Shown here one piece after another: positions 1-64,000 of a stretch of DNA of 64,000 nucleotides. Position 1 is the stretch's first letter. Every line of letters starts with the position of its first letter. The notes beneath the pieces were generated by a model. The model ran no database searches. It was not told the DNA's origin and was given only the letters and a program-made list of their open reading frames with translations. The stretch is from assembly GCA_030835135.1 (NCBI GenBank), contig JAUQWO010000075.1, positions 461,330 through 525,329 on the forward strand, given 5' to 3'. A program made the position numbers and the translations under genes. The DNA is from Bacteroidota bacterium (GTDB lineage: Bacteria; Bacteroidota; Ignavibacteria; UBA10030; UBA6906).

Positions 1-1200
1 GGTCCACGACGTGAGGGACGGCAGGGAAGACCCGGCCGCTCAGGCAAGAACGCAGGCGCGGGATCGTTCCACGGCGGCGCGAAGCCGCATGCGGACCGGT
101 CGCATGGGTCCACACCCCGGTCAGGCGCCTCGCGGCCTTCCGGGCCCCGGTCAGGTGCATCGCGACCGTTCGGGCCCCGGTCAGGCGCCTCGCGGCCTTC
201 CGCGACCCGGTCAGGTGCCTCACGGCCATCCGGGCCCCGGTCAGGTGCATCGCGACCGTTCGGGCCCCGGTCAGGCGCCTCGCGGCCATCCGGGCCCCGC
301 GCCTGGGACCGTGGCAAGGGTGCTGCATCAGAGAGGAAGCCCGCAGGGCAGCGGACCTGGAGCCGCAGCACGTCCGCTCCCCAGCGCCGGAAACCCGCCG
401 GGAAATCCGGCCGCACGGCAGCGAAACCCGCTCACCTCGATACCAAGCCCGTCATCGACAGGCACCCGGGCGTCGATGCCGTCCGTCTCAACCGCTACCT
501 CAGCATGTGCGGCATCGCGTCACGGCGCAAAGCCGATGAGCTGATCGCCAATGGCGAGGTCTCCGTCAACGGAGCGATCGTCACTGAACTCGGGACCATC
601 GTCCATCCCGGAAGGGACCGCGTCTTCTACAGCGGGAAAGAAGTGGCCGCCGTCGATGCTCCGGTCTATCTCGTGATGAACAAACCGCGCGACACCATCA
701 CGACGTCGAATGATGAACGCGGGCGCACCACCGTCATGGATATTCTGCATGCGCGGAAGCGCGTGTATCCGATCGGGCGCCTCGACAGGAATACGACCGG
801 AGTGTTGCTGTTCACCAACGACGGCGAATTCGCACACCGGTTGATGCACCCGAAGTACCAGATCCCCAAGGCCTATCTCGTGACCTGCGCTGAGGTGGTG
901 ACCCGCGAACATCTGGAGGAATTGCGGACCGGTGTCCGGCTCGACCGTGTCAAGACCGCGCCCGCGGAGGTGCTCGTGATCCCCGGAGGAAAGGGGAAGG
1001 AGGTCGGCATCACCATCCATGAAGGGATGAACCGCCAGGTGCGCAGGATGTTCGAGGTGCTCGGCTATGATGTCCGTAAACTGGACCGCGTTGCCTATGG
1101 TCCCATAACGAAGGAAGGGTTGCCGCGCGGCGCCTCGCGGGCACTGACCCCGCAGGAAGTACGCCGCCTCAAATCCATGGCCGGTATCGAGGAGGAATGA
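1..1200 (+). CDS. rluB: RluB/RsuA-family 23S rRNA pseudouridine synthase with repetitive N-terminal tail (5' end outside window)
   Basis: The enzyme isomerises a uridine in rRNA to pseudouridine. The reading frame is open from base 1, so the start lies upstream. An S4 RNA-binding domain begins near base 481 (VRLNRYLSMCGIASRRKADE). The catalytic Asp is in GRLDRNTTGVLLFTNDGEFA (bases about 775-834), followed by KAYLVT and EGMNRQVRRMFEVLGYDV, all typical of the RluB/RluE/RsuA family. An ATG at 505 would cut the S4 domain in half and is not the start. Before S4 lie at least 160 residues of Arg/Pro/Ser/Gly-rich sequence including six tandem 10-residue repeats, then a Lys/Ala/Pro-rich linker. Such basic tails probably bind RNA (inference). 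The gene ends 3 bases before the next gene, which carries a GGAGGA Shine-Dalgarno inside this one's end. Confidence 0.9.
   Translation, partial: GPRREGRQGRPGRSGKNAGAGSFHGGAKPHADRSHGSTPRSGASRPSGPRSGASRPFGPRSGASRPSATRSGASRPSGPRSGASRPFGPRSGASRPSGPRAWDRGKGAASERKPAGQRTWSRSTSAPQRRKPAGKSGRTAAKPAHLDTKPVIDRHPGVDAVRLNRYLSMCGIASRRKADELIANGEVSVNGAIVTELGTIVHPGRDRVFYSGKEVAAVDAPVYLVMNKPRDTITTSNDERGRTTVMDILHARKRVYPIGRLDRNTTGVLLFTNDGEFAHRLMHPKYQIPKAYLVTCAEVVTREHLEELRTGVRLDRVKTAPAEVLVIPGGKGKEVGITIHEGMNRQVRRMFEVLGYDVRKLDRVAYGPITKEGLPRGASRALTPQEVRRLKSMAGIEEE
121..300 (+). repeat. Six tandem 30-bp in-frame repeats
   Basis: Six contiguous 30-bp units (121-150, 151-180, 181-210, 211-240, 241-270, 271-300) begin with TCAGG and mostly end in GGGCCCCGG. 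Read in the frame of the downstream S4 domain, each encodes a version of SGASRPSGPR, with Phe replacing the second Ser in units 2 and 5. Differences are mostly in third positions or alternate between two unit types, which suggests recent expansion by slippage or unequal exchange under protein-level selection. Confidence 0.93.
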
Positions 1201-1203
1201 CCC

Positions 1204-2259
1204 ATGTCGCTCCGACGCTCCGCCGTTTCTGTGTCTGCTCTCGTCCTGACGCTGCTCTTCTCTGCCTGCTCTTCATCCGTCTACCATGATGTGTATCCCA
1301 CGCTGATCGATGGCCGCTACGATTCGGAATTCCCGTACAAGGGATGTTCCAAACAGCTCGAGGAGATCAGCGAAACCGTGCAGATGTTGAACTGCATCGC
1401 ATACTACCGGACCTATCCGTTCAGCCCCGAAGAGAAAATGACCCGGGCCGGGGTCACGGCGGCGGTGCTGCGCGCAAAAGAAGCATCATCGGTGTACGTG
1501 AACAGCACGTCGGCCGGGACGGCCACGGTCGTGTACTACAACGACCGGAACATCGCCCTGCTCACCTGTGCGCACATCATCGATTTCGAGGATACGCTCA
1601 TCTCCTACTATATCGGGGATGACCGGCGCCCCACGCAGTTCATCAAGAGCCTCGCGGTGAAGGAAAAGCAGACCAACTATGTGGCGGTCCTGCCCGAAGG
1701 CGGTGAGGTCGAGATCCTGGCTCTGGACCGGGCCACCGACATCGCACTGGTGGGGAAACGCTTCGTTGTCCAGCCACCGAATGCGCCGAGGGTGTTCACC
1801 TACCCGGCCGGCCATGCTCGCGATCTGGAGTGGGGGACCTTCGTCTACCTGTTCGGCTATCCCTCGGGCTACAAGATGGTGACCAAGGGGATCATCAGCA
1901 GTCCGAACAAGGATAAGCGCGGGGCATTCATGGTGGATGCGATGTTCAGCCGCGGCTTCAGCGGAGGGATAGCGCTTGCCATCCGGGATGGCGTGCCGAA
2001 TTTCGAACTCGTGGGTATCATCAAACTCGTGTCCGCTCACTCATCGTACTTTCTCACGCCCATGAAGGAGAACGGTGATGTGGTGTACGACCCCTCGATG
2101 CCCTATACGGGGGAGATGTACGTGGAGCGGAAGACCGAAGTGGAGTCGGGCATCACCCTGGCCATTCCGGTGGAAGCCATCCGCGACTTCGTACGAACAC
2201 ATAGTGATGCGATCGGGGCCCGGGGCTATGTGCTCACCGGATTCCTGAAACCGGATTGA
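1204..2259 (+). CDS. Trypsin-like (S1) serine protease lipoprotein
   Basis: A 351-residue protein with a lipoprotein signal (LLFSAC, Cys about residue 22), so probably anchored in the envelope. The trypsin-fold triad is readable: His124 in LLTCAHII, Asp179 in DRATDIALV, Ser253 in GFSGG. The fold resembles DegP/trypsin-type proteases, but I see no PDZ domain and the C-terminus ends soon after the last barrel strands. An SD (GGAGGA, about 1190) sits before the ATG, in the end of the pseudouridine synthase gene. Substrate unknown. Confidence 0.8.
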   Translation: MSLRRSAVSVSALVLTLLFSACSSSVYHDVYPTLIDGRYDSEFPYKGCSKQLEEISETVQMLNCIAYYRTYPFSPEEKMTRAGVTAAVLRAKEASSVYVNSTSAGTATVVYYNDRNIALLTCAHIIDFEDTLISYYIGDDRRPTQFIKSLAVKEKQTNYVAVLPEGGEVEILALDRATDIALVGKRFVVQPPNAPRVFTYPAGHARDLEWGTFVYLFGYPSGYKMVTKGIISSPNKDKRGAFMVDAMFSRGFSGGIALAIRDGVPNFELVGIIKLVSAHSSYFLTPMKENGDVVYDPSMPYTGEMYVERKTEVESGITLAIPVEAIRDFVRTHSDAIGARGYVLTGFLKPD

Positions 2260-2268
2260 CAGAACCAG

Positions 2269-3099
2269 ATGCCTGACCAAACATGGGGAGTCCTGCTCTC
2301 CGACAGTTCACTGGCACGCCGTATCGAGAACGCTGATGCGGCCGTTGGCGTGACCTCCGCGGAGATCCATGCACGCCTGCATCCCGGGAGCGGTGCAGTG
2401 GCCGAACAGATCGCCGGAGGGGTCGCGGTGTTCGTGGGCCTGGATTCGCCGCTCACCCAATCCATCGGGACGGGCATGCGCGGTGCCGTGACGTCGGCAG
2501 ATGTGGATCGGCTTGAACGGTTCTTCACGTCCCGCGGCGCCGCCGTGCACATCGAACTCTGTCCGCTGGCCGATCCGTCTCTGACCGAGGAGCTCGGGCG
2601 GAGGGGGTACCGTCTGCAGGAATTCACGAATGTTCTCGTACGCAAGATCCGCGTTATCGAGACCCCACCGGCGGGAAGCTCGGGGATCAATGCGCAGATC
2701 TGTCTGCCCGCCGACGCCGATCTGTGGGCGCGTACGGTCGCCCTCGGGTTCGGCGGAGAACTCGATCAATCGGGGGAGAATGTGGCGGTCCTCCGGGACC
2801 TGTTCCTTCAGCCCGACACGAAAGGCGTGCTCGCCTGGGTGGACGGACGTCCGGCGGGCGGCGGTGCACTCACCGTCCACGATGGCGTGGCGGCGATCTT
2901 TGGTGCCAGCACGGTGCCGTCATTCCGGCGGCTGGGTGTGCAGAGTGCTGTCATCCGCGCCCTCATCAATCTTGCCGTCAAGGCAGAGTGCGATATCGCG
3001 TACACGCTGACACGCCCGGGGAGCGCTTCCCAGCGCAACGTGGAGCGCCAGGGGTTCCGCGTCGCGTACACCCGGTGCACCATGGTGCGCTCATTCTGA
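2269..3099 (+). CDS. GNAT-family N-acetyltransferase
   Basis: A 276-residue protein. The C-terminal half has the GNAT acetyl-CoA loop near residues 222-235 (VPSFRRLGVQSAVI, the R/Q-x-x-G-x-G/A motif) and a final strand with N-V-E-R-Q-G-F, typical of the family. The N-terminal half looks like a second degenerate GNAT-like lobe, as in fused GNAT proteins. It begins 9 bases after the protease gene and its TGA overlaps an ATG at 3099. Substrate cannot be told. Confidence 0.75.
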   Translation: MPDQTWGVLLSDSSLARRIENADAAVGVTSAEIHARLHPGSGAVAEQIAGGVAVFVGLDSPLTQSIGTGMRGAVTSADVDRLERFFTSRGAAVHIELCPLADPSLTEELGRRGYRLQEFTNVLVRKIRVIETPPAGSSGINAQICLPADADLWARTVALGFGGELDQSGENVAVLRDLFLQPDTKGVLAWVDGRPAGGGALTVHDGVAAIFGASTVPSFRRLGVQSAVIRALINLAVKAECDIAYTLTRPGSASQRNVERQGFRVAYTRCTMVRSF

Positions 3100-3125
3100 T
3101 GCCTCTCACTCGATCGGATCTTCCT

Positions 3126-4181
3126 ATGTCCGGCTCAACCGCTCCCTCTACGCGCAGACGATTCCTGCAGACCGCAGGAGTGTCCCTTGCCGCCTCCGGC
3201 CTGCTCCCCGCGCTGGTCCAGGCGGGACCGGGAACGATCATCAAGCCGCCGCGGCTCCGTCCCGGTGATACCGTGGGCCTGATCAATCCCGCGGGCGCGA
3301 CGTATGTTCTCTCGGACCTGGAGATCGTGCAGGAAGTGCTCTCGGCACTCGACCTGAAGGTCCGGATCGGGGCACATTGCGCCGACCGCTACGGGTACCT
3401 GGCCGGTACCGACGATGCACGTGCCGCGGATGTCAATGCCATGTTCGCCGACCCGGCGGTCCGCGCTGTCATGGCGGTGCGTGGCGGGTGGGGGTGCAAC
3501 CGCATCCTCCATCTCCTGGACTACACTGCGATCGCACACCATCCCAAGATCCTGATCGGGTACAGCGATATCACCTCGTTGCTCGTCGCGTGTTTCGCGA
3601 AGTCGGGTCTGATCACGTTCCATGGACCTGTCGGGACATCGACCTGGAATCAGTTCTCGGTGGGGCACTTCAAACGCGTGCTGATGGACGGCGCAGCGGA
3701 TACCTTCGTGAATCCCCGTTCGACGGGCGACAACCTTGCGCAGACGCGCGACAGGATCACGACGATCACCCCCGGCAAGGCACGCGGGCGATTGGTGGGA
3801 GGGAACCTCTCGGTTCTGACCGCAATGCTGGGTTCACCGTTCCTCCCGCCGTGGGAGCAAACGATCCTGTTCCTGGAAGAGGACAACGAACACATTTACC
3901 GTGTGGACCGCATGCTGACGCACCTCCGGATCGCGGGTGTGCTCGAGCGTGTTGCCGGTGTCGTGATCGGGAAGTGCACCGGCTGTGATCCGGGGGAGGG
4001 CTATGGCTCCCTGACGCTGGAAGATGTGTACAAGGATATCATCGCCCCGTGCCGCATGCCGGCATTTGCCGGTGCGATGATCGGGCATATCGAGAACAAG
4101 TTCACTGTCCCGGTGGGGGCGATGGCGGAGATCGATGCCGATGCGGGCTCGATCCGGCTGCTCGAGAGTGCGGTGCAATGA
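3126..4181 (+). CDS. LD-carboxypeptidase (peptidase family S66), exported
   Basis: S66 LD-carboxypeptidases remove D-Ala from tetrapeptides of peptidoglycan, normally in muropeptide recycling. The Ser-Glu-His triad is visible: Ser147 in GYSDITS, Glu251/252 in FLEEDNEH, His321 in GHIENKF. The N-terminus has a Tat-like signal (STRRRFLQTAGVSLAASG ending LVQA), so this copy probably works outside the cytoplasm rather than as the cytosolic LdcA type. I chose the ATG at 3126 because the signal follows directly. An ATG at 3099, overlapping the previous stop, adds nine residues and is the alternative. Its stop overlaps the next start (ATGA). Confidence 0.87.
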   Translation: MSGSTAPSTRRRFLQTAGVSLAASGLLPALVQAGPGTIIKPPRLRPGDTVGLINPAGATYVLSDLEIVQEVLSALDLKVRIGAHCADRYGYLAGTDDARAADVNAMFADPAVRAVMAVRGGWGCNRILHLLDYTAIAHHPKILIGYSDITSLLVACFAKSGLITFHGPVGTSTWNQFSVGHFKRVLMDGAADTFVNPRSTGDNLAQTRDRITTITPGKARGRLVGGNLSVLTAMLGSPFLPPWEQTILFLEEDNEHIYRVDRMLTHLRIAGVLERVAGVVIGKCTGCDPGEGYGSLTLEDVYKDIIAPCRMPAFAGAMIGHIENKFTVPVGAMAEIDADAGSIRLLESAVQ

Positions 4182-4513
4182 ACCCGAATCTGTTCGACAT
4201 CCCACAGGGGATGGCGGAGGGAGAGCTCTTCACGCCGATGGCCGAGGCTTCTGGCTTCCGTGTGGAACGCATCGTCTCGCGGGGAGATGTCACGCCGGAG
4301 GGCTCGTGGTATGACCAGGACCATGACGAATGGGTGATCGTGCTGCAGGGTGAGGGAACCCTGGAAGATGACAGGGGGGAACGTACCCGGCTGATGACGG
4401 GAGACTCGATGCTCCTCCCCGCGCATCTGCGTCACCGGGTTGTCTCTACCTCGGCCACGCCTCCGTGCATCTGGCTCGCTGTGCATGGCCGCGCACCGGG
4501 TGCGGGTGCTTGA
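4178..4513 (+). CDS. Small cupin-domain protein
   Basis: A 111-residue single-domain cupin. Motif 1 is approximated by YDQDHDEWVIVLQGEGTL and motif 2 by GDSMLLPAHLRHRV, giving His/Glu metal ligands. The ATG at 4178 overlaps the upstream TGA. A longer reading from 4049 lies inside the carboxypeptidase gene and is not used. Cupins bind small molecules or metals; the role here is unknown, but translational coupling suggests co-expression with the S66 peptidase. Confidence 0.75.
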   Translation: MNPNLFDIPQGMAEGELFTPMAEASGFRVERIVSRGDVTPEGSWYDQDHDEWVIVLQGEGTLEDDRGERTRLMTGDSMLLPAHLRHRVVSTSATPPCIWLAVHGRAPGAGA

Positions 4514-4552
4514 TCCGACCAGTCCGTGAACGAATCCATCAATGAGGGACCC

Positions 4553-5215
4553 ATGGTATCACGCGTTGCACAGCTGTTCTCTGAATCGGACCTTGCCCGC
4601 ATCAAGGCGGCGGTCGTTGAAGCGGAAGGGAAGACCTCCGGCGAGATCGTCCCCTTCGTCGTGGAACGCAGCGACGACTATGAAGTGGCGGAATGGCGCG
4701 GTGGCGCGCTCCTGGGAACATCCGTGGCGATCGTGTTCGCGGCGCTGCACGAGCTGACGGATCTCTGGCTGCCGTTGAATTTCGCGGGCCTGGTGGCGGT
4801 CTCGATCGTCGCGTTCGTCGCGGGCATGCTGGCGGCGCGCTTCGTCCCGGTGTTGACCCGGCTGCTTGCCGGGCGTGAGCTGATGACGCATCATGCCGGA
4901 CGGAGGGCGGCCGAAGCGTTCATCGCCGAAGAGGTGTTCCAGACGCGCGACCGCACGGGCATCCTTCTGTTCGTCAGCCTGCTGGAGCGCACCGTCATCG
5001 TTGTGGGCGACGCTGGCATCAATGCCCGTGTCCAGAAGACCGAGTGGGATGCGATCGTCGCGCTGATCGTGGCCGGCCTCAAACAGGGCATGCCGGCAGA
5101 CGGTATGGTCCGCGCGATCGGTGCATGCGGCGCACTCCTGGAACGCCAGGGCGTCGCGCGCAAGGCCGATGACACGGATGAGCTGTCGGACGGGCTGAGG
5201 ATGAGCGATCGATGA
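4553..5215 (+). CDS. TPM-domain membrane protein
   Basis: A 220-residue protein. It starts with a TPM-type segment (ARIKAAVVEAEGKTSGEIVPFV), then two membrane helices (about residues 50-100), then the rest of the TPM domain (LFVSLLERTVIVVGDAGINA). The ATG at 4553 is preceded by GAGGGA; a GTG at 4526 in the same frame is weaker. It overlaps the next TPM gene by ATGA. TPM proteins have been tied to assembly or repair of membrane complexes (photosystem II in plants) and to acid phosphatase activity; the function here is not known. Confidence 0.75.
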   Translation: MVSRVAQLFSESDLARIKAAVVEAEGKTSGEIVPFVVERSDDYEVAEWRGGALLGTSVAIVFAALHELTDLWLPLNFAGLVAVSIVAFVAGMLAARFVPVLTRLLAGRELMTHHAGRRAAEAFIAEEVFQTRDRTGILLFVSLLERTVIVVGDAGINARVQKTEWDAIVALIVAGLKQGMPADGMVRAIGACGALLERQGVARKADDTDELSDGLRMSDR

Positions 5216-6144
5216 CGGCCCCCACCTTCACCCGTCTCCATGTCCCGCTGGTACTCGCAGCACTCCTGACGATCGGGGGTGCCACCAGGAGCGTTGCGGC
5301 GACCGACGTACCGTTCCTCGCGGGCCATGTGAATGACAACGCCGGGATACTCTCTCTGGACACCCAGCGCGCGCTCGAAGAGCTTCTGCGTATGCATGAG
5401 GATTCCACCTCGAACCAGATCGCTGTCCTCACGATCACCAGTCTCGAAGGCGAACCTCTCGAGGAATATTCCCGCCGCGTTGTGATGACGTGGAAGCTCG
5501 GGCAAAAGGGGAAGGACAATGGTGTCCTGCTCCTCGTTGCCAAAGATGACCGCAAGGTACGGATCGAGGTCGGGCGCGGACTGGAGGGACAGCTCACGGA
5601 TGCTGTCTCTTCCTCGATCATGCGTCATGAGATCCTCCCGCAGTTCAAAGCGGGTGACTATGACCGTGGCGTGCGCGCCGGGGTCGATGCGATCATCGGG
5701 GCGATCGCCGGGGCATATACCGCGGAGGAGGGGAGTACTGCGGAGATGGACATAGGTACGGGGATCCTTGCCTTCCTGTTCTTCCTGCTCGTTGTCGGGA
5801 TCTTTACGATGATCGCGTTCGCGACACCCGGGTGCGGCGGATGGTTCCTCTATGCGTTCCTCCTCCCATTCTGGGGCGTCTTCCCTCCGGCCACCCTCGG
5901 TCCCAACGTCGGGCTCCCGATGTTCGGCCTGTATGCCATCGGCATGCCGATCGCGAAGATCCTCCTCGCGCGGACCGCGTGGGGGAAGAAGTTCGCGAAG
6001 AAATTCGGCGGGTCGATGCGGTCGGGGCGGGGCGGCAGCGGCTGGAGCAGCTGGAGCTCCGGGGGCTCGAGTTCGTCCTCCGGCAGCAGCTTTTCCGGCG
6101 GAGGCGGTAGCTTCTCCGGCGGCGGGTCCTCGGGGAGTTGGTAG
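5212..6144 (+). CDS. Secreted/membrane TPM-domain protein with Gly/Ser-rich tail (YgcG-like)
   Basis: A 310-residue protein with a signal peptide (ends near SVAATD), a TPM domain (GHVNDNAGILSLDTQRALEE onward, including QKGKDNGVLLLVAKDDRKVR and EVGRGLEGQLTDA), two membrane segments (about residues 180-245), a basic stretch and a C-terminal Ser/Gly-rich tail of SFSGGGGSFSGGG type. This is the usual layout of YgcG-like proteins. It is translationally coupled to the previous, cytoplasm-facing TPM protein, so the two probably form one complex across the membrane (inference). Confidence 0.82.
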   Translation: MTAPTFTRLHVPLVLAALLTIGGATRSVAATDVPFLAGHVNDNAGILSLDTQRALEELLRMHEDSTSNQIAVLTITSLEGEPLEEYSRRVVMTWKLGQKGKDNGVLLLVAKDDRKVRIEVGRGLEGQLTDAVSSSIMRHEILPQFKAGDYDRGVRAGVDAIIGAIAGAYTAEEGSTAEMDIGTGILAFLFFLLVVGIFTMIAFATPGCGGWFLYAFLLPFWGVFPPATLGPNVGLPMFGLYAIGMPIAKILLARTAWGKKFAKKFGGSMRSGRGGSGWSSWSSGGSSSSSGSSFSGGGGSFSGGGSSGSW

Positions 6145-6170
6145 ATCCACCAGACGATCAGGGTCAGAAT

Positions 6171-6617
6171 ATGATACTCGATGCGTTGTCCTCCGCCGGT
6201 CACTATACATCCCTGCACCGTTCGTTCGCGTCGGCTTTTGCGTTCCTGCGTACGCTGGATCCGTCGACCCTGGAGCCCGGCAAGGAGGTGATCGACGGGG
6301 ATCATGTGTTCGCGTCCGTGAGCCTCGGGCCGGGGAAGCCGGAAGCCGACGCACTCCTGGAGGCTCACCGCAGCTATATCGACGTGCAATATGTTGTCCG
6401 TGGCACCGAACGGATGGGGTGGCGACACCGGAACGAATGCACGCATGTAAGCATTCCCTACGATCACGCGAAGGACATCGAGTTCCTTGCCGATGCGCCC
6501 GCAACGTGGGTGACCGTTCACCCGGGTTCGTTCGTGATCTTTTTCCCGTCCGACGCACATGCACCAATGGTGTCCGAGGACACGATCCTCAAAGTCGTTG
6601 TCAAGATCCGGGTCTGA
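6171..6617 (+). CDS. YhcH/YjgK/YiaL (DUF386) family protein
   Basis: A 148-residue beta-sandwich protein. Family signatures seen are EAHRSYIDVQYVVRGTERMG and a late segment FVIFFPSDAHAPM, with His and Glu residues that bind metal in relatives. Family members occur in sugar operons, some linked to sialic acid or N-glycolyl sugar handling (YhcH) or suspected as beta-galactosidase-like/anomerase helpers. The ATG at 6171 is preceded by AGGG; the same frame is open from 6138, but inside the preceding stop region. No sugar genes adjoin it here. Confidence 0.8.
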   Translation: MILDALSSAGHYTSLHRSFASAFAFLRTLDPSTLEPGKEVIDGDHVFASVSLGPGKPEADALLEAHRSYIDVQYVVRGTERMGWRHRNECTHVSIPYDHAKDIEFLADAPATWVTVHPGSFVIFFPSDAHAPMVSEDTILKVVVKIRV

Positions 6618-6623
6618 TCGCCG

Positions 6624-7856
6624 ATGAACCATCCGCTCTCCGCAAAACCATGGTCCCTGCTCGTCGTCGCGAGCGCCATGGGTCTGGGCGTGCTGTCGCC
6701 CCTTCTGGCCTCCGGTCAGATCGTCTTCCCCCCATCCCTGCACATCCTCGGGCATGTCATCACCCTCGTCATGGTCGCTGATCTGATCGTGCGCTGGCGG
6801 CGGAGCGGTGGATTGTCTGCGTATGGCGTGCGGTGGCTGTGTGTCGACCTGCTGGGCGCGCTTCCTCTCGGTCTCCTCACGGGTGTTCCGGGTCTGGAAG
6901 TCCTCCGCCTCGCAAAGCTTGCTCGTGTGGTGCAGACGATGAGGGAGCTCTGGTCTTTCTACATCGACAAGTGGAACACCTTCCGCTTGCTCTATTCGGC
7001 GGTCCTGATCGGACTCGTCGTGCACTGGCTCTCCTGTGGATGGCTTGCCCTGCGCGCCGCGAGTGCGCATCTGGACAACACGGGGAACACGTATCTGCGG
7101 GCCCTCTACTGGTGCGTCACGACCCTCACCTCGGTCGGCTACGGGGATATCATCCCGCGGACGGATGTGGAAACGATGTATGCGATCCTCGTCATGGCTG
7201 CGGGCGTCGGCATGTTCGGGTATGTCGTCGGGAACATCGCGCATATCATCACCAACCTGCATCCGTCGCGCGTCCGCTACATCGAAACAATGGAAGGCCT
7301 GAACGCGTTCATGGAGTACAGGGGTCTGCCTTCCCAGCTCCAACACCGGATCAGGGACTACTATGCGTACCGTTGGGAGAAACGCCTCGGGTTCGACGAG
7401 TCGGCGATCCTGAATGACCTGTCGGTCTCATTGCAGGGTGAGGTCTCGCTCTTCCTCAAGAAAGACGTGATCGAGAAGGTACCGTTCTTCAAAGGAGCCA
7501 CCGAGGAACTGGTGCGGGAGATCTCCCTGGCCATGCGTCCCCGCGTGTACATGCCGGGTGACCCGATCTTCCGGGCGGGAGAAAAGGGGGAGGAGATGCT
7601 CTTCATTGGACGCGGAGAAGTGCATATCCTCGCGAAGGATGGGGCGACGATCCAGGCCGTGCTGCGGGATGGCGACTTCTTTGGCGAAGGTGCCCTTGTC
7701 CTCGGTCAGCCGCGGAGCGCGACCGTCCGGGCCGTGGGGTATTGCGATCTGTACGCTCTGGACAAACCCTCGTTCGACGGTATCATGCAGCGGCACCCCG
7801 AGTTCGCGGCACATATCGAGGCCATGATCAAGGAACGTTTCGGTTCACATCGCTAG
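6624..7856 (+). CDS. Cyclic-nucleotide-binding potassium channel
   Basis: A 410-residue protein. The N-terminal half has membrane helices, including a short Arg-bearing S4-like helix (VLRLAKLARVVQTM). The pore helix and K+ filter TLTSVGYGDIIP lie near residues 167-178, followed by the S6 helix. After a C-linker (RYIETMEGLNAFMEYRGLPS) comes a cAMP/cGMP-binding domain about residues 290-405, with the phosphate-binding cassette GEGALVLGQPRSATVRA. The layout is that of bacterial CNG/HCN-like channels. The next gene starts 8 bases downstream and encodes a membrane phosphatase, so channel and phosphatase are probably co-expressed. Confidence 0.9.
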   Translation: MNHPLSAKPWSLLVVASAMGLGVLSPLLASGQIVFPPSLHILGHVITLVMVADLIVRWRRSGGLSAYGVRWLCVDLLGALPLGLLTGVPGLEVLRLAKLARVVQTMRELWSFYIDKWNTFRLLYSAVLIGLVVHWLSCGWLALRAASAHLDNTGNTYLRALYWCVTTLTSVGYGDIIPRTDVETMYAILVMAAGVGMFGYVVGNIAHIITNLHPSRVRYIETMEGLNAFMEYRGLPSQLQHRIRDYYAYRWEKRLGFDESAILNDLSVSLQGEVSLFLKKDVIEKVPFFKGATEELVREISLAMRPRVYMPGDPIFRAGEKGEEMLFIGRGEVHILAKDGATIQAVLRDGDFFGEGALVLGQPRSATVRAVGYCDLYALDKPSFDGIMQRHPEFAAHIEAMIKERFGSHR

Positions 7857-7864
7857 GGGACGCT

Positions 7865-10300
7865 ATGGCGTCAGCATTCTTTCGCCGGCATGCCGTGCTC
7901 ATGACGGCTGGCATCGCCGGCTTGATCGTGTTCATCTGGAGCCTCCCCCGCGTGGCACCGGGAGCATCGTTCGACTTTTCCCTCAGCCGCACCGCGGTCA
8001 TGGAGCGTGGCGCGGAGTACCTCACCGGACTCGGGTTCGATGCCACCGGACTTCACCAGGATGCATGGGTGGAATTCGACGTCACGACCCATACAGCGCT
8101 CCAGGAGCAATGGGGGATGGAGCGTGCGAATGCATTGTTCCGCGGCGATACGAGCGCCAGCCATGAATGGGCCCTGAGTTGGTACGACCGGTCGGCCACG
8201 CAAAGCCAGTCCGTGCGCACCTACCGCGTATGGCTGAGCCCCCGGGGCCGGCCCCTCGGATTCGAATACCAGGTGCCGGATACGCTCCGGCTTCCATCGA
8301 TCGACCATGAATCTGCCCGCGCTCTTGCGAAGGACTTCCTCGAGCGCGCACACGTGTCGGTGGAGGGCTTCCGCCAGCTCACCGATTCCGATGTGAAGCA
8401 GCTGAACCGCATCGACCACAAGTTCGTGTGGGTGAAGACGCAGGACCCGTTGGAATCCACCGTCTCGGTGCGGGTCCAGGGAGACCGTATCGGCGGCTTC
8501 CGCATGTCGTATGCTCCGGCAGGCAATGCCCAGCGGGTGATCCTGGATGCATTCACACTGCTGACCTTCGTGTATGCTGCCTCGACAGGTGTGCTCTTCT
8601 TTCTCTTCTTCTACATCGTGATCCTCTTCCTCAGGAAGTATCACGAAGGTGAGGTGGGAGTGAGCACCGCGCTGCTGGTGTTCGCCGGGGTCTATGGTGC
8701 GGCAGTGCTGGCAACGATCAACGGGTTCCCCTCGTCCGCCTCCCACCTGGTCATCGGGGACATGAACAAGGCCAACACCCGCCTCGTGATGGTCGGTATG
8801 CAGGTGCTGGTCGTCCAGGTCTTCTTCGGCATTCTCGCGTTCACCGCCTGGAGCGTCGGGGAATCGTCTGCCCGATCCGTTGCTCCCACCAAACTCGCCG
8901 GTGTGGACAGCGCGTTGTTCCGGCAGTATTTCACGCGCGACCTGGGCAGGGGAATCCTCCTTGGCTATGCCTGGGCGGGCGTGGTGCTCGGCGTCCTCGC
9001 GGCGTTCGTGCTCGCCATGTCTGGCAGGCCCGGATTCTCCATCATGGCAGGATCGCTGGAAGGGATCCCGGAGTCCTATCTGCCCGCTCTTCAACCGGTC
9101 TTCGGGTCGTTCGCGACGGCCGTCCTCACCGAAGTGGTCTTCCGTGTCTTCTTCCTGAACTACGTCCGTGAGAAGACCCGGCGCGATTGGCCGGGGATCC
9201 TTCTCTCGACGGCACTCTGGACCGCGGCAGGCTCGATGATCTGGGGCCCGCCGCTGGGATCATTCGGGCCGGTATCGGGGTTCCTCTCGATGGCCGTGTA
9301 TGGCCTCCTCCTGGCGTATCTCCACCTGCGGTATGACGCTGTGACCGCGATCGTCGCGAACTTCGGAATGGGCGCCCTTGCTGCGGCCGTGCCGATGCTT
9401 GTGTCGACAGGAGGGTACGGCAGTACCATGGGTCTGCTGTTCGCCGTCGCCATGGCTGTGCCGGTGGTCGTCGGGATCATCGGCGTGGTCCGGAACCGGG
9501 CATTCGCCTTCACAGGTCAGACCCGGCCGACGCACATCCAGCGGATCAGCGAACGTGAACGCATGGAGAAGGAACTGGAGATCGCCCGTAACGTGCAGAT
9601 CAGCCTGCTGCCGAAGGCCCAACCGCAGGTAGGCGGCTTCGACATCGCCGGGATCTGCATCCCCGCGAAAGAGGTCGGAGGCGATTACTACGATTTCGTG
9701 TCGCTGCCCGACAACCGCATCGGTATCGCGCTCGGCGACGTGTCGGGCAAGGGGGTCCCGGCGGCCATCTACATGACCCTCACCAAAGGCATCCTGCAAT
9801 CCCACGCCGAGGAGGGGATCTCGCCGCGCTCGGTGCTCATCAAGGTCAACAGCCTGATGTACCGCACGATCGAACGGAATTCCTTCGTGAGTATGTTCTA
9901 CGCCATCCTCGACGTGAGCAACAGGAAGATCCGGTATGCACGTGCCGGCCAGTGTCCGGTGATCCTCATTCAGGGCGCAGGCGGCGAGGGGACCTCCGTG
10001 TCGCCGCGCGGTATGGCGCTCGGACTCGAGAACGGAACGGTCTTTGATGCCGTGCTCGAAGAGCAGGAGTTGCAGCTTTCTTCCGGTCAGGTACTGGCAT
10101 TCTATACCGATGGATTCACGGAAGCGATGACGGCGACCGGCGAGGAGTTCGGTGAGGACCGGCTCCTGGCATCCATTGCCCGGCATCGCACGCAGCACGC
10201 GTCCGCGCTCATCCAATCCATCTGCGCCGAGGTGGCCGCATTCACCGGCAATGTCCCGCAGCATGACGACATGACACTGGTCGTCGTGCGGGTGTTGTGA
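7865..10300 (+). CDS. Membrane-anchored SpoIIE/RsbU-type PP2C phosphatase with CPBP-like membrane domain
   Basis: An 811-residue protein. It has one N-terminal helix, an extracytoplasmic stretch of about 200 residues, then a multi-helix block (about residues 235-540). That block contains a degenerate CPBP-type motif (TEVVFRVFFLNYV, first Glu of EExxxR replaced by Thr) and a later helix like the CPBP histidine region but without His. A short coiled coil (ISERERMEKELEIARNVQ, about residue 560) leads into the PP2C domain, with metal-binding Asp in GGDYYDF and LGDVSGKGVPAA, YTDGFTE and HDDMTLV. Such phosphatases act on anti-anti-sigma STAS proteins; no partner is encoded here. The ATG at 7865 was chosen; the frame is open upstream but lies inside the channel gene. 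Confidence 0.87.
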   Translation: MASAFFRRHAVLMTAGIAGLIVFIWSLPRVAPGASFDFSLSRTAVMERGAEYLTGLGFDATGLHQDAWVEFDVTTHTALQEQWGMERANALFRGDTSASHEWALSWYDRSATQSQSVRTYRVWLSPRGRPLGFEYQVPDTLRLPSIDHESARALAKDFLERAHVSVEGFRQLTDSDVKQLNRIDHKFVWVKTQDPLESTVSVRVQGDRIGGFRMSYAPAGNAQRVILDAFTLLTFVYAASTGVLFFLFFYIVILFLRKYHEGEVGVSTALLVFAGVYGAAVLATINGFPSSASHLVIGDMNKANTRLVMVGMQVLVVQVFFGILAFTAWSVGESSARSVAPTKLAGVDSALFRQYFTRDLGRGILLGYAWAGVVLGVLAAFVLAMSGRPGFSIMAGSLEGIPESYLPALQPVFGSFATAVLTEVVFRVFFLNYVREKTRRDWPGILLSTALWTAAGSMIWGPPLGSFGPVSGFLSMAVYGLLLAYLHLRYDAVTAIVANFGMGALAAAVPMLVSTGGYGSTMGLLFAVAMAVPVVVGIIGVVRNRAFAFTGQTRPTHIQRISERERMEKELEIARNVQISLLPKAQPQVGGFDIAGICIPAKEVGGDYYDFVSLPDNRIGIALGDVSGKGVPAAIYMTLTKGILQSHAEEGISPRSVLIKVNSLMYRTIERNSFVSMFYAILDVSNRKIRYARAGQCPVILIQGAGGEGTSVSPRGMALGLENGTVFDAVLEEQELQLSSGQVLAFYTDGFTEAMTATGEEFGEDRLLASIARHRTQHASALIQSICAEVAAFTGNVPQHDDMTLVVVRVL

Positions 10301-10325
10301 CCCACTCATCATGAGGAATCCCTCC

Positions 10326-12479
10326 ATGCGTCGTTCGTTCATGCTGCTGATGGCATTGGTCCTGGCATCCTGTCTCTCACTCCCTGTCCTTGCCGACGAG
10401 GGGATGTATCCCGTCACGGACCTGCACGGGATCGATCTCCGTGCGAAGGGCCTGAAGCTCGACGTGAAGGACCTGTACAATCCGGGGGGCGTCAGCCTTA
10501 TCGACGCGATCGTGAACATCGGTGGATGCACGGGATCGTTCGTCTCACCGGATGGACTGATCCTGACCAACCACCATTGCGCGTTCGGGGCGGTCCAGGC
10601 GGCAAGCACTCCGCAACACGACTATGTGACACATGGCTTTCTGGCGAACGACCGGGCATCGGAGATCCGGGCGCGCGGCAATACGGTCCGGATCATCGAT
10701 TCGTACCGCGATGTCTCCGCGGACGTGCTGGGTGCCTTAAAGGAGCAGATGACGCCCGGAGAACGGACGCGCGCGATCACCGCGCGCACGCGGGCGATCG
10801 TGGCCGACGCGGAGGCGGTGCAGCCCGGGAAACGTGCGGAAGTGGCGGAGATGTTCGCCGGCCGCACGTACGTGCTGTTTGTGTACACGTTCCTGCGGGA
10901 TGTCCGCCTCGTGTACGTTCCGCCACGGGGGATCGGGGAGTTCGGTGGGGAAGAGGACAACTGGATGTGGCCGCGGCACACGGGCGATTTCTCGTTCCTG
11001 CGTGCCTATGTGGCGCCTGACGGCTCTCCTGCAGAGTATGCTCCGCAGAACGTTCCGTACCATCCAAAGAAGTTCCTCCGGATCCAGCCGCGGGGTGTTG
11101 CCGAGGAGGACCCGGTGTTCGTTCTCGGCTATCCGGGCAGGACGTTCCGGCACCGGACATCCCACTTCCTGGCGTACGAGCGCGATGGCCGCCTCCCCAT
11201 CGTTGCGGAGCTGTACGAGAACCAGATCGCCACGATGACACGGATGGGGATATCGGATCGCGGTGTGGCGCTGAAGTACGATGCGCGTGTGAAGAGTCTG
11301 GCGAACTCATCGAAGAACTACCGCGGCAAACTCCAGGGACTCCACCGGCTTCCGTTGATCGTGCAGAAACGGGACGAGGAACAGCGGATGCAGGCCTTCA
11401 TCGAGGCCGACCCGGTCATGAAGGCCAGGTACGGTACCATGCTGAAGGAGCTCGGAATGGTGTATGCCGGCCTGACCGACCATGCGCTCGAGGACGCGCT
11501 CTTCGACAATCTGCGCACGAGCTCTGCCGTGTTGTCGCTGGCGGTGACCGTTGTCGAAGGGAACCGGGAGTTGAAGAAGGCGGACCTTCAGAGGGATGCC
11601 CCCTATATGGAAAAGAATCTGGGGAGGACGAAGGACAATGTCAGGCTCTCACTCCAGAATTTCCATGAACCCGTCGACAGGGCTCTCTTCGCGGATCTCC
11701 TGACGCGGATGCGGAAACTCCCCGCGGGTACGGGCGGGATCGTGATGGATTCGGTGTTCCGGTCGATCGATCAGATCGGGGGCATGGAACGATGGCTCGA
11801 TGTGATGTATGGTGGGGCCACGCTCCGGACTCCGGACGCGGTCTTCACGTTGATGGAAGGGCCCGCAGATGTCTGCGAGACCTCGGCCGACCCATTCGTC
11901 CGGCTGGCACGCGCCCTCGCCCCGGTGTTTGCACAACGGAGGGCAGACCGGCAGGAGACCGACGGCACGCTCACGCGCCTGCATGCCGACCTCGTTGCGG
12001 TGAAGATGGCGTTCCAGAAGACGTCCTTCATCCCTGATGCAAATAGTACCATGCGCTTGACCGTGGGCCGGGTGCGCGGCTATGCTCCCGCTGATGCAAC
12101 TGTCTACCGTCCGTTCACGACGCTGCGCGGTGTCGTTGAAAAGACGACGGGTGTTGAACCCTTTACTACTCCCGAGCGGGTGATCGCGCTGTATCGTCAG
12201 GGATTGTTCGGTCGTTTCGTTCTGCCCGAGTCGAAACAGCTGCCGGTGGCGATGCTCTACGACCTCGACACGACCGGTGGCAACTCCGGCAGTCCGGTCA
12301 TGAACGCTGCCGGTGAGGTCATCGGGGTCAATTTCGACCGGACCTTCGAGGCCACCATCAACGATTACGCGTGGAGCGAAGAGTACAGCAGATCGATCGC
12401 GGTCGACATCCGGTATGTTCTCTGGGTTACGGAGATCGTCGGCGGGGCAACGCACATCCTCAGGGAATTGGGGGTCTAG
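10326..12479 (+). CDS. S46-family dipeptidyl-peptidase (DPP7/DPP11-like)
   Basis: S46 enzymes are exported exo-peptidases that release dipeptides from the N-terminus of oligopeptides. The signal peptide is clear (MRRSFMLLMALVLASC to VLADE). The catalytic His is in LILTNHHCAFGAV and Ser in TTGGNSGSPVMN. The mature N-terminus DEGMYP matches the family, where it binds the substrate amino group. Length (717 aa) is normal. The specificity residue, Gly in DPP7 and Arg in DPP11, corresponds to the Arg in VNFDRTFEAT, which suggests preference for Asp/Glu at P1. I chose the ATG at 10326, preceded by AGGA, over the ATG at 10311. Confidence 0.88.
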   Translation: MRRSFMLLMALVLASCLSLPVLADEGMYPVTDLHGIDLRAKGLKLDVKDLYNPGGVSLIDAIVNIGGCTGSFVSPDGLILTNHHCAFGAVQAASTPQHDYVTHGFLANDRASEIRARGNTVRIIDSYRDVSADVLGALKEQMTPGERTRAITARTRAIVADAEAVQPGKRAEVAEMFAGRTYVLFVYTFLRDVRLVYVPPRGIGEFGGEEDNWMWPRHTGDFSFLRAYVAPDGSPAEYAPQNVPYHPKKFLRIQPRGVAEEDPVFVLGYPGRTFRHRTSHFLAYERDGRLPIVAELYENQIATMTRMGISDRGVALKYDARVKSLANSSKNYRGKLQGLHRLPLIVQKRDEEQRMQAFIEADPVMKARYGTMLKELGMVYAGLTDHALEDALFDNLRTSSAVLSLAVTVVEGNRELKKADLQRDAPYMEKNLGRTKDNVRLSLQNFHEPVDRALFADLLTRMRKLPAGTGGIVMDSVFRSIDQIGGMERWLDVMYGGATLRTPDAVFTLMEGPADVCETSADPFVRLARALAPVFAQRRADRQETDGTLTRLHADLVAVKMAFQKTSFIPDANSTMRLTVGRVRGYAPADATVYRPFTTLRGVVEKTTGVEPFTTPERVIALYRQGLFGRFVLPESKQLPVAMLYDLDTTGGNSGSPVMNAAGEVIGVNFDRTFEATINDYAWSEEYSRSIAVDIRYVLWVTEIVGGATHILRELGV

Positions 12480-12485
12480 CCGGTC

Positions 12486-12917
12486 ATGGCGAGGGTCAAA
12501 CTGGACGTGCCTGAACGGTTCTCATTTGCGACCGAGATCCCGGTCCGGATCGGCGACATCAACTATGGCGGACACCTGGGCAATGACGCCGTGTTGGCGA
12601 TCGCGCATGAGGCCCGGCTCCGGTTTCTTCGCTCCATGGGCCATACGGAGCAGGATGTGGCAGGGTCAGGATTGATCATGCTCGATGCGGTCGTGGTCTA
12701 TCGATCGGAAGCATTCCATGGCGACGTCCTGATCGTCGAGGTCGCCCTTGCTGATCCACAAGCCACCGGTTGTGACATCCTGTACAGGATGAGCAATCGG
12801 GAGAGCCGGAAGGAGGTAGCGCGGGTCAAGACCGGCATGGCGTTCTTTGATTACGCACGCCGCAGGGTCGTCCCGATGCCCGGGGCATTCCGCGCACAGT
12901 TCGGGGAGCGGCCCTGA
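12486..12917 (+). CDS. Hotdog-fold acyl-CoA thioesterase (4HBT type)
   Basis: A 143-residue hotdog protein. The active-site helix region reads VRIGDINYGGHLGNDAVLAI, where the Asp/Asn-His cluster is typical of 4HBT/YbgC-like thioesterases, followed by the beta strands of the fold. It begins 6 bases after the S46 peptidase stop, so the two are probably co-transcribed. The acyl substrate is unknown. Confidence 0.8.
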   Translation: MARVKLDVPERFSFATEIPVRIGDINYGGHLGNDAVLAIAHEARLRFLRSMGHTEQDVAGSGLIMLDAVVVYRSEAFHGDVLIVEVALADPQATGCDILYRMSNRESRKEVARVKTGMAFFDYARRRVVPMPGAFRAQFGERP

Positions 12918-12936
12918 TCCGGGCCGCTGCACCGGT

Positions 12937-12992
12937 GAAACAGGCTTCCGCAGGAAGTGGCATTGCCTGGTGGAATCTCAGCCGCCTGTTTC
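12937..12992 (+). promoter_or_regulatory. Nested inverted repeats before the microcompartment operon
   Basis: GAAACAGGC at 12937-12945 is matched by GCCTGTTTC at 12984-12992 (9-bp perfect arms). Inside lie a second hairpin, CTTCC-GCA-GGAAG (12945-12957), and GGCATTGCC (12959-12967). It may terminate the thioesterase transcript, or be a structured 5' leader of the operon whose first gene starts at 13036. There is no long U-run directly after the outer stem, which weakens the terminator reading. No known riboswitch was recognised. Confidence 0.45.
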
Positions 12993-13035
12993 GTAGATTT
13001 CATTACTAACATTGTCTTTCATAGGTGGAACATCC

Positions 13036-13329
13036 ATGGAACTCGGACGCGTTGAAGGTACGGTGGTCTCGACGGCAAAGACCGGCAGGCTCAAGGGGTA
13101 CAAACTCCTCCTTGTGAACCTGATCGGGCCGGACACCTCGGCCGGGAGCAATCATGTGGTTGCCGTGGATGCTATCGGGGCAGGCGAAGGCGAGGTCGTG
13201 ATCGTGGTCCGCGGCAGCTCCGCTCGCCAGGTGGATGATTTTGCGAATGTCCCCACGGACACCAGCATCGTCGCCATCGTCGACTCCATCGAGTACAAAG
13301 GGAAGTCGGTCTTCAGGAAGAACGGCTGA
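13036..13329 (+). CDS. Microcompartment vertex protein 1 (BMC-P, EutN/CcmL family)
   Basis: A 97-residue EutN/CcmL-fold protein; pentamers of this family close the vertices of the icosahedral shell. Family features are MELGRVEGTVVSTAKTGRLK at the start, VDAIGAGEGEVVIVVRGSSA in the middle, and the closing SIVAIVDSIE. The ATG at 13036 is preceded by AGGTGG. It is the first of three consecutive, clearly different BMC-P genes, the number reported for the Planctomycetes-Verrucomicrobia-type (PVM) fucose/rhamnose microcompartment. Confidence 0.9.
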   Translation: MELGRVEGTVVSTAKTGRLKGYKLLLVNLIGPDTSAGSNHVVAVDAIGAGEGEVVIVVRGSSARQVDDFANVPTDTSIVAIVDSIEYKGKSVFRKNG

Positions 13330-13330
13330 C

Positions 13331-13612
13331 ATGAAGCTTGGCAGGGTCACCGGCAAGGTGTGGGCCACGATCAAGGACAAGAAGCTGAACGGTCTGACGC
13401 TCTACACCATGCAGCCGATCGACGAAGCAGGGAAGAACGTCGGCGGAGAGCTTGTGGTCGTGGATACCATTGGCTCCCGCGAAGGCGACACCGTCTTCTG
13501 GGTCGGCGGCGCCGAGGCTACCTTCGCATTTCCTGACCATCAGATCCCCAGTGATGCAAGCATCGTCGGTCTTGTGGACCGGCTGGACGTCGGGTCTGGA
13601 GCGGACGCATGA
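13331..13612 (+). CDS. Microcompartment vertex protein 2 (BMC-P, EutN/CcmL family)
   Basis: A 93-residue second EutN/CcmL-family paralogue: MKLGRVTGKVWATIKDKKLN, then VVVDTIGSREGDTVFWVGG, then SIVGLVDRLDV. Its ATG follows the previous stop by 1 base and its TGA overlaps the third paralogue (ATGA), so the three are translationally linked. Sequence differences between the three suggest distinct vertices rather than simple gene dosage. Confidence 0.9.
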   Translation: MKLGRVTGKVWATIKDKKLNGLTLYTMQPIDEAGKNVGGELVVVDTIGSREGDTVFWVGGAEATFAFPDHQIPSDASIVGLVDRLDVGSGADA

Positions 13613-13893
13613 TCCTCTGCAGGGTGGTCGGCTCCATCGTCTCAACGATCAAACACCCGTCGTACGATCACCAGAAACTCCTGATCGTCAGGCCCGTTGC
13701 GCCCGACGGCACATTGAAGTCCGGAACGATGGTCGCAGTGGATACCGTCGGCGCCGGTGAAGGCAATACCGTTCTTGTCGCCTCTGAAGGTCGTGCAGCC
13801 ATCGAGATCCTCGGATTCTCTGCCCGGCAGCCGCTCCGGAGCGTCGTAGTTGGCATCGTCGATCATCTTGAATCCCGGCAGAAAAAGGTATGA
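13609..13893 (+). CDS. Microcompartment vertex protein 3 (BMC-P, EutN/CcmL family)
   Basis: A 94-residue third EutN/CcmL paralogue: MILCRVVGSIVSTIKHPSYD, VAVDTVGAGEGNTVLVASEG, VVVGIVDHLE. The segment after the first strand (HPSYDHQKLLIVRPV) resembles classical CcmL/EutN more than paralogue 2 does. It ends inside the start of the pduL gene (ATGA overlap). Confidence 0.9.
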   Translation: MILCRVVGSIVSTIKHPSYDHQKLLIVRPVAPDGTLKSGTMVAVDTVGAGEGNTVLVASEGRAAIEILGFSARQPLRSVVVGIVDHLESRQKKV

Positions 13894-14540
13894 CCCCTCA
13901 GGAACTCCGCGCGTACATCGAACAGGCGGTGCGTGATGCATTGGACGGCCGGGGCATCCAGGCGTCCGGCCGGAGCGTGCCGGTGAACATCTCCGCGCGC
14001 CATTGTCACATCCGGCAGGATCATCTCGAGATCCTGTTCGGCCCCGGTGCGCAGCTCACGAAGCTCAAGGATCTTCTGCAGACCGGCGAGTTCGCGGCGA
14101 ATGAGACCGTGACGGTGGTGGGCACCAACCGCCGTGTGTTCGAGCAGGTCCGCATCCTCGGTCCCGTCCGCAAGATCACGCAGGTGGAGCTTTCGTACAC
14201 CGATGGCCGCTTCCTCGGGATGAACCTCCCACCGCGGAATTCCGGCGACATCGCCGGCTCGCATCCCGTGGTGATCATCGGGCCACAGGGCGCACTACAC
14301 CTGTCCGAGGGTTGTATCCGCGCCCTGCGCCATGTGCATATCGGCGAGGATGATGCCGCATCGCTCGGTCTCAAGAACGGACAGATGGTGAGTGTGAAGA
14401 CCACGGGGCCGATGTCGGTCACGTTCAACGAAGTGCTCATCCGCGTCGGGAAGAATGCGAAGCGGGAAATGCACATCGATACGGATGAGGCGAATGCAGC
14501 GGGATTGGGGATGGGTGCCGTCGGAGAACTACAACTCTGA
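13890..14540 (+). CDS. pduL: PduL-type phosphate acyltransferase with encapsulation peptide
   Basis: PduL exchanges CoA and phosphate on an acyl group (acyl-CoA + Pi to acyl-phosphate + CoA) inside microcompartments, regenerating CoA for the aldehyde dehydrogenase. The 216-residue protein shows the metal-binding His motifs VNISARHCHI, ALRHVHI and REMHIDTDEAN. Residues 2-22 form an amphipathic helix (TPQELRAYIEQAVRDALDG) typical of an encapsulation peptide, followed by a short linker. In a lactaldehyde pathway the substrate would be lactoyl-CoA. Confidence 0.92.
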   Translation: MTPQELRAYIEQAVRDALDGRGIQASGRSVPVNISARHCHIRQDHLEILFGPGAQLTKLKDLLQTGEFAANETVTVVGTNRRVFEQVRILGPVRKITQVELSYTDGRFLGMNLPPRNSGDIAGSHPVVIIGPQGALHLSEGCIRALRHVHIGEDDAASLGLKNGQMVSVKTTGPMSVTFNEVLIRVGKNAKREMHIDTDEANAAGLGMGAVGELQL

Positions 14541-14571
14541 ATTCAGATATCGGATATCTGATATCTGAATT
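14540..14571. repeat. Hairpin built from GATATC repeats between pduL and the aldehyde dehydrogenase gene
   Basis: Perfect 12-bp arms AATTCAGATATC (14540-14551) and GATATCTGAATT (14560-14571) surround an 8-base loop that itself contains GATATC, so three GATATC motifs lie at 7-bp spacing; another ATATC follows at 14584. There is no U-run, so it is not an ordinary terminator. It may act as an mRNA processing or stability element tuning enzyme against shell levels, or as a protein-binding site. Confidence 0.7.
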
Positions 14572-14609
14572 GCTTTGCGTTGAGATATCCATGAACTCGG
14601 GAATCGTAC

Positions 14610-16031
14610 GTGATAGACCAGAAAGAAATCAGTGCCATTGTTGAGACCGTCGTCGCACGGTTGAAGGCCGAAGGAAAGGTGGCAGGCGCCACGGCAGCTG
14701 CAGCTCCGGAGTCCGGCGTTTTCCAGCGCATCGAAGATGCTCTCGCTGCCGCCCGCGCCGCACAGCCGGTGTGGGCGGCAACGCCCCGCGCGGTCAAGAC
14801 GAAGGTGATCGATGCGTTGCGGGCGGTGATGCACGCGCATGCCGAAGACTTCGCGCGCCGCGAATGGGAAGAGACCAGCCTTGGTCGCGTGGCGGACAAG
14901 ATCGTGAAGATCCATAATGCCGCAAACGCCACACCGGGACTCGAGGATCTGGAACCGCGCACATGGACCGGCACCAAGGGTCTGGTGGTTGAAGACTACG
15001 CCCCCTATGGCGTCGTGGCTGCCGTGACACCATCCACCCATCCCGTGCCGGTGCTCTTCAACAGTCTGGCGATCATCATCGCTCCCGGCAACGCGGTCGT
15101 GTTCAATGTCCATCCGGCGGCCAAGAGAGTCTCCGCGTATGCCCTTGCGCTGTTCAACAAGGCCATCCGCGAGAATGGCGGGCCCGCGAACCTGGCCACG
15201 ATGGCCGCGGAACCGACGATCGAAAGCGCCAACACGCTGTTCCGCGACAAGTCCGTGCGGCTTATCGGAGCAACGGGTGGTCCCGGACTCGTGAAGGCGG
15301 CGTTTGCCGCAGGGAAGAAGGTGATCGCCGCCGGCCCGGGCAATCCGCCGGTGCTCGTAGATGCGACCGCCGACCTCGATCGCGCGGCACGGCATATCAT
15401 CGATGGCGCCTCCTTCGATAATAATATCCTCTGTATCGCGGAGAAAGAGGCATTCGTGGTGGACGCGGTGTACAACCGTTTCATGGACGCCATGGCGCGG
15501 GCCGGTGCTGTGCGCCTCACGCGCGACCAGGTGAAGGCCCTCGCTGCAAAGGCGTTCCCGAAGAATGACAGGGGCGAGGTGACGACCAGCCGCGACTACG
15601 TCGGCAAGAATGCGTCGGTCCTGGCTCGTGCAGCAGGGCTCGCGGTCGGCGACGATGTGCGTCTGCTCTTCGGGGAGGCGGATTTCGACTGCCTCTTCGT
15701 GCAGGAGGAGCAGATGATGCCCTATATGCCGGTCGTCCGGGTCAAGGACGTGAACGAGGGCATTGCCCTGGCGAAGAAAGCGGAACACCGGTACGGCCAC
15801 ACGGCGATGATCCACTCGAACGACCTCGACACCATCACCCGGTTCGGACAGATCATGAACACGTCCATCACCGTGGTGAATGGCTCGAGCCTTGTCGGGC
15901 TCGGAGGTATGGCGGGGGAAGGCACCTTCTCGCATACCGTCTCCAGTCCCACCGGCGAAGGGGTGTGCACACCGCGGCACTTCGCGCGGATCCGCCGGCT
16001 GGCATTCGGCGGTACACTCAATTTTGTGTAA
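14610..16031 (+). CDS. CoA-acylating aldehyde dehydrogenase of the microcompartment (PduP/EutE-like)
   Basis: It oxidises an aldehyde (probably L-lactaldehyde) with NAD+ and CoA to the acyl-CoA. The 473-residue protein has the ALDH fold with catalytic Cys275 in NNILCIAEKEAF, the NAD-binding region AAGPGNPPVLVDATADLDRA and the EutE/PduP-type ending SHTVSSPTGEGVCTPRHFAR. The N-terminal helix DQKEISAIVETVVARLKAEG followed by an Ala-rich linker is an encapsulation peptide. The start is GTG at 14610, with GGGAA about 8 bases upstream. A nearby ATG at 14591 is out of frame. Confidence 0.92.
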   Translation: MIDQKEISAIVETVVARLKAEGKVAGATAAAAPESGVFQRIEDALAAARAAQPVWAATPRAVKTKVIDALRAVMHAHAEDFARREWEETSLGRVADKIVKIHNAANATPGLEDLEPRTWTGTKGLVVEDYAPYGVVAAVTPSTHPVPVLFNSLAIIIAPGNAVVFNVHPAAKRVSAYALALFNKAIRENGGPANLATMAAEPTIESANTLFRDKSVRLIGATGGPGLVKAAFAAGKKVIAAGPGNPPVLVDATADLDRAARHIIDGASFDNNILCIAEKEAFVVDAVYNRFMDAMARAGAVRLTRDQVKALAAKAFPKNDRGEVTTSRDYVGKNASVLARAAGLAVGDDVRLLFGEADFDCLFVQEEQMMPYMPVVRVKDVNEGIALAKKAEHRYGHTAMIHSNDLDTITRFGQIMNTSITVVNGSSLVGLGGMAGEGTFSHTVSSPTGEGVCTPRHFARIRRLAFGGTLNFV

Positions 16032-16092
16032 GCAGAAACAACGATCAATCGTACTGAAACGATCACAACGCAACATCTAAAGGAGCAGGACA

Positions 16093-16377
16093 ATGGCAAT
16101 GGAAGCACTTGGTATGATCGAGACCCGCGGTATGGTCGGTGCCATCGAAGCAGCGGATGCGATGGTGAAGGCTGCACGGGTACAGATGGTGGGTAAGGTC
16201 CTCGTCGGCGGCGGTCTGGTCACGGTCTTCGTGCGCGGCGATGTGGCGGCGTGCAAGGCTGCCACGGATGCAGGCGCGGCGGCGGCCCAGCGCGTGGGCG
16301 AGCTCGTGAGCTCCCATGTGATCCCGCGTCCGCACGACGACATCGAATCCATTCTGCCCACGCGGTCTGACAAATAA
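16093..16377 (+). CDS. Microcompartment shell hexamer protein (BMC-H, PduA/EutM-like)
   Basis: A 94-residue canonical BMC domain: [39 protein letters not shown] and a short tail. It forms the hexagonal shell facets. The pore loop reads VGGGLV where PduA has a GSG pore. A strong AAAGGAG SD lies 6-12 bases before the ATG, fitting the high copy number needed for facets. It is the only BMC-H in the window and no tandem-domain BMC-T is present, so the shell may be built from one hexamer plus three pentamers. Confidence 0.95.
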
Positions 16378-16391
16378 GAAGGAACACCCGG

Positions 16392-17174
16392 GTGAATAAC
16401 CTGATCTCCATCAAACGGGACCTCGTGGAGGTGGGCCGGCGCGTCTACGCGCGCGGCTACGTGGCCTCGAACGACGGCAATATCAGCGCGCGGCTGGACG
16501 ACAAGCGCGTGGTGATCACGCCGACCGGCGTCAGCAAGGGGTTCATGAGTCCGGAAGATATGTGCGTGGTGGACCTGGACGGTAAGGTGCTGCAAGGCAC
16601 CAAGAAGCCGTCGTCCGAGGTCTTCATGCACCTTGCCGTGTACAAGAACCGTCCGGACGTGAACAGCGTGTGCCATGCGCATCCAGCGTACGCCACCGGC
16701 TTCGCGGTGGCCGGCATCCCGCTGGACAAGTGCATCCTGCCGGAAGTGATCATCGCCCTCGGCGGCATCCCGGTGGTCGAATATGGGACCCCGGGCACGG
16801 AGGAATTCTTCCGCCCCGTGCTCAAGGTCCTGGATAAGTACGATGCATTCCTGCTCGCGAATCATGGCGCGCTGACGATCGGAAAGGATATCTTCAACGC
16901 CTACCACAAGATGGAGACGTTGGAGCACTTCGCCCATATCGCGTTCGTGGCCCAGCAGCTCGGACACATGAACGTGCTGAACCGTGAACAGGTGCAGAAG
17001 TTGACGGACCTGCGGCCGAAGTTCGGCATCCGGACCACAGTCGGTTGCGCGACATGTGAACTCGATCCCACGACCTGCGCGGTGCCGTCACCGGAACCTG
17101 CCGCTGGTGACGTGGATACCGAGGCCCTGGTGCGCAGCATCACCGATGCGGTCATGAAGAAGCTTCAGCAGTAA
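16392..17174 (+). CDS. Class II aldolase (L-fuculose/L-rhamnulose-1-phosphate aldolase type) with C-terminal encapsulation peptide
   Basis: It splits a deoxy-ketose 1-phosphate to DHAP and lactaldehyde. The 260-residue protein has the family metal site: SNDGNISARL, TPTGVSKG, HLAVYKNRPDVNSVCHAHPA (His-x-His) and a distal His in ANHGALTIG. Glu in the SSEVFMH segment is the likely catalytic residue. The last 19 residues (DTEALVRSITDAVMKKLQQ) after an acidic/Pro linker form an amphipathic helix, so the aldolase is predicted to be packaged too. A Cys-rich stretch before it (CATCELDPTTC) is unusual. GTG start, with AGAAGGA upstream. It sits 1 base before the kinase gene. Confidence 0.9.
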   Translation: MNNLISIKRDLVEVGRRVYARGYVASNDGNISARLDDKRVVITPTGVSKGFMSPEDMCVVDLDGKVLQGTKKPSSEVFMHLAVYKNRPDVNSVCHAHPAYATGFAVAGIPLDKCILPEVIIALGGIPVVEYGTPGTEEFFRPVLKVLDKYDAFLLANHGALTIGKDIFNAYHKMETLEHFAHIAFVAQQLGHMNVLNREQVQKLTDLRPKFGIRTTVGCATCELDPTTCAVPSPEPAAGDVDTEALVRSITDAVMKKLQQ

Positions 17175-17175
17175 G

Positions 17176-18363
17176 ATGCAGATCATCGTCTGCAACATCG
17201 GGTCCAGCAGCTTCAAGTTCCAGCTGTTGGACATGCCCGGCGAGGTGCAGCGTGCCCGCGGCTACACGGAACGCGTCGGCACGGGCGATGCGATCATCAC
17301 GTATTGGGTCGGGGACCGGCAGGTCTTCCATGAGGTCATGCCGGTCCCGTCGCACCGTGAAGCTGTCCAACACGCCCTGGGCTTCCTGCAGGACCCTGCG
17401 CACGGTCTGCTTGCCTCCCTGGAGCAGATCGGCGGGGTTGGGTTCAAGGCGGTCCAGGCCGGCGAGAAGAACGGCTCGGTGCTGCTGGCAGACGATGTGC
17501 TCGATGCGATGGAAGCCTACCGCGACCTCGCACCGGCACACAACCCTCCGTACCTGACCGCGATCCGGATGTTCCGCGAGCTCCTGCCGCGCACGCCCCT
17601 CGTCGGGGTGTTCGAGCCGGGTTTCCACACGACCATCCCGGACCATGCACGGGTGTACGGGGCGCCATACGACTGGTATGCCGATCACGGCGTACGGAAG
17701 TACGGCTACCACGGGGCATCGCACAAGTTCATCGCCACCGAGACCGTGCGCCAGCTCTCGCTCGATCCGGCGAACCACCGGATCATCTCCTGCCATCTCG
17801 GCGGTTCATCCTCCCTCTGCGCCATCAGGAACGGGGCATCCCTCGACACTTCCATGGGCTTCACCCCGCAATCGGGGTTGCTGCAGGGGACCAGGGTCGG
17901 TGATATGGATCCGTTCGTGCTCCCCTATATCATGAAGAAGAAGGGGATCACGCTGGAGAAGGCTCTGGAAGAGTGCTCGAAGAAGGGCGGTCTTGCCGGT
18001 CTGTCGGGGATCTCGGCGGACATGCGCGAGATCAACGCGGCGATCGCCGGAGGGAACGCCCGCGCGCGTCTTGCCCGGGACCGGTTCATCTACGACATCA
18101 AGCGCTATGTAGGCGAGTTCCTGGTCCTGCTGGGCGGGCTGGATGCGCTCGTCTTCACGGGCGGCATCGGCCAGAAGGATGCCGCGCTCCGCGCCGAGGT
18201 CCTGGAGGCGCTGGCATTCATGGGGGTGGCCATCGATGCGGCAAAGAACACCGCGCATGCGACGGTCATCACCGTGCCCGGCTCGCGTGTGACCGGCCTG
18301 GTGCTGGTCACCGATGAGGAGATCGTGGTGGCGCGGGAGACGGTCCGCGTCATTGGCGCATGA
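17176..18363 (+). CDS. Divergent acetate/propionate kinase homologue of the microcompartment operon
   Basis: Acetate kinases convert acyl-phosphate + ADP to acid + ATP, which would end the pathway started by PduL. The 395-residue protein has the ASKHA fold motifs CNIGSSSFKFQLL, LAPAHNPPY, YGYHGASHKF (His179), DTSMGFTP and GTRVGDMDP. Positions that are catalytic in characterised AckA differ: HRVVHGGE reads FKAVQAGE (Lys91 for Arg), FDTAFH reads FEPGFH (Glu147 for Asp) and GIGEN reads GIGQK (Gln333 for Glu). The family assignment is sure; acetate kinase activity is not. No encapsulation peptide is apparent. It ends the operon before a hairpin. Confidence 0.85.
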   Translation: MQIIVCNIGSSSFKFQLLDMPGEVQRARGYTERVGTGDAIITYWVGDRQVFHEVMPVPSHREAVQHALGFLQDPAHGLLASLEQIGGVGFKAVQAGEKNGSVLLADDVLDAMEAYRDLAPAHNPPYLTAIRMFRELLPRTPLVGVFEPGFHTTIPDHARVYGAPYDWYADHGVRKYGYHGASHKFIATETVRQLSLDPANHRIISCHLGGSSSLCAIRNGASLDTSMGFTPQSGLLQGTRVGDMDPFVLPYIMKKKGITLEKALEECSKKGGLAGLSGISADMREINAAIAGGNARARLARDRFIYDIKRYVGEFLVLLGGLDALVFTGGIGQKDAALRAEVLEALAFMGVAIDAAKNTAHATVITVPGSRVTGLVLVTDEEIVVARETVRVIGA

Positions 18364-18390
18364 GCCGGACCGCTCCCATGCCGCTATCCT

Positions 18391-18420
18391 GAACAGCCCT
18401 CAGTTCGTCGAGGGCTGTTC
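18391..18420. terminator. Hairpin between convergent microcompartment and aromatic operons
   Basis: GAACAGCCCTC (18391-18401) pairs perfectly with GAGGGCTGTTC (18410-18420), 11 bp with an 8-base loop. On the + strand it follows the kinase stop by 27 bases and is trailed by TTCGTTC, a weak U-tract. On the - strand it overlaps the last codons of the DAHP synthase gene. It is probably a shared terminator of the two converging operons. Confidence 0.6.
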
Positions 18421-19506
18421 TTCGTTCATCACGTGCGACTGGTGTTCGATGGATTCCTGGTGGATGATCTCGAACAGCTTTTTCACGAAGTCGCCCGTGA
18501 GATGCTTCTCCTTCCCTTCCTCCATGCGCGTCCGCACGATCTCATCCCACCGGTTCGATTGCAGAATGGTGATGTTGTTCTGCTTCTTGTACTGACCGAT
18601 CTGTTCCGCGATGCTCATGCGTTCGGCCATGATGCTCAGCACCTCATGGTCGATCTTGTCGATCTGTTCGCGCAGTTCCTCCAGCTTCGTCCGGGTCAGC
18701 ACGTCGTCGATCTTCTCGTGACGGAAGACCAGGTGTGCGAGCAGCTCGCCCATCTGGGCGGGCGTGAGCTGCTGCTTCGCGTCGCTCAGGGCTTCCTTGG
18801 GGTTGATGTGCGACTCGACCATGAGGCCGTCGAAGTTCAGGTCCATTGCGGTCTGTGACACGGCGAGCAACGTCTCGGTCCGGCCGCAGATGTGGCTGGG
18901 ATCGCAGATGATCGGGAGCCCGGGGACGCGCCGCTTCAATTCGATCGGGATCTCCCAGTTCGGCTTGTTCCGGTAGTTTGTCCGTTCGAAGGTGGAGAAC
19001 CCGCGGTGGATCGCCCCCAGCTTCGTGATGCCGGCCTTGTTGATGCGTTCGAGCGCGCCGATCCAGAGTTCGATATCGGGATTGATCGGATTCTTGACAA
19101 GGATCGGCGTGTCGGTGCCACGGAGGGCATCGGCGATCTCCTGCACGGCGAACGGATTCGCACTGGAACGTGCCCCGATCCAGAGGATGTCGATGCCCGC
19201 CTTCAGGGCATCTTCGGTGTGCTTCGCGTTGGCGACCTCGACGGCTGTCGGGAGTCCGGTCTCCTTGCCCGCGGTCTTGATCCAGGCCAGTGCCACGCTG
19301 CCGATCCCTTCAAAGGCATTGGGGCGCGTGCGCGGCTTCCAGACCCCGGCCCGGAGTGCATGCACCGTGCCGAGCTTCTTCAGCTCCTTCGCGGTGGCCA
19401 TGACCTGCGTCTCGCTCTCCGCGCTGCAGGGCCCCGAGATGATGAGGGGGCGGGGGATATCCAATCCGATCACACGCTGCTTTTCGAACGATAACACTGT
19501 ATCCAT
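18400..19506 (-). CDS. Bifunctional DAHP synthase (type I-beta) / chorismate mutase
   Basis: It joins the first shikimate step (PEP + erythrose-4-P to DAHP) with chorismate mutase (chorismate to prephenate). The 368-residue protein begins with the DAHP synthase domain (PLIISGPCSAESETQVM, LRAGVWKPRTRPNAFEG, CDPSHICGR, about residues 15-265). It ends with an AroQ-type mutase helix bundle (LEELREQIDKIDHEVLSIMA, then ERMSIAEQIGQYKKQNNI). DAHP synthase with a C-terminal mutase in a pheA/tyrA cluster is typical of Bacteroidota and relatives; the mutase domain usually makes the synthase feedback-sensitive to prephenate. Last gene of the aromatic operon. Confidence 0.93.
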   Translation of the reverse strand: MDTVLSFEKQRVIGLDIPRPLIISGPCSAESETQVMATAKELKKLGTVHALRAGVWKPRTRPNAFEGIGSVALAWIKTAGKETGLPTAVEVANAKHTEDALKAGIDILWIGARSSANPFAVQEIADALRGTDTPILVKNPINPDIELWIGALERINKAGITKLGAIHRGFSTFERTNYRNKPNWEIPIELKRRVPGLPIICDPSHICGRTETLLAVSQTAMDLNFDGLMVESHINPKEALSDAKQQLTPAQMGELLAHLVFRHEKIDDVLTRTKLEELREQIDKIDHEVLSIMAERMSIAEQIGQYKKQNNITILQSNRWDEIVRTRMEEGKEKHLTGDFVKKLFEIIHQESIEHQSHVMNEEQPSTN

Positions 19507-19539
19507 GCATGGACTCCTTCCTGGTGGTGATACCCGGCG

Positions 19540-20412
19540 TCACTGCGCCCGTTGTTGTTTGCCATTGATGCCCGCAAGGACGCGACGGATCTCGTTCGCG
19601 CCCTCCATGGTCTGTGTCAGGCTTTCGCGTTCGCCCGATGCCACCATATCACGGAATGCGGTGATGTTCTTGATGTACGCATCGAGTGCTTCGCACACGA
19701 AGCGCGAATTCTGAATGAAGATGGGCGTCCACATCGCCGGCGAGCTCTTCGCGAGGCGGACGGTGGATTCGAAGCCCGTGCTGGCAAGGTCGAAGATCGT
19801 GGCGGTGCTCTTTTCGATCTCCAGAACGGTCGTGGCCAGGACGAACGATGTGATGTGGGAGATGTGCGACACATAGGCCGCGTGGCGGTCGTGCTCGTCC
19901 GCCTCCATGAACAGCAGGCGCATCCCCAGCGCGGCGTACAGGGCCCGGATGCACTCCGTGGCATCCGGTGCACTCAATCCGAGTTCGCACAGGATCCCGA
20001 GCTTGTCCCGGAACAGACCGCGGAACGCTGCGGAGGGTCCGCTGTTCTCTGTACCGGCGAGCGGGTGGGACGCCACGAACCTGCTCCGCCGGGGATGCTG
20101 CCGGATGGCATCACAGATCATCGCCTTGGTGGAACCAACGTCGGTCACCGCGCATGCGTCCGGCACGATGTCCAGGATGTGCGGAAGCAGCCCGACCGCG
20201 GTGCCCACGGGCGTTGCCACGATCACCATGTCCGACTGTCGTACAGCCTCATCCAGCGGAAGGCATTCATCCACCAGTCCGAGTGCAACCGCCTGCGCTG
20301 CGTGGTCAGGGTTATTGTCGACCCCGATGATCCGGTCCGCACGATGCGCATGACGCACTTCGAGGGCCATGGATCCGCCGATGAGGCCGACGCCGATGAT
20401 GCTCGCCGTCAT
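19540..20412 (-). CDS. tyrA: Prephenate dehydrogenase
   Basis: It oxidatively decarboxylates prephenate to 4-hydroxyphenylpyruvate for tyrosine. The 290-residue protein has the Rossmann start SIIGVGLIGGSMALEVRHA, TDVGSTKAMI, the SHPLAGTENSG prephenate-binding loop and the helical region DEHDRHAAYVSHISHI carrying the family's His residues. No C-terminal ACT domain is present. It overlaps the aminotransferase gene upstream by 4 bases and lies 33 bases before the DAHP synthase/mutase gene. Confidence 0.93.
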   Translation of the reverse strand: MTASIIGVGLIGGSMALEVRHAHRADRIIGVDNNPDHAAQAVALGLVDECLPLDEAVRQSDMVIVATPVGTAVGLLPHILDIVPDACAVTDVGSTKAMICDAIRQHPRRSRFVASHPLAGTENSGPSAAFRGLFRDKLGILCELGLSAPDATECIRALYAALGMRLLFMEADEHDRHAAYVSHISHITSFVLATTVLEIEKSTATIFDLASTGFESTVRLAKSSPAMWTPIFIQNSRFVCEALDAYIKNITAFRDMVASGERESLTQTMEGANEIRRVLAGINGKQQRAQ

Positions 20413-21596
20413 GACGCCCTCCCGGTGGCCGGCATGGTGAAGGACCGGACCGCGTTCAGTGCATTCTGCAGGACGGGCGCCGGGCTGCAGAGCGACAGGC
20501 GGAGATAGCGTTCACCTGCCGTGCCAAAGATGCTGCCCGGGGCGATGAAGACGTGCACCGATCGCAGGATCGCGTCACTAAGGAGCTTGGCTTCCGGCGC
20601 CTGGTCGGGAGTGCGGGCCCAGACGAACATCCCCGCCTGGCCTTCCTCCACGGCGCATCCGATCTGCGAAAGGATCGCTGTGCCGAGTGCCCTGCGCTCC
20701 GCATACTCCTTCTGCAGGGCCTCATACCATGCGGGGGCGGCGTGCAGCGCTTCGATGGCCGCCTCCTGAGCCGGCAGGAACATGCCGGATTCCACGTTGC
20801 TGCCCACGCGCAAGATCGTGTCGATGTAGTCCTTCCGACCTGTGATCCATCCGATGCGCCAGCCCGCCATGTTATGCGACTTGCTCATCGATCCGAATTC
20901 GATCGCGACGTCCTTCGCACCCTCGCACGACAGGATGCTGAGCGGGTGCAGCGTGGTGCCCAGCATGGCGTACGGGTTGTCGTGCACGATCAGGATACGA
21001 CGCTCCCGTGCGAAGTCCACCAAGCGCTGGAGCGTGGCCCGGGAAGCTGTCGCCCCGGTCGGCATGTGCGGGTAGTTTGCCCAGAGCACCTTCACCCCGG
21101 CCGTGTCCATCTTTTCCAGCGCCGTCCACCGCGGCGCCCACTGGTTCTCTGCATCGAGCGGGTACACGGCGACGGTACCGCCCGCCAGACGTGATACGGA
21201 TGTGTACGTGGGGTAGGAGAGTTCACTCACCAATGCGCGGTCCCCGGGATTCACAAATGCGAGGGCGACGTAGATCATGCCCTGCTTCGAGCCGGGGAGC
21301 GGGAGGATCTCCGTGTCGGGATCGAGTGTGACGCCGGCAGAGGTGGCGATATATCCTGAGATCGCCTTCCGGAGGTCCGGCAGGCCCTTGTAGGGCTGGT
21401 ACCCGTGCTTCTTTGGTTCGCGCGCCGAGGCTGCCAGTCGCTCGATCGTTGCCGCCGACGGGGGGAGATCAGGGTCGCCGATCCCCAGATTGATGACCGG
21501 AGTTCCGCCTGCGATCATCTGACGGATCTGCTGGAGTTTTGACGAGAAGTAGTACTCCTCGACGGTGCTCAGCCTGTCTGCTGCCGGGACGATCAT
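20409..21596 (-). CDS. Class I/II PLP aminotransferase (aromatic operon)
   Basis: A 395-residue fold-type I aminotransferase. Substrate region VINLGIGDPDLPPS, PLPGSKQGMIYVALAFVNPG, PLP-binding Asp/Tyr in VHDNPYAM, and the PLP Lys in SMSKSHNMAGWRIGW. Its place between pheA and tyrA, with 4-base overlaps on both sides, argues that it makes Phe and Tyr from phenylpyruvate and 4-hydroxyphenylpyruvate. Family-wise it is close to LL-diaminopimelate/aspartate-type transferases, so other substrates remain possible. Confidence 0.88.
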   Translation of the reverse strand: MIVPAADRLSTVEEYYFSSKLQQIRQMIAGGTPVINLGIGDPDLPPSAATIERLAASAREPKKHGYQPYKGLPDLRKAISGYIATSAGVTLDPDTEILPLPGSKQGMIYVALAFVNPGDRALVSELSYPTYTSVSRLAGGTVAVYPLDAENQWAPRWTALEKMDTAGVKVLWANYPHMPTGATASRATLQRLVDFARERRILIVHDNPYAMLGTTLHPLSILSCEGAKDVAIEFGSMSKSHNMAGWRIGWITGRKDYIDTILRVGSNVESGMFLPAQEAAIEALHAAPAWYEALQKEYAERRALGTAILSQIGCAVEEGQAGMFVWARTPDQAPEAKLLSDAILRSVHVFIAPGSIFGTAGERYLRLSLCSPAPVLQNALNAVRSFTMPATGRAS

Positions 21597-22438
21597 ACGT
21601 TCTTCTTTCCCCGTGGATACATACCGAGCACATGCAGCTCGTGCACATGCGGTGTGATGGTGTCGAGGGCGTCATCGAGCTGACTCTGTTTCTCGAATTC
21701 CAGGTCGATGTGCATATAGTATTCCCATTCCTTCCCCAGCACGGGCAGCGATTGGATCTTGGTGAGGTTACATCCATGTCCGGCGAGGATCGTCAGGACG
21801 GTGGCAAGGCTTCCGCGCCGATGGGTGACGTGGAAAGCCACCGACGCCTTGTCCGGTGCCGCGGTGTGGTTGTTCAGATTGGAGCGGTCGGTGAGGACAA
21901 GGAAGCGGGTGAAATTCCGCTTGTCGGTTTCGATGCCGGGTGCCAGGATGTGAAGGCCATACATGGCGGCGGCACGTTTCGCCGCGATCGCTCCAAACCC
22001 CCTCTTCTTGTGTTCGGCGATCCAGGCGGCGCTTGCCGCGGTGTCCGATGTCTCAACGAGGCGGATGTCCGGATGCTTCTCGAAGTACGCGTGGCACTGC
22101 TGGATGGCCATCGGATGGGAATGTACCTCCCGGATGTCTTCCAGCTTCTGCCCCGGGACCGCCATCAGGTTCTGGCGGATCGCCAGGTAGGTCTCCCCGA
22201 TGATCGCCAGTGTGGAGGTCCGCATCATGGCGTAGTTCGGGAGGATGGTCCCGGCCACCGTGTTCTCGATCGCCATTACGGCGTAGCGGGCCCTCTTCTT
22301 TTTCATGACCTGGAAGAGATCACGAAATGTTTCACAGGGAATGGGCGTGACGGGGGCCTCGAAGTACTGTGCGGCGGCTTCGTCGTGGAACGATCCTGCT
22401 ACGCCCTGAATGGCGACGGTAAGTTGGTCTGTGTCCAT
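21593..22438 (-). CDS. pheA: Prephenate dehydratase with ACT domain
   Basis: It converts prephenate to phenylpyruvate. The 281-residue protein has the PDT domain (AIQGVAGSFHDEAAAQYF, MAIENTVAGTILPNYA, VHSHPMAIQQCHAYF, ETDKRNFTRFLVL) and a C-terminal ACT domain (VAFHVTHRRGSLATVLTIL, then GCNLTKIQSLPVLGKEWEYY), where the ESRP-like motif of Phe sensing reads KIQSLP. First structural gene of the aromatic operon. Its ATG is only 6 bases after the U-run of the attenuator terminator, so in the terminated or hairpin-folded form both transcription and ribosome access would be blocked. Confidence 0.93.
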   Translation of the reverse strand: MDTDQLTVAIQGVAGSFHDEAAAQYFEAPVTPIPCETFRDLFQVMKKKRARYAVMAIENTVAGTILPNYAMMRTSTLAIIGETYLAIRQNLMAVPGQKLEDIREVHSHPMAIQQCHAYFEKHPDIRLVETSDTAASAAWIAEHKKRGFGAIAAKRAAAMYGLHILAPGIETDKRNFTRFLVLTDRSNLNNHTAAPDKASVAFHVTHRRGSLATVLTILAGHGCNLTKIQSLPVLGKEWEYYMHIDLEFEKQSQLDDALDTITPHVHELHVLGMYPRGKKNV

Positions 22439-22444
22439 AGAATG

Positions 22445-22470
22445 AAAAATCCCGACTTTCGTGTCGGGAT
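22445..22470 (-). terminator. Attenuator terminator before pheA
   Basis: On the - strand ATCCCGAC (22470-22463) pairs with GTCGGGAT (22456-22449) around a 6-base loop and is followed directly by a run of five U (22449-22445). An alternative pairing exists. Leader segment 2 (TCGTGCCGGGA, 22515-22505) can pair with TCCCGACACGA (22469-22459) with a single mismatch, which destroys the terminator. Segment 1 (CACGAG, 22525-22520) can pair with segment 2 (CTCGTG, 22516-22511). Confidence 0.88.
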
Positions 22471-22500
22471 CGGCTGTTTGGCGTTGGCGTTATGAGCGCA

Positions 22501-22572
22501 TCAGTCCCGGCACGAGGGTCTCGTGAGATAAAAATAATAAAACCCGAAGCCGGTGTAGTAATTGTTCTTCAT
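22501..22572 (-). CDS. Phe/Tyr-rich attenuator leader peptide of the aromatic operon
   Basis: A 23-codon ORF, ATG at 22572 and TGA at 22503-22501. Its core (residues 5-16) reads YYTGFGFYYFYL: five Tyr and three Phe among the first 15 residues. This is the signature of a ribosome-mediated attenuator sensing charged tRNA-Tyr and tRNA-Phe. The codon block for FYYFY ends directly before pairing segment 1, so a ribosome stalled there would cover segment 1 and free segment 2 for the antiterminator. No SD is visible, and the predicted transcription start coincides with the A of the ATG. Confidence 0.88.
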   Translation of the reverse strand: MKNNYYTGFGFYYFYLTRPSCRD

Positions 22573-22578
22573 GTGTTC

Positions 22579-22607
22579 AATGAAAGGAGTTTGCTCACCA
22601 ATTGCAA
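22579..22607 (-). promoter_or_regulatory. Predicted promoter of the pheA operon leader
   Basis: On the - strand: TTGCAA (22607-22602) as -35, 17-base spacer, TTCATT (22584-22579) as a weak -10, then six bases and the leader ATG at 22572. The hexamers are poor matches (4/6 and 3/6). However, spacing and distance to the ATG are identical to the strong promoter of the thr leader at 29233-29261. Confidence 0.5.
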
Positions 22608-22621
22608 GGGGAAAGTGATGT

Positions 22622-23482
22622 TCAGGGGCCATAATTGGCGAGCGCGCCCCGGGCGAGGGCCACGACCTTGTCCTTCAGGGCCGGCGGCTCCAGCACGGTG
22701 ACGCCCGCTCCCCGGCTGACCACCCAGCTTGCCACTTCATCCAGGGAATTCACGGTCGTCTCGAGTACGACGGACCCATCCTTCTCTTCGGTGATGATCT
22801 GAGACTCCATCATCTGTTGCGGCTTGATCCGTTCAGCCCACGTGGCATTCAGCTTGAGACGGACCGTGTGATTCTCCGTGCCGATCCAGCTCCGGAAGGA
22901 GTGCTTGAACAGGGCGTCGATCTGTTCCTGGGTCGGCGGCTTGAACTTCTTCTCGGTGGCCACCACCTCCAGCATCTTGATGATGTGGAATTGCTTCGGC
23001 TTCCCCTCGTTCATGGCGAGCACCCGCCACGACCCATCACTGTTGAAGAGCAGGACCGGGCAGATCTCCCGGTTCCGCTCGATCTCGGTGGATTCCTTTT
23101 CGTAGGTGATCCGGGCAACGCACCTGGACTCGATGCACCGCTGGAGCGTGACGATCCGGCTGAGCGCCTTCTCCCTGTGCTTCTTCACGAGGAGCGAGGT
23201 GGCCTTATCCACCGCATGGGTCGATGCGCAGATGCCGAGGTATTGCAGGATCACTTCGGTGAGGAGCTTCGCGGGGATCGGCTGGTCGAGACAGATCCCC
23301 GCCGTACGCCGCGAATGGACGGCGATGCCGACCGCGCGCAGATCCTGCATGTCGCGCTTGATCGTGGGAATGTCCCGGTCAAAGATCGCCGCAAGATCGA
23401 CGTCACGCAGTTTCTTCTCATTGTCGACGGCCAGGCCGAGGATCTCGATCTGGCGCTTGATCTTATGTTGGAGCTCCAGCAT
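22622..23482 (-). CDS. WYL-domain transcriptional regulator
   Basis: A 286-residue regulator. An N-terminal HTH (HKIKRQIEILGLAVDNEKKL, DRDIPTIKRDMQDLRAVGIA) is followed by a WYL-like ligand domain (CIESRCVARITYEKES, VLLFNSDGSWRVLAMNEGKP) and a WCX-type C-terminus (VRLKLNATWAERI). WYL proteins bind small ligands or nucleic-acid signals and often act as repressors in defence or metabolic loci. The ATG at 23482 was chosen because the family N-terminus begins there. It stops 49 bases before the aromatic leader ATG on the same strand, but nothing proves that it regulates that operon. Confidence 0.82.
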   Translation of the reverse strand: MLELQHKIKRQIEILGLAVDNEKKLRDVDLAAIFDRDIPTIKRDMQDLRAVGIAVHSRRTAGICLDQPIPAKLLTEVILQYLGICASTHAVDKATSLLVKKHREKALSRIVTLQRCIESRCVARITYEKESTEIERNREICPVLLFNSDGSWRVLAMNEGKPKQFHIIKMLEVVATEKKFKPPTQEQIDALFKHSFRSWIGTENHTVRLKLNATWAERIKPQQMMESQIITEEKDGSVVLETTVNSLDEVASWVVSRGAGVTVLEPPALKDKVVALARGALANYGP

Positions 23483-23550
23483 GGCGTGTCGCACGTGTGT
23501 TCGATTTGCCGCTCTGTGTGCGGCCCGACCTGTCCCCGATCCCGGGTGCG

Positions 23551-24369
23551 CTACCGCTTCCTGGCGATCACGCCGAACTGGGTCTTCATGCCCAGGGCGG
23601 TCCCGATCGGCTGAAACAAGGAACTCTGCGTGCTGAAATAGGAGACGACCTCGCACTCGAAGTTCTGCTTCTCGAAGAGACTGCGGATGGCGTCCTGGTC
23701 GACACCATTCCGGGTGACATGGTACTCCGCATTGTCGTGCGGTGAGTCCGGGATATACACTCCGCGGGCCCGGCGCAGGCGGCGCCGCAACCCATCGATC
23801 ACATCGCCCTTGGTGATCCGCCAGGAGAAATAGGCGACCTTGCTGAACAGGGAGGTCATGGCGCCGAGCGAATCATACCGGAGAGGGTCGTGGAACGAAA
23901 AGAACTGTCCTCCCGGGTTCAGCAGCGGGAGCGCTTCGCTGATCATGGCACAATAGTCCGGCACATGATGCAGGAAGGAGTTCACCACGATGATGTCGAA
24001 CCGGCGGGTCTTGTCCTGCAGGAAGACGTTGATGTCCTCGCAACGGATCTCCAGGTTCGTGCCGTACTGCTTGCACTTGATCTGCAACGTGTCCAGCTGG
24101 CTGCGCGAGATGTCGACCGCCACGACCTGCGCCCCCAGTTGGAGGAACGGCAGCGTCACCGAACCCTCGCCCGCGCCCAGATCCAGTACCCGGGGAATTG
24201 GCACGTGCTCCCGCGCGCGATCGAACACCTTGACAACGAGCGAACCATAGAGCTCCCGGAGGCGGGCATGCTTGATGTGCGGTGCACCATCCAGGTAATC
24301 GGCGGTCGCCTCATCGGTGTACACGGACACATTCGCGAGTGCTGCTATCTCGCTGATACGCTTATCCAT
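23551..24369 (-). CDS. Class I SAM-dependent methyltransferase
   Basis: A 272-residue methyltransferase. SAM motif I is VLDLGAGEGSVTLPF, the acidic end of strand 2 is VVAVDISRSQ, and motif IV/post I is FDIIVVNSFLHHVPDY, as in UbiE/COQ5-like enzymes acting on small or lipid substrates. A C-terminal extension of about 90 residues (with SLFSKVAYFSWRITKGD) looks like a lid or membrane contact. The ATG at 24369 follows GGGAAG; an upstream in-frame ATG at 24402 is less likely. The substrate is unknown. Confidence 0.8.
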   Translation of the reverse strand: MDKRISEIAALANVSVYTDEATADYLDGAPHIKHARLRELYGSLVVKVFDRAREHVPIPRVLDLGAGEGSVTLPFLQLGAQVVAVDISRSQLDTLQIKCKQYGTNLEIRCEDINVFLQDKTRRFDIIVVNSFLHHVPDYCAMISEALPLLNPGGQFFSFHDPLRYDSLGAMTSLFSKVAYFSWRITKGDVIDGLRRRLRRARGVYIPDSPHDNAEYHVTRNGVDQDAIRSLFEKQNFECEVVSYFSTQSSLFQPIGTALGMKTQFGVIARKR

Positions 24370-24429
24370 ACGTTCTTCCCTTGGGTTGCCGTTCGAGGAC
24401 ATCAGTGTGCTGCGTTCATCCGACGCGGG

Positions 24430-25335
24430 TCATCCTATCACGTGGTGTTTCTTCAGGAACTCACGGATCGCGACGAAGATCTGGGACATCTGCTCGCGGG
24501 TGAACCCGCCGTGGCGTCCGTCCGGTATGGTGAATAACTGGTTCGGTACGCCGGCCTTGTCCAGCGCAGCGTGCAACCGCGTGGCATGGGCATACGGGAC
24601 GAGTTGGTCCTTCGTGCCATGGATCGTGAAGACGGGCGGGAGACCATTGCGGACGTACGTAAGCGGGGAGACGCGGTCGGCGATCTTCGGGCCGTTCTCC
24701 TGGGAGCCGATCCACGACACGGCATACCCCTGGCGGTTCTCGCCGGAGAGAAGGTCCTTCACGTCGGTGATCCCGAACCAGTTGACGATCGCCGCCACCG
24801 GTAGCTGCATCAGCTCCTGGTCCCACTCCTTGGGTGCATCGAACCCGGCCTCCGGATTCAGCATCCCCGTCATCAGGGCCAGATGTCCGCCCGCCGAACC
24901 ACCGGTGATGATCACGCGGGAGGTGTCGAAGTTGTAGGTCTTCGCGTTCTTGAAGACCCAGCGGAGGGCAAGGCGGCAATCCTCGACCGCGGCCGGCGCC
25001 AGCGCGGTACGCGCCATGCGGTATTCGACGTTCACCACGGAAAACCCGAGCGCGATGTAGGGAAGGAGCTCCATCTGGTTCGCCTCTTTCGTCCCGGCGA
25101 CCCAGCCGCCCCCGTGGATGTTGACCACCACCGGTACCGGTGCGGGGGCATTGCGCCTCTGGTAGAGGTCCAGTTTGCACTCGTACCCGCTGGCCGTTGC
25201 ATAGGTGATGTTCCCCGTCACGCCATAGTGCATCCGCAGGTCCAGGACCCGTTCAAAGAAACCGTCGGACTGGTCCTGTGCGGCGACGGGGTACGTGGCA
25301 ACGAGAAGCGCGATGAACAAGGGGAGACGTTTCAT
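24430..25335 (-). CDS. Secreted alpha/beta-hydrolase (carboxylesterase, BD-FAE/HSL-like)
   Basis: A 301-residue protein with signal peptide ([20 protein letters not shown]). Oxyanion-hole motif [13 protein letters not shown], nucleophile Ser in [12 protein letters not shown], Asp in [12 protein letters not shown] and His in [10 protein letters not shown]. This pattern is common for esterases that deacetylate plant polysaccharides (BD-FAE type), which would fit the glycosidases in this window. It could also be a general esterase. The start was chosen at the signal peptide; the frame continues upstream without one. Confidence 0.85.
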
Positions 25336-25482
25336 GGGGGTGCCTCGGATATGTGCGATGGGATGGTCCATGGGCAATATACCGTGCAAACTAGCCAGAA
25401 TCAAATCGTTTTGCGGCAGGGGAGTGGCATGCGTCGCGCGAAATCGCTACACTGCTACTGCACACAAGCCAGGGGTATCACG

Positions 25483-25953
25483 ATGCGGATACGGAAAAAC
25501 ATAGCACTCGTTGCACATGACCACCGGAAAAGAGACCTCGTAGAGTGGGTGGAGTGGAACAGCGCCATCCTCGCCGGCCACAAGCTCACGTGTACCGGAA
25601 CAACAGGAGCGCTCGTCGAGAAGGCGCTGCGCGGCAAAGTGGCGGCGAAGAATTTCCCCGAGGGTTTCGAGATCAAGAAGCTCCGCTCCGGCCCGCTGGG
25701 GGGCGACCAGCAGCTTGGTGCGTTGATCGCCGAAGGGCAGATCGATGTGGTGATCTTCTTCTGGGATCCGATGGAGCCGCACCCGCACGATGTGGATGTG
25801 AAGGCGCTGCTCCGGATCACGGTTCTCTATAATATCCCGATGGCGTGCAACCGCTCGTCTGCCGACTTCATGATCTCATCGCCGCTGCTCGGTCAGGAGT
25901 ATGTGCCCGCCGCCTACGACTATTCGGCGTATCTCAACCGGGAGATCCACTGA
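25483..25953 (+). CDS. mgsA: Methylglyoxal synthase
   Basis: It converts DHAP to methylglyoxal and phosphate. The 156-residue length is normal. Typical segments: [32 protein letters not shown], the phosphate site [20 protein letters not shown] with the catalytic Asp, and [20 protein letters not shown] with the catalytic His. AGGGG precedes the ATG by 8 bases. Because the microcompartment pathway yields DHAP plus lactaldehyde, this enzyme gives an overflow route when phosphate is short (known role of the family). The link to the microcompartment is inference. Confidence 0.93.
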
Positions 25954-25961
25954 CCACAGGG

Positions 25962-26783
25962 TCAGACGGGCTTCGGCGCATACAGAACCGCGGCCTTCTC
26001 CGCGGATGATACGATCCCCTTGATCAGGGCGGAGCTGAACCCGTTGTGTTCCATCTGGTTCAGGCCGGAGATAGTGCACCCCTGGGGGGTCGTGACCTTG
26101 TCCACTTCGGCCTCAGGATGTCCTCCTGCCACAAGCAGACTGGCTGCACCTCGTGCGGTCTGCGCCGCCATGAGCAACGCCTCGTCGGCGTGAAAACCGA
26201 TCTCGATCCCACCCTGGGATGCCGCACGTACCGCACGCAGGAAGAACGCGATACCGCATGCGCACAGCGCCGTCGCCGGCACCATCAGGTCCTCCTCGAT
26301 CACCACTGCCTTACCCAGACCCTCGAACAGCGTTCGCACCGCCGGGAGCACACGGTCCGCACTCGTGTCGGCTGCCAGACACGTCATGGATTCCCTGATC
26401 GCAATGGCCGTGTTCGGCATCGCACGGATGATGGGAACGTCGAGTCCCAGATGCGATCGGATCTGAGCGATGGTCGCACCGGAAACGATAGAGACGATCG
26501 TGTGGCGTGCCGGGTCGATGACCGGCCGGATGCCCGCGAGCAGCCCGTTGAGCTGCTGCGGCGTCACCGCCACGAAGATGAGGTCCGACTCCGCGACCGC
26601 ACCGGCGTTGTCGGTGGACGTGCGAAATCCCTCGTTCGCGAACGACCGGAGCGCCATGTCGTGGCGCCTCGTGAGGATGATCCTGTCATGGGTGAGCAGA
26701 CCTGCCGAGACAACGCCGCGGGCGATGGCAGCTCCGATATTCCCGGTGCCGAGGATGGCGATGCGCATGCCGGAGATGTTCAT
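25962..26783 (-). CDS. proC: Pyrroline-5-carboxylate reductase
   Basis: Last step of proline synthesis: NAD(P)H reduction of pyrroline-5-carboxylate. The 273-residue protein has the Rossmann motif RIAILGTGNIGAAIARG, AVTPQQL, VSGATIAQI, IRAMPNTAIAI and the C-terminal signature SGLNQMEHNGFSSALIKGIV, a variant of the P5CR pattern. It begins 10 bases after the thrC stop on the same strand, so it is probably the third gene of the attenuated thrB-thrC transcript. The start could also be the ATG at 26768. Confidence 0.87.
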   Translation of the reverse strand: MNISGMRIAILGTGNIGAAIARGVVSAGLLTHDRIILTRRHDMALRSFANEGFRTSTDNAGAVAESDLIFVAVTPQQLNGLLAGIRPVIDPARHTIVSIVSGATIAQIRSHLGLDVPIIRAMPNTAIAIRESMTCLAADTSADRVLPAVRTLFEGLGKAVVIEEDLMVPATALCACGIAFFLRAVRAASQGGIEIGFHADEALLMAAQTARGAASLLVAGGHPEAEVDKVTTPQGCTISGLNQMEHNGFSSALIKGIVSSAEKAAVLYAPKPV

Positions 26784-26793
26784 GTGGTGCCTT

Positions 26794-28104
26794 TCAGGAG
26801 AACGTGGTATGAAGGAGGAACTCTTTGAACCCCGCGAATGCCGGTGAAAGACGGACGGAGCGTTTCTCGCCTTCCAGCGCCGCGCGCAGACGGGCGGGCA
26901 CGTGCACCGAAGACCGTATCTCAGGGTCCAGGGCGTCAAGGAACTTCGCGGGATGTGCCGTTTCCAGGATGATGCCCAGGCTGCCGGACGATGCAGCGGA
27001 CCGGACGTGTTCGAGTCCGCAGTACCCGACCGCTCCATGGGGATCGAGCACATACTGGTAACACCGGTACACCGACCGGATCGCTGCGCGCGTCTGTTCG
27101 TCGGAGAACGATGCGGAGTGCAGGACGGAACCCAGGAGATCCCGATCATCGCCGAACAGCCAGCGGAGACGTGCGAGGTTGCTTGGGTCGCCGACATCCA
27201 TCGCATTGGAGAGGGTCGCGATCGCCGGGACCGGAGCGGTGGTACCGGTTGCCAGGTAGCGTGGCAGCGCTGTATTCGCATTCACGGCGGCAATGAATTT
27301 GCGCACGGGGAGGCCCGCCTTCATGGCAAGGATGCCCGCGGTCAGGTTGCCGAGGTTGCCGCTGGGGACCGAGAACTCGACCGGCCGCGACCGGTCGGGT
27401 CGTTGCGCCCACGCGCCGACATAGTAGAATGACTGAGGGAGAAGGCGGGCGATGTTGATGGAATTCGCCGACGTGAGCTGCATGCGCGTCCGCAGTTCCG
27501 CATCCGCGAAGGCCTCCTTTACCATCCTCTGACAATCGTCGAATGTCCCCGCGATCTCCAGCGCCGTGACGTTCCCGCGGAGGGTGGTGAGCTGCAGTTC
27601 CTGCACGGTGCTGATCCGTCCCGACGGGTACAGCAGGATCACATGCATGCCTTCGACGTTGTGGAAAGCGTGTGCCACCGCGCTGCCTGTATCGCCGGAG
27701 GTGGCGACGAGGATATGGCGCTTCGTTGATGCTTCCCGGTTGAGCCAGGCCAGTGTGTGGGCCATGAACTGTGCGCCAAAATCCTTGAAGGCAAGCGTGG
27801 GGCCATGGAACAATTCCAGGACCCCGAGGTCATCCGCCAGCATACGGATCGGCGCATCAAAGGTGAGCGATCGCGTAATGATCGTCTCGAGGTCCCTGTC
27901 GGGGATCTCCCCGTCGAGCAGGTGGCGTGCGAGATCGAACGCGAGCTCCCGGAGCGGACGTCCTCCGGCGGCATCAAAGAACTTCCGCGGCAGGGGGGTG
28001 ACAGAAGCGGGGACGTAGAGTCCGCCATCCTCCGCGATGCCTCGCGCCACGGCGTCGCAGAACGAGGCGGCCACAGCCTGTCCGCGTGTGCTGACGAGCC
28101 TCAT
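26794..28104 (-). CDS. thrC: Threonine synthase
   Basis: PLP enzyme converting O-phosphohomoserine to threonine. The 436 residues match the long (E. coli-type) class: MRLVSTRGQAVAASFCDAVA, EDGGLYVP, PLP Lys in HGPTLAFKDFGAQFMA, ATSGDTGSAVAHAFHNVEGM and the PLP phosphate-binding loop SVPSGNLGNLTAGILA. The ATG overlaps the thrB stop (4 bases), so translation is coupled. Confidence 0.94.
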   Translation of the reverse strand: MRLVSTRGQAVAASFCDAVARGIAEDGGLYVPASVTPLPRKFFDAAGGRPLRELAFDLARHLLDGEIPDRDLETIITRSLTFDAPIRMLADDLGVLELFHGPTLAFKDFGAQFMAHTLAWLNREASTKRHILVATSGDTGSAVAHAFHNVEGMHVILLYPSGRISTVQELQLTTLRGNVTALEIAGTFDDCQRMVKEAFADAELRTRMQLTSANSINIARLLPQSFYYVGAWAQRPDRSRPVEFSVPSGNLGNLTAGILAMKAGLPVRKFIAAVNANTALPRYLATGTTAPVPAIATLSNAMDVGDPSNLARLRWLFGDDRDLLGSVLHSASFSDEQTRAAIRSVYRCYQYVLDPHGAVGYCGLEHVRSAASSGSLGIILETAHPAKFLDALDPEIRSSVHVPARLRAALEGEKRSVRLSPAFAGFKEFLLHTTFS

Positions 28105-29042
28105 GCCGTTTCTCCGGAACAGAGCCGGGCACCGACCGGGCTGATGAGCGAAACGGATCGTGAATGCGCACAGCCGATGGCATCGAGCGCTGCGCTCATC
28201 GCGTCACTCGCTCCTTCTGCCGTCTTCTTGCCGCGCGAGAGGGCGAAGACCGAAGGGCCCGAACCGGAGATGCTGCATCCGAGTGCCCCGGCGCGCATCG
28301 CTGCCTCCTTCATCGCCTGGAATCCGGGTATCATGGGTCCGCGTGCTGGTTCTGCGATCACGTCGTGCAGGGAGCGTCCGATCAAGGCATAGTCCGACGT
28401 CAGCAGCCCCGCGATGAGTCCGGCGGCATTGCCGGTCTGCGTGACCACATCCTTGAGCGGGACCTGTTTCGGGAGTGCCTGCCGCGACTCCTTCGTGCGG
28501 ATCTCGATATGGGGCCGGACGATGGTGCACCAAAGGTCGTCCGGTGGCGGTATCTTGACCAGATCGATGGGTCCGTAGCCGCGGACCAGCACGAACCCGC
28601 CCAGGAGCGACGGTGAGAGGTTATCCACATGGACGGCGCCGCTGGCGATCTTCTCCCCCTCGATCGCGAAGGGGAGGAGTTCCTCGCCGGTGAGTCCGGC
28701 CCCCAGCGCGGCGTTGGCCGCGAACGCGGCCGCAATGGCACTTGCGGCGCTCGAGCCGATGCCACTGCCCAGCGGCAGGCCCTTGCGGATCTCGATCTCT
28801 GCGCCGAAGGATGTGCCGGCATGCCGGAACAGGGCGATCACCGGTGCGCCGGCGGTGTTCAGGTCGGGCTCAAAGGGAAGCGCAGCGGTCGTGCCGGTGA
28901 TCTTCGTGATGGTGAATCCAGGCGTTCGGGTGAGGCGGACGGTGACGGTGTCACCGGGCCCATCCAGGGCAAAGCCCATGATATCGAAGCCGGATGCAAC
29001 ATTCGAGACCGATGCAGGCGCAAACGCTGTCGCTGAATCCAT
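28101..29042 (-). CDS. thrB: Homoserine kinase
   Basis: GHMP kinase phosphorylating homoserine. The 313-residue protein shows APASVSNVASGFDIMGFAL, the ATP-binding loop GLPLGSGIGSSAASAIAAA and the C-terminal GCSISGSGPSVFALS. The ATG at 29042 has a strong AGGAGAGG SD; a frame open to 29129 would read through the terminator region and is not used. It is the first gene after the thr attenuator. Confidence 0.94.
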   Translation of the reverse strand: MDSATAFAPASVSNVASGFDIMGFALDGPGDTVTVRLTRTPGFTITKITGTTAALPFEPDLNTAGAPVIALFRHAGTSFGAEIEIRKGLPLGSGIGSSAASAIAAAFAANAALGAGLTGEELLPFAIEGEKIASGAVHVDNLSPSLLGGFVLVRGYGPIDLVKIPPPDDLWCTIVRPHIEIRTKESRQALPKQVPLKDVVTQTGNAAGLIAGLLTSDYALIGRSLHDVIAEPARGPMIPGFQAMKEAAMRAGALGCSISGSGPSVFALSRGKKTAEGASDAMSAALDAIGCAHSRSVSLISPVGARLCSGETA

Positions 29043-29079
29043 GACCCCTCTCCTGTGAGTGAAGGTACCCCTGAGAATG

Positions 29080-29110
29080 AAAAAACCGACCCCAGTCTCC
29101 TGAAGTCGGT
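29080..29110 (-). terminator. Attenuator terminator before thrB
   Basis: On the - strand ACCGAC (29110-29105) pairs with GTCGGT (29090-29085), with an inner stem CAG/CTG (29102-29100 with 29095-29093), and is followed by six U (29085-29080). A competing structure is visible. Leader bases from 29138 down to 29113 (GTTGGCCT, then CCGTTG after a 4-base bulge) can pair with CAACGGAGACCGAC (29118-29105), which would sequester the terminator's left arm. Confidence 0.88.
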
Positions 29111-29139
29111 CTCCGTTGAACAACGGCAACAGGCCAACC

Positions 29140-29226
29140 TCACGTGTCTCCGGTCGGGCACGTCGTAGTCGGGAACGTGGTAGTGTTCGTTCCGCGGAAA
29201 GTCGTGAATGTTGCCATCTGTTTCAT
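29140..29226 (-). CDS. Threonine-rich attenuator leader peptide of the thr operon
   Basis: A 28-codon ORF, ATG at 29226 and TGA at 29142-29140, with 12 Thr codons. Residues 13-22 read TNTTTFPTTT. It lies between a strong promoter and a terminator in front of thrBC, the classical layout of a Thr attenuator, although the peptide is unrelated to the E. coli thrL peptide and has Phe rather than Ile as its secondary residue. A ribosome that reaches the stop codon would cover the start of the antiterminator segment (29139 downward) and allow termination. No SD is present and translation is probably leaderless. Confidence 0.9.
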   Translation of the reverse strand: MKQMATFTTFRGTNTTTFPTTTCPTGDT

Positions 29227-29232
29227 AGGTTT

Positions 29233-29261
29233 AACATAGTACTTTCGGGGGGCTTTGTCAA
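29233..29261 (-). promoter_or_regulatory. Sigma70 promoter of the thr operon
   Basis: On the - strand: TTGACA (29261-29256), 17-base spacer, TATGTT (29238-29233). With the usual six bases between -10 and +1, transcription would start at 29226, the A of the leader ATG. Confidence 0.8.
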
Positions 29262-29338
29262 CGGGGTGCGCAGAAAAAACGCCCGCTGTACCGTGTCGCT
29301 CATTCGTAGGGGAGAACCGGAACGTTCTGAAAATGGGG

Positions 29339-29401
29339 CGCACTGCACATGCCCATGTATTCCTGCAGTGCGTGGGGCGGTCCCGCGTGCGGAACCGCCC
29401 C
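29339..29401. repeat. Two adjacent GC-rich hairpins (REP-like intergenic element)
   Basis: Hairpin 1: CGCACTGCA (29339-29347) with TGCAGTGCG (29364-29372), whose loop holds CATG-CC-CATG. Hairpin 2: GGGGCGGT (29374-29381) with ACCGCCCC (29394-29401), one mismatch, and an inner CCGC/GCGG stem. They lie in the gap between the NifX-like gene and the thr promoter. Neither has a U-run. This looks like a repetitive extragenic palindrome, but only one copy was noticed here. Confidence 0.6.
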
Positions 29402-29451
29402 TACGGGGAGGCCTGGACCACTGTTCCGGAGTGAACGACCGCGGAGAATGA

Positions 29452-29868
29452 TCAGTTCCTGTGGTTGTGCCCCGGCCCATGATCGTGGAGACGGCGCTCG
29501 TTCGTCGCGAGCGATCCGGCGAGATACTTCTCCAGCGCTGCATCGATGGTCTGGTCGTCCGCGAGGATGGGAGTGATACCCATCGCACGGAGCGCGTTGT
29601 GCGCACCCATGCCCATCCCGCGGGCTACCAGCACCGCGCAATCGCTGATAGGAGAGATCATGCTGCCATGGTCATGGCCGTGTCCGTGGTGGTGCTCTTC
29701 GGCATGCCCGTGCTGGCCCTGGGAGTGGTGTCCGGCCTTCGGGACCCGCTCACGGCTGACCACCGTGGGTCCGTCAAGGGTGCAGATCTCGTAGTACATC
29801 GCCCGGCCGAAGTGGGCCGAGATGGTGGAACCATCGTCAGTAACGAATGCGATCTTCTGTTGTGCCAT
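29452..29868 (-). CDS. NifX/NifB-type (dinitrogenase Fe-Mo cofactor) domain protein with His-rich insert
   Basis: A 138-residue protein of the dinitrogenase iron-molybdenum cofactor domain family (IAFVTDDGSTISAHFGRAMY, then ISDCAVLVARGMGMGAHNAL). Members bind Fe-S or metal clusters and many have no link to nitrogen fixation; no nif genes are seen here. A central stretch HHSQGQHGHAEEHHHGHGHD and a tail HDHGPGHNHRN could bind Ni, Zn or Cu. AAGGAG precedes the ATG at 29868. It is encoded just after a DUF134 regulator, the common pairing for this family. Confidence 0.82.
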   Translation of the reverse strand: MAQQKIAFVTDDGSTISAHFGRAMYYEICTLDGPTVVSRERVPKAGHHSQGQHGHAEEHHHGHGHDHGSMISPISDCAVLVARGMGMGAHNALRAMGITPILADDQTIDAALEKYLAGSLATNERRLHDHGPGHNHRN

Positions 29869-29908
29869 GGTGATTCTCCTTGGTGTCAGTGAACATTTGG
29901 GGAACTGC

Positions 29909-30295
29909 TTAGTGCCGGCAATGGGGGCACCGGAACGCAGTGGCAACGGATGCGGGCACTTCCCACGGCTGCCGGCAGCGGCCACAGCGGACCCGCGTAT
30001 GCTGTGTCCGGATCACTTCACCGCCTCCGATCTCTATCGCCCGGCCGAGGACAAGCGCCTCCGCCACCTTCTTCCGTGCGCGTTGCAGGATCCGGCCAAA
30101 TGTCGGCCGGGAGACGTTCATCTTCGCCGCCCCTTCTTCCTGTGAGTCCCCGAGAAGATCCGCCAGGCGAAGCGCTTCCAGCTCATCGGAAGTGAGAAGT
30201 ATGATCGCGAGGTCGTGGAGCGGGATCCCCGCTGGTTTGAAGGTCAGCGCGCGCGGACGGCAGGCGATATACCGCTGTTTGACGGGTCGGGGCAT
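29909..30295 (-). CDS. DUF134-family DNA-binding protein
   Basis: A 128-residue protein: MPRPVKQRYI start, a sigma-like HTH (LTSDELEALRLADLLGDSQE, AAKMNVSRPTFGRILQRARK) and C-terminal Cys pairs (RCGRCRQPW and FRCPHC) that would bind a metal such as Zn. DUF134 genes typically adjoin NifX-like genes and probably regulate them. An 18-bp palindrome overlaps the predicted start of transcription, suggesting autoregulation. Confidence 0.85.
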   Translation of the reverse strand: MPRPVKQRYIACRPRALTFKPAGIPLHDLAIILLTSDELEALRLADLLGDSQEEGAAKMNVSRPTFGRILQRARKKVAEALVLGRAIEIGGGEVIRTQHTRVRCGRCRQPWEVPASVATAFRCPHCRH

Positions 30296-30300
30296 GGTGT

Positions 30301-30318
30301 TATGAGCGTATGCTCATA
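30301..30318. promoter_or_regulatory. Palindromic operator candidate before the DUF134 gene
   Basis: TATGAGC (30301-30307) and GCTCATA (30312-30318) form 7-bp inverted arms with a 4-base centre. It starts three bases downstream of the -10 box and covers the predicted +1 (about 30315), an ideal repressor position. The likely binder is the DUF134 protein encoded immediately downstream (inference). Confidence 0.65.
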
Positions 30319-30321
30319 ATC

Positions 30322-30350
30322 AGTATACAAAAAAGACCCGCCCCTGTCAA
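30322..30350 (-). promoter_or_regulatory. Sigma70 promoter of the DUF134-NifX pair
   Basis: On the - strand: TTGACA (30350-30345), 17-base spacer, TATACT (30327-30322). The -35 box overlaps the loop and right arm of the preceding gene's terminator, and the terminator's U-run forms most of the spacer. Confidence 0.82.
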
Positions 30351-30364
30351 GCGGCAGGAGCGGG
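30329..30364 (-). terminator. Intrinsic terminator of the GH2-peptidase transcript
   Basis: On the - strand CCCGCTCCTG (30364-30355) pairs with CAGGGGCGGG (30346-30337), ten pairs including one U-G, loop of eight, followed by UCUUUUUU. It lies 15 bases after the stop of the C1B peptidase gene. Confidence 0.88.
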
Positions 30365-30379
30365 ATGCACACGGTTGGT

Positions 30380-31633
30380 CTACGGTCGGGGGCGGGCCGG
30401 GAACTTCGCCAGGATGTCCTGCACCGCATCCCGGTGGACGGAACAGCCGAGCATCTTCAACTTCACATAGTCCTCATGGAAGAAGTAGTATCCGGGATGA
30501 GTGCTGTTGTACGCACTGCTCCAGGAGTCCTTCACGAGATACCAGTCCTTGCCGTCCTTCTCCACGTAGCCGACGATGTGCAACCCATGATCGTCGGTCG
30601 TGGTGCCGTTGTTGAACCGGAACATGCGTGCTTCTTCCGTGATGGCGTCAGCAGGGATATCGAATGGCGCCACCACCGCCAGACCTGCCGGACCCCGTGC
30701 ATACCCCGGCTCCGAAAAGTCGCCCCCGATCCCGACCGTGTAGCCCCTGCGGAGTGAACGCTTGATGATCGTCATGAAGTCAGCGAGGGGTACGTTGTGA
30801 TACTCCTTGCTATGCCACCAGTTGTCGGGCACCTCGAACTCGATCGTCGTGTAGTACGGATGCTGCATGAACGACAGGAAGTCGACATAGTCGTCCGGCG
30901 AAAGCTTCACGATCCGGGCGAGATACTCCTGGGGGGTGAGGCGCTGTCCGTCCACCTCGACGTTCGCCGGCGGCGCCCCGATCGCATGGTCCAGGATGCT
31001 GCGCACCGTGGCGATCACGGTCTCCTCATTCCACGCGGCGGCGTCCTTCACCGAAGCCAGGTACTTCTTGATCTCCGGGAAGAAGGTGTTCTCGTGATCA
31101 TGATACTGTCGTCCCGGCTTCAGGCCGGTATAGGATGCGCCGGGCACGACGCCGTATTTCTTCCAGATGCGGAAGACCGCATTGGCCTCCGAACCTTCGG
31201 CCAGATACGACTCTCCGCGTGTCCGGACGAACTCCCGGGCTTTCTCCACATGCTCCCAGTACACGGTGTGCAGTTCCGACAGCTTGATGCTCCGCCCGGT
31301 CTGCCGGTGGATCTCCGATTCGAGCATGGAGGTCGTTGAGAAACACCAGCACATACCGGAGAGGCCCTGCATCACGGGAGGGAGATGCCAGATCTGGGTG
31401 AATTCCGCCACTGTCTTCGGTGCACGGACAGCCGAGAAATCCATCATCATGTACAGCTTGTCCTTGTCCGGCGTCTTCCGCGCCCGCTCCATCCGGACCG
31501 AGAGCGAGTCCAGCATGGCATCGGTGCGTTTGTCGAATACCGGAGGGGCGGACTTGTCTTGCGCACCGCCGACCGGAGAGCAGACTGCGAGTGCCCAGAC
31601 ACTGCTGATCAGGAACATCATCGGACGGTTCAT
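30380..31633 (-). CDS. Exported papain-like (C1B, bleomycin-hydrolase-type) peptidase
   Basis: A 417-residue protein with an N-terminal signal. The catalytic Cys95 is in QGLSGMCWCFSTTSMLESE and His in TTDDHGLHIVGY. The third residue, Asn in papain and bleomycin hydrolase (NSW), is Asp here (LVKDSWSS), and the usual Gly after Trp is Ser. The long insert (YPEIKKY-like and YYTTIEFEVPDNWWHSKEYH) matches C1B aminopeptidases rather than papain. Most C1B enzymes are cytosolic, so a signal peptide is notable. It follows the GH2 gene by 9 bases on the same strand, probably one operon. Confidence 0.83.
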   Translation of the reverse strand: MNRPMMFLISSVWALAVCSPVGGAQDKSAPPVFDKRTDAMLDSLSVRMERARKTPDKDKLYMMMDFSAVRAPKTVAEFTQIWHLPPVMQGLSGMCWCFSTTSMLESEIHRQTGRSIKLSELHTVYWEHVEKAREFVRTRGESYLAEGSEANAVFRIWKKYGVVPGASYTGLKPGRQYHDHENTFFPEIKKYLASVKDAAAWNEETVIATVRSILDHAIGAPPANVEVDGQRLTPQEYLARIVKLSPDDYVDFLSFMQHPYYTTIEFEVPDNWWHSKEYHNVPLADFMTIIKRSLRRGYTVGIGGDFSEPGYARGPAGLAVVAPFDIPADAITEEARMFRFNNGTTTDDHGLHIVGYVEKDGKDWYLVKDSWSSAYNSTHPGYYFFHEDYVKLKMLGCSVHRDAVQDILAKFPARPRP

Positions 31634-31642
31634 GTGGTCTCC

Positions 31643-37131
<5,489 letters not shown>

Positions 37132-37145
<14 letters not shown>

Positions 37146-38958
37146 CCGTCGTCGCGCATACGCCGGGCGACTTGTCGTCGTCGCCCTTGCGGCGCTCTGT
37201 GCGTCGTGCTCTTCGCTGAACATCGGTGGAACCTATCTGGTGGATCTGCGCGATCGGCCGGAGGTGCCGCTGGTTGATCTGGCGAGGTACTACCGCGAGC
37301 AGACCGGTGGCGTGATCCACCCCGTGATGCCGGATACCTCAGCGCGCGGCAACCGGCTGGTGTTCACAGCCGATCCCTTCAATGGACGGCGGATAATCGC
37401 GCCATCGTACTGTTCATGGGAGGAGATCCAGGACCTGTTTGCATTGGATCAGGAGCTGTTCGTCGCGCGGTCGGGTGCGAGGGATCTGCTCGGGGCCACC
37501 CACGCGGCATTCAGCCGGATGCCATTCGACGAGCGTCGTGGCGTGCCGGTGCGCCCCTACCGCACGCTCGCTGCATGGGGCGGACTCGTGTACCCGCCGG
37601 TGAAGCACCTGGATCATGGTCTGTCCTTCTACGACATGCGCCTCGGCTCCGATCCATCCGCCGAGTGGGGTGGATCGGCATACTTCGATCCGGCATTCCA
37701 GGAAATGCTCGATCGGGAAACACAGACCTCGCTGACCGCCGGCAATACCCTGCGGGCCCTTTTCAACGGCGTGCAGTCGTATCCCGAAAAGCTGCGCCTG
37801 GTCCGCGACGCACAGCACTTCCTGTACATCGGCGTCATGGCCATCGTTGCCGATTCCAGCGGCCGCTCACTCATTGCGGCAATGATCGAGCGGAAGCGGG
37901 CCGGTGTCGATGTGCGGGTCATCGTCGATGACTTCTACACGTTCTCGATCTCGAGTTTCGCCATCGGCATCCTGGAGCGTGAGGGGATCCCCGTCGCGCG
38001 GGTTGCCGACAAGCGCCTGAATCAGCTGGACCGCATGTTCCATAATAAGTTCTGGATCCGCGACGGGGAAGAGGCGATCCTTGGGGGGATGAATATCCTG
38101 GACTACGAAAACACGGCGACGGGATTCGATTTTCAGAACAGGGACACCGATGTGCTCTTCCGTGGCCCGGCGGTCTCGGACCTGATGGAGAGTTTCATCG
38201 GGCTCTGGAAACGGTACGACCGCCAGGGGCGCACGATCGCGACCGCTGAATCCGTCCTGACCGTGCAGAGATCAGCGGAGCGTGCCGCGGGGCTCCGGGG
38301 CAGCGAACACTATGCCTCCTGGCTCACCGATCCCGTCACCCGTACGCGCGGCCTCTGCCGCGTGGCCGTGCAGGGGGATGATGCCGATTCGCAGAGCATC
38401 GCCGCGCTCCTGACGCGCTATGCTGAAAGGGCACAACACTCCTTCGTGGTGAAGTCCCCGGGTGTGGAGTGCACGCTCACCGGACCGCCACAGAGCGCCA
38501 TCGACGTGCTTGCCGGGGTGATGCTGGAGAAATGCCGTGTGCCCGGATTCCACGGCACCTTCATCACGAACGGCGCCGATGGCGGCTGGGGGGAGTCGAC
38601 GATCTTCCTCCGGAGCAGGGTGTGGGATTCGGAACTGGTCGGTGACCCGATGTGGGTGGACGTGATGACGCCGGTGATCGATGGGGCGGGCAGGGAAGTT
38701 GCCCAGGCGACGCGCGTGGTGACCCGTCCCTTTGTGGAGGCGGGCGGTCACGTCTACCAGTACATGAACTACATCCATGCCAAGGAGTTCAGCTTCGACC
38801 GTCTGCTGGTGGGGATCGGGAGCTGGAACTTCGACCGGTATTCCGCGGACAACAATCACGAAAGCGCCATCTTCTGTCTGGACGATTCCCTGCGGGTGCA
38901 GATGGAACGTCAGCTCGTACTGGACCTCGTGAATTCGGTTCCTCTCATCCCCCGCTGA
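37132..38958 (+). CDS. Exported phospholipase D-superfamily protein (cardiolipin-synthase-like)
   Basis: A 608-residue protein with two HKD-type motifs. The first is in MFHNKFWIRDGEEAILGGMN and the second in NYIHAKEFSFDRLLVGIGSW, where the His-x-Lys pairs and the downstream Gly-Ser/Gly-Gly-Asn are those of cardiolipin synthase-type PLDs. An N-terminal hydrophobic segment ends in ALCASCSS, possibly a lipoprotein signal with an imperfect lipobox. PLD enzymes of this kind transfer or hydrolyse phosphatidyl groups. Start overlaps the previous gene. Confidence 0.83.
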
Positions 38959-38999
38959 CCCTGACGGGACGCGCGGGGGTGTTCGCCTCCTCGCGTTCC

Positions 39000-41732
39000 T
39001 CAACCCTCCTGGGCACTCTTCTCATCCCCGAGGATCACGTCCCGGAACCGCTGATATAGATAGGACACCACCAGCAGGATCAGACCCAGGCCGATGAAGG
39101 AGAAGATCCTGTAGAGGGTCTCCAGGAAGGACAGATCGTAGATGAAGATCTTCAGGATCGCCACACCGAAGAGGACGATGGCAAGCATCCGGAGGGTACG
39201 CTCGCGTCCCCCAATGCCGTACGCCATGAGCGAGATGGAGAATGCAAGCCATGCGCCGGACAGCATCAATTGCTTGATGTTCTCAAGTTCGCGTTCAGCA
39301 ACCGACGGGTCGTGCAGCGCGATCGCCTTCTCGAAATAGTCCCTGATCTCTCCGGTCACGAGCGTGAGCAGCAACAGAGCGGTCATGATGCGGAGAACAG
39401 GGGCGGCGGGTCTCATCCATTCCGGAGCGCTCACATGCCGCGAGGCAAGCATCCGTATCACCACGAGCGCGGCGAGGGTGACCAGGATCGCGCCCAGCCG
39501 GATGTTCAGGATGGGTGTGAAGTCCAGGATCGGTTCGAACGTGATGCCCCGCATGAGCGCGGTGGTCCATCCGGCCACGATCAGCACGAGTCCGCCGATC
39601 AGCGGAACCGTGCGCACCTGGCGTGTTCCGGTGAAGAAGACCAGACCGCCGTACACGGTCCATGCGGCGGCCAGTACCATGAGTCGAGCGAACGGCAGTG
39701 CGCCTTCGTGGTCGGCGAACCGGATGAACTGGCCATACAGTTCCACGATCTCGGCCGTGAGCGTGGCGAAGCCGACCACGATCCAGGCGGCCGCGAAGAC
39801 GTGTGTGGCCGCGCGCATGATGCCATCGGCCGCCGCGTAGGTCCGGGACAGCCAGACGAGCGCAGCGATCGTCAGCACCGAGGCCGCGAAGTGGAAGTTG
39901 AGGATCACCGTGAACCATTCGGGTGGTGTGAACCCTGCGGCATTCCATGAGGCGGTCACGAGTGCCCCCAGGATCCCGAGGAATGCGGCGAGGATCTGGA
40001 GGACGATGAGCTTCCTGTCGCGGGTCAGGAATGCAAGGAGCGCGCCGTACGCCGCCCATGCCAGTCCGATGGACGGGCCGATCAAGTACCGGAGATGCCG
40101 TCCCGCGAGATGCTCCGCGCGATCGGCAGCCGTGCGCAACGCATCGGTGATCTCGACGGGCAGCAGTATGCCGAGCAGTCCTGCCCAGATGGCGTGGAGC
40201 GTGCCCCGCGCCAGGGGGGTCCATGCCCGTGCCGTGCCGGGTGTCAGGAAGAGCGCGCTTGCCGCCGCTCCGATGAGCATGACGAAGGCCAGCGTGCGCT
40301 CGTTGAGGACCGGGATGGTGCCCGTGACCGTGAACATGATCCACGCACGGTCCTGAAACAACAATGAGAACGCAGCCCAGATCGCGAGCACGGTGGCGGC
40401 ACCCCACACCAGGTCGCCCGCGCGCCAGCGGGCGATGAATGCGAGGACCGCGACTTCGATAGCGAACGCATAGGTGGTCGCGAAGCCGTCGAACTGTATC
40501 TCCGTGGCACAGATCAGGAGGGCCAGCGCGGCAATGGCATACCAGGCGATCGGGTCGCGCCGCAGAGTCGTGCTGCGCGTGAACATCACGAGCGATCCGG
40601 CATAGATCCCGGCGGCGACCAGGGTGAAGAGTCCCATCCATGCGTGACAATGGTCATCGAGGAGAAAATAGAACGCGAAGTAGAAGAAGACCCCATTCAT
40701 CACGGCAATGCTGCGTTCGAGGACCCACACGGTGGACCGCTCCCGCATGCTGCGGAGCAGGTCGATGCCATGGAAGAGGAGCCAGAAGACCGTCACCGCG
40801 ATCGCCCCTGTGATATCGTCGTCCTGCCCGGACCGGGAGTCCAGCCACAGCGCAAAGATGCCATAGGTCGCGGCGAAGGCGAGGGGGAGCAATACCCACC
40901 ATTTCTTCCGGACCGCGATCACGGCGAGCAGTCCGGCATCGAGCAGGGCGATGTAGCCGAACAATCCGGCGGCGTTGGCTTCACCCCTGCTCAGGAGGAA
41001 CGGTGTGGCAAACCCGCCGGCCCAGCCGAGCAGGGATACCGCCAGCGAGTCGTACCGGAACGCCTGTGTGAACGTCACGATCGTAACAGCGCCCATCATC
41101 GCGAACGCGACGGGTTGAGACACGAGGTTATAGAAATTGAAACTCGCATAGACGGAGATGTACAGGATCGCGATCCCGGCGCCGACCAACCCCTGCGAAA
41201 AGATCTGGAATCCCTTCTTCTGCATGCGGGAGGCCCCGATCAGGAGCGCTGACCCAGCCGCCAGTCCGATACCGACCTGCATCCACTCGGAGATCCAGTT
41301 CCTGTCGATCGCATATTTCAGGAAGAAGCTCACCCCGAGAACGAGGGCGACGGCGGCGATGCGATTGAGCAGCTTGCCGCCGATGAGCCATTCCCACTCC
41401 TGCGAAGTCCGCTGCTTCTTCGGAGCCGGCGGCGGTGTGGGTGGCGGGGGTGGGGGAGTCATGGGCGTCGCGACCGCAGGCGACGGTGAGGATGAGGATG
41501 TTGGTGTCACGCTGCCGATCGGCTCCGGTTGCGGTGCCGGCGGGGGGGGAGGTGATGGATGGTCTGCGGCTCGTGCCGGTTCCGGGGCCTGCGTTGTCTC
41601 GCGGGCCGGTTGGGACGGCGCCGCAAGCAGGGAAACACGCACCTCCAGTTCCCGGATCTTGGTTGTATGGCCGTTGACCTTCACGAGAAGGTACACCACG
41701 GCGATCAGGAGGAAGAAGACGAAGAGTTCCAT
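39000..41732 (-). CDS. Large DUF2339 multi-helix membrane protein
   Basis: A 910-residue protein. One N-terminal helix (MELFVFFLLIAVVYLLVKVN) leads into a coiled-coil-like HTTKIRELEVRVSLL and a long Pro/Ala/Ser linker (about residues 40-105). After the family motif QEWEWLIGGKLLNRIAAVAL come more than 20 membrane helices, including VSFFLKYAIDRNWISEWMQV. This is the DUF2339 architecture. Function unknown. A GGAAGG SD precedes the ATG at 41732. Confidence 0.85.
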   Translation of the reverse strand: MELFVFFLLIAVVYLLVKVNGHTTKIRELEVRVSLLAAPSQPARETTQAPEPARAADHPSPPPPPAPQPEPIGSVTPTSSSSPSPAVATPMTPPPPPPTPPPAPKKQRTSQEWEWLIGGKLLNRIAAVALVLGVSFFLKYAIDRNWISEWMQVGIGLAAGSALLIGASRMQKKGFQIFSQGLVGAGIAILYISVYASFNFYNLVSQPVAFAMMGAVTIVTFTQAFRYDSLAVSLLGWAGGFATPFLLSRGEANAAGLFGYIALLDAGLLAVIAVRKKWWVLLPLAFAATYGIFALWLDSRSGQDDDITGAIAVTVFWLLFHGIDLLRSMRERSTVWVLERSIAVMNGVFFYFAFYFLLDDHCHAWMGLFTLVAAGIYAGSLVMFTRSTTLRRDPIAWYAIAALALLICATEIQFDGFATTYAFAIEVAVLAFIARWRAGDLVWGAATVLAIWAAFSLLFQDRAWIMFTVTGTIPVLNERTLAFVMLIGAAASALFLTPGTARAWTPLARGTLHAIWAGLLGILLPVEITDALRTAADRAEHLAGRHLRYLIGPSIGLAWAAYGALLAFLTRDRKLIVLQILAAFLGILGALVTASWNAAGFTPPEWFTVILNFHFAASVLTIAALVWLSRTYAAADGIMRAATHVFAAAWIVVGFATLTAEIVELYGQFIRFADHEGALPFARLMVLAAAWTVYGGLVFFTGTRQVRTVPLIGGLVLIVAGWTTALMRGITFEPILDFTPILNIRLGAILVTLAALVVIRMLASRHVSAPEWMRPAAPVLRIMTALLLLTLVTGEIRDYFEKAIALHDPSVAERELENIKQLMLSGAWLAFSISLMAYGIGGRERTLRMLAIVLFGVAILKIFIYDLSFLETLYRIFSFIGLGLILLVVSYLYQRFRDVILGDEKSAQEG

Positions 41733-41767
41733 GCTGGGTGCCTTCCGGCGCTGGTGACGAGAACAGT

Positions 41768-41806
41768 ACTCCCGGATGCACGATGAATGTCGGTACACCC
41801 GGGAGT
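41768..41806. terminator. Hairpin after pntB
   Basis: ACTCCCGG (41768-41775) pairs with CCGGGAGT (41799-41806) around a 23-base loop, about 30 bases past the pntB stop on the - strand. No U-run follows, so terminator function is only suggested. Confidence 0.3.
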
Positions 41807-41835
41807 GTCAGAGAACGCGATCCCACCTCGGGGGA

Positions 41836-43245
41836 TCAGTGCATGCCGCTGCCGCCCGAGAACTGCTTCACAAGATCGCCGATCACGGCCTTGGCATCGC
41901 CGAAGAGCATGAAGCTCCGGTCCGCGAAGTACAGATCGTTGTCTATACCGGCGAAACCCGGATTCTTGCTCCGCTTGATCGCGAAGACGGTCCGCGCCTT
42001 GTCCGCGTCGATGATCGGCATGCCGTAGATCGGGGTGGATTTGTCCGTGCGCGCCGCGGGATTGACGACGTCGTTCGCCCCGATCACCAGGGCCACATCG
42101 CATTGTGGCATCTCGGGGTTGATATCGTCCATCGCGATCTGATCGCTGTACGGGATGTCCGCTTCGGCCAGCAGAACGTTCATGTGTCCCGGCATGCGCC
42201 CCGCAACGGGATGGATGGCGAATTTGACCGTGATGCCCCGCTTGGTGAGCTGGTCATAGAGTTCGCGCACACGGTGCTGGGCCTGTGCCACCGCCATGCC
42301 ATAGCCGGGGATGATGACGACCAGCGATGCCTGTTCCATGATCTGGGCGGCACCCTCGATCGTTTCCTGCTTATAGCTCCGTCCGTCCGCCGCGCCCTTC
42401 GTGGCCTGTACCTGTCCGAAAGCACCGAACAACACATTCGCGAACGAACGGTTCATGGCCTTGCACATGATGATGGACAGGATGAGGCCGCTGGAGCCGT
42501 CCAATGCGCCCGCCACGATCAGCAGTTTGTTGTCGAGCATGAATCCCATGGCGACGGCCGAAAGGCCGGCGTACGCGTTCAGGATCGAGATCACGGTCGG
42601 CATGTCGGCGCCGCCGATCGGAATGATGAGGAGGATGCCGAACGCGAGCGACAGGGCGATGATGATCGGGAACGCGATGGCCGTCCACGGACCCGCCGGG
42701 TTCAGGACGATCATCACGCCGAGCGCAGCGGCGAAGAGGAGCAGTCCGATATTCGTGAGGTTCTGTAACGGATACGTCACCGGGCGCTGCGGGATCCACT
42801 TGACTTCCTGCAGCTTGCCGGCGGCCATCAGACTCCCCGTGAAGGTCAGGAATCCGAGGAGTACCTCGAGGATCAGCGCCGAGGTCCGGAAGGGGGTCAA
42901 CATCGCGCCCCCTTCGCTCATCCAGAGATAGAATTTTGCCGTGCCGACCAGCCCTGCTGCGAGACCGCCGAATGCGTGCGAGAGCGCGGTTCGCTGGGGC
43001 ACTGCTGTCAGGGCGACGCGTGAGAGGGGGATACCAACCGCGAAGCCAGCGAGGATCGCGAGGATGATCCACAGGTGATGCACGATGCCCGGCTGGATCC
43101 AGGTCGCGGCCATCGCCAGGATCATGGCGATCACGCCGGCCCGGACGCTCTTCCGGGCGGTCTGCGGGTTGTTCATCCAGTACAGCGAGAAGATGAAGAG
43201 CGCTGATGCCACCACGTAGGCGAGTTGTGCCAGGGACGGGATCAT
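41836..43245 (-). CDS. pntB: NAD(P) transhydrogenase beta subunit
   Basis: Proton-translocating transhydrogenase subunit with membrane domain II helices and the NADP(H)-binding domain III. The 469 residues begin with helices (AQLAYVVASALFIFSLYWMN), pass the conserved ALSHAFGGLAAGLVG, and end with domain III: IIPGYGMAVAQAQHRVRELY, KFAIHPVAGRMPGHMNVLLA, VIGANDVVNPAAR and LYFADRSFMLFGDAKAVI. Length and motifs are intact. Overlaps pntA-II by 4 bases. Confidence 0.94.
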   Translation of the reverse strand: MIPSLAQLAYVVASALFIFSLYWMNNPQTARKSVRAGVIAMILAMAATWIQPGIVHHLWIILAILAGFAVGIPLSRVALTAVPQRTALSHAFGGLAAGLVGTAKFYLWMSEGGAMLTPFRTSALILEVLLGFLTFTGSLMAAGKLQEVKWIPQRPVTYPLQNLTNIGLLLFAAALGVMIVLNPAGPWTAIAFPIIIALSLAFGILLIIPIGGADMPTVISILNAYAGLSAVAMGFMLDNKLLIVAGALDGSSGLILSIIMCKAMNRSFANVLFGAFGQVQATKGAADGRSYKQETIEGAAQIMEQASLVVIIPGYGMAVAQAQHRVRELYDQLTKRGITVKFAIHPVAGRMPGHMNVLLAEADIPYSDQIAMDDINPEMPQCDVALVIGANDVVNPAARTDKSTPIYGMPIIDADKARTVFAIKRSKNPGFAGIDNDLYFADRSFMLFGDAKAVIGDLVKQFSGGSGMH

Positions 43246-43703
43246 TGGTGGCCCTCCCCGCGGGTCTCTTTGAACATCTTCAGCATGCGCTCCGTGATCA
43301 GGAACCCGCTCACGATGTTCGTCATGGACGCGAAGAGCGCGATGGCACCCAGGATCCGATATTCCAGCGGATAGTCCGAACCCACCACGATGATCGAACC
43401 CACGACGGCGATGGCGGAGATGGCATTCGTGAGTGACATCAGGGGCGTATGGAGCAGCCGGGACACACGGGCGATCACACCCATACCGATGAAGCTGGCG
43501 AGGACGAAGACGAACAGCAGGGACCAGAAATCGCCGTCAGGCGCGGCATGCGAGGCGGCCGCATCGGTGTGTGATGGAAGAGGGGTGGCTGCGGCGGCCG
43601 GGGCCGCTGTCTCGCCGGGTGCACTACTCTGAGCGGGCACGCTTGCACATGCAAGGAAAAGAACGAGCAGCATGCCCAGCCCGACGGTCACAGAGCGCTT
43701 CAT
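43242..43703 (-). CDS. Transhydrogenase alpha-2 (membrane) subunit with unusual N-terminal extension; alpha-1 absent
   Basis: A 153-residue protein. The last ~100 residues are the PntA domain II membrane segment (WSLLFVFVLASFIGMGVIAR, HTPLMSLTNAISAIAVVGSI, RILGAIALFASMTNIVSGF). The start carries a signal-like helix (VGLGMLLVLFLACASVPAQS) and an Ala/Pro/Ser linker not expected for this subunit. In split systems the NAD(H)-binding alpha-1 gene normally precedes it, but upstream is a divergent sugar isomerase-family gene and no alpha-1 lies in the window. Without alpha-1 the complex cannot bind NAD(H), so it must be encoded elsewhere. Confidence 0.85.
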   Translation of the reverse strand: MKRSVTVGLGMLLVLFLACASVPAQSSAPGETAAPAAAATPLPSHTDAAASHAAPDGDFWSLLFVFVLASFIGMGVIARVSRLLHTPLMSLTNAISAIAVVGSIIVVGSDYPLEYRILGAIALFASMTNIVSGFLITERMLKMFKETRGEGHQ

Positions 43704-43770
43704 ACGCGGATCTCCGTTGGACGTACATGAATGAATGGCGGACCGGGGGTGGAACAATGATAGCGCCCCC

Positions 43771-43798
43771 AATCTAAGAATATCCCGAGAAGAATCAA
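43771..43798 (-). promoter_or_regulatory. Possible promoter of the transhydrogenase genes
   Basis: On the - strand: TTGATT (43798-43793), 16-base spacer, TAGATT (43776-43771), about 70 bases before the ATG. Moderate matches only. Confidence 0.4.
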
Positions 43799-43898
43799 AC
43801 ACCCACTTTCCCCTTTCTTCTCTGGAAATCCGTGTGTATCATGGTGGCAAGCAGCATGTCACCCGTCCTCTGTTCCACCATCCGCACCGATCCGCCGT

Positions 43899-45362
43899 AT
43901 GAGCACGCAGAACCTGGCCACGACCGCGAAGAATCCACCGCTTCCACCGACACGTGTTGGCGTGTTCGGCATTGGACTGGATACGTACTGGGAACAATTC
44001 GCGGGACTGAAAGCCCGCCTGGAAGGATACCTGGGGACGATCGAGCAGAAACTCGCCCGCCCCGGGATCGACGTTGTGTCGGGAGGGCTTGTCGACAACG
44101 TCGACCGGGCACATGAGGTGGCGACCCTGATGAAGACCGGGGAAGTGCGCATGCTCTTCCTCTATGTGAGCACGTACGCACTCTCGTCGACGGTCCTCCC
44201 CGTCGTGCGCGATGCCGGCATCCCCGTCATCGTCCTGAATCTCCAGCCGGAAGCACAACTTGACTATGCGACATTCAATGCCCTCGGCGACCGCGGTGTG
44301 ATGACCGGCGAGTGGCTGGCCTACTGTCAGGCGTGTGCCGTGCCGGAAGTGGCGAACGTCTGCCTGAAGGCCGGAGTCCGGTTCCATCCCGTGACCGGCA
44401 CCCTGGACGATCACCAGTCGTGGGCGGAGATCGGGGGGTGGCTGGATGCTGCCCGGGTCGCGGATGTGATGCGGCAGAACCGCATGGGGATCCTCGGCCA
44501 CTATTATAATGGAATGCTCGACGTGTATTCGGATGCCGCGCTGCAATCGGTGGTGTTCGGGACCCACATCGAACACCTGGAGATCGATCTGCTGAAGGTG
44601 TACCGGCGCGACGTGCAGCCCGGAGCCGTGAAGGCAAAGGTGCGCGAGATCCATGAGGCATTTCGCGTCCTCCCCGAATGCACCGATGCCGAGGTCGAGC
44701 GTGCGGCACGAACGGCATGCGCCCTGGACCGGTTGATCGCGGAGAAGCGCCTCGGGTCACTGGCGTACTACTATGAAGGGACGCCGGGCTCCGAAGAGGA
44801 GGATATCGTCACATCAGTGATCACCGGGAATTCACTCCTGACCGCTCGGCATGTCCCGGTGGCCGGCGAGTGTGAGGTGAAGAACGTCCAGGCGATGAAG
44901 ATCCTGGACGCCTTCGGTGCAGGCGGGTCGTTCAGCGAGTTCTACCTGATGGACTTCAAGGATGATGTCGTTCTGCTCGGGCATGACGGTCCCGGACACA
45001 TCGGCATCGCGGAAGGGAAACCGGTCCTCCGGCCGCTGGGAATCTACCACGGCAAACCCGGGAATGGCCTCTCGGTGGAAATGAAGGTGAAGAACGGCCC
45101 GGTGACCTTGCTTTCGGTGGTCCAGACGCCGGCGGGGAAGATCAAGTTGCTGACGGCGGAAGGGGAGTCGGTGCCCGGACCGGTCCTGGAGATCGGCAAT
45201 ACGAACAGCCGCTACCGGTTCTCGTGTGGAGCCCGGTCGTTCGTCGACCGCTGGAGCGTAGAGGGGCCGGCACACCACTGTGCCATCGGCACCGGGCACA
45301 TCGCATCGCGGATCAAAAAACTCTCGACACTCGTCGGGGCGGAATTCAACCAGATCGCCTGA
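43899..45362 (+). CDS. L-fucose/L-arabinose isomerase-family protein
   Basis: A 487-residue protein of the AraA/FucI fold. The N-terminal domain (RVGVFGIGLDTYWEQFAGLK) and middle domain (MGILGHYYNGMLDVYSDAAL, FGTHIEHLEI) match arabinose-isomerase-like proteins. Candidate metal ligands are the Glu in YYYEGTPGSEEEDI and the His in LGHDGPGHIGI. It probably interconverts an aldose and ketose (arabinose, fucose or a related sugar), but the family includes members with unknown substrates. No SD is visible before the ATG. If the substrate were fucose it could feed the microcompartment aldolase (speculative). Confidence 0.78.
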   Translation: MSTQNLATTAKNPPLPPTRVGVFGIGLDTYWEQFAGLKARLEGYLGTIEQKLARPGIDVVSGGLVDNVDRAHEVATLMKTGEVRMLFLYVSTYALSSTVLPVVRDAGIPVIVLNLQPEAQLDYATFNALGDRGVMTGEWLAYCQACAVPEVANVCLKAGVRFHPVTGTLDDHQSWAEIGGWLDAARVADVMRQNRMGILGHYYNGMLDVYSDAALQSVVFGTHIEHLEIDLLKVYRRDVQPGAVKAKVREIHEAFRVLPECTDAEVERAARTACALDRLIAEKRLGSLAYYYEGTPGSEEEDIVTSVITGNSLLTARHVPVAGECEVKNVQAMKILDAFGAGGSFSEFYLMDFKDDVVLLGHDGPGHIGIAEGKPVLRPLGIYHGKPGNGLSVEMKVKNGPVTLLSVVQTPAGKIKLLTAEGESVPGPVLEIGNTNSRYRFSCGARSFVDRWSVEGPAHHCAIGTGHIASRIKKLSTLVGAEFNQIA

Positions 45363-45377
45363 CGTCCGCCGATCCGG

Positions 45378-46502
45378 TCATACCAGCGAGCGCTTGTAGC
45401 ACCGTCTCCGCTTGTGCTGCCGGCGCTCGAAGTTCTTCCAGTGTGCCTGGACGAGTTTGTTGTCCTCGAGCTCCACGTTCGACTCCGCGCTGACGATCCC
45501 CTTTTCGATGCACGAGGCGGCAAGCGCGGTGATCAGGAATGCATCCGCCCCTTTCCCCTGCAGGTCCCGACGCACCGCCCCGAGGTACAGGTCGATGGTC
45601 CTCGGACGTTTCATCGCACGGAGCAGGTGGACCACGCCGAACGGCAGCAGGTGGCCACGCGCCTTCTGCAGGGCACGCGACAACGAAGGCATGGCGATGA
45701 CGAAAGCGGCGAGCCGTCCTTCCTTGTCCACCAGCAGTTTCGTGTAGTGGGGCGAGATATTCGGGAAGTACATCTTCACGTAGTAGTTGATCTCGCGTTC
45801 GGTCAGCGGGACGAATCCGTAGAGACCACGGTAGGTGTCGTTGATGATCTCGAAGATCTGGTGGGCGTACGGGAGAAGGTCCTTGGCTTTGCGCGCGGGA
45901 ACGATGTGGAGTCCCTTGCGTTCCGTTGCCATCGCCGCGACGCGAAGGGCCTTTTCGGGGATCGCGGATGGCACCGTGATATTGTACTCCAGCCAGTCCA
46001 CGTCCTTGACGTAGCCCAGCCGCTCCATATGCGCGGGGTAGTACGGGTAGTTGTAGAGCGTGCCCATGGTGCTCAACTCCCCGAACCCTTCGACCAGCAT
46101 CCCTTCGCGGTCCATGTCCGAGAACCCCAGGGGCCCGACCAGCTCGGTCATTCCCCGTGCCCGTGCCCATGCCTCCACCGTGCCCAGCAGGGCGGAGGCA
46201 ACCTCGTCGTCATCGATGAGGTCGAACCAGCCGAACCTGGCCGCGTTCCTGTCCCAGACCTTCACGTACTCATGGTTGATGATGCCGGCGATCCGGCCGA
46301 CGACCTTGCCATCCCGCTCGGCGAGCCAGTACGCCGCCGTACAGTGATCGAAGGCAGGGTTCTTCTTCCTGTCGAGTGTGTTCCGCTCGTCGAACAGGAG
46401 GGGCGGCACCCAATACGGGTTGCCCGCGTACAGGCTGAAGGGGAACCTGAGAAAGGCACGGAGGTCCCGGGGGGATGCGACCTCTCTGATCACGATGGAC
46501 AT
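45378..46502 (-). CDS. GNAT-fold protein of YghO-like type
   Basis: A 374-residue protein widespread in FCB bacteria and Proteobacteria and usually annotated as hypothetical or N-acetyltransferase. Features: FLRFPFSLYAGNPYWVPPLL at the start, LAERDGKVVGRIAGIINHEY, FGWFDLIDDDEVASALL and LVGPLGFSDMDREGMLVEGF in the first GNAT lobe. The second lobe is degenerate and ends in a basic tail (KNFERRQHKRRRCYKR). Activity and substrate are not known. It diverges from glnS. Confidence 0.72.
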   Translation of the reverse strand: MSIVIREVASPRDLRAFLRFPFSLYAGNPYWVPPLLFDERNTLDRKKNPAFDHCTAAYWLAERDGKVVGRIAGIINHEYVKVWDRNAARFGWFDLIDDDEVASALLGTVEAWARARGMTELVGPLGFSDMDREGMLVEGFGELSTMGTLYNYPYYPAHMERLGYVKDVDWLEYNITVPSAIPEKALRVAAMATERKGLHIVPARKAKDLLPYAHQIFEIINDTYRGLYGFVPLTEREINYYVKMYFPNISPHYTKLLVDKEGRLAAFVIAMPSLSRALQKARGHLLPFGVVHLLRAMKRPRTIDLYLGAVRRDLQGKGADAFLITALAASCIEKGIVSAESNVELEDNKLVQAHWKNFERRQHKRRRCYKRSLV

Positions 46503-46587
46503 GGGGCCCTGGCGTCGATGAGTACTCGGCGGTTCTAGCGACCGCTGACAATATACGAAAAGCCTGCACGGAGAGCAATCTTCCTCA

Positions 46588-46616
46588 TTGAAAAGGGTCC
46601 GGGGGTTGTGTATATT
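46588..46616 (+). promoter_or_regulatory. Promoter of glnS
   Basis: TTGAAA (46588-46593), 17-base spacer, TATATT (46611-46616). The predicted start is about 28 bases before the ATG, leaving room for the CGGAAGAACC ribosome-binding region. Confidence 0.7.
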
Positions 46617-46650
46617 ACATATTCACCACTCAGTACTCCCCGGAAGAACC

Positions 46651-48336
46651 ATGAGTCAGACCGAGAATGTCGATTTCGTCCGTGAGATCATCGCGGAGGA
46701 TCTGCGAACCAACAAATTCAGCGGACGGGTGCATACCCGGTTCCCTCCCGAGCCGAACGGCTACCTGCATATCGGCCACGCGAAGTCCATCAACCTGAAT
46801 TTCGGCATCGCCCGCGAACATGCCGGGGGGCAGTGCAATCTCCGTTTTGACGACACCAACCCGGAGAAGGAAGAGCAGGAGTACGTGGATTCCATCATCG
46901 CGGATGTCCGGTGGATCGCGGGGAATATCGACGAGCGTATCTACTACGCCTCGGATTATTTCGAACAGATGTATGCCTGGGCCGTGGATCTGATCACGAA
47001 AGGCAAAGCCTACGTCTGTGACCTCAATGCCGATCAGATCCGGGAGACGCGGGGTACACTGACCGAGCCGGGAAGGGACAGCCCCTACCGCAACCGTTCC
47101 GTGGAGGAGAATCTGGACCTGTTCGCGCGCATGCGTACGGGTGAGTTTCCCGATGGCTCGCGAACGCTGCGCGCGAAGATCGATATGGCGTCGCCCAACA
47201 TCAATCTGCGCGACCCGATCATGTACCGCATCGTGCACGAACGGCACCACCGCCAGGGTGATGCGTGGTCGATCTATCCGACCTACGATTGGGCACACGG
47301 ACTCGAGGACTCGATCGAGCACATCACGCACTCGATCTGTACGCTGGAGTTCGAGAACCACCGTCCGCTCTATGACTGGTATCTGGACGCGCTTGGCGTC
47401 TACCACCCCCAGCAGATCGAATTCGCGCGCCTCAATCTGACGTACACCGTGCTCAGCAAGCGCCGGCTGCTCCAGCTCGTGCAGGAGAAACGGGTGCATG
47501 GCTGGGACGATCCCCGCATGCCGACCATCGCAGGGTACCGGCGGCGCGGCTACACCTCCGAAGCCATCCGTACGTTCTGCGACAAGATCGGGGTGTCCAA
47601 GAAGGACAGCATGATCGATGTGGCGTTGCTGGAGTGGAGTATTCGCGAGGACCTCAACAAGCATGCGCAGCGGGCGATGGCGGTGCTTTCGCCGTTGAAG
47701 GTCGTGATCACGAACTATCCGGAAGGGAGGACCGAGGAGGTCCCCGCGCTGAACAATCCGGAGGATGAGAATGCCGGGACCCGTATGATCCCCTTCGGGC
47801 GCGAACTGTACATCGAGCAGGAGGATTTCCGCGAGGTGCCGCCACCGAAGTATCACCGGCTGTCGCCCGGGAAGGAAGTACGCCTCCGCGCCGCATACAT
47901 CATCCGGTGCGAGAGTGTGATGAAGGATGCGGCGGGGAACGTTGCCGAGATCCACTGCACATACGATCCCGATACGAAGAGTGGCGGGCCCAACGCGAAC
48001 AAGAAGGTGAAGGGGACGATCCACTGGGTCTCGGCTTCGCATGCCGTGGACGCGGAGGTGCGCCTCTATGACCGCCTGTTCAGCAAAGAGGACCCGAACG
48101 ATATCCCGGAGGGGAAGTCGTTCCTGGATTTCATCAATCCTGATTCGCTGAAGGTCCTGACCGGCTGCAAGCTCGAGCCCATGTTGGCGAACGCGGCCCC
48201 GGGCAGCCGGTTCCAGTTCGAGCGGGTGGGATACTTCTGCGTCGATGCGAAGGACTCAACGCCTGGTGTGCCGGTGTTCAACCGGACGGTCACGCTGAAG
48301 GACACCTGGGCAAAGATCGAGCAGCGGGGAGCGTAG
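46651..48336 (+). CDS. glnS: Glutaminyl-tRNA synthetase
   Basis: It charges tRNA-Gln directly with glutamine. The 561-residue class I enzyme shows [20 protein letters not shown] (HIGH motif), [19 protein letters not shown], a KMSKS variant VLSKRRLL, and the C-terminal anticodon-binding beta-barrels. Length is like E. coli GlnRS (about 550). The ATG at 46651 was chosen (SD GGAAG); an in-frame upstream extension overlaps the promoter. It converges with gatD, 2 bases apart. Confidence 0.95.
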
Positions 48337-48338
48337 CT

Positions 48339-49721
48339 CTAGCGCCTGTAGCGTGAGATGAACTCCTCGACTTCCGGGATCCCCCCCTGGAAGATGAGAT
48401 AGCCGTTGCTCGGTTCCCGTTCGGTGATCTCCCCTGCGACCGGGGTCATCATGATCTCGCGCACCTTCAGCACGTCCTTCGTCTGACCCAGCGCCCACCC
48501 GAGCTTCATGTACGCCACCTCGGGGAGCATGTTGGCCCCGGGGATCACGCCCAGCTCCATCATGTCCCGCCCCGTGTCATACACGTACATCTGCACGTAC
48601 CCCCAGAGCGTCTGCACGGTCATGTAGACCGCGATCCCTTTCTGCTGTGCACGTCTGAGTGCGGGATAGAGCGGCTTGTTCACATGTCCCAGCCCCGTAC
48701 CGGCGATCACGATCCCCCGGTAGTTGTTGTCCACCAGCGATTCGATGATGTCGGGCTTCATGTTGGGGTAGTAATACACGATGCTGACGCGCTCCTCGAA
48801 CGCCGTGTTGATCGTGACGTTCCGGTCTTGCCGCCGGTGATGGTAATCGTGCCGCAACGGCCGGATGCTCTCGCGGCTCACCATCGCCAGCGGGATGTCG
48901 CCGATGGTGCGGAACGTGGACCGGTAGCTGGAGTGCATCTTGCGGACGCGCGTGCCCCGGTGGAGAAGGCCATACACATCGGAGGTCGGGCCGAACATGC
49001 ACACCATCGTTTCGGCGATGTCGCTTTCGGCCGCGGTCTTCACGCTATGCATCAGATTCAATGCAGCGTCCGACGAGGGCCGGTCAGAGGACCTCTGGGA
49101 TCCGACCATCACGATGGGGACCGGCGTGTTCTGCACCATGAACGACAGGATGGCGGCAGTGTGATGCATGGTATCGGTGCCATGGCCGATCACGATACCC
49201 TGGACGCCCTTTTCGATCTCCCGGCCAATGGCCCGGGCCGTGCCCACCCACTGCTCGGGCCCCATGTTCTCGCTGAAGACGCCGTAGAGCTTCTCGGTCT
49301 CGAGGTTGCAGATGTCCGCGAGTTCCGGCACGGACCCGTAGAGTTCTCCCGGCGAGAACGCCGGGATCACCGCCCCCGTCCGGTAATCCAGGCGGCTGGC
49401 GATCGTTCCGCCCGTGCCCAGCAGTTTCACCCGCGGCTTGGCAGGGTCGAACGGGAATTCCTTCTCGGGGATCTTGTAGTGCGCTTCCTTCCGACCCTGC
49501 ACCGTGATCTTCTCAACACCGGTGGCCTCGATGCCCACGTTGTAGCCGCTGCGCAGCTTGATGACGATATGATGGGGATCCGCGGTCTCGGAACGGGGGA
49601 GAACGATGCCCGTGAACGTCCCCGTGCCTATATGGATCTCCACATCGCTCCACACCTGGGCACTGTACTCCTGAAGCGTGGCGAGTGCCGGGCCACGGTA
49701 ACCGCGGTAGTTCTCGCTCAT
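48339..49721 (-). CDS. gatD: Glu-tRNA(Gln) amidotransferase subunit D (archaeal type)
   Basis: GatD is an asparaginase-like glutaminase that supplies ammonia to GatE. The 460-residue protein has the small N-terminal beta domain specific to GatD (SDVEIHIGTGTFTGIVLPRS), then the asparaginase core: catalytic Thr in LGTGGTIASRLDYRTGA, second Thr-Asp in VIGHGTDTMHHTAAIL and Lys in the dimer region. A plain asparaginase would lack the N-terminal domain and the gatE partner. Its ATG overlaps the gatE stop. GatDE has been described as an archaeal enzyme, so its presence in a bacterial-looking genome suggests transfer. Confidence 0.9.
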   Translation of the reverse strand: MSENYRGYRGPALATLQEYSAQVWSDVEIHIGTGTFTGIVLPRSETADPHHIVIKLRSGYNVGIEATGVEKITVQGRKEAHYKIPEKEFPFDPAKPRVKLLGTGGTIASRLDYRTGAVIPAFSPGELYGSVPELADICNLETEKLYGVFSENMGPEQWVGTARAIGREIEKGVQGIVIGHGTDTMHHTAAILSFMVQNTPVPIVMVGSQRSSDRPSSDAALNLMHSVKTAAESDIAETMVCMFGPTSDVYGLLHRGTRVRKMHSSYRSTFRTIGDIPLAMVSRESIRPLRHDYHHRRQDRNVTINTAFEERVSIVYYYPNMKPDIIESLVDNNYRGIVIAGTGLGHVNKPLYPALRRAQQKGIAVYMTVQTLWGYVQMYVYDTGRDMMELGVIPGANMLPEVAYMKLGWALGQTKDVLKVREIMMTPVAGEITEREPSNGYLIFQGGIPEVEEFISRYRR

Positions 49722-51631
49722 GACCGGGCCTCCTTCCCTTCGCGTTCGATCATTGCCGCAACGGTTCTCCCCGGAGCGCGGCCCCGGATGCCCGCCATGA
49801 TGATCCCCATCAACGCCGCAGTACGCCGGTGCGGTGCACGCAGGTTGTGCTGCAACGTCACGGAGGCATCGTGCACCAACGCCTCCAGTTCCTTCTGGGT
49901 GCACGGAGGAGGCGCGGTATCATGCGAGAAGTGTGCACCCCCTGCGATGGCTTCGAGGGTGGCGGGCAGGCCTTCGCGTGCAAGCACGCCGTCGCGGAAT
50001 GCCCGCAGGACCTCACTCATCTGTTCATGCGTGAATGCGTACGATACGCCTGTCCGCCGGCGCACGCGCTTGGGCAGTTGAATGAGGATCACGGCCGCGG
50101 CGGTCGCATGCACACCCCAATCCCTGACCGCCCGCGCGAACAACGGGGCGAACGGGGAGATGCTGAGTGGCTCGATGCAGTCTGCGGGGATGCGGAGCTC
50201 GCGGTACCACCGCTCGCGCTCCCAGACGGGCTCGGGAATGTCCGCCCGGATGCGGTCCAACCGCTCCCGCGTGATCCGAAGGGGAGGAAGATCCGTATCC
50301 GGGTACATGCGTTCGGGTCCCGGCAGGATCCGTTCAAATCCGTTCGTCCCATCGGCCAGTGCCTGCCGGGTCTCCGACGGAACACCGATCGTTGCTTCTT
50401 TCGCACGCAGGGCGATCTCCGATGCGCCAGTGGTCACGTCCTGCTTGTTCCCCCAGACAAGGACGATCGTGTCTTCCTCGGTGGCGGCGAGCGTGCGCCG
50501 GAGCGTCTGCCACTCCGATGACGCCAGCGTTTCTCCCGGACTGTCCGAATGAATGATATTGGGGAGCGTGGTGAGACAGGCGACCACCCGCACCCGGTCC
50601 GAGATCTCGCGGGAGAAGTAGGTGTCGGTCTGCGTCGGCCAGCGCAGCAGGTCCTTGAAGCCATAGAGTGCGACACCATGGACGAGCATGCCGCCCGCAA
50701 CGGCGTCACGGATCGGTTGACAGCGTGTCTTGCGGAGGAGCTTCGTACAGTCCTCCGTTCGCGAGCGGAAGGAGGACTGCGTGATGCCCCGCACGTGCAG
50801 CGCATCGCGCAGCCGCAGGAGATTCCACTGTCGCATGGCCTCGTTGTAGGTGAGCAGCGGAATGTCCGGGATGCGCGGAACGCCCTTGATCTCGATCCGC
50901 GTCCCGCCCGTGACGCTCACATTCACATCCTCGCGGGCGGCCCCCGCGCCGGTGCGCACGAGGCCCGTGCTGCGCACGACGCGCCGGAGCAATTGCGCCA
51001 CCTCGGCGACCTCGGTGGGCGTTCTCATCTCGGGGGCGGTCACGGTCTCGATGAGCGGCATGCCCAGCCGGTCGGTCCGGTACGTCCGCCGGTGTCCGAT
51101 GTCGCTCACCTCGCGACAGGCATCCTCCTCCAGCCCGAGTTGGACGATCGGGATGCGGCGGTCCTTGAACGGGACCGACCCATCCACGCCGACGATCGTC
51201 GTGCGCTGGAACCCGGTGGGGATGCTGCCATCCAGGTACTGCTTGCGTGCGATGTGGATCTCGTCCACCATCGCGCAGCCGTACAGCATCGCGATCTCCA
51301 GGGCGATGTCCAGCGCATCGGTATTGAGCTCGAAGGGGGGCGTGTCATCCATCTCGTACGTGCAGACGGTGTCACGGTTGATGAGATAGATGATCTCCTT
51401 CCTGGTCTTGAACTCCATCAACGCGGTGCCGTCGTACTCTCCGAGTTCGGAGAGGGTCGGGCGCATGTGGCGGAGGATCTCCGCGTTGTACTCTTCGCTG
51501 TAGCGTCCGGCGGGGCACCGGCAGAAGAGTTTCTTGGTGGTCAGGAGCTGCTGGTGGATCTCCAGGCCGGATCGGAAACCGACAGCCGCATAGTCGGCAT
51601 CGGTCATCTCGGAGAAGGGTTTGAACGCCAT
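49718..51631 (-). CDS. gatE: Glu-tRNA(Gln) amidotransferase subunit E (archaeal type)
   Basis: GatE phosphorylates and amidates Glu on tRNA-Gln. The 637-residue protein starts with the GatB/GatE core (VGFRSGLEIHQQLLTTKKLF, CRCP, LIETVTAPEMRTPTEVAEVA, EDVNVSVTGGTRIEIKGV). It contains the AspRS-like (GAD) insertion expected only in GatE (roughly residues 280-440: GVALYGFKDLLRWPTQTDTY) and ends with a YqeY-type tail. RKQYLDGSIPTGFQRT is a GatE signature; GatB lacks the insertion and is about 480 residues. No GatA or GatC is nearby. First gene of the gatE-gatD pair. Confidence 0.9.
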   Translation of the reverse strand: MAFKPFSEMTDADYAAVGFRSGLEIHQQLLTTKKLFCRCPAGRYSEEYNAEILRHMRPTLSELGEYDGTALMEFKTRKEIIYLINRDTVCTYEMDDTPPFELNTDALDIALEIAMLYGCAMVDEIHIARKQYLDGSIPTGFQRTTIVGVDGSVPFKDRRIPIVQLGLEEDACREVSDIGHRRTYRTDRLGMPLIETVTAPEMRTPTEVAEVAQLLRRVVRSTGLVRTGAGAAREDVNVSVTGGTRIEIKGVPRIPDIPLLTYNEAMRQWNLLRLRDALHVRGITQSSFRSRTEDCTKLLRKTRCQPIRDAVAGGMLVHGVALYGFKDLLRWPTQTDTYFSREISDRVRVVACLTTLPNIIHSDSPGETLASSEWQTLRRTLAATEEDTIVLVWGNKQDVTTGASEIALRAKEATIGVPSETRQALADGTNGFERILPGPERMYPDTDLPPLRITRERLDRIRADIPEPVWERERWYRELRIPADCIEPLSISPFAPLFARAVRDWGVHATAAAVILIQLPKRVRRRTGVSYAFTHEQMSEVLRAFRDGVLAREGLPATLEAIAGGAHFSHDTAPPPCTQKELEALVHDASVTLQHNLRAPHRRTAALMGIIMAGIRGRAPGRTVAAMIEREGKEARS

Positions 51632-51710
51632 GGTGGAGCAAGTCCGGAAAGATCAGAGGAAGGCTCTTTCCGGAATGTCCTGAAACTTCGCTGGAAAAGC
51701 AACCGCCGGA

Positions 51711-52376
51711 TCAGACCGTCTGCGACAGCGTCCCCGGAAAGAGCCGCTTCGCAACACGAAGGAAGACCGGTGTCAGGATGGGGAAATAGCGCGAGGCATA
51801 CGTGTCGATCATGGCCATCCCGATGGTCAACGCGAACACGAGGGAAACGACAAGGGCCCGCTGCTTCGCATCGTGCACGATCCCGGGCGTCAGCGCCTGT
51901 GACGCGACGCCGTTCGCCGGGTTGCCGATGTATGCCCACAGGAAATACAGTAGGAACCCCGTGGCACAGACATTTGCGACATAGAAGATCAGTGGTGTCT
52001 TGAGGTGGATCGTGGCAGGAGTGGAAAACTCACCGAACAGTCCCGTGCTGAACGGCATCAGGACGATGGACAGGAGGAACAGCATGTTGAGCCAGATCAG
52101 CTTCGGCGTGTAGTCGATCACGAACCCGAACAGAAAGTGGTGTCGGGTCCAGTACATCCCGATCAGCATGAAGCTGATGAAGAACCCCGCGAAGCGGGGG
52201 ATCAGGTGCCCCAGATAGCTGATGAGCGCACCCTCCGTCGCCTCGTTGCCCGTCAGCTCCGGGACTTTGATCTCGATGATGAGGAGCGTGATGGCAATGG
52301 CGAAGACCGCATCCGTGAAGAGGATGAGGCGCTCAAGCTGGAATTCCTTGCGGGATTCAGGATGGACGTTCGTCAT
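51711..52376 (-). CDS. TMEM175-family (DUF1211) membrane protein, probable K+ channel
   Basis: A 221-residue protein with six predicted helices. The family signature at the first helix reads RLILFTDAVFAIAITLLIIE (R-x-x-x-F-S/T-D). Bacterial TMEM175 proteins form tetrameric, leak-like K+ channels without the classical filter. The C-terminal helices are less conserved. The start at 52376 puts this motif near residue 16 as expected; SD is poor. Confidence 0.83.
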   Translation of the reverse strand: MTNVHPESRKEFQLERLILFTDAVFAIAITLLIIEIKVPELTGNEATEGALISYLGHLIPRFAGFFISFMLIGMYWTRHHFLFGFVIDYTPKLIWLNMLFLLSIVLMPFSTGLFGEFSTPATIHLKTPLIFYVANVCATGFLLYFLWAYIGNPANGVASQALTPGIVHDAKQRALVVSLVFALTIGMAMIDTYASRYFPILTPVFLRVAKRLFPGTLSQTV

Positions 52377-52544
52377 GGTCGTGTGATCGCTTCCGGGTAT
52401 GTGCCTGGCTGGACCGAGGGAGAAGAATGTGGCATGGTACATCTTTCAGCGGCAAGGTGCAAGGGCTTGCAACTCCTGCATTTCGTGAGTACGTTAATGG
52501 AAATTCCTGCGTTTCTTTCCTAAAACCCTCGGAAAGGGCCCCCT

Positions 52545-55307
52545 GTGACCCGGCGTGACCTCTTCGGTATCGCGGCCGCTATCTCCCTTCTCGTTCTCTC
52601 GAGTACCACCATGCATTCTTCCACCCCATCCACTGACATCATGATCTCTGACCTGACGTGTGAACACCTGCGCGATCCGCAGGGCATCGATGCCGTCACC
52701 CCGCGACTGAGCTGGGTCCTCTCCTCCGCAACGCGGCGTCAAACCCAAACCGCCTTTCAGATCCTTGTGGCCTCTTCGCCGTCATTGCTCGAGAATGGCA
52801 ACGGCGATCTCTGGAACTCCGGCAAGGTGCCATCCGACCGGTCTGTCCTTGTCCCCTATGCCGGCACCGCGCTCCGCTCGGGGCAACAGTGCTTCTGGAA
52901 GGTGCGCGTGTGGGACCGCGATGGGAAGGAGAGTGCCTGGAGCACGATCGCGACCTGGTCCATGGGCCTTCTCGACCAGAACGATTGGAAGGGTGCGTGG
53001 ATCGGTTTGGATGGTGCGGTGGACACCTCGGAAGCCCGCCGGCTACCGGCACGCTGGCTGCGGAAGGAGTTCAGTCTGCGTGGCAATGTGCAACGTGCCG
53101 TCGTGTTCATGGCGGGGCTCGGTGTCTCGGAATTGTACTGCAATGGCGGGAAGGTCGGTGATGATGTTCTCTCGCCCGCGCTCAGCGACTATACCCGGCG
53201 CGTGTACTACATCACGCGCGATGTCACGTCACTCCTGCGCACGGGAGCGAATGCCCTCGGCGTCGTGCTCGGCAATGGGCGCTTCTATGCTCCGCGGACG
53301 AAGGCGCCCGTCGAGATGATCTCCTACGGCCATCCGAAGATGCGGCTGCAGCTTCAGGTCGAATATGCAGACGGTTCATCGGAGACCATCGTGTCCGACC
53401 GCTCGTGGCAGGTCACAACGGATGGACCGATCCGCGGGAACAACGAATACGATGGTGAGGACTATGATGCGCGGATGGAACTGGATGGTTGGTCCGCGAT
53501 CGGCTATGCATCATCGTCATGGCGTCCGGCGGAGCCCGTTGCAGCACCGGCCGGACCCCTGCGCGCACAGATGGTCAACCCCCTTCGGGTCACGCAAACT
53601 CTCACGCCGGTGTCGGTACGGGAGATCGCTCCCGGCACGTTCATCTTCGACATGGGACAGAATCTTGTCGGGTGGTGCCGGTTGTTCGTGCAGGGACCAC
53701 GGGGCACGACGGTGACCCTGCGCCATGCGGAGACGCTGACGCCGGACGGACATCTCTTTGTCGCGAATCTCCGTTCCGCGAAGGCAACGGACACGTACAC
53801 GTTGCGCGGTGGGGGGCGGGAGGTCTACGAACCGCGGTTCACCTATCACGGGTTCCGCTATGTGGAACTGACCGGGTATCCCGGCACTCCCGACCTGTCC
53901 ACGATCCAGGGGCGCGTGGTGCATGATGATCTCGAATCCGCCGGAGACTTCGCCACCTCCGATCCGGTCATCAACCGCATCTACAGCAACATCGTCTGGG
54001 GCGTGCGGGGGAATTATCGCAGCATCCCGACCGACTGTCCGCAGCGCGACGAACGGCATGGCTGGATGGGGGACCGTTCCTCGGAGTCGCACGGCGCGAC
54101 GTACCTCTTCGATATCGCTGCGTTCTATGCGAAGTGGGTCCAGGATATGGAGGATGCGCAACGGGAGAACGGAAGCGTCAGCGACCTCTGTCCGGCATAC
54201 TGGCCGTTCTATAATGACAACGCCACATGGGCGGGGAGCACGGTCATCGTACCCCATGCGCTCCTCCTGCAATACGCGGACACCGGACTGATCCAGCGGC
54301 ACTACGGCAGCATGGTCCGCTGGGTGGACCACATGAGCACCTTCGTGAAGGACGACATCATGCCGAAGGACACCTATGGCGATTGGTGCGTGCCGCCGGA
54401 GGACCCGAAGCTGATCCATTCGGAAGACCCGATGCGCAAGACCCCGGGTGAACTGCTCGGGACGGCATTCTTCTATCATGAGTTGCGCCTCATGGAGCGC
54501 TTCGCCGGGGTGGCGGGCAAGCCGGCGGACGCTGTCCGTTTCGCCGCTCTTGCCGCTCGACTGAAGAAGGGGTTCCATGCGAAGTTCTTTGATGCTGCCC
54601 ACGGCTACTACGCCAACGGTTCCCAGACCTCGTGCGTGATCCCGCTGGCGTTTGGTTTGGTACCGCCCGAACACAGGGAGAGCGTGTTCGCACGGCTGGT
54701 GCACAAGATCACGGTGGAGACGAACGGACACGTGGGCACGGGGCTCGTGGGTGCCCAGTGGTTGAACCGGGTATTGACGGAGAATGGAAGGCCCGATCTC
54801 GTGTATGGGTTCGTGACCACGACGGCGTACCCGAGCTGGGGGTACATGGCAGCGAAGGGCGCGACGACGATCTGGGAACTCTGGAACGGCGATACCGCGG
54901 ATCCGGGCATGAACTCAGGGAACCACGTCATGCTCGTCGGCGATCTGGTGATCTGGCTGTATGAGAACCTGGCGGGGCTGGCCTCGGATCCCTCAACGCC
55001 CGGCTTCAAGCATCTCGTGATGAAACCGACGCCGGTGCGCGGTCTCGAGTGCGTGAGCGCGACACACCGCACGCCCTATGGCGAGGCGCGCAGCCGGTGG
55101 TCGCAGCGGAACGGCGTGTTCACGTGGGATGTGACCGTGCCCGTGAACACGACGGCGACACTCACCATTCCACGACCGCAGGGGACCCGGATCCTCGAAG
55201 GACATCTGCCGCTTGCCGCGGTGAAGGATATCCGTGTTCTCCGGGAGGAGGGCGATCACGTCATCTGCACGGCAGGCTCCGGCAACTATTCCTTCGTGGT
55301 GCGATGA
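52545..55307 (+). CDS. Exported GH78 alpha-L-rhamnosidase
   Basis: It releases terminal L-rhamnose from polysaccharides or glycosides. The 920-residue protein has a Tat-like or Sec signal (MTRRDLFGIAAAISLLVLSS). It begins with the Bac_rhamnosid_N region (LTCEHLRDPQGIDAVTPRLS, WSTIATWSMGLL) and a second beta domain (FIFDMGQNLVGWCRLFVQGP). The (alpha/alpha)6 catalytic barrel follows with the general-acid region PTDCPQRDERHGWMGD and later WNGDTADPGMNSGNH. GTG start with GGAAAGG upstream. The kinase-HAD fusion gene follows after 22 bases, so the two are probably co-transcribed. Confidence 0.93.
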   Translation: MTRRDLFGIAAAISLLVLSSTTMHSSTPSTDIMISDLTCEHLRDPQGIDAVTPRLSWVLSSATRRQTQTAFQILVASSPSLLENGNGDLWNSGKVPSDRSVLVPYAGTALRSGQQCFWKVRVWDRDGKESAWSTIATWSMGLLDQNDWKGAWIGLDGAVDTSEARRLPARWLRKEFSLRGNVQRAVVFMAGLGVSELYCNGGKVGDDVLSPALSDYTRRVYYITRDVTSLLRTGANALGVVLGNGRFYAPRTKAPVEMISYGHPKMRLQLQVEYADGSSETIVSDRSWQVTTDGPIRGNNEYDGEDYDARMELDGWSAIGYASSSWRPAEPVAAPAGPLRAQMVNPLRVTQTLTPVSVREIAPGTFIFDMGQNLVGWCRLFVQGPRGTTVTLRHAETLTPDGHLFVANLRSAKATDTYTLRGGGREVYEPRFTYHGFRYVELTGYPGTPDLSTIQGRVVHDDLESAGDFATSDPVINRIYSNIVWGVRGNYRSIPTDCPQRDERHGWMGDRSSESHGATYLFDIAAFYAKWVQDMEDAQRENGSVSDLCPAYWPFYNDNATWAGSTVIVPHALLLQYADTGLIQRHYGSMVRWVDHMSTFVKDDIMPKDTYGDWCVPPEDPKLIHSEDPMRKTPGELLGTAFFYHELRLMERFAGVAGKPADAVRFAALAARLKKGFHAKFFDAAHGYYANGSQTSCVIPLAFGLVPPEHRESVFARLVHKITVETNGHVGTGLVGAQWLNRVLTENGRPDLVYGFVTTTAYPSWGYMAAKGATTIWELWNGDTADPGMNSGNHVMLVGDLVIWLYENLAGLASDPSTPGFKHLVMKPTPVRGLECVSATHRTPYGEARSRWSQRNGVFTWDVTVPVNTTATLTIPRPQGTRILEGHLPLAAVKDIRVLREEGDHVICTAGSGNYSFVVR

Positions 55308-55329
55308 TCATCGGACGGGAGACACACCA

Positions 55330-57228
55330 TTGACCACAACGGAACTCGCGGGGCTGCTGGAGCGCGTGAAAGACGTGTGCATCGGGATCGTGGGTGACCT
55401 CTGCCTCGACGCCTACGTGCTCATCGATCCGGCCGCGTCCGAGGCATCGGTGGAGACCGGTCTGTCAACGCGTCCGGTCCGCACCCAGCGCTATACGCTC
55501 GGGGGAGCGGGCAACGTGGCGGCCAACCTCCTTGCTCTCGGCGTCCGGCACCTCGCCGTCTTCGGGGTGGCGGGCAACGACCCCTTCGGCGTGGAAATGC
55601 GATCGGTGCTCGTCGGTGCGGGCGCCGATACGGCCGGACTCCTCGTGCAACGGGAAGGGTGGGACACGCATGTCTACCTGAAGCCATACGAGCGGCAGAA
55701 GGAACAGCACCGGATCGACTTCGGCAACTTCAACGTGTTGCACCCGTCGACCCGCCACCGGTTGCTGCATATGCTGGAGGACATGATGCCGGGGCTGGAC
55801 ATGCTGATCGTGAACCAGCAGGTCCTGAGCGGGATCCACACACCCGAGATGCGCGATGCTCTCCGCACATTGATCGCCAGCAATGCCAGAACGCGGGTGA
55901 TCGTGGATGCTCGGCACTATCCGGATGCCTACGGCAAGGCCATGCGCAAGATCAACCTTGCTGAGGCCACACGGGTCCTTGCCGGGGAGGGAACACCTCC
56001 GGCGGAAGAGGATGATGCCCTGAGCGCGAAGATCGCCGGTGACTTGTTCTCGCGCTGGCAGCGTCCGCTCTTTCTTACCCGGGGAGAACGCGGCGTGTGC
56101 GTGTACGACGACCACGGGTTCCGGTCCATCCCCGGACTCCTGATCCTGGGGCCGGTGGATACCGTCGGTGCGGGGGATAGCATGCTCGCCGGGATCACCG
56201 CCGGCCTTGCGGCCGGCACGGATCCCTTCCGTGCTGCGGAACTCGGGACGCTCGTGGCGGGCGTGACCGTTCAGAAACTCATGCAGACGGGCACCGCATC
56301 GCCGGAGGAGGTCCTTGCACTGGGCGCCGACCCGGATTACCGGTACCATCCGGATCGTGCCCGCCGGCCGCGATCCGCATCACCCGCGGATGGGACGGAC
56401 GTGGAGGTCATCTCCGGTCTTCCCGCCGACCGCGCCTTCACCCATGTGATCTTCGACCATGACGGGACGATCTCCACGCTCCGGCAGGGGTGGGAAGGCG
56501 TCATGGAGCCCATGATGATCGGGGCGATCCTTGGCGATGCTGCGCCGGGCGCGGACGATGCCATGCGTGAGGAGGTGCGCGATGCCGTACGGGCGTACAT
56601 CGATCAGACGACCGGGATCCAGACGCTCGTTCAGATGAAGGGGCTCGTCGACCTCGTGCGCCGGTTCAAATGCGTGGCTGAAGCATCGATCCTCGATGCC
56701 CGCGGCTACAAGGACCTGTACAACCATCAGCTCCTCGCGTTGGTCGAAGGTCGTGTGCAGAAGCTCCAATGCGGTGAACTCCATCTTCCGGACGTGACGA
56801 TCAAAAAGGCGGTCGACTTTCTGCGGGTCCTCCACGGCAAAGGCGTACATCTGTACCTTGCGAGCGGCACGGACCAATCCGACGTGGAGCGCGAAGCGGC
56901 ATTGCTCGGGTATCAGGGCCTGTTCGGCGGCCGGATCTTCGGTGCCGTCGGCGATGTGACCCGGGAAGCCAAACGCATGGTGCTGGAGCGCATCATGATC
57001 GACATCGGCGGTGATGCCCGGGCACACATCCTCGTGGTCGGTGACGGCCCGGTGGAGATGCGTGAGGCGCACAAGCGCGGCGCCTATGCGGTGGGAGTGG
57101 CGAGCGATGAAGTCCGCCGGTACGGGTGGAATGATGCGAAGCGTCGCCGGTTGATCGAGGCCGGCGCAGACATCATCATCCCGGATTTCTCCCAGCTGGA
57201 CCGCATCGTTCCCATGCTGCTCTTCTGA
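55330..57228 (+). CDS. PfkB/ribokinase-family sugar kinase fused to HAD hydrolase
   Basis: A 632-residue two-domain protein. Residues about 15-335 are a PfkB carbohydrate kinase close to RfaE1/HldE kinases (IGIVGDLCLDAYVLID, LGGAGNVAANLLALG, catalytic Asp283 in DTVGAGDSMLAG). Residues about 370-632 are a HAD phosphatase: nucleophile Asp376 and acid Asp378 in FDHDGTIS, motif II in LYLASGTD, motif IV in LVVGDGPVEMREA, with a long cap domain between. HldE instead fuses a nucleotidyltransferase. TTG start at 55330 behind GGGAG. It could work on rhamnose-derived ketoses or on heptose phosphates; I cannot decide which. Confidence 0.85.
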   Translation: MTTTELAGLLERVKDVCIGIVGDLCLDAYVLIDPAASEASVETGLSTRPVRTQRYTLGGAGNVAANLLALGVRHLAVFGVAGNDPFGVEMRSVLVGAGADTAGLLVQREGWDTHVYLKPYERQKEQHRIDFGNFNVLHPSTRHRLLHMLEDMMPGLDMLIVNQQVLSGIHTPEMRDALRTLIASNARTRVIVDARHYPDAYGKAMRKINLAEATRVLAGEGTPPAEEDDALSAKIAGDLFSRWQRPLFLTRGERGVCVYDDHGFRSIPGLLILGPVDTVGAGDSMLAGITAGLAAGTDPFRAAELGTLVAGVTVQKLMQTGTASPEEVLALGADPDYRYHPDRARRPRSASPADGTDVEVISGLPADRAFTHVIFDHDGTISTLRQGWEGVMEPMMIGAILGDAAPGADDAMREEVRDAVRAYIDQTTGIQTLVQMKGLVDLVRRFKCVAEASILDARGYKDLYNHQLLALVEGRVQKLQCGELHLPDVTIKKAVDFLRVLHGKGVHLYLASGTDQSDVEREAALLGYQGLFGGRIFGAVGDVTREAKRMVLERIMIDIGGDARAHILVVGDGPVEMREAHKRGAYAVGVASDEVRRYGWNDAKRRRLIEAGADIIIPDFSQLDRIVPMLLF

Positions 57229-57259
57229 CCGTTGACGACTGCACGGCCCCGGCGGGAGA

Positions 57260-57284
57260 CTCCTGCAGGGGCCACCTGCAGGAG
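57260..57284. terminator. Hairpin after the kinase-HAD gene
   Basis: CTCCTGCAGG (57260-57269) pairs perfectly with CCTGCAGGAG (57275-57284), loop of five. It starts 31 bases after the stop codon. There is no U-run, so it may protect the mRNA 3' end rather than terminate by itself. Confidence 0.45.
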
Positions 57285-57385
57285 GCCTCCGCGGCACCCG
57301 TGCGGGATCGGCCAATGCCTTGATTCTCGTCCGGGAGAATCCTACTTTCGCACACGACCACACCCTTCACATCCCTGGATGACCC

Positions 57386-58801
57386 ATGCCGTGTCTCCGT
57401 CAGGCAGTATCGTTCTTCATCCTCATCGTTCTGGGCGCATTCCCGGCCTTCGCCACACCTGCGCCCCGGCTCACGCCTGAACAACAACAGTGGGTTGCGC
57501 AAGGGAACCGCCACGATCGTGACGGCTGGGTCTATCTCCGCATCACCGGCGAACCGCGGGCGCGGGGGTTCCAGTACGGGTATCTGCTCGCCCGCGAGAT
57601 CGACGCGTCCCTGCACGAGGTCCGCAGGCAATGGGAATACGAGAGCGGGATGAGCTGGGACTGGCTGCTGACCGAAGGCGGCCGCCTGCTGGAGGGGAAG
57701 GTCGATCAGGAACTTCTTGCCGAGATCGGAGGGATCGCCGAAGGGCTGGCCGCAGCGGGGGTCCGGACGACCAGGGAGGAGATGCTCGTCTACAATGCGA
57801 ACATCGAACTGACCGGCTATTGGTGGCCTGAGGTCAAGGATTCGATCGGGGCGAGGTCGCCGGACAGGCCGAAGATGGGATGCAGCAGCTTCATCGCGAC
57901 CGGAAGCTGGACAAAGGACGGCGGTATCGTTCTCGGTCACAATACGATGTCGGGATATGTCGAGGCCGACTGCAACATCATTCTGGACATCGTTCCGGCA
58001 AGGGGACACCGCATCCTGATGCAGGGTGTTCCGGGATGGATCCACAGCGGTACGGACTTCTTCATCACCGATGCCGGGCTTGTCGGCTCCGAGACCACGA
58101 TCGGCGGGTTCTCGGGTTTCGATGCTTCCGGTATCCCGGAGTTCGTCCGGATGCGTCGTGCGATGCAGGACGCGTCATCGATCGATACATGGTGCGCGAT
58201 CATGACACAGGGGAACAATGGAGGATACGCGAACGCCTGGCTGATCGGCGACGTGAAGACGAACGAGATCGCGCGGCTTGAACTCGGTCTCAAACACGTT
58301 GGATTCGAACGCACGAAGGATGGATACTATGTCGGGTCCAACCTCGTTGAGAACCGGCAGATCCTCCGCCTCGAAACCGATATCCGGGAGACGGATATCC
58401 GCATCTCGGACGTCGCGCGCCGTGTGCGGTGGAAGCAGCTGATGAAGGAACACCGGGGGAAGATCGATGTTGAACTGGGGAAGGCGTTCGAAGCTGATCA
58501 CTATGACACCTATCTCCAGCAGACGCGGCTCGGGAGCCGGTCGCTCTGTGCCCACTGGGAGTACGATACCACCGATCCCACGTCGGCGCCGTTCGATCCC
58601 TCAGGGACCGTCGATGCAAAGGTGGTGGACACGCGGATGGCGAAGGAGATGAAGTTCGCCGCGCGATGGGGGTCGGCGTGCGGGACGCCGTTCGATGCGC
58701 GGCTGTTCCTTGCCCAGCATCCGCAATTCGACTGGATGGATGGGCTGCTCCGGAGTCGCGGTGAGCATGCCTGGACGGTCTTCACCGCCGGCGAAAAGTG
58801 A
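57386..58801 (+). CDS. Exported Ntn-hydrolase (C45 acyltransferase / phospholipase B-like family)
   Basis: A 471-residue protein with signal peptide (FFILIVLGAFPAFA). The putative N-terminal nucleophile after autocleavage is Cys166 in PKMGCSSFIATGSW, followed by the family strand GGIVLGHNTMSGYVEADCNI. The pro-segment carries GEPRARGFQYGYLLAREIDA, typical of the C45 (isopenicillin N acyltransferase-like) and phospholipase B-like group. It hydrolyses an amide or ester bond; the substrate is unknown. Convergent with the downstream modular protein gene. Confidence 0.82.
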   Translation: MPCLRQAVSFFILIVLGAFPAFATPAPRLTPEQQQWVAQGNRHDRDGWVYLRITGEPRARGFQYGYLLAREIDASLHEVRRQWEYESGMSWDWLLTEGGRLLEGKVDQELLAEIGGIAEGLAAAGVRTTREEMLVYNANIELTGYWWPEVKDSIGARSPDRPKMGCSSFIATGSWTKDGGIVLGHNTMSGYVEADCNIILDIVPARGHRILMQGVPGWIHSGTDFFITDAGLVGSETTIGGFSGFDASGIPEFVRMRRAMQDASSIDTWCAIMTQGNNGGYANAWLIGDVKTNEIARLELGLKHVGFERTKDGYYVGSNLVENRQILRLETDIRETDIRISDVARRVRWKQLMKEHRGKIDVELGKAFEADHYDTYLQQTRLGSRSLCAHWEYDTTDPTSAPFDPSGTVDAKVVDTRMAKEMKFAARWGSACGTPFDARLFLAQHPQFDWMDGLLRSRGEHAWTVFTAGEK

Positions 58802-58822
58802 CCTGATCCTTCACCCGTACGC

Positions 58823-61800
58823 TCAGCGGATGCCCGCCAGGCGTCCGATGTTCCCGCGCGGCAGCGCCAGGTCAGTAGCGGTCACGGTTCCGTCCATGTT
58901 GCAGTCGGCATCGAGATAGCCGGGACCGGACGTCATGGCCTGTCGCACGCGCGCAAGGTCGGTTGCTCCGATCCCCCGATCGCGATCCACGCTCCCTCCG
59001 ATCATGCCGAACTTACCGCAGGACAACAGCACGGCATCTCCGCCATAGGACTGCATCGCCGCACCCCGGAAGTCGTACTCGAAAGCCACCGTATCCAGGG
59101 CAACGGCGAGCGCGGACATGGATGTCAGGTGGTTCCTGTGGCGCACCACGATGTAGTAGTTCCCCGCGGGCATGCCGTTGAAGCGCAGCGGCGATGTGCC
59201 GTCGGTACCGGCAACGGTGCCATCTCTGAGGAGCAGGCCTGCGCGGCGGGCCCGGACCGTCGAGTCGGACAGTGCCTCGCGCAGTTCTACCAGGATCCAG
59301 TCCACAGCTGCAGGGGGGACGGATGGCAATGTATCGGTCGCGTCTTCCAGCAGATCCAGTGATCCGAATGGTTGCGTGTGCGGGAGGAGCCCGTTGTCGC
59401 GAAGGTCTGTCCGCATCGAATCGCCACTCATGGCCCCTTCCAGAAAGACACGGACCGTCAACCGGACGAATGCGACCGGTGTTGGCAGAGCGATGACGTG
59501 GAGGACGGCCGTGGCGCTGGTGTCGCTTCCGCCCTGGTTCGTCACGATGCACCGGAATCCGGCACCGCTGTCCGTACGCGAGGTGACAGCGAACGTCAGA
59601 AGCGAATCCGTGGCCTCGGGTATGTCATGGCCGTTCCTTTGCCAGCGGAAACTGATCGGCTGGGTTCCTGATGCTGCGACACGAAAGCCGGCCGGTGTGC
59701 CCGCGTACACGGTGGTATCTTCTGGTTCTCGCGTGATGGCGGCCGGGTACAGCGGGATCACATGGAGAAGTGCTGCTGCGCTCGTGTCCCTACCGAGTCC
59801 ATTGCTGACGATGCAGCGGAACGATGCTCCGCTGTCCGCGCGGGCCAGGCCCGACAGCGAGAGAGTGCCGCTGACCGCGCCGGTGATATCCGCACCGTTC
59901 CGTTGCCAGCGGTATGCCAGCGGCGATGCGCCGGTCGCGCCGATGGAGAAGGATGCGCTGTCGCCCTCGAACCGTGTCAGCGATCCAGGCTCCCCGGTGA
60001 TGGAGGGTGCTGTACGGATATCCGTGCCGTCCTCACCGATGATCGGCGACGAGGTGTTCGCAACATAGTCGACGGCGGCAGTGAAGGAGGGGGCTGACGT
60101 ACCGGCGTTTCCCGCCCACGGCCCGATGCGGCGCACGTGGAGGTGATGGGTGAACGTCGTTGCCGTTGTCCATGTCGTTCCATCTGCGGAGAACATACCC
60201 GACCAGAGATCGCCGATCCGGCGTACCCGGATCCTGTATGGTGCATGGAGGGGGACGACAAGGGAGACGTGCTCCGTCGGAGTTCCATCCACGAAGGTCG
60301 CGGCGAAAAATGAGACCTCGGACGCATCGATCACCAGGTCGAAGCGGATGAAATTCAGGCTGTCCTCTTCGAACAGCAGTCCCTGTGTCTGGATCGATGC
60401 GGTCATGGCTCCATCGAATTTCACCTCGACCGACATATCGCCGTCCACTGCTGGCTGCATCACCCGGGGGGCAGTGAAGTCTCCGCTCCAGAGATCGTGC
60501 GGTGTGCCGGCCGGGAGCGAAAAGACAAGCCGGGCATCATTCGTCCCACCTCCCGTGACCCCGATCGTGACATCCTGCAACGGATCGATGACCTGCCACA
60601 CCGAGGTGTCCAGCTCGACCGCATTGAAATCGTCGGACACGAACACGCTCCCCGACCCGGCAGTGATTACCCGCAGCATCGCGGCGGCACTGGTGTCGGC
60701 CCCGATCTCGTTCCGTACGACGCACCGGAACCATGCGCCGCTGTCCGCACGGGTGACGCCGGTCAGGATCAACGAACTCGTGGTCGCGCCGGCCACATCG
60801 TTGCCGTCGCGCTGCCATTGGAATGTCAGTGGGGTGGTGCCGGCGGCGGCGCAAGAGAATGTGGCGCTTGCGCCCTCATCGACGATCTGCGGCGAAGGGT
60901 CCAGCGTAATGGTTGGGGTCGCCAGCGGCCAGACAGTTTGACCGGCTGTGGAATCGCCGATCAGCCGGTACACATAGAGGTGACCGAAGGTCGTATACCA
61001 GACGTTGTCACGATCGCTGATGTGGGAGAGGTGGTCTGAGAAGAATTCGCTGTTGATCTCGCCCGAAGGGATCAGGGTATTAGGGTGAAGCAGGAGATGA
61101 TAGATCCCTCCGGACGTCAGTCGTTGATCGAATGCGCCGTTCAACTCGCCGGCATCGGTCGATCCCCATGGCGCGCCCATTTCCTTGGTGGTGCCATCGT
61201 ACCGGAACCTCGCCATCAGCGTATCCCAGGGCGCATAGTCACCGTTCTGCGAGCCGACCACACGGCAATTGAGGTAGCCGGCATGGGTCACCGTCGACTC
61301 GATCTCTGCGCTCGTTTCTCCGAAGGGTACGAGGAAGCTGTAGACGTATTCGGTTTCACCCCGACGGTACTGTGGAGGCATGGTGAGATGTTCGAGCAGG
61401 TCCAACCGTGATCCGGCGACCTGGTTCTCCACGTCCGCGTACGGCCATCGGGGGTGCGAGCGCGTATGGGAGGCGGCTTCGGCACCGCCGGCATCCAATT
61501 CCGCCTGGATGTGCGCCCAGGTGCTGTCTGTGGTCTCCCCCGTGATCACCGCGGTGGTGTAGGCCAGGCGATAGGAACGGAGGATGCCGGCCATCTGGAC
61601 GAACAACGCGTCCGTGTAATCCTTCCAGTCGTCGATCGACACGACCACGGCCGCATCGCGGTTGTCATAGTAGCGCGCGACCCCGTCGAACGAGATGGGG
61701 ATGGATGCTCCGTCCGTGGAGCGGATGCGAATGTGGATGTCGTCACTCCACGCGGCGAACGCGACGCTGACATAGGCGGTGCGTGTCACCTCATCGAACC

Positions 61801-62092
61801 GGACGGCATCGATGCCATTGAAGTGGTCGTCTTCATCCTTCTCGGCAAGGGGCGTCCACCCCGATGTGGAATCGTAGCGGATGCTCACCTGGTGGCCGTT
61901 GTACCCACCGCCGTACGGGATGATGTACGTAACGGGAATGGCAAGCCCAAAGCGCTGGTGCAGTGCGGGGTCGACGCTGAGAATGAGGCTGTGGTTCTGG
62001 GTGGCGCGGACGGTCAGGCGTGCACCTGCAGCGTTGACCGCGCATGCGGCGGTGAGAAGGCTGACCACGCCAATGATTCTGAGTGACCTCAT
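58823..62092 (-). CDS. Modular secreted protein: polysaccharide deacetylase, Ig-like repeats and dockerin-like end
   Basis: A 1089-residue exported protein. After the signal (IIGVVSLLTAACAVNAAG) and a beta domain comes a NodB-type region (about 145-380) with Asp-Asp in VVVSIDDWKDY and His-x3-His in EAASHTRSHPRWPY. Three Ig-like domains follow near residues 391-475, 695-783 and 784-868, each with a WQR(D/N)G core and a ADSG-x-x-FRC strand. A concanavalin-like/DUF1349-type domain (about 480-680) lies between the first two. The C-terminus (about 1035 on) has two EF-hand-like dockerin repeats (DLARVRQAM, DADCNMDGTVTATDLAL). It probably deacetylates a glycan at the cell surface. A G-rich SD precedes the ATG. 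Confidence 0.8.
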   Translation of the reverse strand: MRSLRIIGVVSLLTAACAVNAAGARLTVRATQNHSLILSVDPALHQRFGLAIPVTYIIPYGGGYNGHQVSIRYDSTSGWTPLAEKDEDDHFNGIDAVRFDEVTRTAYVSVAFAAWSDDIHIRIRSTDGASIPISFDGVARYYDNRDAAVVVSIDDWKDYTDALFVQMAGILRSYRLAYTTAVITGETTDSTWAHIQAELDAGGAEAASHTRSHPRWPYADVENQVAGSRLDLLEHLTMPPQYRRGETEYVYSFLVPFGETSAEIESTVTHAGYLNCRVVGSQNGDYAPWDTLMARFRYDGTTKEMGAPWGSTDAGELNGAFDQRLTSGGIYHLLLHPNTLIPSGEINSEFFSDHLSHISDRDNVWYTTFGHLYVYRLIGDSTAGQTVWPLATPTITLDPSPQIVDEGASATFSCAAAGTTPLTFQWQRDGNDVAGATTSSLILTGVTRADSGAWFRCVVRNEIGADTSAAAMLRVITAGSGSVFVSDDFNAVELDTSVWQVIDPLQDVTIGVTGGGTNDARLVFSLPAGTPHDLWSGDFTAPRVMQPAVDGDMSVEVKFDGAMTASIQTQGLLFEEDSLNFIRFDLVIDASEVSFFAATFVDGTPTEHVSLVVPLHAPYRIRVRRIGDLWSGMFSADGTTWTTATTFTHHLHVRRIGPWAGNAGTSAPSFTAAVDYVANTSSPIIGEDGTDIRTAPSITGEPGSLTRFEGDSASFSIGATGASPLAYRWQRNGADITGAVSGTLSLSGLARADSGASFRCIVSNGLGRDTSAAALLHVIPLYPAAITREPEDTTVYAGTPAGFRVAASGTQPISFRWQRNGHDIPEATDSLLTFAVTSRTDSGAGFRCIVTNQGGSDTSATAVLHVIALPTPVAFVRLTVRVFLEGAMSGDSMRTDLRDNGLLPHTQPFGSLDLLEDATDTLPSVPPAAVDWILVELREALSDSTVRARRAGLLLRDGTVAGTDGTSPLRFNGMPAGNYYIVVRHRNHLTSMSALAVALDTVAFEYDFRGAAMQSYGGDAVLLSCGKFGMIGGSVDRDRGIGATDLARVRQAMTSGPGYLDADCNMDGTVTATDLALPRGNIGRLAGIR

Positions 62093-62248
62093 GACCCCCC
62101 CCTGTGGGTGCTGGTGATGCTGAGGTACTGCAACGATGGAGCCGCGCGGTCTGCGTGGGCACGTGGGGCACCTCCGGGCCGGTACGTCGTGAAATCCGGC
62201 CGCCTGCAGAGGAAAGGTACGGCTCGCATGTTGGATTGTCAAACGGCC

Positions 62249-62264
62249 TGTGATGTGCATCACG
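62249..62264. promoter_or_regulatory. CRP/FNR-like binding site
   Basis: TGTGATGTGCATCACG fits TGTGA-N6-TCACA except for the last base, and its core GTGATG-TG-CATCAC is an inverted repeat. It lies between two divergent secreted-protein genes and centres about 57 bases before the predicted start of the C69 gene, near the class I activator position. Confidence 0.5.
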
Positions 62265-62278
62265 ACCGGAACGGCGCG

Positions 62279-62307
62279 TTGTTCGTTGCCTGCCAAATCC
62301 CTATATT
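62279..62307 (+). promoter_or_regulatory. Predicted promoter of the C69 dipeptidase gene
   Basis: TTGTTC (62279-62284), 17-base spacer, TATATT (62302-62307). The predicted start is near 62314, about 39 bases before the ATG, with AAGGAACC as a possible SD. Confidence 0.55.
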
Positions 62308-62352
62308 GCAATCACATGCAATGATGTCCATTCCCAGCAAGGAACCACAGTT

Positions 62353-63993
62353 ATGCTTCAACGTTCTACTCTGATCGCGATCGCCACGGTTGTTCTCTCT
62401 GTCGGCGTGCATGATGCTTGGGCCTGCACCAACATCCTGGTGACGAAGGGTGCGTCAAAGGACGGGAGTACGATGATCACCTACGCTGCCGATTCACACA
62501 CGCTGTTCGGTGAATTGTACTTCCGTCCCGCTGCGACCTTTGCGCCGGGCACGATGATGGACATCGTGGATTGGGATGGCGGACAGTTCCGCGGGCGCAT
62601 CCCTCAGGCAGCACACACCTATGCGGTGGTCGGGAATATGAATGAATATCAGGTGTCGATCGGCGAAACCACCTTTGGAGGACGCCCGGAACTCGAGGAT
62701 ACCACGGGGATCATCGACTACGGCAGCCTGATGTACATCGCATTGCAGCGTGCCCGCTCTGCCCGTGAGGCCATTCACGTGATGACCTCGCTCGTTGCAC
62801 AGTACGGCTATGGAAGCTCCGGGGAGTCGTTCTCCATCAGCGATCCCCGCGAGGTCTGGATCCTCGAGATGATCGGCAAGGGACCCGGGAAAACAGGGGC
62901 CGTGTGGGTCGCACGCCGGATCCCCGATGGTGCGATCTCCGGCCATGCGAATCACGCCCGCATCACGACCTTTCCGAAGAATGACACCCTGAACTGCCTC
63001 TTTGCACCGGACGTGATCTCCGTTGCACGTGACCGCGGCTACTTCACGGGCGAGGATGCCGACTTCAGTTTTTCCGACACCTATGCTCCGCTCGATTTCG
63101 AGGGCGCCCGTTTTTGCGAAGCGCGGGTGTGGGCGGTGTTCAACAGGGTCGCGTCGGGGATGGACCGGTATCTGGATTATGCGCGTGGCACGAACCTGAC
63201 GAACCGGATGCCGCTGTGGATCACCCCGGACAGGAAAGTGGATGTGCATGACGTGATGGAGCTGATGCGCGACTACTTTCAGGGAACGGAATTCGACATG
63301 AGCAGGGATGCCGGCGCAGGAGCCTTCGGGTGTCCCTATCGCTGGCGTCCGCTCACCTGGACGGTGGATTCTCTGCAGTATCTCAACGAGCGCGCCATCG
63401 CCACCCAGCAAACGGGATTCTCGTTCGTGGCGCAGGGGCGTTCGTGGCTGCCGGACCATATCGGCGGCATCCTGTGGTTCGGTGTCGATGACATCTATCA
63501 TACCGTGTACACGCCGATGTATTGCAGCATGACCGCGGTGCCGCATGCTTTCGAGGTCGGGAACGGGAGCATGATGGAATTCTCGGACAGCTCGGCCTTC
63601 TGGGTGTTCAATCAGGTCGCGAACCTCTCGTACACGCGGTTCAATCTCATCAGTGCGGACATCCGCGCGAAGCAGGGAGAACTGGAAGCGAAGTACCTCG
63701 CGCTCGTGCCTGCCATCGACAGGGCAGCGCTGGAGCTCACGAAGAGCGGGAAGGGGGCGGCGGTGCAATTCCTGACCGACTTCTCCGTGGCGCAGGGTCA
63801 GGCCACGTTCTCGGTGTGGAAGGACCTCTACCGGTCACTGTTCGTGAAGTACATGGATGGGAATGTGAAGGCGAAGGTTGCCGGACAGGTCAATCCGAAG
63901 GTCGTGCAGCCGGGGTACAGCGGGGAGTGGAAGAGAAGGGTGGTCCAGGATGCCGGAGACAGGCTCCGTGTGCCTGCAGCAGCGAAGCACTGA
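62353..63993 (+). CDS. Exported C69-family dipeptidase
   Basis: A 546-residue Ntn-hydrolase of the PepD/C69 type. The signal peptide ends at HDAWA, directly before Cys25 (CTNILVTKGASKDGSTMITY), which would become the N-terminal nucleophile on signal removal. Further family segments: AVVGNMNEYQVSIGETTFGG, WILEMIGKGPGKTGAVWVAR, ISGHANHARITTFP, and WRPLTWTVDSLQYLNERAIA. Many C69 proteins act on dipeptides; exported forms like this one are common in Bacteroidota. Coding ends 7 bases before the window edge. Confidence 0.9.
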   Translation: MLQRSTLIAIATVVLSVGVHDAWACTNILVTKGASKDGSTMITYAADSHTLFGELYFRPAATFAPGTMMDIVDWDGGQFRGRIPQAAHTYAVVGNMNEYQVSIGETTFGGRPELEDTTGIIDYGSLMYIALQRARSAREAIHVMTSLVAQYGYGSSGESFSISDPREVWILEMIGKGPGKTGAVWVARRIPDGAISGHANHARITTFPKNDTLNCLFAPDVISVARDRGYFTGEDADFSFSDTYAPLDFEGARFCEARVWAVFNRVASGMDRYLDYARGTNLTNRMPLWITPDRKVDVHDVMELMRDYFQGTEFDMSRDAGAGAFGCPYRWRPLTWTVDSLQYLNERAIATQQTGFSFVAQGRSWLPDHIGGILWFGVDDIYHTVYTPMYCSMTAVPHAFEVGNGSMMEFSDSSAFWVFNQVANLSYTRFNLISADIRAKQGELEAKYLALVPAIDRAALELTKSGKGAAVQFLTDFSVAQGQATFSVWKDLYRSLFVKYMDGNVKAKVAGQVNPKVVQPGYSGEWKRRVVQDAGDRLRVPAAAKH

Positions 63994-64000
63994 GGGGTGC

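Follow-up and report, generated by a model that had tools for sequence, protein, structure and literature searches.

A putative Phe/Tyr-sensing transcription attenuator upstream of the pheA operon, with counterparts across Bacteroidota

The pheA operon and its leader region

The window analyzed here, a stretch of 64,000 nucleotides from a Bacteroidota bacterium, carries on its minus strand an operon with the gene order pheA–aminotransferase–tyrA–DAHP synthase/chorismate mutase. The first gene (21593..22438) encodes a prephenate dehydratase with PDT and ACT domains (PF00800, E=1e-58; PF01842, E=2e-6) and is followed by a class I/II aminotransferase (20409..21596; PF00155, E=3e-61), by tyrA, encoding prephenate dehydrogenase (19540..20412; NF006307 above cut-off, 338 vs 295 bits), and by a DAHP synthase–chorismate mutase fusion (18400..19506; PF00793, E=8e-39; PF01817, E=1e-23). 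Visual inspection of a plus-strand cluster at 14610-18363 suggests genes for aldehyde dehydrogenase, a microcompartment shell protein, a class II aldolase and acetate kinase, which likely make up a bacterial microcompartment locus.

Upstream of pheA lies a leader ORF of 23 codons, MKNNYYTGFGFYYFYLTRPSCRD followed by a stop codon, on the minus strand at 22572-22501 (ATG at 22572, end of the stop codon at 22501), separated from pheA by 62 bases and preceded on the same strand by a WYL-domain gene (22622-23656) that ends 49 bases before the leader ATG. Five of the 23 codons specify Tyr and three Phe, including the regulatory core F Y Y F Y (TTT TAT TAT TTT TAT, codons 11-15), in a leader that is conserved in four close relatives (L002-L005). 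Of the 2258 short ORFs counted as candidates in the 64-kb window (both strands, 8-45 aa), none at any other place reached seven Phe/Tyr within 10 residues, the next-best candidate having five. A longer in-frame reading of the leader (43 aa, ATG at 22632) was rejected, having no counterpart in relatives.

Four RNA segments can be recognized on the minus strand in and after this ORF. Segment 1 (CACGAG, 22525-22520) may pair with segment 2 (TCGTGCCGGGA, 22515-22505), the antiterminator strand, which lies within the 3' end of the leader ORF. Segment 3 (TCCCGACACGA, 22469-22459), comprising the 5' arm and loop of the terminator, is an alternative partner of segments 2 and 4, and segment 4 (GTCGGGAT, 22456-22449) runs into a U-run, with which it forms the 3' half of a predicted intrinsic terminator (22444..22456). 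The 1:2 hairpin (CACGAG/CTCGTG) is small and is placed between the aromatic codons and segment 2. The 2:3 pairing comprises 10 of 11 possible pairs, with one mismatch, at -16.5 kcal/mol (z = -4.9 against dinucleotide shuffles of this duplex), and the 3:4 pairing is a 9-bp stem of -14.0 kcal/mol followed by the U-run, which stops a few nt upstream of the pheA ATG (22438); the arrangement is the same in L002-L005. A preliminary description of this DNA had proposed a 23-codon aromatic leader ORF and the three pairings, and both are borne out in the window, where the bounds that it gave (22445-22607) enclose the feature.

A Bacteroidota-type promoter is predicted at 22573..22613 on the minus strand, consisting of a CTTGC block, a spacer of ~21 nt and a weak -7 box directly 5' of the leader ATG. 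When the close relatives were aligned, CTTGC at ~40 nt upstream of the ATG was the only invariant block 5' of the ORF, and -7-like boxes were found near leader ATGs in relatives too. The window's own clade has a weaker form of this box only, with no strict TAnnTTTG boxes, and the promoter is therefore to be regarded as putative. Its position suggests that transcription could begin at or within a few nt of the leader ATG, giving a nearly leaderless start in this clade.

Folding of the leader RNA and the proposed mechanism

We folded the window's RNA as left exposed by a ribosome at given positions. As long as segment 4 had not been transcribed, all aromatic stalls gave the 2:3 duplex, at -17.5 kcal/mol or lower with extra upstream pairs. 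Once segment 4 was present, the equilibrium favoured 2:3 for the codon 14 stall alone; at the other stall positions a more stable fold was available, either 1:2 together with 3:4 or 3:4 by itself. A ribosome placed at the stop codon let 3:4 form (-14.7 kcal/mol), and with no ribosome on the leader the fold was that of the terminator. Since 3:4 with 1:2 outcompetes 2:3 at most stall positions, antitermination would have to be kinetic, as in known attenuators, and the modeled folding is indeed the behaviour expected of a kinetic attenuator: antitermination is predicted at equilibrium for the codon 14 stall only, and kinetically, before segment 4, for all aromatic stalls.

The sequence combines an aromatic-rich leader ORF, a terminator before pheA, an antiterminator that excludes it and a geometry suited to stalling, and we assign a probability of about 0.9 to the reading that the element is a ribosome-mediated transcription attenuator jointly sensing Phe and Tyr supply. 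In the cell, transcription would start just upstream of the leader ATG and the leader would be translated. When charged tRNA-Phe and tRNA-Tyr are ample, the first ribosome would reach the stop codon and cover segment 2, so that segment 3 could pair with segment 4 as the terminator, and the RNA would end at ~125 nt. Should Phe or Tyr be short, the ribosome would stall in the FYYFY codons with segment 2 exposed just past its leading edge, whereupon segment 2 could capture segment 3 ahead of the synthesis of segment 4 and allow read-through into pheA, the aminotransferase, tyrA and DAHP synthase. Within the window's genus the small 1:2 hairpin may add a check on ribosome position.

Conservation in close relatives and across the phylum

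Among 21 genomes of the family, operon-type pheA was found in the window's own genome and in four others (two genera), with the pheA genes of these relatives being 75-79% identical. Their leaders, MNSSVLHGFAFYYFYRASGSCRD, MLTNIHHGFGFYYFYPTRESCRD, MNSMSFTGHFFYFYHPMRFSCRE and MQTKSFTGRYFYYFYPMKFSCRE, occupy the same place before pheA, and each is followed by TCCCGACA...TCGGGATTTTT. The aromatic ORF, segment 2 in its 3' end and the U-tailed terminator were present in all five members. The leader peptide ends with SCRD or SCRE throughout this clade (5/5; 22501-22515 in the window), and since the codons concerned, TCG TGY CGG GA, constitute segment 2, conservation of this end seems to reflect a constraint on the RNA and not on the peptide.

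These comparisons also bear on whether the hairpin could be a constitutive terminator of the WYL-domain gene, with an aromatic ORF next to it by chance, as the short distance and the shared strand would allow. In L002-L004 a different gene lies upstream, yet the leader unit remains with pheA and therefore belongs to it; moreover, conservation of the unit extends through the phylum and is accompanied by covariation, as detailed below. On this comparative evidence a chance ORF at the terminator of the upstream gene is excluded, and we give that explanation a next to vanishing probability.

Searching 296 Bacteroidota genomes, we found operon-type pheA genes at 39-51% identity, and 71 operon-type pheA loci were examined, the close relatives and L033 included. 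Of the 71, 66 have an aromatic leader ORF and, after it, an intrinsic terminator. In a strict ATG/350-nt leader test, which asked for six or more Phe/Tyr in 10 residues, 32 of 35 operon-type pheA loci passed as compared with 22 of 3500 shuffles, while none of 30 divergent pheA genes (33-40%; from relatives at order and family level), taken as negative controls, had such a leader. Every leader holds at least two Phe and at least two Tyr codons (averages 5.1 and 3.5), making joint sensing of the two amino acids, as had been proposed at the outset, a conserved property of these predicted leaders. Where the sequence extended far enough, pheA was mostly followed by the aminotransferase, tyrA and DAHP synthase, and in some genomes immediately by DAHP synthase.

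The preliminary description had expected relatives to share an aromatic ORF and stems that covary, which held at 66 of 71 loci and far beyond the distance that it had in mind. The case it had named as contrary, the same operon with no aromatic ORF, does occur, as a minority of five loci (L033, L092, L100, L103 and L104); the attenuator is thus lost or absent in places, these five having apparently lost it. L092, L100, L103 and L104 all belong to one family (f37).

The terminators reached -9.3 kcal/mol or better at all 66 loci, as against equally good ones in 4 of 330 shuffles, with a U-run immediately 3' of each stem; a T-run was required by the search. This pattern is relevant to translational attenuation, in which the 3:4 hairpin, ~10 nt 5' of the pheA start codon, would block ribosome loading and a leader stall would free the start region, instead of or besides termination. 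The stem indeed ends 9-18 nt upstream of the pheA ATG in the window and close relatives. However, besides the invariable U-run, the distance of the hairpin from the aligned start of pheA in L041, L048, L049, L055 and L059 (36 to >160 nt) and an intervening gene between hairpin and pheA in L045 fit a terminator and not start-site blocking. We hence regard translational attenuation as quite improbable, and blocking of the pheA start codon as unlikely to be the main route. In L045, at about 1000-1480, the insertion between attenuator and pheA is a small gene (MTQLLEQAVATLN...), which would hence come under Phe/Tyr control too.

Covariation of the antiterminator was assessed at the 66 loci by an arm-swap test, in which the stretch from the last aromatic codon to the terminator was paired either with the terminator arm of the same locus or with the arms of all the others. 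The mean 2:3 energy was -14.0 kcal/mol with the own arm and -9.1 kcal/mol with swapped arms (z = -15.9), and none of 5000 permutations was as good as the observed pairing, with 48 distinct arm sequences being represented. Arms common to related genomes work against this test, so that with respect to kinship the result is conservative. Some Flavobacteriaceae-like loci have a weak 2:3 duplex (-5.5 to -8.5 kcal/mol).

Also the position of the antiterminator relative to the codons is shared. Segment 2 starts a median of 7 nt (IQR 6-9) past the last Phe/Tyr codon at the 66 loci, and at 56 of these it ends within the ORF. The leading edge of a ribosome lies ~10 nt past its A-site codon. Segment 2 would thus be essentially free during a stall on or before the last aromatic codon and covered once the ribosome is at the stop codon; in most genomes, as judged from this geometry, the ribosome completing the leader ORF would itself cover segment 2. 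The 1:2 hairpin behaved differently. About 5 bp of it were retained in five of five close relatives, via one-sided G-U changes, whereas phylum-wide the pairing was no better than in shuffled sequence (mean z -0.55, SD 1.5). The hairpin of the preliminary description is hence local to the window and its close relatives, and was rejected as a phylum-wide element.

A structured 5' region before an amino-acid operon could also be a metabolite-binding riboswitch or a T-box. No Rfam family reached gathering score in the window or in the pheA leaders of 18 relatives, with chance-level matches only in the leader region, and what the 66 leaders have in common is codon content and geometry, not a conserved RNA fold. 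We therefore consider a riboswitch or T-box very improbable, even more so than translational attenuation, and retain the ribosome-mediated transcription attenuator as the reading of the element.

At three loci, L034 and L071 (same genus) and L049, pheA is preceded by two Phe/Tyr leader ORFs in tandem, both having a terminator of their own, exemplified by MLQTRFFFGYYYFYAAA and then MPICIMVPTQQVFFTYGYYFFYLKKPARCCQC in L071; the window itself has a single attenuator. For the second attenuator of L049 the 2:3 energy was -23.9 kcal/mol with the terminator arm extended by hand and -7.9 kcal/mol with the automatic arm.

Relation to known attenuators and significance

The window's own genome has, at L107 (G000:C39), a Trp leader MKSAHAYRTNLSSWWWRTMMIPRPAGG (...SSWWWRT...) before trpE, followed by AACCCTTCCTGACAGCCAGGAAGGGTTTTTT with a terminator, which by its sequence appears to be an analogous, Trp attenuator-like leader. 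No comparable leader was found before hisG or before two acetolactate-synthase-like genes of that genome (his and ilv genes).

Ribosome-mediated attenuation belongs to textbook knowledge, and most work on it has been done in Proteobacteria. The pheL leader of E. coli and Salmonella resembles the element described here in having an aromatic-codon leader, an exclusive antiterminator and terminator, and pheA downstream; pheL, however, has Phe codons only and controls pheA alone, whereas Phe and Tyr codons are mixed here and the operon makes both amino acids. The enterobacterial ilvGMEDA (Ile/Val/Leu) and thr (Thr/Ile) attenuators are similar in that one leader reports several amino acids of the same operon, and differ in amino acids, sequences and phylum. 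The pheA attenuator of E. coli and Salmonella is listed among known attenuators (PMC1183508), and a 2010 survey that presented a case from Firmicutes knew of leader-peptide systems demonstrated until then in Proteobacteria and Actinobacteria only (PMC2965389). The Rfam Phe_leader family had no match in the window at gathering score, and none up to E=10, and the element is not a member of that enterobacterial family. The class of mechanism is itself known, being classical ribosome-mediated transcription attenuation, here with joint sensing of Phe and Tyr.

Vitreschak and colleagues, in work from 2004 on attenuator prediction, may mention attenuators of Bacteroidetes/Chlorobi. Recent main-text clues for Bacteroidota come from Flavobacterium psychrophilum, where the passages considered of one study describe a structured 5' element upstream of pheA, conserved in Flavobacteriaceae and without Rfam hit, together with strong clues for leader-peptide attenuation before amino-acid operons (PMC9723704). 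Judging from these passages that element is probably the same device; they contain no Phe/Tyr codon analysis, antiterminator covariation or range beyond the family. As compared with those passages, the present analysis adds Phe/Tyr codon content, covariation, ribosome geometry, a phylum-wide range that takes in the lineage of the window, as well as tandem copies. Apart from that study (PMC9723704), no described Bacteroidota Phe/Tyr attenuator was found in the literature covered.

For the tandem loci the nearest parallel is mgtCBR of Salmonella, with tandem attenuators responding to two different signals, ATP and proline (PMC3641672). It has two short-ORF attenuators in series, like L034, L049 and L071, but in these three loci both leaders carry Phe/Tyr codons and would thus report the same signal. 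The attenuator trpL of Sinorhizobium is leaderless, the 5' end of its transcript being at the leader ATG (PMC7298713), and so resembles the start that is only predicted here; it differs in using Trp codons and in belonging to Alphaproteobacteria. What appears new is the spread across the phylum, the lack of an Rfam entry, the tandem copies in three genomes and the predicted nearly leaderless start. That these loci together form a phylum-wide Bacteroidota family of Phe/Tyr co-sensing attenuators, not in Rfam and sometimes tandem, is a view towards which we lean, with the odds slightly in its favour.

Bacteroidota mRNAs are mostly without Shine-Dalgarno sequences, and transcription-translation coupling is poorly studied in the phylum. 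If true, the proposed attenuator family would imply tight coupling of transcription and translation in organisms having such mRNAs, as well as translation of the leader from a nearly leaderless start in the clade of the window. A Phe/Tyr attenuator at 66 of 71 pheA operons would give a testable readout of that coupling, would offer a natural set of single and tandem attenuator versions, and would provide regulatory annotation for most aromatic amino-acid operons of Bacteroidota.
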